33,481 nucleotides of DNA, from assembly GCA_902797395.1 (NCBI GenBank), contig CADBSO010000046.1, forward strand, positions 1-33,481, written 5' to 3'. Below are positions 1 through 33,481 of the stretch, piece after piece (the stretch's first letter is position 1; each line of letters opens with the position of its first letter). The notes under the pieces were generated by a model. It ran no database searches. It had not been told where the DNA came from and was given only the letters and a program-made list of their open reading frames with translations. The position numbers were made by a program, and so were the translations under genes. This DNA is from an uncultured Spirochaetales bacterium. GTDB taxonomy: Bacteria > Spirochaetota > Spirochaetia > Sphaerochaetales > Sphaerochaetaceae.

Positions 1-2136
1 GAACGCGCCAAGGCCAACCGATGTGACGGATGCGGGCAACGAAAGCGCGGTAAGGGATGAGCAGAACGCGAAAGCCTCCGGCCCAATGGATTCAAGACCT
101 TCAGGAAAGTTTATGGAAGTCAAGCCGCCGCATCCGCTGAAAGCAGATGCGCCTACCGTTTTCAGATTCGTCAGATTCGAAAGATCAACCCCATTCGCAA
201 TCCCCACGCAGCCTTTGAATGAATTTTCCGGAATCGACGCAACCGACCCCGCTATCTGAGTATCGAACCTTATCTGTTTCACGAGCTGGTTCATGCCCCT
301 GCTTTCCCAAACGGCGCTAGACGCGTTGAATATGGTCAACTCGCCATTGACGAGTTTAAACAACGGATTATTGAGGCTATTGTTTGCCGGATTGTTGCTA
401 TTATCATATCTTATCAGAACGGTACTGGGTATTCCCTCAAAAGCTTCCGTTCCAAAGCTGACTACCGTAGAGGGTATGCTGATTTCCGTCATAATCGACG
501 AACAACCGTAAAATGCCTTGTTTCCTATGGTATCGATCCCATCGTTCATTCTTATTGAAGTAAGCGTGTTGCAACCGGCAAAAGCCATCGCAGGAATCGA
601 ACCCTCCTTTGTCAGCTCAACAACTTTAATCGTTTTCGGAATATAATAAACAGCGGTTTCATCCTCGCTCTGCACAACCTGATACCTTTTGTTGCTGGCG
701 CCGTATTCTTCGTTTGAGAAAAAATATCCCAATGTTTTTCCGGCCAATGAAGTCAGCTCGATAGTATTGAGGTTGATGCAACCCTTAAGGATATCGCTCC
801 CGTATTCCACGCCGACATGATCAGCAGCCGGTATCGCAGCCGAACCGGAATAATCCCTGATGCTAAGAACATCCATCGCAATGCAATCCTTGAAAGCATT
901 ATCGCCTATTCTTCCCACATTGGCGACAACGCTGAAGCTGTCAAGCTTGCTGCAGCCTAAAAAAGCGCAGTCGTCTATTTCATTCAGGGTTTCCGAAAAC
1001 AGCACGTTCTTAAGACTCTCACAGTTGGCAAAAGCATATTTTCCGATTTTTGTGATTTTTCTCGGAGCATTATCCATAGAACCGAAATTAACGGATTTGA
1101 GGTACGGCATCCCGTAAAACGCATAATCGTTGACAGAGGTGCACTCACCCCTAACCGTCCCCAATACGTCCACAGTATCCGAAACGGCGCCTATGACCGT
1201 CCAATCATTCTCATCTTTCATAAAGTATTCGAGATTATCAAAGTGCTTCAATTTGGACTCGTCCTGACTATCGGTATGAACGACAAGCGCATGCTTTCCG
1301 ATCATTCCATTCGAATCGGAACCCGCTTCCACCCTCGTCTGCAATGCAGTAGACAAGTCATATACCTCAACAAGACGAACACAACCTGAAAAAGCCCCAT
1401 CTCCTATCGAAGCCAAGTTTTTCGGAATGGTAATCGAAAACAACCTGTCACAATTCTCAAAACAGCTTTCCCCTATGCTCTTAAGACCATCCGGAAAATC
1501 AATCTTATTGAGATTGCCGCAATTCTTGAAAGCACGAGCGCCTATTGATGTGACGCTATCCGGAATAACCACATTCTCCAAAGAGGACATGCCATCAAAA
1601 GCATTATCGGAAATTGAGACAACAGTGTAAACATCATCGTTCAAATACACTTCCTGCGGAATTTTAATCTCTTTTGCAGGCACAGCCCTGTTCTTATCGT
1701 TAATGCGCTTGACGCTTATGGTTTTCTTCTCCACATCAATCGAATCATAATCGAACATCCCCTCATCCGCTATGCTGTCAACCACATAAAAAGTCGCAGT
1801 ATCGCTTATAGTCTCATCCACTTTAGAAGTAACTGTTATTCTGGCAACCCCCGGCTTTACAGGAAGCAGCTTTCCTGTAGCCGAATCGTAATTGAGAATA
1901 TCCTCGTTGTGGCATCTCCATGTAACCGACTTGTTTGTAACATCCTGCGGAGTAAATACCGCGGTAAGCCTGACGCTCTTGTTATCAAGCAAAATGACAA
2001 ACCCGCTATCGCTTTGTATATGCACCGCAGTAGGAAAAACCTCAGCCGGCGCGAACAAATCGCACGAAACCGCCTGCAACAGCGCAACCAAAGCAAATAC
2101 AAAACATGATAACGAATACGACAAACGCTTTCCCAT
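1..2136 (-). CDS. BspA-like leucine-rich-repeat surface lipoprotein (C-terminus outside window)
   Basis: The reading frame is open from an ATG at 2136 to the left edge, so at least 712 codons are present and the C-terminus is missing. The N-terminus has a basic start (MGKRLS), a hydrophobic stretch and Cys25 after AVS, which fits a relaxed spirochaete lipobox and export as a lipoprotein. Residues about 30-115 look like a bacterial Ig-like (Big_2) domain: a TAVFTPQDVTNKSVTW-type strand pattern followed by VKPGVARITVTS. From about residue 150 to the edge there are many LRR_5 (BspA-type) repeats, with motifs such as IGDNAFKDC, IGNKAFYGC and IPENSFKGC. Such proteins are usually cell-surface adhesins, so adhesion is inferred. 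An in-frame ATG at 2148 is an alternative start; neither start has a strong ribosome binding site. The gene lies downstream of the flotillin gene on the same strand, with about 200 nt between them. Confidence 0.85.
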   Translation of the reverse strand, partial: MGKRLSYSLSCFVFALVALLQAVSCDLFAPAEVFPTAVHIQSDSGFVILLDNKSVRLTAVFTPQDVTNKSVTWRCHNEDILNYDSATGKLLPVKPGVARITVTSKVDETISDTATFYVVDSIADEGMFDYDSIDVEKKTISVKRINDKNRAVPAKEIKIPQEVYLNDDVYTVVSISDNAFDGMSSLENVVIPDSVTSIGARAFKNCGNLNKIDFPDGLKSIGESCFENCDRLFSITIPKNLASIGDGAFSGCVRLVEVYDLSTALQTRVEAGSDSNGMIGKHALVVHTDSQDESKLKHFDNLEYFMKDENDWTVIGAVSDTVDVLGTVRGECTSVNDYAFYGMPYLKSVNFGSMDNAPRKITKIGKYAFANCESLKNVLFSETLNEIDDCAFLGCSKLDSFSVVANVGRIGDNAFKDCIAMDVLSIRDYSGSAAIPAADHVGVEYGSDILKGCINLNTIELTSLAGKTLGYFFSNEEYGASNKRYQVVQSEDETAVYYIPKTIKVVELTKEGSIPAMAFAGCNTLTSIRMNDGIDTIGNKAFYGCSSIMTEISIPSTVVSFGTEAFEGIPSTVLIRYDNSNNPANNSLNNPLFKLVNGELTIFNASSAVWESRGMNQLVKQIRFDTQIAGSVASIPENSFKGCVGIANGVDLSNLTNLKTVGASAFSGCGGLTSINFPEGLESIGPEAFAFCSSLTALSLPASVTSVGLGAF

Positions 2137-2165
2137 AACACCAACCATCCACACAAATCAAATAT

Positions 2166-2277
2166 CCAGAATTCTCAAAATCAATTCCAAAACAATGCGA
2201 AGCCCGCTTCAATACCAAACGTTCCCCCGAAAACAGACCGGCATCCAACGCGTGCATCCGTTTTCGGAGGGAACCAA
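2166..2277. repeat. Diverged copy of the MITE-like repeat family with imperfect hairpin
   Basis: This stretch between the flotillin gene and the BspA-like gene aligns by eye with the left half of the element at 17861-18058. Both have a TCAAAA start, the core AATGCGAAGCC, a CTTCAAT/TTTGAAT block and a CGAAAAC end. The next bases form an imperfect inverted repeat: arms starting GTTCCCCCGAAAAC at about 2220 and ending GTTTTCGGAGGGAAC at about 2276. It lacks a T-run, so it is not a typical terminator. I read it as an old, degraded member of the family. Confidence 0.4.
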
Positions 2278-2337
2278 CAAAGCTGCGCCTCAAACCAAAA
2301 ACGGCTAACGGCACAGAAAAAAAGAATCAAACCTATT

Positions 2338-3828
2338 TTAGGAATCTCTGTTATCATTCAAATCAGCCTTAGCGTCAAGCGAAACATTCCTGTTCACCTT
2401 GGCATCATAAGTCTGACTCTTCAGAATATCAGCGAAATCAACACCGGTAGCGCTGCTCATGGTGTCAAACACCTGCTTCATTATCACCGGCATGTTTCCG
2501 CTAAGACCGGAAACAGCGTCCCCCGCATTTCCAGCATATATGTTTATCCCGCTGATACTGGACAGAGGCTTGGCTATCCTCTCAGCCATTTCCGGCAGGA
2601 CTTTTATCATCATCTCCGCCACTGCGGCCTTATTGTAGTTCTTATAAGCGTCTGCCTTCTTCTGCATGCTCTCAGCTTCCGCCTCGCCCTTGGCTTTTAT
2701 GGCAAACGCCTCAGCCTCGCCCTTGAGCCTTATGCTTTCGGCTTCAGCTTGCGCTCTGGCCTTGATTCCCTCAGCTTCCTTTTGCGCGGATATCAATTCC
2801 GCCTCCGCCTTGGCGGCTGCCTCATACTTGGCGGCATCGGATGCCTTTTCCAATTTGTATTTGTTCGCATCGGAATGCTTCTCTATCTCGTATTTCTCCG
2901 CATCCGCCTTCTTCTGCATCTCGGCTTCAAGGATCTTCTCCTTTATGGTGACTTCCTTCGCCTTAAGATCGGCTTCCCTCTCAGCGCGAGCGATCTCGGC
3001 ATTGACCGTAGCAATCGCAATCGTCTTCTGCTGCTCCTGCTTCTGGATCTCATACGCAGCATCGGCAATCGCCTTAGCGCTATCGCTTTCCTTTTTGAGC
3101 TGAGCCTTCTTGATTTCAAGATCATTCTTTTTTATCGCTATCTCGCTATCCGCAAGAACCCTGGCGTCATTAGCAGCCTTATCCGCCTCCGCCTGCGCGA
3201 TTGCAACCTCTTTCTCCGCTGTCGCTTTCGCTATTGCCGCATCCTTCTTTATCTTGGAAGTGTTGTCCATTCCCATATCGGAAATAAGGCCATGCTCATC
3301 CAAAACATTCTGTATGTTGCATGAAAGGATCTCTATGCCGAGCGCCAGCATATCCTTCGCTGCCTTCGCCATAACCTGATCTGAAAATTTGTCGCGATCC
3401 TGATTTATGGTCTTCAAATCCAAAGTTCCGATTATCTCCCTCATGTTTCCCTGCAGAGAGTCTTGCAAATCCAATGCGATATCCTCAACGCGCTTATTCA
3501 AAAAGTTCTTGCAAGCAAGCTGTATGCCTTCCCTATCGTTTCGCGCCCTGACCTTTGCCACCGCATCAACCTTGACATTTATGAAATCCTGCGTCGGAAT
3601 ATAGGTATCCGTCTTTATATCAACTGAAAACTGCCTCAAGCACAACTCGTCCACGCGCTCGAAAAACGGCAGTCTGAAACCTGCGCGTCCGATAAGCACC
3701 CTGGGGTTCTTCCCGACTCCGGAAATGATCTTGGCGATATCCGGCCGGGCTTTTGTATATCCGACAGATATTATGATCAGCAAAAATATCGCGCCAGCAG
3801 CAATAGCTGCAATCATCCATATAGGCAT
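2338..3828 (-). CDS. Flotillin-like SPFH-domain membrane protein
   Basis: The 496-residue protein begins with one membrane segment (about residues 3-22, rich in Ile and Ala), followed by YTKARPDIAKIISG and KNPRVLIGRAGFRLPFFERV, which are typical of flotillins. The SPFH domain runs to about residue 190. A long Ala/Glu/Lys coiled coil with repeated EAE motifs follows (about 195-410), then a flotillin C-terminal oligomerisation region. Flotillins scaffold membrane microdomains in bacteria; the partner here is unknown. ATG 3828 is chosen because GGAGG lies 7 nt upstream; a GTG at 3834 would sit 1 nt from it. A promoter with a 17-bp spacer lies just upstream, so the gene is probably transcribed on its own, although it follows the dGTPase-like gene by only 93 nt. 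No NfeD-type partner gene is seen. Confidence 0.9.
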   Translation of the reverse strand: MPIWMIAAIAAGAIFLLIIISVGYTKARPDIAKIISGVGKNPRVLIGRAGFRLPFFERVDELCLRQFSVDIKTDTYIPTQDFINVKVDAVAKVRARNDREGIQLACKNFLNKRVEDIALDLQDSLQGNMREIIGTLDLKTINQDRDKFSDQVMAKAAKDMLALGIEILSCNIQNVLDEHGLISDMGMDNTSKIKKDAAIAKATAEKEVAIAQAEADKAANDARVLADSEIAIKKNDLEIKKAQLKKESDSAKAIADAAYEIQKQEQQKTIAIATVNAEIARAEREADLKAKEVTIKEKILEAEMQKKADAEKYEIEKHSDANKYKLEKASDAAKYEAAAKAEAELISAQKEAEGIKARAQAEAESIRLKGEAEAFAIKAKGEAEAESMQKKADAYKNYNKAAVAEMMIKVLPEMAERIAKPLSSISGINIYAGNAGDAVSGLSGNMPVIMKQVFDTMSSATGVDFADILKSQTYDAKVNRNVSLDAKADLNDNRDS

Positions 3829-3851
3829 ATCCACACCTCCAAATCCATTAC

Positions 3852-3880
3852 ATTCTACTTGCAGATGCTCGTATTTTCAA
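3852..3880 (-). promoter_or_regulatory. Sigma-70-type promoter of the flotillin gene
   Basis: On the minus strand, TTGAAA (3875-3880) and TAGAAT (3852-3857) are separated by 17 bp. The expected start of transcription is about 17-20 nt upstream of the GGAGG and ATG of the flotillin gene. Each hexamer matches consensus at most positions. Confidence 0.6.
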
Positions 3881-3921
3881 TATCGTCCGCTTTCCGGCAA
3901 GAACCGGAACCGGCAAGAAAG

Positions 3922-5133
3922 CTAAACATCCGGATCAAACAGCGACGGAGCAACTTCGGCAGTCGCCTTGCGTCTTTTATTCGGATTGAATCCTTCAAAA
4001 TACCCGACAAGAGCGAGCTTTTTGGCTATATTCGGAAAATAAAGCCGGCACAAGGATATGAAATAATCATCGCTCATGCTTGCGATAAAATCCGTAACAA
4101 TCATGAAATAATCCAAATCCTCTCTTATATTATAATAAGGCTTTTTATCACTGATTTCCAAATTGCTCTTTCTGAACCCCTCTATATAATCAACATGATG
4201 CTTGAAAATAATCGAAGATCTGTCTTCCTTTCTCAAATCATCCAAAAATCTCATGAAAAGGTTTTCAAACAATGGATAAATCACGCTCTGCTCTATATTA
4301 TCAAAATCCGAAGACGAGTATATAAGTTCGGCATTCTCCTTTTTGAGAGCGCGAAGTTCCGCGGCTGATTTCGGGCTCATGCAAACGCAATCAGCTCTCA
4401 TTGACTGCTCTATGACGTCACGGACAAGCTGCAATTCTCCGGACAACCCCTTCCTTTTGCCCTTGAATTTGAAGTCATACCCCAAAAGCAGCGCATCCTC
4501 CCTGTCCTTGTACACATACGAGATTATGTCGCAAATCCGGACGACCCGTCCTTCAAACGAAGGCGAAACCGAATTCTTAAGCAAACTCGATCCCTCCTTA
4601 TAGCTGGCGCTGATAAAGGAATCAAAACTCTTGAAATCACTAAGGGAATACTCAAAGGACGGATTTGAAATACGTCCCGAATCATCGAAAAGGAAACCCG
4701 GATGACAAGCTATGCCGCAAAGCGTCTCAAGCGACAATCCCAAAGGAAATATATTCTCCACAACCCTGATGCTTTGAAGGGCATGATTGAAATGAATGCC
4801 CGCCTTGCCGACAAGTATCCTATCAAGAAACCTCTCGCCCGAATGAGCAAACGGAGGATGCCCTATGTCATGCGCCAGAGAAATCGATTCGCAAAGAGTC
4901 TCATTCAATCCGAGCTCAGAAGCTATCAGCCGAGATAAAAAGGAAACCCTATAGACATGGTGTCCGCGATGGGTTATATCATCATTCTCCATAAGAAAAT
5001 ACACTTGCGTCTTATCCGAATACCTGTTGAAAAACGGAAGAGAAAGTATTCTGCACACTTCCTCCTGCTCGGGCTTGAGACCTGCCCCAGCTCGCTTTCT
5101 CCTATAATGCAGCGCTCCAGACTTCAACATCAT
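3922..5133 (-). CDS. dgt: dGTPase-like HD-domain triphosphohydrolase
   Basis: The 403-residue protein carries the HD-hydrolase metal ligands in the order expected for deoxyguanosine triphosphate triphosphohydrolases: H in THRGHHVYRV, HD in SLAHDIGHPPFAHSGE, and a later D in RICDIISYVYKDRED. The FNHALQSIRVVE segment also fits the family. The likely reaction is dNTP to deoxynucleoside plus triphosphate in the cytoplasm, controlling the dNTP pool or restricting phage replication. It is the last gene of the efp-tyrS-TPR-mazG operon, 24 nt behind mazG, which also acts on nucleotides. The start is ATG 5133 or the adjacent ATG 5130, with only a weak GGGA upstream. Assignment to the dGTPase family is firm; substrate preference cannot be read from sequence. 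Confidence 0.85.
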   Translation of the reverse strand: MMLKSGALHYRRKRAGAGLKPEQEEVCRILSLPFFNRYSDKTQVYFLMENDDITHRGHHVYRVSFLSRLIASELGLNETLCESISLAHDIGHPPFAHSGERFLDRILVGKAGIHFNHALQSIRVVENIFPLGLSLETLCGIACHPGFLFDDSGRISNPSFEYSLSDFKSFDSFISASYKEGSSLLKNSVSPSFEGRVVRICDIISYVYKDREDALLLGYDFKFKGKRKGLSGELQLVRDVIEQSMRADCVCMSPKSAAELRALKKENAELIYSSSDFDNIEQSVIYPLFENLFMRFLDDLRKEDRSSIIFKHHVDYIEGFRKSNLEISDKKPYYNIREDLDYFMIVTDFIASMSDDYFISLCRLYFPNIAKKLALVGYFEGFNPNKRRKATAEVAPSLFDPDV

Positions 5134-5157
5134 GTGTTTTTCCCAAAACGATTCGAA

Positions 5158-6015
5158 TCACTTGTCGGACGATTCGTTGGAACCATCTCCGACTATCTCT
5201 TTCGCACGACGCCAATACCCATCAAGAATATCAAGCGGAACCTTACTCCCCTTTTCTATCGCCACTCCTTCCCTGCTCGCTTCGGCTCGCATCACATTAA
5301 ACCGCTTCTCGAATTTATCAAGAGCCATCCTGAGGCATATTTCAGAGTTGAAATGCTCGTATTGCGAAAAAGCCATGGCGGAAAAGATCATATCGCCGAT
5401 TTCCATTTTCATCAGGCTATCATCAGCGGGCTGCCTATGAATTTCCTGCCGGACCTCCTCCACTTCCGAAGCGGCCTGATTCAAGACATCCTCAGCCTTA
5501 TCCCAAGTAAAACCGGCACCTATGGCTCTTCTGAGAACCTCCTCGGCCCGCTCGTAGGTTCCGCACGATTTCGGTATTCGGGAAAAGAAATCATCCTTAT
5601 CAGCGGCTTTCCCCTCCGCCTTCTTTACGGAATTCCATACATTCAAGGCGTCGGCGCTATCCGCGGCCTTCACATCCTTGGTGAACACATGCGGATGACG
5701 CGAAATGAGCTTTCTGCAAACCCCATCGATTATCTCCTCTGGATCCAAGCCTTTGACGTCCTTCAAAATCACCATGAGCATAATGGCATTAAGAAGTATG
5801 TCGCCTACCTCTTCCTTAATGCCTTGAGCATCCGATCTGACCAGCTCGTCAGCCGCTTCGAAAATCTCAGCCTTCAAATTGACGAGCGCGCCTTCGGGAG
5901 TTTCCTTCCTGTCCCAAGGACAGCCTTCCGGAGATCTCAACAAAGACAAAATCTCATAAAGCTTGCCAAACGCCTCGGATATTCCGGATCCTTTCTCGTA
6001 TTTGTAATCAATCAT
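5158..6015 (-). CDS. mazG: MazG nucleoside triphosphate pyrophosphohydrolase
   Basis: The 285-residue protein shows the MazG signature near its N-terminus: LRSPEGCPWDRKET, then the metal-binding EEVGDILLN helix preceded by LKAEIFEAADEL. A second, weaker copy (EVEEVRQEI then EIGDMIFSAMAF) gives the usual two-domain MazG layout. The enzyme hydrolyses NTPs or dNTPs to monophosphates and pyrophosphate, a house-cleaning role. The start is ATG 6015, chosen because GGGGAG lies 4 nt upstream and because family members begin close to this point; longer in-frame starts would run deep into the upstream gene. The start overlaps the stop of the TPR gene by 8 nt, suggesting translational coupling. The dGTPase-like gene follows 24 nt downstream. 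Confidence 0.9.
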   Translation of the reverse strand: MIDYKYEKGSGISEAFGKLYEILSLLRSPEGCPWDRKETPEGALVNLKAEIFEAADELVRSDAQGIKEEVGDILLNAIMLMVILKDVKGLDPEEIIDGVCRKLISRHPHVFTKDVKAADSADALNVWNSVKKAEGKAADKDDFFSRIPKSCGTYERAEEVLRRAIGAGFTWDKAEDVLNQAASEVEEVRQEIHRQPADDSLMKMEIGDMIFSAMAFSQYEHFNSEICLRMALDKFEKRFNVMRAEASREGVAIEKGSKVPLDILDGYWRRAKEIVGDGSNESSDK

Positions 6016-7264
6016 CACACTCCCCATTGCAGGCATGACCGTGATCGCAGCAATCCGCATGTCCGGCGCTTTTCGCTTCGCGTTCCCGGCGCTCCTCATC
6101 CATCTCCTTCAACGTCTTGGGATGAACGAAATCAGTCCCCGACTCTTCCTCGTATCTTTTCACAAGACCGGCCAGAACCTCATCCTCCTTATCAAGCCTC
6201 CATGTTTCGCACAGATACTTGTAGGCGTTCTCATAATCCTTCAGCTCAAGATACATCATCGCAGCATTGCAAGCATATGTGACCGATCTCTCATCCAAAT
6301 CCGCAGCTATCTCGACATATTTCGCAGCTAGCTCATTTTCGCCAAGATTCCACGACGCCAAGGACAATTCGTTGAAATTTTCCGCAAAATCGCCTCCGCC
6401 ATGCTTGATGCTTTCCAGAAGATGCTTTTTCGCATTCTCATAATCCTCGTTGAGCCTATAAGCCCATCCCAAAAGAAAATGCGCATGCCAATCATCCTTT
6501 TCCTTTTCAAGAAACTCCTTGGCATTTCTTATGGCATCATCAATGCGATTGAGACTGACAAGATCATACAAATACAGTATCCTCTCATTCTTCTCGGAAT
6601 AATATTTAATGTCATCCTTGAGCTTGCTCACCTCTTCGTTATCATACCCGTTCTGTGAAAGCCTCTCCGCGTATCCCTCGGCTATTTCAAAATTTCCCGC
6701 GTTCTTATGATAATCAGCCATATGATACAACAGCGAATAAGACTCCGGATAAAGCTTCAAACCATCTGTCAGAACATTGAAAAGCTCATCCTCCATCTCA
6801 TCGGCGACATCCTCATCATCGATCTCGTCATGTATCATGTTGATAAGAGCCAAAACCTGGTTTATGAAGGAAACCTCGGTCTCCTGAAGACATCTCAAAA
6901 GCTGTATGGCATGATAATTCCGCTTTATATCATCCGCAGAACTGTCCTTGGTTATGGTGCCGACCTGTTTCAAAAGCCGATCAATCAGCGTCCTATCCGC
7001 AAGCAGCAGCTTCTTAAAATAAGCTATGTCCTCATTTTCAACATTTGTGCGAACAGCTTCAGCAAGGCCCAGGATTATGGCGTTCTTATCGATTTCCACG
7101 CTGCCGTTCGCCATGTCATCATCGGTCATGATCGGCAATCTGGTATATGCGGGTATCACAACGCCATTCAAATCAGTATCTTCATGCAGCTCCACAAACC
7201 TGAGCTTTTTGACTTTGCGCTCCGGCAAGCGGTTCCCCAAAAGACCGTTGTCAAACACATCCAT
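6008..7264 (-). CDS. TPR-repeat protein with His/Cys-rich C-terminal tail
   Basis: The 418-residue protein has no signal peptide. Its N-terminal 150 residues include a VIPAYTRLPIMTDDD segment; the middle and end hold tetratricopeptide-like helical repeats, for example HAHFLLGWAYRLNEDYENAKKHL-type and YACNAAMMYLELKDYENAYKYL-type units. The last 17 residues are rich in His, Cys and acidic residues (pattern H-x2-CC-x-H-x-H-x-C-x3-C), resembling a metal-binding tail. TPR proteins mediate protein-protein contacts; no specific function can be given. The start ATG 7264 has AAGGAG 9 nt upstream and lies 13 nt behind tyrS. Its stop overlaps mazG by 8 nt, so it is firmly part of this operon. Confidence 0.85.
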   Translation of the reverse strand: MDVFDNGLLGNRLPERKVKKLRFVELHEDTDLNGVVIPAYTRLPIMTDDDMANGSVEIDKNAIILGLAEAVRTNVENEDIAYFKKLLLADRTLIDRLLKQVGTITKDSSADDIKRNYHAIQLLRCLQETEVSFINQVLALINMIHDEIDDEDVADEMEDELFNVLTDGLKLYPESYSLLYHMADYHKNAGNFEIAEGYAERLSQNGYDNEEVSKLKDDIKYYSEKNERILYLYDLVSLNRIDDAIRNAKEFLEKEKDDWHAHFLLGWAYRLNEDYENAKKHLLESIKHGGGDFAENFNELSLASWNLGENELAAKYVEIAADLDERSVTYACNAAMMYLELKDYENAYKYLCETWRLDKEDEVLAGLVKRYEEESGTDFVHPKTLKEMDEERREREAKSAGHADCCDHGHACNGECDD

Positions 7265-7277
7265 GCGACGGTGCTCC

Positions 7278-8537
7278 TTAAGTGAAATTCACTTTTATGA
7301 AATTCTTCTTGCCCCTTTTTATAAGAATGCTTCCCTTCTTTCTCATATCATCCGGATCGAGAGCGAAATCAATGGAATCCACCTTGACATCATCAATGCT
7401 GACAGCACCCTGCTGGATAAGTCTCCTGGCCTCCGACTTCGATGGAACGAACCTTATATCAGCCATCAGATCTATTATTGAAAGGCTGGCATCAGGAATG
7501 ACTACGCTGCATGACGGGGCATCGGCTAAGGCTCTGGTCTTATCCGAAAAAAGCGATATGGCGGCCTCTTCCGTCTTTTTCGCCTGCTCGGCGCCATGAA
7601 CGAGAGCTGTGATCTCATACGCCATCCTGCGCTTGGCTTTAAGAATATCATTCCGGCAAAGATCCGATATCTCCTTCAAATCAATCTCAGTGAAGAGACG
7701 CAACAGCATATCAACGCTCTCGTCCTCTATATTGTAGAAATACTGATAGAAATCAAAGGCAGGGGTCCTGTCACCGACAACCCAAAGCGTCCCCTTCTCG
7801 GTTTTGCCCATCTTCCTTCCGTCTTTGGTAAGGAGGAGAGGATTTGTCAGCCCGTATATCTCGTCACTCTCGGATTTGATGCCGAACATCTTCCTGTTCA
7901 ATGCCGTTCCAGCGACAATATTCCCCCATTGGTCGCTGCCGCCTATCTGAAGACGGCACCCATGTTCGCGCTTCAAATGAACAAAATCATAAGCCTGCAT
8001 GAGCATGTATCCCATTTCAAGAAATGTAAGCCCGCCTTCCTTGATCCTGTTCTTATAAGCGTCCGCCTGCAGCATCGAATTCACATTGAAATGAACGCCG
8101 ACATCCCTGAGGAAATCGACATAATCATAGCCCGACATCCACTCCGCATTGGAATGGAATATCGCCGCATTATCGCCATCGACGATTATGAAATTCCTGA
8201 CAAGATTCCGTATGCTCTCCAGATTCTCGCTTATCGTCGACTGATCAAGCATCTTGCGCATGTCGCTTTTGCCGCTCGGATCTCCTATTCTGGAAGTCGC
8301 GCCACCTATGAGCAAAATTCCCTGATGGCCCGCCTCCTGCAGGAATCTGAAAACCCGAAGCGCAAAAAAGTGACCTATATGCAAACTATCCGCAGTAGGA
8401 TCTATGCCAAGATAGAAAACGGCCTTCTCATCATTCAAAAGCCTTTCCACCGCGGAATCGTCCGTAGTCTGATAAACAAAACCCCTGTCCTTCAAAAAGG
8501 AATAAATGTTCTTGCGCTGCGCCATCGCTTCAGTCAT
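7278..8537 (-). CDS. tyrS: Tyrosyl-tRNA synthetase
   Basis: This class I synthetase charges tRNA-Tyr in the cytoplasm. It is 419 residues, the usual bacterial length. The HIGH motif is at about residues 53-56 in SLHIGHFFALR, the tyrosine-site segment QIGGSDQWGN is intact, and the KMSKS loop appears as KMGKTEKG. The C-terminus holds an S4 RNA-binding domain (SKSEARRLIQQGAVSIDD). The start ATG 8537 overlaps the efp stop (ATGACTGA) and has AAGGGTGA just upstream; an ATG at 8525 is possible but less well supported. No T-box is present because the gene is internal to the operon. Confidence 0.95.
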   Translation of the reverse strand: MTEAMAQRKNIYSFLKDRGFVYQTTDDSAVERLLNDEKAVFYLGIDPTADSLHIGHFFALRVFRFLQEAGHQGILLIGGATSRIGDPSGKSDMRKMLDQSTISENLESIRNLVRNFIIVDGDNAAIFHSNAEWMSGYDYVDFLRDVGVHFNVNSMLQADAYKNRIKEGGLTFLEMGYMLMQAYDFVHLKREHGCRLQIGGSDQWGNIVAGTALNRKMFGIKSESDEIYGLTNPLLLTKDGRKMGKTEKGTLWVVGDRTPAFDFYQYFYNIEDESVDMLLRLFTEIDLKEISDLCRNDILKAKRRMAYEITALVHGAEQAKKTEEAAISLFSDKTRALADAPSCSVVIPDASLSIIDLMADIRFVPSKSEARRLIQQGAVSIDDVKVDSIDFALDPDDMRKKGSILIKRGKKNFIKVNFT

Positions 8538-9093
8538 TCACCCTTTCAAGATATTCCTTGGTTTCCGTGCTAACACGCACTTTCTCTCCCTTCTTGATGA
8601 AAATGGGAACCTTGATCTCAAGCCCATGATCGGTTGTGGCGTATTTTGTGGTTCCCTGAACCGTATCGCCCTTTACCGCATCCTCGCACTCCGCAATCTC
8701 GTAAACCATCTTGGTAGGAAGAATGATATTAAGAATCTTATCGTCATAAACCGAGCACCTATAGCTGTCTCCCTCAATCATGAAATACTTATGATCCGGA
8801 AACATCGATATTGGAACTTCAGTCTGCTCATAGGAAACGGTATTCATCATGATATAGTTTTCCTGATCCATATAAACGAACTGGAAATCCACATCCTCCA
8901 CACTGATGTCCTCCGCATTATCCTGGCTCTTCATAGTCTCCGAAAGGACCTGTCCATCAGACGGGCTCTTGAGCTTCAGCCTAACGAAAGCGCTGCCTTT
9001 TCCCGGATTCACGAACTCCCTTTCAATGCACACAAACGGCTTGCCCTTTATAAGAAGCGCCGTACCCTTGCTTATCTGACCTGCTTTAATCAT
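8530..9093 (-). CDS. efp: Translation elongation factor P
   Basis: EF-P relieves ribosome stalling at polyproline stretches. The 187-residue protein has the expected three-domain length. It begins MIKAGQISKG, has the domain I loop NPGKGSAFVRLKLK whose Lys is the usual modification site, and ends with the domain III signature GLEIKVPIFIKKGEKVRVST. ATG 9093 is preferred over an in-frame ATG at 9126 because GAGGG sits 4 nt upstream and family members start with M-I-x-A. It is the first gene of the operon, and its promoter is at 9139-9167. No epmA/epmB-type modification gene is seen in the window. Confidence 0.95.
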   Translation of the reverse strand: MIKAGQISKGTALLIKGKPFVCIEREFVNPGKGSAFVRLKLKSPSDGQVLSETMKSQDNAEDISVEDVDFQFVYMDQENYIMMNTVSYEQTEVPISMFPDHKYFMIEGDSYRCSVYDDKILNIILPTKMVYEIAECEDAVKGDTVQGTTKYATTDHGLEIKVPIFIKKGEKVRVSTETKEYLERVND

Positions 9094-9138
9094 ATTTCCC
9101 TCACATTCAACGCCCATCGGGCGCAACGATAAAATTTT

Positions 9139-9167
9139 ATTATATTAATTAACAGAGGTTTTTTCAA
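9139..9167 (-). promoter_or_regulatory. Promoter of the efp operon, -35 box inside a repeat end
   Basis: On the minus strand, TTGAAA (9162-9167) and a perfect TATAAT (9139-9144) are separated by 17 bp. The -35 box lies in the sequence CTTTTGAAAAAACCTCT, which matches the terminal sequence of the MITE-like element at 17861. The leader to the efp ATG is about 40 nt. Confidence 0.7.
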
Positions 9168-9230
9168 AAGACCGTATTCCGCCTGCCAGCTTCTCGAACA
9201 TAACCGAATTTATTTCAAAGCGATGCGATG
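9154..9230. repeat. Partial or degraded copy of the MITE-like repeat
   Basis: The first 17 bases (AGAGGTTTTTTCAAAAG) match the left end of the element at 17861, with one mismatch at the last base. A second match (ATTTCAAAGCGATGCGA) appears at about 9212-9228, corresponding to the TTTCAAAATGATGCGA core but displaced by extra bases. The rest, up to the tRNA promoter, shows no clear similarity. The 9094-9317 stretch holds nothing else that I can support. Confidence 0.45.
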
Positions 9231-9317
9231 ACTATTCAGAATCAGAACCCCATCCGAAAAAACACGGATATCACGAGCAAGCTTTTCAACCACTCGCATT
9301 GCGAACGCTCGTACAGA

Positions 9318-9346
9318 TTGACAAAAAAACTCTTACTTTGTAATAT
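9318..9346 (+). promoter_or_regulatory. Strong promoter of the CAU tRNA gene
   Basis: A perfect TTGACA (9318-9323) and TAATAT (9341-9346) are separated by exactly 17 bp, with the mature tRNA beginning about 23 nt downstream of the expected transcription start. Confidence 0.8.
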
Positions 9347-9375
9347 TAAGGAATGTTTTCGACATTTGTCGATAC

Positions 9376-9449
9376 GGGCCTATAGCGCAGTTGGTTAGAG
9401 CAACAGACTCATAATCTGTGGGTCGTAGGTTCAAGTCCTACTGGGCCCA
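9376..9449 (+). tRNA. tRNA with CAU anticodon (Met elongator or Ile2)
   Basis: A full cloverleaf folds: acceptor stem GGGCCTA/TGGGCCC, D-arm with AGTTGGTTA loop, anticodon stem ACAGA/TCTGT with loop CTCATAA (anticodon CAT), T-arm GTAGG-TTCAAGT-CCTAC and discriminator A. No 3' CCA is encoded. Without the D-loop and stem features of initiator tRNA it is either elongator tRNA-Met or the AUA-reading tRNA-Ile whose C34 is changed by TilS. The C4-G69 and C5-G68 acceptor pairs are features used by E. coli TilS, which slightly favours Ile2. Confidence 0.95.
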
Positions 9450-9461
9450 AAGCAAAAAAGG

Positions 9462-9500
9462 GGGGAGCCGGACAGCAATCGCATCCGGCTCCCCTTTTTC
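9462..9500. terminator. Bidirectional rho-independent terminator
   Basis: An 11-bp perfect GC-rich stem (9462-9472 with 9484-9494) with an 11-nt loop is followed by TTTTT on the plus strand. It is preceded by AAAAAA, which becomes a T-run on the minus strand. It can end both the tRNA transcript and the convergent ftsK-def-nucleosidase operon whose last stop is at 9521. Confidence 0.9.
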
Positions 9501-9520
9501 ATGCGGTCATCAAATGCGCA

Positions 9521-10315
9521 CTACATCTTATCAAGCATCCTCATGACTATCCTGCTGGAATTATCCGCAGCGATATCGCCCATATTCGATATCGATTCGC
9601 GCGCCAACCCATCCGCCTTGTCAGACATGCACCTGATCACAACAATCGGAATGTTATATTGCTTGCAAACGGACGCTACAGCAGCGCCTTCCATTTCACA
9701 AGCCAGAGCATCAAACTTATCCTGAAGCTCCCTGACATAACTCTCGGAGGCTATGAACTGATCGCCAGTGGCTATCCTGCCTCGGAAAACCCGACTGCTG
9801 CCCATAATTTCAGTTGCGGATTCGCATGCGATATCGGCAAGCTTGTAATCGCATTGATAAAATCCATTATCATCCGCATTTTCCGTTGGCCACCATATAA
9901 AACCCTCATTGCGTGTCATAGTGCCATAATCATGCTGAACAAGCTCGGATGCCACAACCACATCCAAAACATTAGTTTTATCGCCAACGCCTCCGGCAAT
10001 TCCCGTGAATATGGCGTAAACCACCCTGTAATTATTAGCCAGTGTGGCCGCAGCGGCCGCTGACAGCACTTTGCCGACTCCAGCCTTGACTATCACCACA
10101 TCCTTTCCCTTGAGCTTCCCGACATTGAACTCAAAGCCTCCGACCCTATCGACATGATCTATATCCGCATTATCAAGCAACAGCTTCATCTCATTTGACA
10201 TTGCGGATATTATCCCAATGCGCTCCACGCCATCCCTGACCCCATAACGCGGCGCCGAAACACAGGAAGCGAACATGAATAATGCGATTACAACAGGCAA
10301 AATGACTTTTCTCAT
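9521..10315 (-). CDS. MTA/SAH nucleosidase with lipoprotein signal peptide
   Basis: The 264-residue protein is a Pfs/MTAN-family nucleosidase, which cleaves adenine from S-adenosylhomocysteine and 5'-methylthioadenosine. Family motifs are intact: GIISAMSNEMKLL with the catalytic Glu, FTGIAGGVG, the CEMEGAAVASVC substrate segment and RCMSDKAD with the catalytic Asp. The N-terminus MRKVILPVVIALFMFASC is a clear lipoprotein signal peptide with Cys18 as the modified residue, so the enzyme is probably exported and membrane-anchored, unlike typical cytoplasmic MTAN. Borrelia also has an exported MTAN homologue (Bgp). The start ATG 10315 follows a very strong GGAGGAGGGG at 6 nt. The gene is 47 nt behind the DegT-like gene and ends just before the terminator at 9462. 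Confidence 0.9.
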   Translation of the reverse strand: MRKVILPVVIALFMFASCVSAPRYGVRDGVERIGIISAMSNEMKLLLDNADIDHVDRVGGFEFNVGKLKGKDVVIVKAGVGKVLSAAAAATLANNYRVVYAIFTGIAGGVGDKTNVLDVVVASELVQHDYGTMTRNEGFIWWPTENADDNGFYQCDYKLADIACESATEIMGSSRVFRGRIATGDQFIASESYVRELQDKFDALACEMEGAAVASVCKQYNIPIVVIRCMSDKADGLARESISNMGDIAADNSSRIVMRMLDKM

Positions 10316-10362
10316 AAGCAACCCCTCCTCCAACAAAACATCTGCACATCCGGAATCAGCTC

Positions 10363-11343
10363 TTATGGCAATGCCGCAAGCATTTTCCGCACCAAATCTA
10401 TTTCCTCGGTTTTCATGTAGTAATAAAGAGGAAAACTATAAACCCTCGAATAAAGATAGGAAGCATTTTTAAAGCTCTCCTTATTCTCCAGCTCCTCATA
10501 AGCCGTATTCGCAAATGCCTTTTGAACCGGGACCTTCCTTTTTTCCAAAAACCCAATCGCATCCTTGAAATTATCAAAAAGCACGGCGAACCTGAATGCG
10601 TTGTCTCTTTCCTCGCCAACAACATGCGAAAAAATCCTATTCGACGACGTATCCATAGCCTTGCCGTATATCCTCTGTATCTCCAGCCTCTTCTTATGAT
10701 AAAATTCATAGTTCTGAAGCTGCTGCAAGCAAAGCGAAGCGTTCAAATCACTAAGCAATTCCTCGCGCACAGGCTTATCCAGCCCGATTCCATTCGACAT
10801 CACAACCGCGCCACCTGCGGATGTTATGATCCTATCGTCTTCAAGCGATATGAGAGCCACATCGATATCCGTCACATTCACATCAAGCCCAATGCATTCC
10901 GTAAGATCGCATATGACTTTCAAACCTTTTTGCTTGAAAACGCTGACATCCGGAACGTAACCCAGATATCCGCAAGCGAATACCGCCTTGACACCTTTCA
11001 AATCAGGCAGGTTGCTCAAATCAATCTGCCCGTTATCAAGATTCACATCAGCATATGCGACTTCTATTCCGGCTTCCTCGAACATCATCTTATAAAACAG
11101 CGGAATGAAGCATGAAGCCAACACCTTGTCGCCTTCTGATATTCCCAAAGACCTGAGTTCCATGCAGAAGAAAAATGCGGTAACGGGAGAACGCAAAGCG
11201 ACAACATTCTTGAAATTCAAAAACCTCCTCAACTCCCCTTCGAACTCTCTGCATCTCCTGCCAGGTCCTACCTGCTCATCAGCCATAGACATCAGGACCG
11301 ATTGCATATCGCTTCGTTTTATGCTCGGTTTGTAAAATTGCAC
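10363..11343 (-). CDS. Degenerate DegT/DnrJ/EryC1-type PLP-fold protein
   Basis: The 326-residue protein has the fold layout of sugar aminotransferases of the DegT/DnrJ/EryC1/StrS family: an N-terminal GPGRRCREFEGEL segment, VVALRSPVTAFFF in place of the cofactor-phosphate Ser/Thr region, a VICDLTECIG segment at the PLP-ring Asp position, and a GGAVV strand. In the active-site loop, where the family has SFHxTKxIxxGEGG, this protein reads SLEDDRIITSAGG, so Arg sits at the Schiff-base Lys position. It is probably not an active aminotransferase and may have a binding or structural role. The start is GTG 11343, with GAGG and GTAGG upstream, 3 nt behind the def stop. It belongs to the ftsK-def operon. 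Confidence 0.75.
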   Translation of the reverse strand: MQFYKPSIKRSDMQSVLMSMADEQVGPGRRCREFEGELRRFLNFKNVVALRSPVTAFFFCMELRSLGISEGDKVLASCFIPLFYKMMFEEAGIEVAYADVNLDNGQIDLSNLPDLKGVKAVFACGYLGYVPDVSVFKQKGLKVICDLTECIGLDVNVTDIDVALISLEDDRIITSAGGAVVMSNGIGLDKPVREELLSDLNASLCLQQLQNYEFYHKKRLEIQRIYGKAMDTSSNRIFSHVVGEERDNAFRFAVLFDNFKDAIGFLEKRKVPVQKAFANTAYEELENKESFKNASYLYSRVYSFPLYYYMKTEEIDLVRKMLAALP

Positions 11344-11346
11344 TGC

Positions 11347-11880
11347 CTACCTCTTTGAAACATTTCGCTTTTTGCCGGAGCGACCGGAATTGCCGAAAGC
11401 GCGCTCATAATCCTTCAAAAGGCGCTTTCTGTCTTTTTCCTCCATGTGATCTATGAAAAGCTTGCCGTCCAGATGGTCCGCCTCATGCTGAATCGCCCTG
11501 GCATATAACCCCTCGGCATGAAGCGTAAAAGGCTTTCCATTCACATCATAAGCCTGTACGGTCACTTCGGAAGGACGCATGACTTGCGCAAAAAAAGTCG
11601 GAACCGAAAGACATCCCTCATCATAAGGCACATTGTCCTGAGCAGTCTCGACTATTTGCGGATTTATGAAAACACCCCGTTCTCCGGGAGCCCTGGTATC
11701 AACAACAAACAATCTTATAAGCCGCCCGATCTGAACCGCAGACAACCCAACGCCCCTAAAACCCTCGAGACTATCAAGCATAGCTTGCGCAAGCTCCCTC
11801 AGCTCGCTATCGAATTTCACAACGGGCTCGCTCTTCTGACGCAAAAGCTCATTCGGATATGTAACCATCTTCAATTTCAT
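11347..11880 (-). CDS. def: Peptide deformylase
   Basis: This metalloenzyme removes the N-formyl group from nascent proteins. The three family motifs are present: GVGLSAVQIG (motif 1), EGCLSVP with the metal-binding Cys (motif 2), and QHEADHLDG with both His ligands and the catalytic Glu (motif 3). The 177-residue length is normal; the C-terminus ends in a basic tail (SGRSGKKRNVSKR). ATG 11880 is chosen because GAGGAG lies 7 nt upstream and it starts 11 nt after the ftsK stop. No fmt gene, its common partner, is present in the window. Confidence 0.95.
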   Translation of the reverse strand: MKLKMVTYPNELLRQKSEPVVKFDSELRELAQAMLDSLEGFRGVGLSAVQIGRLIRLFVVDTRAPGERGVFINPQIVETAQDNVPYDEGCLSVPTFFAQVMRPSEVTVQAYDVNGKPFTLHAEGLYARAIQHEADHLDGKLFIDHMEEKDRKRLLKDYERAFGNSGRSGKKRNVSKR

Positions 11881-11891
11881 TCGCAAACTCC

Positions 11892-14800
11892 TCACTCCTT
11901 GTATTGCAAAAGCTCGCGCTTCTTCGATCCCTGCTGGGGACCGATAATTCCCCTGTTCTCCATCTCATCCGCTATTGTCGCCGCAAGATTGTACCCAAGG
12001 CCCAATCTACGCTGGATATAACTCGTGCTTATACCACCCTGCTCCATAGCGATATCCCATGCTGTCTGAAGCAAGCGCTCGTGTTTTTCAGTCCATTTGA
12101 GCTTCACCTTCTCAGACATATCAGCATCATCCCCGTCCGAGGCCTCAGCAGGCTCCGGCGGCTCATCAAGGCAATCATCCTTGATATAATCCGGAGTATC
12201 CTGCGATCTGACATAATCCGTCACAGCCTCTACCTCGCTATCATCCAAGAACGAACCCTGAATGCGAATCAAATCAGGACTTGAGCTATCCCGCAAAAGC
12301 ATATCCCCCTGTCCCAAAAGCTTCTCAGCGCCGCCGGAATCCAATATCGTCTTGCTATCCACATTAGATGAGACCTTAAATGCGACACGCGTTGGAATGT
12401 TATTCTTAAGCGTTCCGGTAACAACATCGACACTAGGCCTTTGGGTAGCCAAAACCAAATGTATTCCTATTGCCCTGGCCTTGGCCGCAAGCCTCATCAC
12501 TCTTTGCTCAAGATCCTTTCCGACCACCTGAACAATATCGGCGAACTCGTCAATAATGACAATTATGTAAGGCATTTTCTCACGCTTCATATGCCTTTGC
12601 CTTATCTTATCGTTATAACCGATTATATTGCGAACTCCCTCACGCGTAAGAACGGTATATCTCCTTTCCATTTCCTCAACGCAGTAATCAAGCGCCCTGA
12701 TCGCAGCCTTAGGATCCGTTATCACCGGAGCAAGCAAGTGAGGGATATTGTTATACGGCACAAGCTCCACCTGCTTGGGATCCACGACTATGAAACGAAC
12801 ATCCTCAGGACTTCTGACATAAAGCAAGGATGAAACCATCGAATTGAGGCTCACGGATTTTCCGGATCCGGTAGTTCCCGCCAAAAGCAAATGCGGAGCC
12901 TTAGCTATATCTATGACAACATCATCTCCTTTGACTGATTTGCCTAAAGCGAACGGCAACTGCGCCCGACTCGATCTCAGCCCCTCCAAAGTATCCACAA
13001 AAGATACTGTCTGACGCGATGGATTCGGCATCTCAATGCCTATGTCATGCGTTCCCTCTATCGTGGGAATGATCCTCAGACCCGCAGAGGATATGCCCAG
13101 ATATCTGGCTATATCGCTGCTGACATTCTGAATCCTGTTCACTTTCACGCCAGGCGCCAGCTCGACCTTGAAAAGCGTTACCGTAGGTCCTGAGACATAC
13201 CCATCGCTTTTTCCTTTTATCTGGTATGCGTCAAGCGCTTCTATGAGTTTTGCCTCATACCGCTGCAATTCCTCATCCGTCAAAGGCGGATTTTTGGACT
13301 TATGATGCTTGAGAAGATCATCAGGCGGCAGCTCATAATGCCACTGGCGTATGGATTTGTCCTCTCGCTTGAGCCTTCCAACACCGGCTCGCAATTCCGC
13401 CTCCTTGGCTTCCTCAAGCGCTTTGCGTTCCGCTTCTCTCGCACGCTCAGCCTCGCGTTCGGCGCGCTCGCGTTCCTTAGCCTGACGCTGGGCTTCGCGT
13501 TCGGCCTCTTTAGCAGCGCGCTCGGCGGCCTTGCGCTCCTCTTCGGCCGCTTTCTCCTGCGCTTTGCGCTCCTCTTCGGCGGCGCGTTCAGCAGCCAGGC
13601 GCTCTTCCTCTGCAGCCTTTTCCTTGGCCAAACGCTCCTGCTCAGCAGCCCTCCGCTGCTCCTCAGCGGCTGCTCTTTCCGCAGCCAAACGAGCCTCCTC
13701 AGCGGCTTTCTCTTTAGCCAATCTCTCCTGTTCAGCTGCGCGCTCAGCGGCTTTGCGCTCCTCTTCAGCTGCCTTCTCCAAAGCCTTGCGCTCCGCAGCC
13801 AAACGGGCCTCCTCGCGCATCTTCTCACGCTCTATCCTGTCATGTTCTTCCTTCTCCGCTTTCTCGCGCTCAATGCGAGTGCGTTCGGAATTCAGTCGAG
13901 CGGCGGCAATATGCGCCTTCTCCTCCACATCGTCATCATCCTCATCATAATCATCGTCCGTATAAATGACTTCATCATCAGAATCATCATCATATTCAAT
14001 TCTAAAATCGTCATCATCGTCGTCATCAACATTATTGACTATCTCATCATCCTGAACGTGTGAAGCAGATGAAACCGGCTTCTGCGCGGAAACGCTTGCC
14101 GAAACTTGAGATGGCGACGCCACTGATGTTTTAGCGACCGGCTTCGGTGAGGACTCGCTAGCCGAAACTGCGCGAGAAGGCTGTGACGCATCCGAAGCCA
14201 CAGCGCGGCTGGAACCATAACCATCAGGCTCAGGCTTTCCGGTCACGCACCAGCGCTGATTCCAAAGAGCCTCGAAACCGCCCTCGCCTTCAGCAACAGC
14301 CGCAGACGAAGAGTCCGAAGAACCAGTTCCGGATTCCAAGTTTTGCGACTGCGCCAATGGAACCCGATCGTTCGAAATCATGAACGAATCCGGATTGAAA
14401 GCGCCTCTCGGACGAACATGCTTCTGAAGCGTCGAAGTCGGCATCACGCGCTCATTCGTTTTGATATTTATGACATATGGAACCGAAGGCTCATCCGACT
14501 GGAGATCAGAATCATCCGCCCGAGATTTCGCAGCGGAACCATCCGCTTTGGATTTCTTCTCAAAAATCCGGATCTTCTTCTTTTCCTGATTCTCGTCGGA
14601 GCCGGAGGGCTTCGCCTTATGGTTCTCAGCGCTATCATTGCCCTTGGCCTCAGAATCGCCTTTACGCTTGTTTTTCCTCTTTTCCGACGAAACATCCGAC
14701 TTATCCGGTTTTTTCATTGCACATAAGTCGGGAATAGTGAAAATTGCTGCGGAAACCACCAAGTGAGCTGCAAAAAAAACAATCACCGCTGGCGTCGAGA

Positions 14801-15083
14801 GAACAAGAAAATATCCCAGAACCGAAATGAAAGCGGAAATCAAAACCGCAATCAAAAACCTTTTACCGGTCCTTTTGCAATAAGCATCCGAGAAGAATTC
14901 CATCAGCGACCGGGCCATGAACGCCAAAGCCAAAGGAAACACGGAAACGCGCGATGCCGAATGCAATGTCTGACTCAATCCGAATGATGCGAACTCAGGA
15001 TACATGTCCAAGCTGATAAACGCCAATGATGCTACCGCATACGCAACGAACATGTATAAAAATGACAAAACAATTCTCTTCAT
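11892..15083 (-). CDS. ftsK: FtsK/SpoIIIE-type DNA translocase
   Basis: The 1063-residue protein has membrane segments in about the first 115 residues, followed by a long charged linker (about 120-600). The linker contains an Asp-rich tract (about 345-385) and a roughly 190-residue Ala/Glu/Lys/Arg coiled coil with repeated EKAAEEE/RAAEEER units. The C-terminal motor has Walker A LLLAGTTGSGKSVS, Walker B IIVIIDEFADI, and a RecA-like core containing ATQRPSVDVVTG. The last 60 residues form the gamma winged-helix domain (SYIQRRLGLGYNLAATIADEM) that reads oriented chromosome sequences. It pumps DNA at the division septum. No Shine-Dalgarno lies before ATG 15083, and a TATAAT is only 9 nt upstream, so the mRNA may be leaderless. 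It heads the operon with def. Confidence 0.95.
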   Translation of the reverse strand: MKRIVLSFLYMFVAYAVASLAFISLDMYPEFASFGLSQTLHSASRVSVFPLALAFMARSLMEFFSDAYCKRTGKRFLIAVLISAFISVLGYFLVLSTPAVIVFFAAHLVVSAAIFTIPDLCAMKKPDKSDVSSEKRKNKRKGDSEAKGNDSAENHKAKPSGSDENQEKKKIRIFEKKSKADGSAAKSRADDSDLQSDEPSVPYVINIKTNERVMPTSTLQKHVRPRGAFNPDSFMISNDRVPLAQSQNLESGTGSSDSSSAAVAEGEGGFEALWNQRWCVTGKPEPDGYGSSRAVASDASQPSRAVSASESSPKPVAKTSVASPSQVSASVSAQKPVSSASHVQDDEIVNNVDDDDDDDFRIEYDDDSDDEVIYTDDDYDEDDDDVEEKAHIAAARLNSERTRIEREKAEKEEHDRIEREKMREEARLAAERKALEKAAEEERKAAERAAEQERLAKEKAAEEARLAAERAAAEEQRRAAEQERLAKEKAAEEERLAAERAAEEERKAQEKAAEEERKAAERAAKEAEREAQRQAKERERAEREAERAREAERKALEEAKEAELRAGVGRLKREDKSIRQWHYELPPDDLLKHHKSKNPPLTDEELQRYEAKLIEALDAYQIKGKSDGYVSGPTVTLFKVELAPGVKVNRIQNVSSDIARYLGISSAGLRIIPTIEGTHDIGIEMPNPSRQTVSFVDTLEGLRSSRAQLPFALGKSVKGDDVVIDIAKAPHLLLAGTTGSGKSVSLNSMVSSLLYVRSPEDVRFIVVDPKQVELVPYNNIPHLLAPVITDPKAAIRALDYCVEEMERRYTVLTREGVRNIIGYNDKIRQRHMKREKMPYIIVIIDEFADIVQVVGKDLEQRVMRLAAKARAIGIHLVLATQRPSVDVVTGTLKNNIPTRVAFKVSSNVDSKTILDSGGAEKLLGQGDMLLRDSSSPDLIRIQGSFLDDSEVEAVTDYVRSQDTPDYIKDDCLDEPPEPAEASDGDDADMSEKVKLKWTEKHERLLQTAWDIAMEQGGISTSYIQRRLGLGYNLAATIADEMENRGIIGPQQGSKKRELLQYKE

Positions 15084-15092
15084 TGATATTGT

Positions 15093-15121
15093 ATTATATG
15101 GCTTTTAACCATCATAAGCAA
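15093..15121 (-). promoter_or_regulatory. Promoter of ftsK, nearly abutting the start codon
   Basis: On the minus strand, TTGCTT (15116-15121) and TATAAT (15093-15098) have a 17-bp spacer. The ATG begins 10 nt downstream of the -10 box, so the transcript would have almost no leader. Confidence 0.55.
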
Positions 15122-15146
15122 AGACCTCGCCCGAATAAGCGACCGA

Positions 15147-17801
15147 TCATTTGTCAGCCGCATCCAGCCGCCGGCAAATAGCCCAATAGATCTTCTTGCG
15201 AACCAAATCAACCGGTATTATCAGCAAAGCCATAGCCGCAACAACCGCAAGCGATCTGATATCCAGAGCAACAGTTGAGAAGAATGCTCCGCCAAACTCT
15301 ATGATAAGAGTCTGCAAAATGAATATCGATCCCATTACCAGAATGAATTTCCTGTTCTCACCTATATGCTCAAGCAAATTGAAATACTCGCTTCTGGTGT
15401 TCAGACTGTTGAAAATCACCGAATATATGAAAAAAGCGAACATCATGGATCTGATATAAAGCTCCTTGTCCCCAGCCGCAGGAGCAACAAGCGATGCCAG
15501 CCCGAACGCATCCTTTAATATCATCAAGCACCCAATCGTTATGAACGACGCGCTAGTGGTGATAGCTGATTTTATATATGATGTCATAATGCTCTCGGAA
15601 CGCTTCGCAGGCTTCTGCTTCATGTAGCGATCCAGAACCGGCTCGCCGCCGAATGCCATAGCCGCAAGAGTATCCATTATCAGATTTATCCAAAGTATCT
15701 GAACAATTGAAAAAGGCTCAACCCATCCAAGCAAGGGTGCTGCTATATTCATGAAGAGCGTGCAAACATTTACAGTGAGCTGGAAAATCAGGAACTTGCC
15801 CACGGACTTCGCCATTGTCCTGCTGTTGAGAACGCAATCCTTTATTGAAGTCAGGCTGTTATTCAAAATAACGACATCACCGGACTCCTGCGCCACAGCA
15901 GTTCCATCCCCCATAGCAAACCCTATGTCCGCTTTCTTAAGGGCAGGCGCATCATTCACCCCATCTCCGGTCATCCCGCACACGCCGCCATTTTCCTGCA
16001 CAAGCGCGACAAGCCGCTTCTTGTCCAAAGGCTTGGCGCGACTGACAACGCGCAAATCCGGCAAGCAAGCCTTCAATTCCGCATCGGTCATCTTTTCGAG
16101 CGTATCGTGAGTAAGAGCCAGGCCATTTCCGCTGTCAGACAAAATTCCGGACTCTTTGGCAATCGCTGCGGCAGTTTCCTCGGAATCGCCGGTAACCATC
16201 ACTACTTGCACGCCGGCGTCATGCAGCGTTCCGACTGTTTCCACCGCATCGCTCCGGACATCATCCCTAAGGCACAAAACAGCAAGCAAAACAACCTTGC
16301 CGTCCGAAAATCTTGCGACCGAAAGAAGTTTCATAGTCCTCGCCGCCTGTTCGGTCATCCTCGCTTCAAGAGCTTTTCTGCGCGATTCATTGAATTTCTC
16401 TTCGCCATCAGAGCCGACATAATGAGTTACTCTACCGAGAATATTCTCGCTGGCACCTTTCCAATAAATGATGCCATTTCTCATGGAGGCGGTAGCGCAT
16501 TTCCTTTCCGAATCATAATTGCTAACCGATTCGACCCTATCATAATCCGATTGGCTGGCCTCGAACCCATGCGCGAGAGCATACTCCAAAAGCGCCCTAT
16601 CCATATTATTGCTGCCCACTGCCCGTCCGTCTGAGACTCTGGCAAGATTGTTAAGGGCAATAGCATCAAGAAAATCCGGATCGCTGATTTCATCAACAAT
16701 ACCACCATCGCCCGTTATGAATTCCACCAAGGATAGGTTTCCGTATGTTATCGTTCCGGTCTTATCGGAAAGCAACACATTCATATATGCCGAATCGGAA
16801 AAAGCAGCCTTATGACTTACAAGAATATGCTTCCTGTACATTGATTCCGTATTCATCGACTGTACGAGGCTATTCATCATCGGCAACCCCTCAGGAACCG
16901 CCATTATCACAATGCTCGCCATGAGCATCACCGCCTCGGCCAGAACCAAAAGAACATATGTGATATCGAGAGGAACAGAATTCTTAAAAAACAATAGCAA
17001 GGCAATCTGTATGACTCCAGCAATAACCGCAGCTACCACACCAAGTTTCCCGATGCCCTCCGCAACACGCTGCAATTTCAAATCGGATGTATCCACTCTC
17101 GAATCATCATCCTGATTTATGGAGCAGTTGATTTTTCCGAGCTCTGTTTTATCGCCTACCACCGTCGCAACCATAAGCCCCTGGCCCGCTGTGACAACGG
17201 AACCCATGAACAGTTTGTGCGGTGATGCGTAGTCCGTAGAATCCGATTCCGAATAATCTGCAGCGGGAATCTTATCCTCATCGCGCGATTCGCCACTCAA
17301 TGCTGCTTGAGACACCTTTATGCCACCATCGAAAAGCAAGCCGTCAACGGAAATCTTATCACCTGCCTGTATCAGAACCACATCCCCTTTGACTATGTCC
17401 GAAGCGTGTATCACGACAATCTCGCCATCGCGGATCACTTTTGAAAACGTTTGATCATATTCATCGTGAAGAGCCTGACTCCTTGTCGTATTCCTATATT
17501 CCGAAAAAGTGCCGAATCCTGTTGCAAGCATAACGGCAACAGCTATGCTGACGATCTCCATAACATCATTGCCGCTTCTGAAAGCGGAAACAAATATGCC
17601 CAAAACCGCCAAGACGACTTTAAGCAAGAGCGCGCCGCACAAGACTTTTATCCAAACATCGTCAAAAGCCTCGCAAAACATATTCCACAATGTCTTTCTA
17701 GCCTTAGCGGAAAGAGCATTTGTGCCGAAACAGGCCCTGCTCTCCTCCACCTGAGAGGATGAGAGGCCTTTTTTCAATTCATCAATCCTAAATTCCTTCA
17801 T
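15147..17801 (-). CDS. P-type cation ATPase (calcium-transporting type)
   Basis: The 884-residue integral membrane pump has the order of a P2-type ATPase: an actuator-domain SGES motif at residues 169-172, the transport-site helix with VPEGLP at about 302-307, the phosphorylation motif DKTGTIT with Asp346, and the hinge motif MTGDGVNDAPALKKADIGFAMG. Six C-terminal membrane segments and a cation-ATPase C-domain follow (LGWVEPFSIVQILWINLIMDTLAA). The VPEGLP helix fits calcium pumps of the SERCA/PMCA group, so the ion is inferred to be Ca2+. ATG 17801 is chosen over GTG/ATG codons further upstream because GGCGGATAA lies close before it and family members start near MKEFRIDELKKGL. A MITE-like element ends about 60 nt upstream of the gene. 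It appears to be a single-gene unit. Confidence 0.9.
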   Translation of the reverse strand: MKEFRIDELKKGLSSSQVEESRACFGTNALSAKARKTLWNMFCEAFDDVWIKVLCGALLLKVVLAVLGIFVSAFRSGNDVMEIVSIAVAVMLATGFGTFSEYRNTTRSQALHDEYDQTFSKVIRDGEIVVIHASDIVKGDVVLIQAGDKISVDGLLFDGGIKVSQAALSGESRDEDKIPAADYSESDSTDYASPHKLFMGSVVTAGQGLMVATVVGDKTELGKINCSINQDDDSRVDTSDLKLQRVAEGIGKLGVVAAVIAGVIQIALLLFFKNSVPLDITYVLLVLAEAVMLMASIVIMAVPEGLPMMNSLVQSMNTESMYRKHILVSHKAAFSDSAYMNVLLSDKTGTITYGNLSLVEFITGDGGIVDEISDPDFLDAIALNNLARVSDGRAVGSNNMDRALLEYALAHGFEASQSDYDRVESVSNYDSERKCATASMRNGIIYWKGASENILGRVTHYVGSDGEEKFNESRRKALEARMTEQAARTMKLLSVARFSDGKVVLLAVLCLRDDVRSDAVETVGTLHDAGVQVVMVTGDSEETAAAIAKESGILSDSGNGLALTHDTLEKMTDAELKACLPDLRVVSRAKPLDKKRLVALVQENGGVCGMTGDGVNDAPALKKADIGFAMGDGTAVAQESGDVVILNNSLTSIKDCVLNSRTMAKSVGKFLIFQLTVNVCTLFMNIAAPLLGWVEPFSIVQILWINLIMDTLAAMAFGGEPVLDRYMKQKPAKRSESIMTSYIKSAITTSASFITIGCLMILKDAFGLASLVAPAAGDKELYIRSMMFAFFIYSVIFNSLNTRSEYFNLLEHIGENRKFILVMGSIFILQTLIIEFGGAFFSTVALDIRSLAVVAAMALLIIPVDLVRKKIYWAICRRLDAADK

Positions 17802-17860
17802 GTTTATCCGCCATAAAATGCGCAAGATAAATTATAACGAAGTCGCTTGCAAAACTCCAT

Positions 17861-18058
17861 AGAGGTTTTTTCAAAACTCCTTTCAAAATGATGCGAAGCC
17901 TATTTTGAATCAAGGCATTCTTCGAGAAAACCGCGAATACTGCATGTATTTGGGGTTTTTGAGAAGATTCCATTGGCATTTTTTCCGGAGAAGGGAAAAA
18001 ATGAAGCCCTGGTTCGAAAGAGCGAGCAGCAAGAAGGAAGAAGTTTTGAAAAACCTCT
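17861..18058. mobile_element. MITE-like repeat element, most complete copy
   Basis: This 198-bp non-coding element has inverted ends: AGAGGTTTTTTCAAAACT at the left and AGTTTTGAAAAACCTCT at the right. The two halves are themselves weak inverted copies of each other, so the whole could fold into a long hairpin. Related sequence occurs at 32130-32200 (about 70 bp, very close), 9154-9230 and 2166-2277 (diverged). No clear target-site duplication is visible. No transposase is associated. Its right-end half contains no ORF that I trust. Confidence 0.7.
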
Positions 18059-18175
18059 GATATTAAAATCTTTGGTTCTCAAACAATTACACTACTACCG
18101 TGATAGACTATCATACATGCTCTCGTTTCCGCAAATAATGCTACAATAATTCGTGTTAAAAACAACAGCAGGTTT
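18059..18175. other. Non-coding stretch with a 13-nt palindrome
   Basis: Between the MITE-like element and the antitoxin fragment I see no gene. A perfect palindrome TGATAG-A-CTATCA lies at 18101-18113 and could be an operator left over from a toxin-antitoxin or regulator locus. Nothing else in the stretch can be supported. Confidence 0.35.
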
Positions 18176-18289
18176 TTAGAAGCGCCCTTTATCATCCAAG
18201 TCTACTTCGTGAACAGTTCCGCCTGTCGCTTCCATTTGCGCGATTGATCTTTTAAGACGTGCAATGTTCCCATCAGAATAAAAACGGAT
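18176..18289 (-). pseudogene. C-terminal fragment of a RelB/DinJ-type antitoxin
   Basis: A frame ending in TAA at 18176-18178 reads IRFYSDGNIARLKRSIAQME followed by ATGGTVHEVDLDD. This matches the usual end of RelB/DinJ antitoxins: a FYSEAN-x-ARL helix, then a G-T-x-HE tail. There is no start codon or N-terminal ribbon-helix-helix domain upstream in this frame, because the frame runs into the end of the neighbouring fragment. The partner toxin is absent. I read it as a remnant of a lost toxin-antitoxin locus. Confidence 0.55.
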
Positions 18290-18815
18290 CACGCGCCTGC
18301 ACCACCCAGCTTCCGCTTTTTCTGGAACCGACCCTCTTTACAACACCCTTTTTGCACAATGATGCCAAAATCCTCTTCGCTGTGGCTTCGGATTTGCTTA
18401 TAGCTGCAGCAATCTGAACTCGCGTAACATTCGGATTGGAGGCTATCAAATCCAAGATAATGTGCTCAGATTCATTTAAGGCAATAGTGCCACACACATC
18501 CTTCCCATTATTTATTGGGTCATCTTGGGCGTTTATTGGGTCATCTTGGGCGTTTATTGGGTCATTGCTTCGAATGAACTCAAAGAAAAAACCGAGCGGT
18601 TCCTTACGGAAAGTCCAATTAACACCCTTCGCCTTGCAAAGCTCGGCTACCCTCTGGAAACCGGTTCCTGATTTCTCGACATCCTTGCTTCTAAACAAAA
18701 CGTCCAAAATCAACTTGTTGCGTTTGTATGATGGCAAATTCCTGCCGATGAAATCCAACGGCGTCAACCCATCGGGAAAAGTTCCGGGGTTATAAAAATT
18801 ATTACTCCTACCCAT
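18273..18815 (-). pseudogene. C-terminal remnant of an AlbA_2/HATPase_c_4-type ATP-binding regulator
   Basis: The 180-codon frame begins inside what should be the middle of a larger protein. NPGTFPDGLTPLDFIGRNLP and RNKLILDVLFRSKDVEKSGTG are typical of the ATPase portion of 'putative DNA-binding domain-containing' proteins with an AlbA_2 N-terminus. A winged-helix domain (about residues 115-172, with SKSEATAKRILASLCKKGVV) is intact at the C-terminus. The N-terminal AlbA_2 and most of the ATPase are missing. Its first codons overlap the subtilase stop by 8 nt, so the junction at about 18810 is probably where the defence genes replaced the 5' part. A 21-bp tandem repeat (about 18513-18565) encodes repeated DDPINAQ. 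It could still be translated as a small DNA-binding protein. Confidence 0.6.
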
Positions 18816-21042
18816 CAAACACGATCTCTTCCTCTGCTAAAGCATAATTATTGACCATGACATCCATATCGCATATTTGCGCATCCCAATTATGTTCGGC
18901 CCGGCACAAGCGAACAAATTCATCAAATCTATTTTTGCCGTTTATCTCCTTCAATGTTATCACCGCACCAAATGGCAAACCTTGCCCTGACTTTTTACCA
19001 AGCCTTTCATTGATTTTAATGCTTATTCCCCATTCCCGGTTTTCATACGATTTTCTTGCTGAGTTCCTGCCTTGCTTTTCACAAATATACTTAACATTAT
19101 CCCATTTCCTATAAATATCACGGGCGTCATCTTCATATACTTTTTCAGTACTCTGATTGTCACCATTAATCGAATTAATACTATTTTTATTATCAATTCT
19201 GCCGAAAAGCATACTCAATTCAGTATCGGTATAATCCACACCTTGATTCCGCGAACACTTCGGAAAATAACAAAACGTCACCTTGCATATAAACGGATAT
19301 TTGCCCTTCGCTTTTGGCAGAGGTATATCATAAGCATAAGTATCATATTTTTCAGCTCTACCATAAATAAAGAATTTTATCTCGTCGTCATTGGTCTTTA
19401 ACATTTCATCAATTACAACCGGAACCCGTCCATAGCCAATCAAATCCCTATTTTTTTCATCTACTTTCCATCCGGCGGCGGAATCTATGATCAAAGCCTT
19501 GGCAACTTCACGTGGCAATTTCATTATGTAAATCAAATATGCCAACTTACGTGATACCCAAGGAGCGGCAAAAGATGTTCCCCGAACTTTCTCTATTGAA
19601 TTTCCAGGCGCGCATACATGAATTCCATCAAAACTATCGCCACCATAATAAGACACATCCGGTTTTCTGAAAAAACATAAAACAGGACCTTTTCTCGAAT
19701 AATTCGCAGGCTTCCCATCAAAAGCAACGGAATTCACAACAATCGAATTCAACGAATCAGCAGGAGAACCGATACGCGGAAAATCTATGTTTCTATTTGA
19801 ATTATTCGTGCCTGAAACCACAAATACGACATCGAATTCATATTGCAAATCATCTAACACCCAAGCCCCTGGAGAAATCTTATTCTCCTCAATCTCCGCT
19901 TCGCTCCCCAATGATAAGTTCCAAACTTTTACATCACGATTGCTGGAAACTATATTCCTTATTTGCCTGATTATACTCAAAGAACTATTTCTGCCTTCTA
20001 CAGCAACTCCGAAATGACGAACCCTAAAACGGCCACATCCATCATCGAAATTCGGATTTAATGCGGAACCATCAACAATCAGCGACGAAATGATTGTCCC
20101 ATGACGATAATCTTTGCCATTCATATTTTTATCTGCAAGCGCTTCATTCAAACAATTCCTATAATCAACCCATTTGCTGAAATAAACATTATTTGAAAAC
20201 AGAGTATCAATAACACCTATAACAGGCTCATTAGAAGGTTCCGGAATGCTTAAACCGCTACTAACACCGATTTTATCAACCACAGTTCCAACATTATAAT
20301 TGCTAATGTCTTCCGTGCTCATTGAAATCAAAAAACCAGCAGAATCAACCAGTTTGGAATATTGCCCAGGAGTCAATAGCCAAGTAAATTCATCGAATCT
20401 ATCAAATTTTTCATTTTCAAACCCAATCTTCGAAATCAGTTCTTCATAACTAATTCCTGTGTCATAAATTGAAACCAATGTATCATTCTTAATAGAAGCA
20501 GATATGCCAGCGTTGGGGACGGAAAATCTTTCAATATAAAATAGATCCTTTATTATCCCAGCAAATGCGCTTTTGCTTAATTCTGTAAAAAGTTTGCCAC
20601 CTCTAAATAAACCGCAAATACCATCACTACCAATCTCTCCGCCAAAAATTCTCTGGACAATACTCAGACATTTGCTGATTTTCTCAACTGCCGATTTTAT
20701 GCAATCAATGCTAATGCAATAGGTTATTATGTGCTTAGGATTCGCAGAGGAACTGAATCTTGCCCCCCTGATAGCATCATTCGATGAAGCCCCTTTGTAA
20801 TCGAATATATTCGATATTCTATTAGTTTTGGCAACTATTTTCGTATAATGAACATCAACCAATGGCTTAAATCCCAATTCGTTATCATGCTGCCAATAAT
20901 CAAGAATTTTCAATAAGTTATCATAAAGATTCAGTATTCTATCAGAGGATATGCTCGAACCTTTTGGGATATTCGCCATTCCCTGACCCGCAATACGAGT
21001 CCTATGATTTAATTTCCCCCTCAGACAAACCAAATTATTCAT
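18808..21042 (-). CDS. Cytoplasmic subtilisin-like (S8) protease, anti-phage pair member (IteS-like)
   Basis: The 744-residue protein carries the full subtilase triad: Asp279 in PVIGVIDTLFSNN, His314 in DYRHGTIISSL and Ser490 in RGTSFAAPWVS, with an oxyanion Asn at 413/414 in VSGTNNSN. There is no signal peptide or propeptide, so it should act inside the cell. About 270 residues precede the catalytic domain and about 200 follow it; both parts are unfamiliar and may receive the signal or select substrates. The start ATG 21042 overlaps the stop of the AAA+ ATPase gene by 8 nt (ATGAATAA), giving strong coupling. I recall a subtilase/ATPase anti-phage pair named IteS/IteA; I expect this to be related but cannot verify it. 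Role inferred: infection-triggered proteolysis. Confidence 0.85.
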   Translation of the reverse strand: MNNLVCLRGKLNHRTRIAGQGMANIPKGSSISSDRILNLYDNLLKILDYWQHDNELGFKPLVDVHYTKIVAKTNRISNIFDYKGASSNDAIRGARFSSSANPKHIITYCISIDCIKSAVEKISKCLSIVQRIFGGEIGSDGICGLFRGGKLFTELSKSAFAGIIKDLFYIERFSVPNAGISASIKNDTLVSIYDTGISYEELISKIGFENEKFDRFDEFTWLLTPGQYSKLVDSAGFLISMSTEDISNYNVGTVVDKIGVSSGLSIPEPSNEPVIGVIDTLFSNNVYFSKWVDYRNCLNEALADKNMNGKDYRHGTIISSLIVDGSALNPNFDDGCGRFRVRHFGVAVEGRNSSLSIIRQIRNIVSSNRDVKVWNLSLGSEAEIEENKISPGAWVLDDLQYEFDVVFVVSGTNNSNRNIDFPRIGSPADSLNSIVVNSVAFDGKPANYSRKGPVLCFFRKPDVSYYGGDSFDGIHVCAPGNSIEKVRGTSFAAPWVSRKLAYLIYIMKLPREVAKALIIDSAAGWKVDEKNRDLIGYGRVPVVIDEMLKTNDDEIKFFIYGRAEKYDTYAYDIPLPKAKGKYPFICKVTFCYFPKCSRNQGVDYTDTELSMLFGRIDNKNSINSINGDNQSTEKVYEDDARDIYRKWDNVKYICEKQGRNSARKSYENREWGISIKINERLGKKSGQGLPFGAVITLKEINGKNRFDEFVRLCRAEHNWDAQICDMDVMVNNYALAEEEIVFDG

Positions 21043-22081
21043 TTGCTTCTCTTGCAGTTTCCCTTGAAATCTGACTCTTCGACACACCTGTAATCGCTTC
21101 AATCTCTCTTAAAGTAAAGCCCCTTTCAATCAAAAGCTTGTAATCCTTTAACATGCCCGGACTTATCTCCTCTACCATCCTTCGCAAATAATCGTTTCCA
21201 TCATTAAAATTGCTAAACGCTATAGAAGTCCTTATCAAATTCTTCAAATCGCCAGGATAAGGAATCGGATTCATCAACGAAATTATTTTTTTGAATAGCC
21301 TTGTGCTGTCCTTTATATTCTTGAATCTGGACCGAATTTCATCATATATCACCACAGCAACTTCCAAAAGATCCTCCTGACTATAACGATTGAAATCAAT
21401 AACCTTATCAAATCTTCTCAAAAGCGCTTTATCAAAAGATGTTATTAAATTCGTGGTTGCTATAAATACTATATTGTCATTCAACCCGTCCAAGCCCTTC
21501 AAAACAGCCGTTGTCGCCCTGCCCATCTCCCGCAAATCCCTACTGTTGACCCTATCCATTGCAAGCGCATCCATTTCATCAAAAAGAATAATCACCTGAT
21601 CAGGATAATCCAAGTTATTTATTTCATTGAATGCTTTGCCGATATTCTTGGCGGTTTCACCCAATTTGCTATCTATAACACTATTGAAATCCAATGCATA
21701 CAATTCCCTGTTCAATATCCTGCAAAGTTGCTTGGCACATTCCGTCTTACCAGTTCCAGGACTACCCGAAAACAGAAACTTATTGACTCCGGAATGCTGA
21801 AAAATAGCGTTAGAAATACCCTTGATATCCTCGCTTATTGGCATCGGAAGCGGCAATTTTGCATTCACATATTCTATTTTCCTGAAAAAATCAGAACTAC
21901 CATTGATTTTTTGAGGAACAAACGCATTTTTACCAGAAAGAAGCACCCGTATGTATTCCGCAAGCTCGATATCGCCGGATTCATTAAAATCCCTGGCAAT
22001 TTCAAATGCCTCATCCTCAAATGCGACATCATTACCTTCCATATGGTATTTTATCAGATTTATAATGCTCTTTTTCTTCAT
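21035..22081 (-). CDS. AAA+ ATPase paired with the subtilase (IteA-like)
   Basis: The 348-residue protein has a central AAA+ module: Walker A GSPGTGKT (residues 106-113), Walker B IILFDEMD (164-171), sensor 1 FIATTN and an arginine-finger region LLRRFD. About 90 helical residues precede it. The last 40 residues include GFTLREIEAITGVSKSQISR, which has the spacing of a helix-turn-helix and is unusual at the end of an AAA+ protein. The ATPase probably senses infection or controls the protease encoded directly downstream. ATG 22081 has GGTGGG close upstream, and a promoter lies at 22097-22126. There are no transmembrane segments. Confidence 0.85.
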   Translation of the reverse strand: MKKKSIINLIKYHMEGNDVAFEDEAFEIARDFNESGDIELAEYIRVLLSGKNAFVPQKINGSSDFFRKIEYVNAKLPLPMPISEDIKGISNAIFQHSGVNKFLFSGSPGTGKTECAKQLCRILNRELYALDFNSVIDSKLGETAKNIGKAFNEINNLDYPDQVIILFDEMDALAMDRVNSRDLREMGRATTAVLKGLDGLNDNIVFIATTNLITSFDKALLRRFDKVIDFNRYSQEDLLEVAVVIYDEIRSRFKNIKDSTRLFKKIISLMNPIPYPGDLKNLIRTSIAFSNFNDGNDYLRRMVEEISPGMLKDYKLLIERGFTLREIEAITGVSKSQISRETAREANE

Positions 22082-22096
22082 AGCCCACCCAAAAAC

Positions 22097-22126
22097 ATTA
22101 TATTATTTTATTGGGACAAAAATCAA
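22097..22126 (-). promoter_or_regulatory. Promoter of the AAA+/subtilase operon
   Basis: On the minus strand, TTGATT (22121-22126) and TATAAT (22097-22102) are separated by 18 bp, about 15 nt before the ATG of the AAA+ gene. This separates the pair transcriptionally from the restriction operon upstream. Confidence 0.6.
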
Positions 22127-22230
22127 GAAAACAAGACATACTTTTTAAATTTCAATATAAATAATAAAAATATGCGAAAAATGATCTCAGAACAATGCCT
22201 AGTTTGGATTTTAAAAAGCATCATGGAATC

Positions 22231-22857
22231 CTACTTATAATAAAAATTCTCAATAATCTCCTCATCACTCTTTTCATCTCTGGCATCCGCAGAAAAACAA
22301 AAACTAATCGTATTATCTTCCTTGAATCTTTGATACAATTCATTTCTCAATAGCAATGCCTTATTAGTATTGTATTCCGTACGATAATTCCCCGTAGCAT
22401 TACGCTTCAAACTATAACAATATATCTTATTGGGATCTTCAGAATCACATCTGCTCAAATAATCAACCATGATTTTTTTATCACTCCTTGTAAAATCCAT
22501 AGGAACGGCCGATGGAATGCTTTTATTTACAAAACTCGAAAACTGCTCAATAATATTGCCTAAATTCAAAGAATATTCGATCCCAAAAAAACGTCTGAAT
22601 TTTCCAATATCAGGAATTAATATCTTCATAGAATTCGCTTCCCAGCTTTCAGTGTCATGTTCAAAGCCGTTTTTAATAAACACCAACTTTGCCAATGCGT
22701 ATCTATCGGTCTTCTTATGCTTATCTGTAAATCTACTAACCAACACCGAATACCCAATAGATTTATATAAAAACGGAAAAACGCAGACAACAATATTTTT
22801 AAGCCGCATATCGTTAATTAATTCCTTTAAATTTACCAAAACAAAACCCTTACTCAT
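22231..22857 (-). CDS. Small uncharacterised defence-island protein (possibly DUF6037)
   Basis: I cannot assign a function. The protein has about 208 residues, no membrane segments and no recognisable catalytic motif. The segment NLKELINDMRLKNIVVCVFPF followed by DRYALAKLVFIKNGFE resembles a family I recall as DUF6037, seen near restriction and abortive-infection genes; this is tentative. The start is uncertain: ATG 22857 lacks a good ribosome binding site, whereas TTG 22839 has AAGGG 7 nt upstream and gives the family-like start MVNLKELINDM. It lies 94 nt behind the LlaJI-like nuclease gene and 149 nt before the AAA+/subtilase operon, so it could belong to either. A TTGACA overlapping the nuclease stop codon may give it its own weak promoter. 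Confidence 0.65.
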   Translation of the reverse strand: MSKGFVLVNLKELINDMRLKNIVVCVFPFLYKSIGYSVLVSRFTDKHKKTDRYALAKLVFIKNGFEHDTESWEANSMKILIPDIGKFRRFFGIEYSLNLGNIIEQFSSFVNKSIPSAVPMDFTRSDKKIMVDYLSRCDSEDPNKIYCYSLKRNATGNYRTEYNTNKALLLRNELYQRFKEDNTISFCFSADARDEKSDEEIIENFYYK

Positions 22858-22951
22858 TTCCCACATAAACAACCTATCAAACACACTAATATCGCAGCAA
22901 TTTGCAAAATCCCATGCAAAATATCATCAATACACTTCAATCATTATTTTG

Positions 22952-24706
22952 TCAATCATCCTGCGCCCACTGAAAAGGCAGCATATCTAGAAAAGCAGGG
23001 CGACGCCATTTGATATCACCACAATCCAGCAATTCTTGCAAAAATGTTTCTCCGCTTACATAATGCCCGAACAAAACATCCGGATCGGCCTCGATTACCT
23101 GAACGTTTCCTGCCTCTTCATCGAAATTGTGTAAGCAAGCCAAGAAATTCAATTTTACAAACCCGACTTTTTTCAATGCTAATTTCCCATTATCATCCTG
23201 ACAACTTCCTACACGCATCGGCAGAACAAAAGCATTTATTATCCTCTTAACTTGAAGAACCTGAAGAAAATTACTGCCATATTCAAAAGCATCTATATAT
23301 GCGTACTGCTTAACAACACTGTAAATCCCCGGCTGTGACTTTATCGTGCCTTCCGTTTTCTTGCCATTGATTGTTTCATCTTCAGCACAAGCATGTTCAT
23401 AACAATAATACTTGGCATCCAGAATAGCAAAAATATTATCATCGTCTTTCTTTTCAACAATTATCACATCAGGCTTCAAGGTTTCCGAGGCATAATGCTT
23501 TTCTTCTTCCGAAAACTTCCACAGCGGCTTGTCTATAAGATCCATTGCAATCGCTTCAGCAAATGTTATTTCATCAGAATTGCCATCCAAAGTTTTCTTC
23601 GCCATATATGGTATTGGGTTATGTATTTTCAGATTGTCTAATATTTCTTTCAATTTAGCATCCTTGCAATCGCCAAAAACCACCTGGCAAGCCCTTTCCC
23701 ATACCACATGGAAAGAATTCGTCACGAAATATTCCAGCTTATCGGAATCCTCATCTCTGGGAATTTTATTATCAATATAATCATGGAGATATTTCAGCAC
23801 TGTTTGCATGCGGACAACATATTGCTCGCAGCGCTCTAGTTCAATCATGTATTTTACATATTCATGACTGTTATCCGGATCGAAATCTTCCAGCGTCATA
23901 GGCGTAAGCTCTACGCCGGAAATATCGAAAATATCCGACAAACCGCTATTCGTCATGTCTCTGGATATCTCGCTTAGGACCACTTCATGCAAACGGGTTA
24001 TGTAATTAGAGCTATCGTCTGCAAGTTCGTTTGTTAGAAGATCCAAATAATACGGACGCCCATTCTTGAAAAAAGGCTGCGTCTCATTCACCGTCCTGTC
24101 CCAGTCTACCTCGCCATTGCCATTCAAAACAGTTTCCGAAACAAACCTGCGATACAAACCGTTTTCGTAATAGTCCTCTAAGATGGAAAGCTCAAGCGCA
24201 AGCTTAGGGGAAATATCATTGGATTCATTTTCATCGTCATAATCTGAAATGCTTTCTTCATCCTTGTTCTTATTTTCCTCTATGTACCGTCTCAAAGCGG
24301 AAAATGCGATTTTAAATCTCCCTAAGCCAACGGAATCAAGTTCAAGACTGCGCTCGCCCTTACCATCATACTCCCTCATGTATTTTGGGTATATCAGGAA
24401 AATCATTCCTTTGTGCTCGATAATACCAACACAGCAGAAAGAAATTCTCTTCCCGTCGTATTTTTCTTCAACTAAAGCCTGCCTGTCTTCATCCTCGTCA
24501 TCATCACCAAAAGAAGGGATGTCATGATCATCATTGTTTTTCTTATCGCCTTTAAGCACTTTCAAGAACTTGCATCTGCTGAACTTGGTAACAATACCAT
24601 TGCATTCATCTTTTGAAAAAGGCGGATTTGTCCTACTGGCAACAGCCTTGCAAAAATCCTGGAAGTCATAGGATTTCCCCTCACGGAAACAGATAAACTT
24701 GCTCAT
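22952..24706 (-). CDS. LlaJI-type restriction nuclease subunit (McrC-like)
   Basis: The 584-residue protein resembles the R2 subunit of LlaJI. It has ISFCCVGIIEHKGMIFLIYPKYM near residues 88-110 and a PD-(D/E)xK nuclease core near the C-terminus: Asp413 in LKPDVIIVEKK and DAK (430-432) in FAILDAKYY, with an upstream Glu in FHVVWERAC. Acidic low-complexity runs lie at about 58-75 and 145-165. McrC-type subunits dock onto the McrB-type GTPase motor and cut DNA. ATG 24706 lies 10 nt after the McrB-like stop; its ribosome binding site is poor, so coupled translation is likely. The C5 methyltransferase two genes upstream should protect host DNA, making this a modification-blocked system rather than a methylation-dependent one. 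Confidence 0.8.
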   Translation of the reverse strand: MSKFICFREGKSYDFQDFCKAVASRTNPPFSKDECNGIVTKFSRCKFLKVLKGDKKNNDDHDIPSFGDDDEDEDRQALVEEKYDGKRISFCCVGIIEHKGMIFLIYPKYMREYDGKGERSLELDSVGLGRFKIAFSALRRYIEENKNKDEESISDYDDENESNDISPKLALELSILEDYYENGLYRRFVSETVLNGNGEVDWDRTVNETQPFFKNGRPYYLDLLTNELADDSSNYITRLHEVVLSEISRDMTNSGLSDIFDISGVELTPMTLEDFDPDNSHEYVKYMIELERCEQYVVRMQTVLKYLHDYIDNKIPRDEDSDKLEYFVTNSFHVVWERACQVVFGDCKDAKLKEILDNLKIHNPIPYMAKKTLDGNSDEITFAEAIAMDLIDKPLWKFSEEEKHYASETLKPDVIIVEKKDDDNIFAILDAKYYCYEHACAEDETINGKKTEGTIKSQPGIYSVVKQYAYIDAFEYGSNFLQVLQVKRIINAFVLPMRVGSCQDDNGKLALKKVGFVKLNFLACLHNFDEEAGNVQVIEADPDVLFGHYVSGETFLQELLDCGDIKWRRPAFLDMLPFQWAQDD

Positions 24707-24716
24707 CAAAAAACGC

Positions 24717-26660
24717 TTAATCGCTTTGCTTGCCGTCGTTGTTCGCATTGACACTGAATTTGAATATCCCCAAACCCTTATTGTCATATTCCTCACGCAA
24801 CATTGAATATGTCAAACAATAGTTTTCATCAAACAGGGTTTTCGGATTCATTTTCACCACATCTTCGTAAAGATACATAAGAAGTTTATTCTTAAATTGA
24901 TTTTTAAATTCTTCAGTTCCTTTACCATTATCATTGGCATTTGCAATAACGCTACCTTTAATAAAGAACGGACCTATGCATCTGTCCTCATGAACATTTC
25001 GGAAGTTTTCAAGCAAATACCCGTTCAACGCTCGTCTGAAATCGACCCACTTCACCGTCGACCAACTGTCGCTGTCCTGCTCGGGACTAGCCGGTATATC
25101 GCAATCATCCAATTCAGTATTATCGTAAAGGCCAACATATTCCATATCCCACCTGCGCTTGAAGGCGGCATCAAGCGGCTGAACGCCCTGATCAGCGCTA
25201 TTCATGGTTGCCCAAATATACATGTTGCTCGGAATGCAAAGCTCATCCGTTTTTTCAATTCCTTCGGATTTCAAATATTTGCGCAAATCCTCGGATGTCT
25301 TCACAGGATATTCGCTCTTACCTTCCTCATCCCGATCCAAAAGCTGAAAAACATCACCAAAAACCGCAGGCGCATTTGCACGGTTGAGTTCTTCGATTAT
25401 CAGAAGAAAGTTATCATTAGGATTTTTTATCGCCCTTTCGTATGTCCGAATAAAAGGTCCCGGAACATATTCGTAAGAAATCACATCCTCTCCCTCGTTA
25501 TTCCGATTCATAACAGGTTTGTAGCAACCAACAAACTGAGCATAAGTATATGCAGGATGAAAAGTGACACGTTCGACAAAAAATTTTTGAGGATTATTCT
25601 TGATATAATCAATATAATGTCCAAGAATTGCGGACGGCAAGCCTCCGTTATCTCGACTGAACTTAGAGAATGCTTCATCAACATCGTTTTCGCTCTGCAT
25701 TTTCTCTTTGATGCCCTCTATTTCTCTCAAAGTGAGGCCATAAGGACTAAAACCGCTTCTGTTCATTTTTTCCAGCGCCGGCTTATAATCTTGATTAAAA
25801 GTCGACTTCTCAACAGGCAATTTCTGCAGATAATCATGAAATTCAGAATCTATCTGACTTAGAGAATGAATCCTAGCATCTTTTACAAGTTTATGCGATT
25901 TACCAGTTCCTGGAGCACCGAAAATAAGACGATTACGATGAAATGGAAGCACCTCAGCTTTTTCCAAATCATTTCTAAATAAGTAGGCTGGAGAATCTCC
26001 AAACCCAACACCTTTTAACAAACTTTCAATTTCCTTCTTTACATCTTCTTGCTCCCAACGCAAGCACCCAACCATATCGATTGAATATTTACCTTTAAGA
26101 AAAGACAAACCATCCTGGTATACTTTTTCCTCAGAAGAAAAATCAGAAAACCTATTCAACCAAAGAAATAAAATAGCATACTTATGCAGAGATTCCCCTA
26201 AATAATCACCTGATTTTGCCAAATTATCATATCCACTATGGTCTACAGATACTTTGCCATCTTTTATCAATAACAAAACAGGGTGTCTATTCGGAAAATG
26301 AAAATCATTGTCAGAACTCAAAGAATTCTTTACAACATTTACACTAAAGAAATTGCTGCCTACGTTATAATCTTTTTTCTCCACAAAAGATTTAGAAAAA
26401 TTTATCGTTCCAAATGGCAAACCACTGGTATTACTCGACAAAAACACCATACTTCCAACGCACTCAATAAACCCGTCCTTATCGATTCTTCCCCTTGTAT
26501 CACATTCCCGGTTAAATTTTTTCATAAACTCATCTGTGGCAAAAAAATATTTCAACTCACTTACAAATTGAGTACCACCTTGAGCATCGATATCTACACC
26601 AGAATAAAGCGTTGCCATTTTGCCATACAAATCCACCAAATATTCTTTTGAAAAAAACAT
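24717..26660 (-). CDS. McrB-like AAA+ GTPase subunit of LlaJI-type restriction system
   Basis: The 647-residue protein has an unfamiliar N-terminal domain of about 230 residues, likely a DNA-recognition module (including LPFGTINFSKSFVEKKDY). An McrB-family motor follows: Walker A GAPGTGKS at 248-255, FHPAYTYAQFVGCYKP, Walker B LLIIEELNRAN, and the signature MNSADQGVQPLDAAFKRRW in place of the usual MNTADRS. GTP hydrolysis would drive translocation and bring nuclease subunits together. ATG 26660 follows the methyltransferase stop by 1 nt, with GAGGG 5 nt upstream. The order methyltransferase > GTPase > nuclease is that expected for a LlaJI-like operon. Confidence 0.88.
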   Translation of the reverse strand: MFFSKEYLVDLYGKMATLYSGVDIDAQGGTQFVSELKYFFATDEFMKKFNRECDTRGRIDKDGFIECVGSMVFLSSNTSGLPFGTINFSKSFVEKKDYNVGSNFFSVNVVKNSLSSDNDFHFPNRHPVLLLIKDGKVSVDHSGYDNLAKSGDYLGESLHKYAILFLWLNRFSDFSSEEKVYQDGLSFLKGKYSIDMVGCLRWEQEDVKKEIESLLKGVGFGDSPAYLFRNDLEKAEVLPFHRNRLIFGAPGTGKSHKLVKDARIHSLSQIDSEFHDYLQKLPVEKSTFNQDYKPALEKMNRSGFSPYGLTLREIEGIKEKMQSENDVDEAFSKFSRDNGGLPSAILGHYIDYIKNNPQKFFVERVTFHPAYTYAQFVGCYKPVMNRNNEGEDVISYEYVPGPFIRTYERAIKNPNDNFLLIIEELNRANAPAVFGDVFQLLDRDEEGKSEYPVKTSEDLRKYLKSEGIEKTDELCIPSNMYIWATMNSADQGVQPLDAAFKRRWDMEYVGLYDNTELDDCDIPASPEQDSDSWSTVKWVDFRRALNGYLLENFRNVHEDRCIGPFFIKGSVIANANDNGKGTEEFKNQFKNKLLMYLYEDVVKMNPKTLFDENYCLTYSMLREEYDNKGLGIFKFSVNANNDGKQSD

Positions 26661-26661
26661 A

Positions 26662-27894
26662 TCAACCCTCTAAACTCTTTATAAGTGCCTTGACGAAAAC
26701 CCATGCCATAACTGGCGGAACGGCGTTTCCTATAACTTTATACCTCGACTGAAGAGGTATACTATCTAAATCAAAATCATCAGGGAATGATTGTATTCTT
26801 TTTATTTCTTTTACAGAAAATCGTCTATTCTCCACAGGATGCGTAATACCACAATTCTCTGGTTGTGCAGAAGCCGTAATAGTTCCATTAATTTCACCGT
26901 AAGCAAATCTTCTAAAAAATTTTGGAGAATGATACTTTTTCGGATCATTATATATTTTTAAAAACCTCTCCGAGAGCAGTTCTGGAGATATATTTTTCCA
27001 CGATCGCCCTTCACCAATATTTTTAGGCATTCGAGAGATAGCTACCCTCTTCTTAAAAAAATCTATAGCATCTTTGCCGTGACTACAAATTCCTATCTTC
27101 TCGACCATCGACTGCGTGGATTGTGTATATTCCCAGTATTCACCAGGATCATCAATATCTTTCAAAATCGAGCCAAGTAAAAGATCGTATTCCGTATGAT
27201 TCTTTTCAGAAGGCAGCTTAAATGATTTCACTATATCGTCTGCAGCATCAAAATCAAAACAATGTTTTTTCAAATCCTCATCCACTCCGATAATCAGAAC
27301 CCTATATCTTTTCTGAGGAACGCCATAGTCACTAGAGCACACCAATCGCTGCGAAACGGAATACCCTAAGGCCTCCATCCTCTTACGTATTTCATTTGTA
27401 ACCGTTATGCCATTTGGCATTTTAGAAGATAATATTCCTCTCACATTTTCAAACACAAATGCTTTCGGTTTGTGATTGAGCAGTGCCTTATCTTTCAGTA
27501 CACGCTCACAGACTTCAAATAGAGTTCCTCGTCCATTAGAATCATTAACCCCACGCCTATTTCCAGCATTCGAAAATGGCTGACATGGAAAGCCTGCAAG
27601 CATTATATCAAAGTCTGGAATATCCGATGATGGAATTTCACGAATATCACCAAGCCTACATTTTTTCTTATGATGAAACAACTTCAAATTTGAATTATAT
27701 GCAGAGACTGCATCGATATCAATGTCGTTTGAAAATATAATTTCAGTAGGAAGACGATTATATTTTTTTCCTTGAAATATAAATCCTCCGACTGATCCAA
27801 GATCCATTCCACCGCACCCAGAAAATAAACTACAGATTTTCAGCCTTGTCTTGTTTTTATTTTTAAGATGATCGTTGTTTGCCATTGTATCCAT
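26662..27894 (-). CDS. DNA (cytosine-5-)-methyltransferase
   Basis: The 410-residue protein carries the ordered C5-methyltransferase motifs: I (LFSGCGGMDLG), IV with the catalytic Cys104 in GFPCQPFSNAG, VI (FENVRG), VIII (PQKRYRVLIIG) and X (YKVIGNAVPPVMAWVF). It transfers a methyl group from SAM to cytosine C5 and would protect host DNA from the co-encoded McrB/LlaJI-like nuclease. LlaJI itself has two such methyltransferases; here I see only one, which may suffice for a symmetric site or be complemented elsewhere. The start ATG 27894 or ATG 27885 has no clear ribosome binding site. The gene follows a 37-codon ORF by 67 nt and probably shares its promoter. Confidence 0.93.
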   Translation of the reverse strand: MDTMANNDHLKNKNKTRLKICSLFSGCGGMDLGSVGGFIFQGKKYNRLPTEIIFSNDIDIDAVSAYNSNLKLFHHKKKCRLGDIREIPSSDIPDFDIMLAGFPCQPFSNAGNRRGVNDSNGRGTLFEVCERVLKDKALLNHKPKAFVFENVRGILSSKMPNGITVTNEIRKRMEALGYSVSQRLVCSSDYGVPQKRYRVLIIGVDEDLKKHCFDFDAADDIVKSFKLPSEKNHTEYDLLLGSILKDIDDPGEYWEYTQSTQSMVEKIGICSHGKDAIDFFKKRVAISRMPKNIGEGRSWKNISPELLSERFLKIYNDPKKYHSPKFFRRFAYGEINGTITASAQPENCGITHPVENRRFSVKEIKRIQSFPDDFDLDSIPLQSRYKVIGNAVPPVMAWVFVKALIKSLEG

Positions 27895-27961
27895 AATAAT
27901 TATCCATATCGACAGTCATCAAGCCAAACCTATTAGTTATCTTAATTACCATCTCTCAGCC

Positions 27962-28075
27962 TCACCCGCCACCCTTCATCAGAAGATATCGAGTGAGCAA
28001 AACGTAGTTTTCCTCGTTTCCGTTCTGAGGGACAAATGGTTTAAGCTCTTCGTAATTTATCTTCGATGCTGACAT
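27962..28075 (-). CDS. Possible 37-residue leader protein before the methyltransferase
   Basis: ATG 28075 has an excellent AGGAG at 6 nt. The short frame encodes MSASKINYEELKPFVPQNG followed by a Leu-rich end (NYVLLTRYLLMKGGG). I do not recognise it; it is too short for a classical restriction-controller (C) protein. It might be a true small protein, a leader peptide or the tail of a lost gene. Its position between an operator-like palindrome and the methyltransferase suggests a part in controlling the operon. Confidence 0.4.
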   Translation of the reverse strand: MSASKINYEELKPFVPQNGNEENYVLLTRYLLMKGGG

Positions 28076-28150
28076 TAAAATCTCCTGAGCGCATATAGTT
28101 GATACGCCTCGCTTCACAATACGCATTAGCACATATCGTGCAACGCACAC

Positions 28151-28182
28151 TATATCAAATAATGATATACAAACAAAGTGAG
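28151..28182 (-). promoter_or_regulatory. Promoter-overlapping palindrome upstream of the restriction operon
   Basis: A perfect inverted repeat TATATCA-AATAA-TGATATA (28151-28157 and 28163-28169) lies in the divergent gap between rloA and the restriction operon. On the minus strand its arm overlaps a TATAGT box that is 16-17 bp downstream of a TTGTTT/TTTGTT box. This arrangement suits a repressor or controller binding site. Confidence 0.45.
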
Positions 28183-28314
28183 AGCAAAAATTATAGCATA
28201 AAACTATATTTTTTTCCATTCCCTATTGAGAACTTCGCCGCCACATCATCACTTTCTATCCAAATTGCAAAAGATCCGAATCAAGTAGTAAAATACACTC
28301 ATTTTACGAAATTT

Positions 28315-28343
28315 TTGCAAAATCAACTCATTTTTCTTATAAT
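28315..28343 (+). promoter_or_regulatory. Promoter of rloA, abutting the start codon
   Basis: TTGCAA (28315-28320) and TATAAT (28338-28343) have a 17-bp spacer. The ATG follows the -10 box after only 5 nt, so transcription should begin at or near the start codon. Confidence 0.6.
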
Positions 28344-28348
28344 TTCCT

Positions 28349-29668
28349 ATGCTTTTAGAATTTAAAACAAAGAATTTTCGGTGCTTTAAAGATGAAATGA
28401 CATTCTCAATGATACCGGCTCCGAAGCAAAAAGACTTGGATTACAGCATTCTGAGTTCTAAAATCGGAAGTAAAAACCATTCAGCACTATGCAGCGCTGT
28501 CATATATGGTCCCAATGCATCCGGCAAATCAACAATCATCAATGCAATGGATGTTTTCAAAAATATCGCCTTGAGAGGCAACATAAATAACTGCGAACAA
28601 TTCGAGCCGATCAACATATCTTCCTGCCAGCTTGAATACATCCCTAATATCAGCAGCAATTCATCCGAATCTGTTGATTTTGAAATCAAATTCATAGAAT
28701 CAGATTTGCTATTCAACTACAAAATAAGCATTGCGCTCGGTTCTTTCAAAGAATCGCATTTTGAGCGTCAAATCAAAAGCGAAATCCTCAGAATAAACGA
28801 TAGGATTATATACGAACGAGAAAATAATGAACTTTCCAAATTAGCCATAACCCCCATTAATCAGCACCTCAACAACAAAATCGCGAAAATAAGGCTTGAA
28901 AGAATAGCAGAAAACAGTTTAAGACCCACAGAACTATTTCTCACCAACGGTTTCAAAAACATCATATCAAATAAAATTGTGGAAATATTCGAAATGTGGC
29001 TAAAAGACAAGTTTCTAGTTGTAGTCAGCACCAATTTGATCAGGACATTCGATTTTAATCTTTTTGTCGAAAAACCGGAAGGCAATTATTATGCCGGACC
29101 TACGCTTGACAAATCCCTGGAAATTTTCGGACAATCCGCAAGCAAAACAGGATATACCAAAGAACAAAACAACGCCTTAAGGATTGTCAGCTTTATCAAC
29201 GACAACAAAGGCGAATGCGTCAATTCAAGCTATTTCGAATCATATGGCACCATAAGATTTCTATATGAATTTCCGCTCATACTAAAGGCGCTCAAAACCG
29301 GAGGAATCCTGGCAGTAGATGAATTCGATGCCTCGATCCACCCAATTGCATTCATGAATCTGATAAAGATTTTTCACAACGATGAAATAAACACCAAACA
29401 TGCCCAACTGATTTTCAATACCCACAATCCAATCTTCCTGAATGCCGATTTGTTCAGAAGGGATGAAATAAAATTTGTTGAGAAGAACTCAAAAACAACT
29501 AGCGTTCACTACTCCCTATCGGATTTCAAAACGAAAGATGGTGTGAGAAGAAGCGAAGACTATATGAAAAACTATTTTATAAGCAAATACGGCGCTATTC
29601 AAGATGTGGATTTCTCACAAGTCATTGACGATTACATCAACACTAAAAATACCGTCTCCAAGGACTAA
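28349..29668 (+). CDS. rloA: RloA/AbiLi-type AAA+ (ABC-like) ATPase
   Basis: The 439-residue protein begins MLLEFKTKNFRCFKDEMTFS, the standard start of AAA15/OLD-like defence ATPases. It has Walker A GPNASGKS at residues 54-61 and Walker B GGILAVDEFDASIHP, followed by the FNTHNP switch segment. It lies 7 nt upstream of an RloB-family gene, which defines the RloA/RloB (lactococcal AbiLi/AbiLii) abortive-infection pair. No Shine-Dalgarno is seen; conservation fixes the start at ATG 28349, so a leaderless mRNA is likely. It is one of only two protein genes on the plus strand and is divergent from the restriction operon. No type I hsd genes, its frequent neighbours, are in the window. Confidence 0.85.
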   Translation: MLLEFKTKNFRCFKDEMTFSMIPAPKQKDLDYSILSSKIGSKNHSALCSAVIYGPNASGKSTIINAMDVFKNIALRGNINNCEQFEPINISSCQLEYIPNISSNSSESVDFEIKFIESDLLFNYKISIALGSFKESHFERQIKSEILRINDRIIYERENNELSKLAITPINQHLNNKIAKIRLERIAENSLRPTELFLTNGFKNIISNKIVEIFEMWLKDKFLVVVSTNLIRTFDFNLFVEKPEGNYYAGPTLDKSLEIFGQSASKTGYTKEQNNALRIVSFINDNKGECVNSSYFESYGTIRFLYEFPLILKALKTGGILAVDEFDASIHPIAFMNLIKIFHNDEINTKHAQLIFNTHNPIFLNADLFRRDEIKFVEKNSKTTSVHYSLSDFKTKDGVRRSEDYMKNYFISKYGAIQDVDFSQVIDDYINTKNTVSKD

Positions 29669-29675
29669 AGCCCAT

Positions 29676-30338
29676 ATGAGTACAAGAAAATTTTGTGAAA
29701 AGTTTACAATCATGGTGGAAGGAGAAACAGAACGGCAATATTTCGAACGCCTGCAACTCCTCATCAACAACAACGAATCATCAAATAAAAAAATCTCAAT
29801 TCAATTCTTGCCGCATAAAAACCCAATAAAGGCATTAAAAAGCATTCCTGCAATCTCCATGCCTGCATTTGCATATGTTTGCGATATTGAAGGATCAAAT
29901 CCGGCAGATAAATCCAACAACCTAATCAACATTGATTCCGAATTCGCAAAATTCAAGAAGCAAACCAAAAACAACAAACTGGCTATCAAATACTCAAACC
30001 TGTCCTTCGAGTTATGGATAATCCTACACAAACAAGATCTATCCGCTCCTCTAAATACAAAAGGCGAATATTTGCAGTTCATTAACAAATCTTTTGACAC
30101 CGCCTTCGAAGGAACAAAAGAATACAAGTCCGAAAAGAATTTCAAGATATTGCTGTCCAAAATAAATCTACAAGATGTGATTAATGCAGTTTCCAGATCC
30201 GAAAATATCATGAAAAAGAACAAAGACAACGCCAAAAGGCTAATTCACTTAAAAACATTAGCCTACTACGAGGACAACCCTTCGCTAACCATTCATGAGC
30301 TAGTCAAAAACATGCTAACCAGCTGCGAGATAACATAG
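29676..30338 (+). CDS. rloB: RloB/AbiLii-type protein
   Basis: The 220-residue protein shows the RloB-family N-terminus with TIMVEGETERQYFERL, a Toprim-like acidic motif, then PAFAYVCDIEG with a second acidic site, and SNLSFELWIILH in the middle. RloB is the likely effector activated by the RloA ATPase during phage infection; the biochemical activity is inferred from the Toprim-like motif. ATG 29676 follows AAGGA at 11 nt and lies 7 nt after the rloA stop. A longer in-frame extension into rloA is possible but lacks family support. The 30339-30439 gap to the convergent ASCH gene shows no clear terminator. Confidence 0.85.
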   Translation: MSTRKFCEKFTIMVEGETERQYFERLQLLINNNESSNKKISIQFLPHKNPIKALKSIPAISMPAFAYVCDIEGSNPADKSNNLINIDSEFAKFKKQTKNNKLAIKYSNLSFELWIILHKQDLSAPLNTKGEYLQFINKSFDTAFEGTKEYKSEKNFKILLSKINLQDVINAVSRSENIMKKNKDNAKRLIHLKTLAYYEDNPSLTIHELVKNMLTSCEIT

Positions 30339-30439
30339 CTATATAGCCAGTGCCATAGCTTGCAACGCGATAAAGCAAGAGCAAAAACAGTCGTGGTGCC
30401 GCTACCCAAGACCCAAAGTCACACAAGCCCCAGCCCAAA

Positions 30440-30772
30440 CTACTCAACAGCAACTATTTCAAAGGCGTTTATCCCGTACCTTTCAACATCTTCTTCCGAA
30501 TAGTAGCCCTCGCATTCTTCTATCAAGACATCAAAAGTATCATACAGCCCCTGAAACTCGCCTTCCCACCTGTCAGCAAGCGCCTCTCGCCAATTGCCGT
30601 AATGCTCGATACCGACAACCCTGACTGTGACACAGTCCGATTCGTCCGAATTGGAAACCAGCAGCAAGCGGTCGCCAACTGCAACATTTCTATTTGCTAA
30701 ACGATATTCATGTTTCTTCTTGCCACTACGGATGAGCGGCAGAAAATACGGTCTAATCTTGTATCTTATCAT
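30440..30772 (-). CDS. ASCH-domain protein
   Basis: The 110-residue protein matches the ASCH fold: an N-terminal strand with YFLPLIRSGKKKHEYRL, the GDRLLLVSN strand and VVGIEHYGNWREALADRW. ASCH proteins are small RNA-binding or nucleoside-modifying domains related to PUA; some are amidohydrolases of modified cytidines. No specific role can be given here. It is a single gene downstream of the ATPase pseudogene and convergent with rloB. Confidence 0.8.
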   Translation of the reverse strand: MIRYKIRPYFLPLIRSGKKKHEYRLANRNVAVGDRLLLVSNSDESDCVTVRVVGIEHYGNWREALADRWEGEFQGLYDTFDVLIEECEGYYSEEDVERYGINAFEIVAVE

Positions 30773-30786
30773 ATGGCAATCATATG

Positions 30787-32129
30787 CTAAAGCTCAAGTT
30801 TCGGCAAGTAAGTTGGCGATGGAAAATCATATCCGTTCTTCAAGAACATCAGCATGTAAATCGGGAGATATATCCTGTTCCCTTCCGCTTTCAAATTAAA
30901 ATTTGACAAAACATACCCTCTTCTTATGCCAAAACACTTATTCGACAAAAGGTTATTAAGAGCGGAATGCCTCTTTGCAATCCTTTCCGCTTTTCACCTC
31001 TATGGCAATCACATTTCCTTCATGTTCTATGAGAAAATCAATCTCCCCGGTCTTCTTGCTATTATAATAAAACAACTGAAAGCCATGAGCAGCAAGCTCC
31101 TGAGCGGTCACAGATTCGTAAATGCTTCCGAAATTCAGATTCACTTCTCCGTTCAATATCCTGATCTGGTTTCCATTCAGCAACTTGCACGACAGCAGAC
31201 CGACATCAGAAGGGAAAAGCTTGAAAAGCGCCCTTTCCTTGCTTGCCAGGAGCGGATATTTCGGCTCATCGACGTTATAGGCGAATATCCCGACACCGCT
31301 ATTTGAAAGCCATGTGGACGATGATTCATACTTGTAAAACCGCGCCTTCTGGTTAAGCTCCTTCAATATGAACCTCTTGTTTTGGTTGTTCAATTCAGAA
31401 GGAATAAGCTGATATATGTCTTGAATCAGAACCGACTGGTCCCTGTTATACTTGCTTATATGCCTCAGATAATTCGAGTCTATGTCTTTTTGAACCCTAA
31501 CAACATCCTGGATGTTATTGGTGCGAACGTATGCCTCTACCGCTTCAGGCTTTCCGCCTATTATAAGATACGTATTGAAAGCTTTCATAATCCTGTCATG
31601 CACAACCGGATCAACTTCATTGAAATTATCGTAGCAACCCCTCAAATAGCTCATCGTGTCCGCATTGATGCCAACAGCCATTAAAAATTCCTCAAAGTCC
31701 ATGGGATACATCTGCAACACCCTCATGAACCCAACGGGAAATGATTATATGCTCTGCATTTTCACGCCCAAAAGCGAACCTGAAAAAACAAACCTATAGC
31801 GTCCGTCTTTAACAAGATATTTAACCAATGCGAAAGCATCCTTTGCCTGCTGAATCTCATTTATGAACAATACTGTCTTGTTTGGAACAAGAGGCTTCTT
31901 GGAAAAAGCGGAAAGCCTAAGCAACAGCTCGCCAGCATTCGCAGCGCTATCCACCGCCTTCAGCACTTCGGCATCTTCAATAAGATTGGAGGCCGCGAAA
32001 CTGTTCGATTCGCTTTTAAGAAACTCCTCTATTACCGTTGTCTTCCCGACTTGCCTGGCACCCTCTATCAGCAATGCCTTGGAATCAGTTTCATACCACT
32101 TTTTGATTTCATCGTATATTTTTCTTCTA
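30787..32129 (-). pseudogene. AAA ATPase with DUF4143 domain, inactivated by three lesions
   Basis: The pieces add up to one ATP-binding protein of the kind with an AAA_14 motor and a DUF4143 C-terminus. The 5' part reads RRKIYDEIKKWYETDSKALL, then Walker A GARQVGKTT and Walker B VLFINEIQQA. Three defects are visible. First, the start codon is missing: a repeat element (32130-32200) abuts the codons for LRRKIYDE and puts a TGA just upstream. Second, an in-frame TAA at 31745-31747 splits SGSLLGVKMQSI from SFPVGFMRVLQMYPMDF. Third, a one-base frameshift near 30975 separates IEVKSGKDCK from RHSALNNLLSNKCFG, which then continues to a TAG at 30787-30789. The nuclease-like end is otherwise complete, so the decay is recent. 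Confidence 0.85.
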
Positions 32130-32200
32130 AGGTTTTTTCAAAACTCATTTCAAAATGATGCGAAGCCTATTTTGAACCAGGGCATTCTTCGAAGAAAACC
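32130..32200. repeat. MITE-like repeat, left-half copy at the pseudogene start
   Basis: These 71 bases match 17863-17933 closely: GGTTTTTTCAAAACTC at the left, the core CAAAATGATGCGAAGCC and GGCATTCTTCGA, ending GAAAACC. The right half of the element is absent or replaced by a short AAAAAACC stretch at about 32209-32216. It sits at the 5' end of the ATPase pseudogene and between it and the Rpn-family gene. Confidence 0.75.
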
Positions 32201-32232
32201 ACGTTCTAAAAAACCATCAGCAATGCATGCTG

Positions 32233-33192
32233 TCAACTGCATGACGCGGCAATCTTCAGCACATCGCTCACGGCCAATCCCGAATACATGGCGATCTTCT
32301 CCACGGACATATTATCGGCAAGCATTGCCTTGGCAATTTGCACCTGAGCATCCTTCCTACCCTCTATAATGCCTTCCCGCAAACCCTCCTGCCTGCCCTC
32401 CTGCCTGCCCTCCTGCCTGCCCTCCTGCCTGCCTTTCTGCTTACCTTCCTGCAGACCTTCTCGAAGGCCTTCCCGCCTAGCTTCTTGACGAAGCTCTTCC
32501 GTAACTGTCATTATCATGCTACCGCCCTCCATAGACATCGTTGATTTTACACATTTCACACGTTTTGATAAAATGCCGCTGTACATCGCATCCGCATCAG
32601 CGCATCTGAAATCATGTGCCAGCCTGCCCAGCTGCGTATTCACATCGCCATGCATGCAATTCATATAAATAAAAAAACATCCATCATCCATTGGAACCGA
32701 TTCATCCTGATCACATGCCACCTTGCCAGTATAAAGCAAAAGCCCTTTGTCGAATGGATCGTAACCGCATATGAACACCACATATGTCTCGTTCATAGAC
32801 GAATACGACTCGCCCTTAGCAAGCGACGCCAGTGTCATAGCACTAGCATAATACCTTGCGCGCCTGACAATCGCTGGCTGCGATGCATTCTGAATCTCTA
32901 TATCATATCGCCTGCCATCAGAATCCTCAGCATACACATCCAACCGAACGCTTCTAGCGCCAACTGACGGAATCTCGTAATCCTCACTAACATTTCTCAC
33001 CATCAGATCCGACTTGCCCAAGATTATCCTCAGAACATATTCAACACATTCGGGACTGTCCTTGAAAAAGACCTTCATGAAGATATCATCAAGAAGCGTC
33101 AACCGCCCAACCAATTCCCTGTAATGCCGAATTGTTCCATCATCAGCCGTTTCGCCATTGTTGCCTGTAGAATTATTACCTGTAGATTTCAT
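32233..33192 (-). CDS. Rpn/PDDEXK-family transposase-like nuclease
   Basis: The 319-residue protein begins its domain with LTLLDDIFMKVFFKD, the usual start of the 'PD-(D/E)XK nuclease family transposase' group, and has the catalytic LDVYAEDSDGRRYDIEIQ (Asp, then ExQ in place of ExK). The C-terminus carries tandem QEGR/REGL units (about residues 252-275), followed by a short helical tail (MSVEKIAMYSGLAVSDVLKI). Rpn proteins promote RecA-independent recombination in E. coli; mobility here is unproven. ATG 33192 has GAGGG 8 nt upstream. A CAGCA-TGCTG hairpin followed by TTTTTT just downstream (about 32208-32230) may be a weak terminator. Confidence 0.85.
   Translation of the reverse strand: MKSTGNNSTGNNGETADDGTIRHYRELVGRLTLLDDIFMKVFFKDSPECVEYVLRIILGKSDLMVRNVSEDYEIPSVGARSVRLDVYAEDSDGRRYDIEIQNASQPAIVRRARYYASAMTLASLAKGESYSSMNETYVVFICGYDPFDKGLLLYTGKVACDQDESVPMDDGCFFIYMNCMHGDVNTQLGRLAHDFRCADADAMYSGILSKRVKCVKSTMSMEGGSMIMTVTEELRQEARREGLREGLQEGKQKGRQEGRQEGRQEGRQEGLREGIIEGRKDAQVQIAKAMLADNMSVEKIAMYSGLAVSDVLKIAASCS
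32388..32438. repeat. In-frame 12-bp tandem repeat within the Rpn-family gene
   Basis: Four near-perfect copies of CCTGCCCTCCTG (plus strand) encode repeated QEGR units on the minus strand. Because the unit is a multiple of three, copy-number changes would lengthen or shorten the linker without breaking the frame. Confidence 0.85.
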
Positions 33193-33322
33193 CCTTACGA
33201 CCCTCTACAGTATAAAATCGAAAAATGATGATTTGTCACAATCCATCCGAAAAATCAACTGACAATGCAGAGCCGTTCAATCGGAAAAGCAGCAGAATAA
33301 ATTCATCCGGCCGCAGCCAATA
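33193..33322. other. Intergenic stretch upstream of the Rpn-family gene
   Basis: No gene is seen. A possible minus-strand promoter for the Rpn-family gene (TGACAA, 18-bp spacer, TATACT) lies at about 33208-33237; it is weak. Confidence 0.3.
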
Positions 33323-33323
33323 A

Positions 33324-33377
33324 AAAACCTCTCCCAAACGAAGCCATCTGTTTCAGGCTTCTTTTTGGAAGAGGTCT
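33324..33377 (-). terminator. Rho-independent terminator of a gene beyond the right edge
   Basis: On the minus strand a long stem (CCTCTTCC...GAAGCC pairing with GGCTTC...GGGAGAGG, one mismatch and one bulge) is followed by TTTTTT. It should end a minus-strand transcript coming from beyond 33481. The last 100 bases to the edge show no recognisable gene. Confidence 0.75.
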
Positions 33378-33481
33378 TAGAATTTTCCTGAAGTTTTTGG
33401 CTATGTCCGAAAGTTTGACTGATAGGACAGAGCCGCAGAGCCGGAGAGGTGCTGGAGAGGCACGCTTTGGGGCGAAAAGCC

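What the first reader, a model, noticed from the sequence alone, without database searches (positions are those of the whole stretch)
18808..22081. Self-contained AAA+ ATPase/subtilase operon in a defence island
Two genes overlap by 8 nt and have their own promoter. The ATPase has intact Walker A, Walker B and arginine-finger motifs. The protease has a complete Asp/His/Ser triad and no export signal, so it must act in the cytoplasm. Lying between restriction and abortive-infection genes, it looks like a proteolytic abortive-infection system: the ATPase senses infection and unleashes the protease. It may be a divergent relative of the IteA/IteS pair that I recall; the protease's 270-residue N-terminal part and 200-residue C-terminal part are unfamiliar to me.
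Basis: partly seen in the sequence, partly recalled or inferred. Interest (0 to 1): 0.75.

Follow-up and report, generated by a model that had tools for sequence, protein, structure and literature searches.

The report
IetAS toxin-antitoxin pair with conserved operator
The two genes are a divergent form of IetAS, a known protease-toxin/ATPase-antitoxin pair used in phage defence; the new part is that its ATPase carries a predicted DNA-binding tail and its promoter a tandem DNA box kept across many bacterial phyla, so the pair probably represses itself.

Summary
In detail: an AAA+ ATPase (21035-22081, -) overlaps a cytoplasmic-looking subtilase (18808-21042, -) by 8 nt, all motifs intact. It is IetAS, a known toxin-antitoxin/anti-phage pair (PADLOC IetS 222 bits, IetA 122 bits), but a divergent subfamily (22-24% identical to an NCBI-named IteAS; far below NCBIfam equivalog cut-offs). 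In characterised homologues the protease is the toxin and the ATPase the antitoxin, so 'ATPase unleashes protease' is not the best reading.

(1) IetA ends in a predicted helix-turn-helix (residues 314-347). (2) Before ietA lie two direct repeats, TGTCCCA, 20 or 21 bp apart, around the -35 box and before the -10. The pair (<=2 mismatches) is in 84 of 91 dereplicated promoters from many phyla (0.1 expected), not at neighbouring spacings, in 0 of 24 canonical ietA promoters examined, and (<=3 mismatches) in 4 of 4 hold-out loci. Two exceptions have an altered or decayed helix.

Best model: IetA both silences IetS and represses the operon. The protease's 'unfamiliar' ends include a subtilisin-propeptide-like domain and a C-terminal beta-domain. 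Autorepression and anti-phage activity of this subfamily are predictions, not tested.

The parts
21035..22081 (-). ietA: AAA+ ATPase, 348 aa, predicted antitoxin and repressor
   Evidence: PADLOC IetA 9.9e-36, Pfam AAA, model pLDDT 85, closest folds FtsH/PAN/Rpt/Rix7/NVL AAA modules Z 18-20
18808..21042 (-). ietS: subtilase, 744 aa, predicted toxin (D279, H314, S490)
   Evidence: PADLOC IetS 2.9e-66, Peptidase_S8, model pLDDT 86.8
21041..21142 (-). codons of the C-terminal helix-turn-helix of IetA (residues 314-347; GFTLREIEAITGVSKSQISRE)
   Evidence: helices 314-319, 324-331, 335-347, block pLDDT 91-95 up to residue 340; HTH_38 in 5 of 45 members, best 9e-8; sub-threshold HTH hits on the isolated tail
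22132..22138 (-). operator copy 1, TGTCTTG (degenerate)
22112..22118 (-). operator copy 2, TGTCCCA, 20 bp after copy 1
   Evidence: TTTTTGTCCCAA occurs only twice in the 2.0-Mb assembly, upstream of its two ietA genes
22121..22126 (-). -35 box TTGATT, between the two operator copies
   Evidence: same layout in relatives
22097..22102 (-). -10 box TATAAT
   Evidence: same layout in relatives
20257..20496 (-). codons of the IetS propeptide-like domain (about residues 183-262)
   Evidence: alignment of the model to pro-subtilisin E 3whi (model 183..548, chain 6..364, Z 26.9) and EpiP 3t41 (185..555)

Best explanation
A divergent IetAS pair: a toxin-antitoxin type defence module. IetS is a cytoplasmic subtilase toxin with an internal propeptide-like domain. 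IetA is an AAA+ antitoxin that keeps IetS inactive and, through its C-terminal HTH, binds two TGTCCCA boxes 20/21 bp apart that bracket the -35 box and precede the -10, repressing its own operon. When infection or loss of the element consumes or disturbs IetA, repression lifts and free IetS cuts host or phage proteins, halting the infected cell. Shown here: membership in the broad family, conserved pairing, intact motifs, predicted HTH, the operator and its restriction to this subfamily. Taken from homologues: protease = toxin, ATPase = antitoxin. Inferred: that IetA binds the boxes and represses, and how infection triggers IetS.
For: PADLOC hits for both genes; NCBIfam IteS 3e-49, IteA 1e-26. 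Homologue sgiAT: subtilase toxic alone, ATPase neutralises it (PMC5006074). Operator: 84/91 dereplicated promoters at 20/21 bp with <=2 mismatches of 14, none at spacings 13-19 or 22-23, shuffles 0.11%; after removing relatives >=60% alike, box columns mostly 1.5-2.0 bits, surrounding columns 0.03-1.2; 4/4 hold-out loci with <=3 mismatches. Geometry: -35/-10 with <=4 of 12 mismatches in 75/84, mostly 17-bp spacer, -35 3-6 nt after copy 1, -10 6-8 nt after copy 2. Away from ietA promoters the pair is at chance level; the exact pair occurs once per genome, before ietA, in R. flavefaciens and a Magasanikbacterium. HTH tail. No third co-conserved gene found near the pair, so the regulator is most simply IetA. 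Exceptions fit: M. hyorhinis has a decayed HTH and no operator; Macrococcus has a changed recognition core (SISTLSR for SKSxVSR) and no TGTCCCA.
Against: No binding or repression data. The promoter of the canonical relative sgiAT is strong and, if anything, more active when SGI1 is present (PMC9927553), so canonical IetAS may not self-repress. Most single-protein HTH hits are below Pfam cut-offs. The window's own copy 1 is degenerate (3 mismatches in the pair). Anti-phage action of this subfamily is untested. The alternative 20-bp repeat in one Macrococcus plasmid is not in a second one.
Confidence: 0.7

Rival explanations
1. The ATPase is the activator: an AAA+ sensor/unfoldase that recognises infection and feeds or opens the protease, like PAN-proteasome or FtsH; the HTH tail would sense foreign or damaged DNA.
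For: IetA's AAA module is closest in fold to proteolytic and remodelling AAA+ such as FtsH, PAN, Rpt subunits. An ATPase paired with a protease and a propeptide-like domain in IetS would fit activation by removal of an inhibitor.
Against: In sgiAT the subtilase kills without the ATPase, and the ATPase rescues (PMC5006074). The HTH's conserved partner sequence sits in its own promoter, which points to regulation.
Confidence: 0.2
2. The TGTCCCA pair is a site for some other regulator or a general promoter element, and the IetA tail is only a protein-protein module.
For: No binding data; small three-helix HTH folds can bind protein; most Pfam HTH scores are sub-threshold.
Against: The same box occurs before ietA in Spirochaetota, Bacillota, Pseudomonadota, Campylobacterota, Elusimicrobiota, Actinomycetota and candidate phyla, while no third gene is conserved beside the pair; the box is at chance level elsewhere.
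Confidence: 0.15
3. The pair mainly stabilises mobile elements (plasmid or island addiction); defence is secondary.
For: sgiAT promotes SGI1 maintenance (PMC5006074). Subfamily members lie on Carnobacterium and Macrococcus plasmids and on viral contigs.
Against: The window pair and a 68%-identical second pair lie on ordinary contigs beside restriction genes; NCBI and PADLOC file the family as anti-phage. Not exclusive of the best explanation.
Confidence: 0.35

Closest known systems
IetAS (PADLOC IetA/IetS; DefenseFinder Gao_Iet; NCBIfam 'IteA/IteS' NF042959/NF042956)
   Same: Gene order, AAA+ ATPase then S8 peptidase, overlapping genes, protein lengths, best profile matches for both proteins.
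   Different: 24% (IetA) and 22% (IetS) identity to the NCBI-named Acidovorax pair; scores 94 of 510 and 168 of 900 bits of the NCBIfam cut-offs; N-terminal 160-250 residues of IetS not matched by the models; TGTCCCA operator, absent from canonical promoters examined.
SGI1 SgiAT toxin-antitoxin pair
   Same: Subtilase toxin plus AAA antitoxin, one operon (PMC5006074).
   Different: Genes 20 bp apart in SGI1; a strong promoter with no reported self-repression (PMC9927553). Its sequence was not compared directly here.
Type II toxin-antitoxin modules with autorepressing antitoxins
   Same: Antitoxin gene first, antitoxin with HTH, operator over the promoter (logic from general knowledge).
   Different: Antitoxin is an AAA+ ATPase and toxin a subtilase; direct rather than inverted operator repeats two helical turns apart.
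Pro-subtilisins and KP-43/Tk-SP subtilases (3whi, 1wmd, 5fax, 3afg)
   Same: Catalytic fold, propeptide-like domain, C-terminal beta-domain.
   Different: IetS has an extra N-terminal domain of about 180 residues and no evident export signal.

Membership tests
IetAS defence system | IetA-type AAA+ ATPase | tested here: met
   PADLOC IetA best hit, 9.9e-36, 121.9 bits
IetAS defence system | IetS-type S8 peptidase with Asp/His/Ser | tested here: met
   PADLOC IetS best hit, 2.9e-66, 222 bits; triad invariant
IetAS defence system | The two genes adjacent and in that order | tested here: met
   window and relatives
IetAS defence system | Protects against phage | not testable with these tools
   needs plaque assays
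NCBIfam equivalogs IteA/IteS | Score above the curated cut-off | tested here: not met
   168 vs 900 bits and 94 vs 510 bits: not the same equivalog
Toxin-antitoxin pair (sgiAT/ietAS type) | Protease toxic alone, ATPase neutralises | not testable with these tools
   shown for the homologue sgiAT (PMC5006074)
Autoregulated toxin-antitoxin operon | Antitoxin with a DNA-binding fold | tested here: met
   by prediction only:
Autoregulated toxin-antitoxin operon | Operator overlapping the promoter | tested here: met
Autoregulated toxin-antitoxin operon | Antitoxin binds the operator and represses | not testable with these tools
   needs EMSA and reporter assays

The most novel reading that the evidence does not exclude
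A cross-phylum IetAS subfamily in which the AAA+ antitoxin is itself a sequence-specific repressor: an ATP-driven ring protein whose HTH tails sit on two boxes two helical turns apart, so that its state (ATP, bound toxin, infection signal) is read out both as protease release and as operon induction.
Probability: 0.55. Interest if true: 0.65.

Novelty: new variant of a known kind. Interest (0 to 1): 0.5.

Why it matters
How IetAS is held in check and triggered was not explained in the papers found here. A self-contained operator with an HTH on the ATPase makes that directly testable: one promoter fragment, one protein and two box mutations. It also shows that a subfamily with hundreds of relatives (474 loci, tblastn E <= 1e-3) is missed by NCBI's named equivalogs, so defence surveys relying on those undercount it.

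Tried and rejected
LexA-type or other known operators: not pursued after the direct repeats were seen. Alternative operator in Macrococcus: a 10-nt repeat at 20 bp in one plasmid (P about 0.008) but not in a second, so inconclusive. A regulon beyond ietA: pair hits elsewhere in the fetched loci are scattered with 1-2 mismatches, at chance level; a looser pattern occurs about as often as its reversed control in 196 genomes. A third conserved gene: the largest neighbour clusters are antisense reading frames of ietA/ietS. Canonical ietA promoters: no TGTCCCA pair, but starts were uncertain and most of the 24 are near-identical prophage copies, so 'absent' rests on about nine distinct sequences. 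Residues 1-180 of IetS: the PDB comparison barely tested this part, so no statement of a new fold. Literature: no paper found on IetA autoregulation; the 2020 Science paper (DOI 10.1126/science.aba0372) that I recall as describing the anti-phage system is not held.

Full report
Observation. The two reading frames, the strand, the 8-nt overlap and the motifs are as described. The protease begins at the ATG at 21042 (744 aa). The window lies on contig C46 of a 2.0-Mb, 148-contig draft genome.

What it is. Both proteins have IetAS as their best PADLOC family (IetS 2.9e-66, IetA 9.9e-36). NCBIfam gives the same family under the spelling IteS/IteA, far below the equivalog cut-offs. The pair is therefore IetAS in the broad sense, but not the equivalog. 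Identity to the NCBI-named Acidovorax pair is 24% for IetA and 22% for IetS. In contrast, the window IetS is 38-50% identical over its full length to relatives in many phyla, so this is a coherent subfamily, found also on Gram-positive plasmids and on viral contigs. The scan of genome contigs confirmed 474 relatives at tblastn E <= 1e-3 and kept the best 80. A second pair, 68% (IetS) and 73% (IetA) identical, lies elsewhere in the same genome.

What is known. For SGI1 sgiAT, a homologue, the subtilase is toxic when expressed alone and the ATPase neutralises it; the authors compare it to ietAS of pTiC58 (PMC5006074). The sgiAT promoter is strong and not under SOS control in Salmonella, and seemed more active when SGI1 was present (PMC9927553). 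Neither paper shows autoregulation.

New observation 1: a helix-turn-helix on the antitoxin. All intact subfamily IetA sequences examined except that of M. hyorhinis end in a motif like GFTVREIEILTGxSKSQVSREL. The AlphaFold model (mean pLDDT 85) shows helices at 314-319, 324-331 and 335-347, with block means of 91-95 up to residue 340. Pfam HTH_38 matches 5 of 45 members of the alignment (best 9e-8), and the isolated tails of single members give several sub-threshold HTH hits. Canonical IetA tails also give weak HTH hits, so a tail of this kind may be general in IetA.

New observation 2: a tandem operator. Upstream of ietA two direct copies of TGTCCCA lie 20 or 21 bp apart. With at most 2 mismatches of 14 the pair is in 84 of 91 dereplicated promoters; no locus has it at spacings 13-19 or 22-23; dinucleotide shuffles give 0.11% (0.1 locus expected); the 24 canonical loci have none (these are about nine distinct sequences with uncertain starts). 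Of the seven misses, the window and L109 have it with 3 mismatches, L089 and L144 have it further upstream, L065 is a truncated contig, and two are real: M. hyorhinis, whose HTH has decayed, and Macrococcus, whose recognition core differs. After removing promoters 60% or more alike, 75 loci remain; the box columns carry mostly 1.5-2.0 bits and the neighbouring columns 0.03-1.2. Four loci fetched later as a hold-out all carry the pair (0, 1, 1 and 3 mismatches).

Geometry. A sigma-70 type -35/-10 (at most 4 of 12 mismatches) is present in 75 of 84, mostly with a 17-bp spacer; the -35 starts 3-6 nt after copy 1 and the -10 starts 6-8 nt after copy 2. In the window: TGTCTTG 22138-22132, TTGATT 22126-22121, TGTCCCA 22118-22112, TATAAT 22102-22097, ATG 22081. 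A protein on these boxes would cover the core promoter, which is the layout of a repressor site.

Specificity. In the fetched loci the pair is at chance level away from ietA. In the window's own genome TTTTTGTCCCAA occurs only twice, before the two ietA genes. In R. flavefaciens and a Magasanikbacterium the exact pair occurs once per genome, before ietA. The looser pattern in 196 genomes is about as frequent as its reversed control, yet marks the ietA promoters of most genomes with an intact pair. No third gene is co-conserved beside the pair, so the regulator should be encoded by the pair itself, and IetA has the HTH.

Protease anatomy. The IetS model (pLDDT 86.8, pTM 0.89) aligns to pro-subtilisin E over 183-548 and to EpiP over 185-555, that is including their propeptides, and to KP-43/SubHal/Tk-SP out to residue 697-699, that is including their C-terminal beta-domains. 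A low-confidence linker near 248-262 is where autoprocessing would be expected (inference). Residues 1 to about 180 were barely tested by these comparisons.

Mechanism. Best supported: IetS toxin held by IetA antitoxin, with IetA also repressing its operon; infection or loss of IetA releases IetS.

Verdict.

Noticed in passing
window 22952-27894: LlaJI-type restriction-modification set: C5 methyltransferase (26662-27894), McrB-like AAA protein (24717-26660), LlaJI endonuclease (22952-24796), all on the - strand.
   Followed up: no
window 22231-22884: DUF6037 protein (1e-58) directly upstream of the ietA promoter, of unknown function.
   Followed up: no
window 18273-18818: Truncated gene with a RecG-C-terminal-like HATPase_c_4 domain and a winged HTH, overlapping the ietS end by 11 bp; its N-terminal part is missing, as if IetAS had replaced it.
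   Followed up: partly
window 28349-30338: AAA_21 (AbiEii-like) ATPase overlapping an RloB-like gene, on the + strand: a further candidate defence pair.
   Followed up: no
window 30956-32074: DUF4143 and AAA_14 pieces of one ATPase split into two adjacent reading frames, probably a broken gene.
   Followed up: no
L039 12990-16264 (G000:C126): Second IetAS pair in the same genome, 68% and 73% identical, with its own operator (AGTCTCA, 20 bp, TGTCCCA), beside a shortened HsdR-like frame.
   Followed up: partly
L056 7098-10130 (minus-strand coordinates as printed): A broken IetAS copy in a Sphaerochaeta relative (frames interrupted in both genes), its promoter pair still present.
   Followed up: no
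L061 4887-13702: Mesomycoplasma hyorhinis IetAS with decayed HTH and no operator, beside an array of site-specific DNA methyltransferases.
   Followed up: partly
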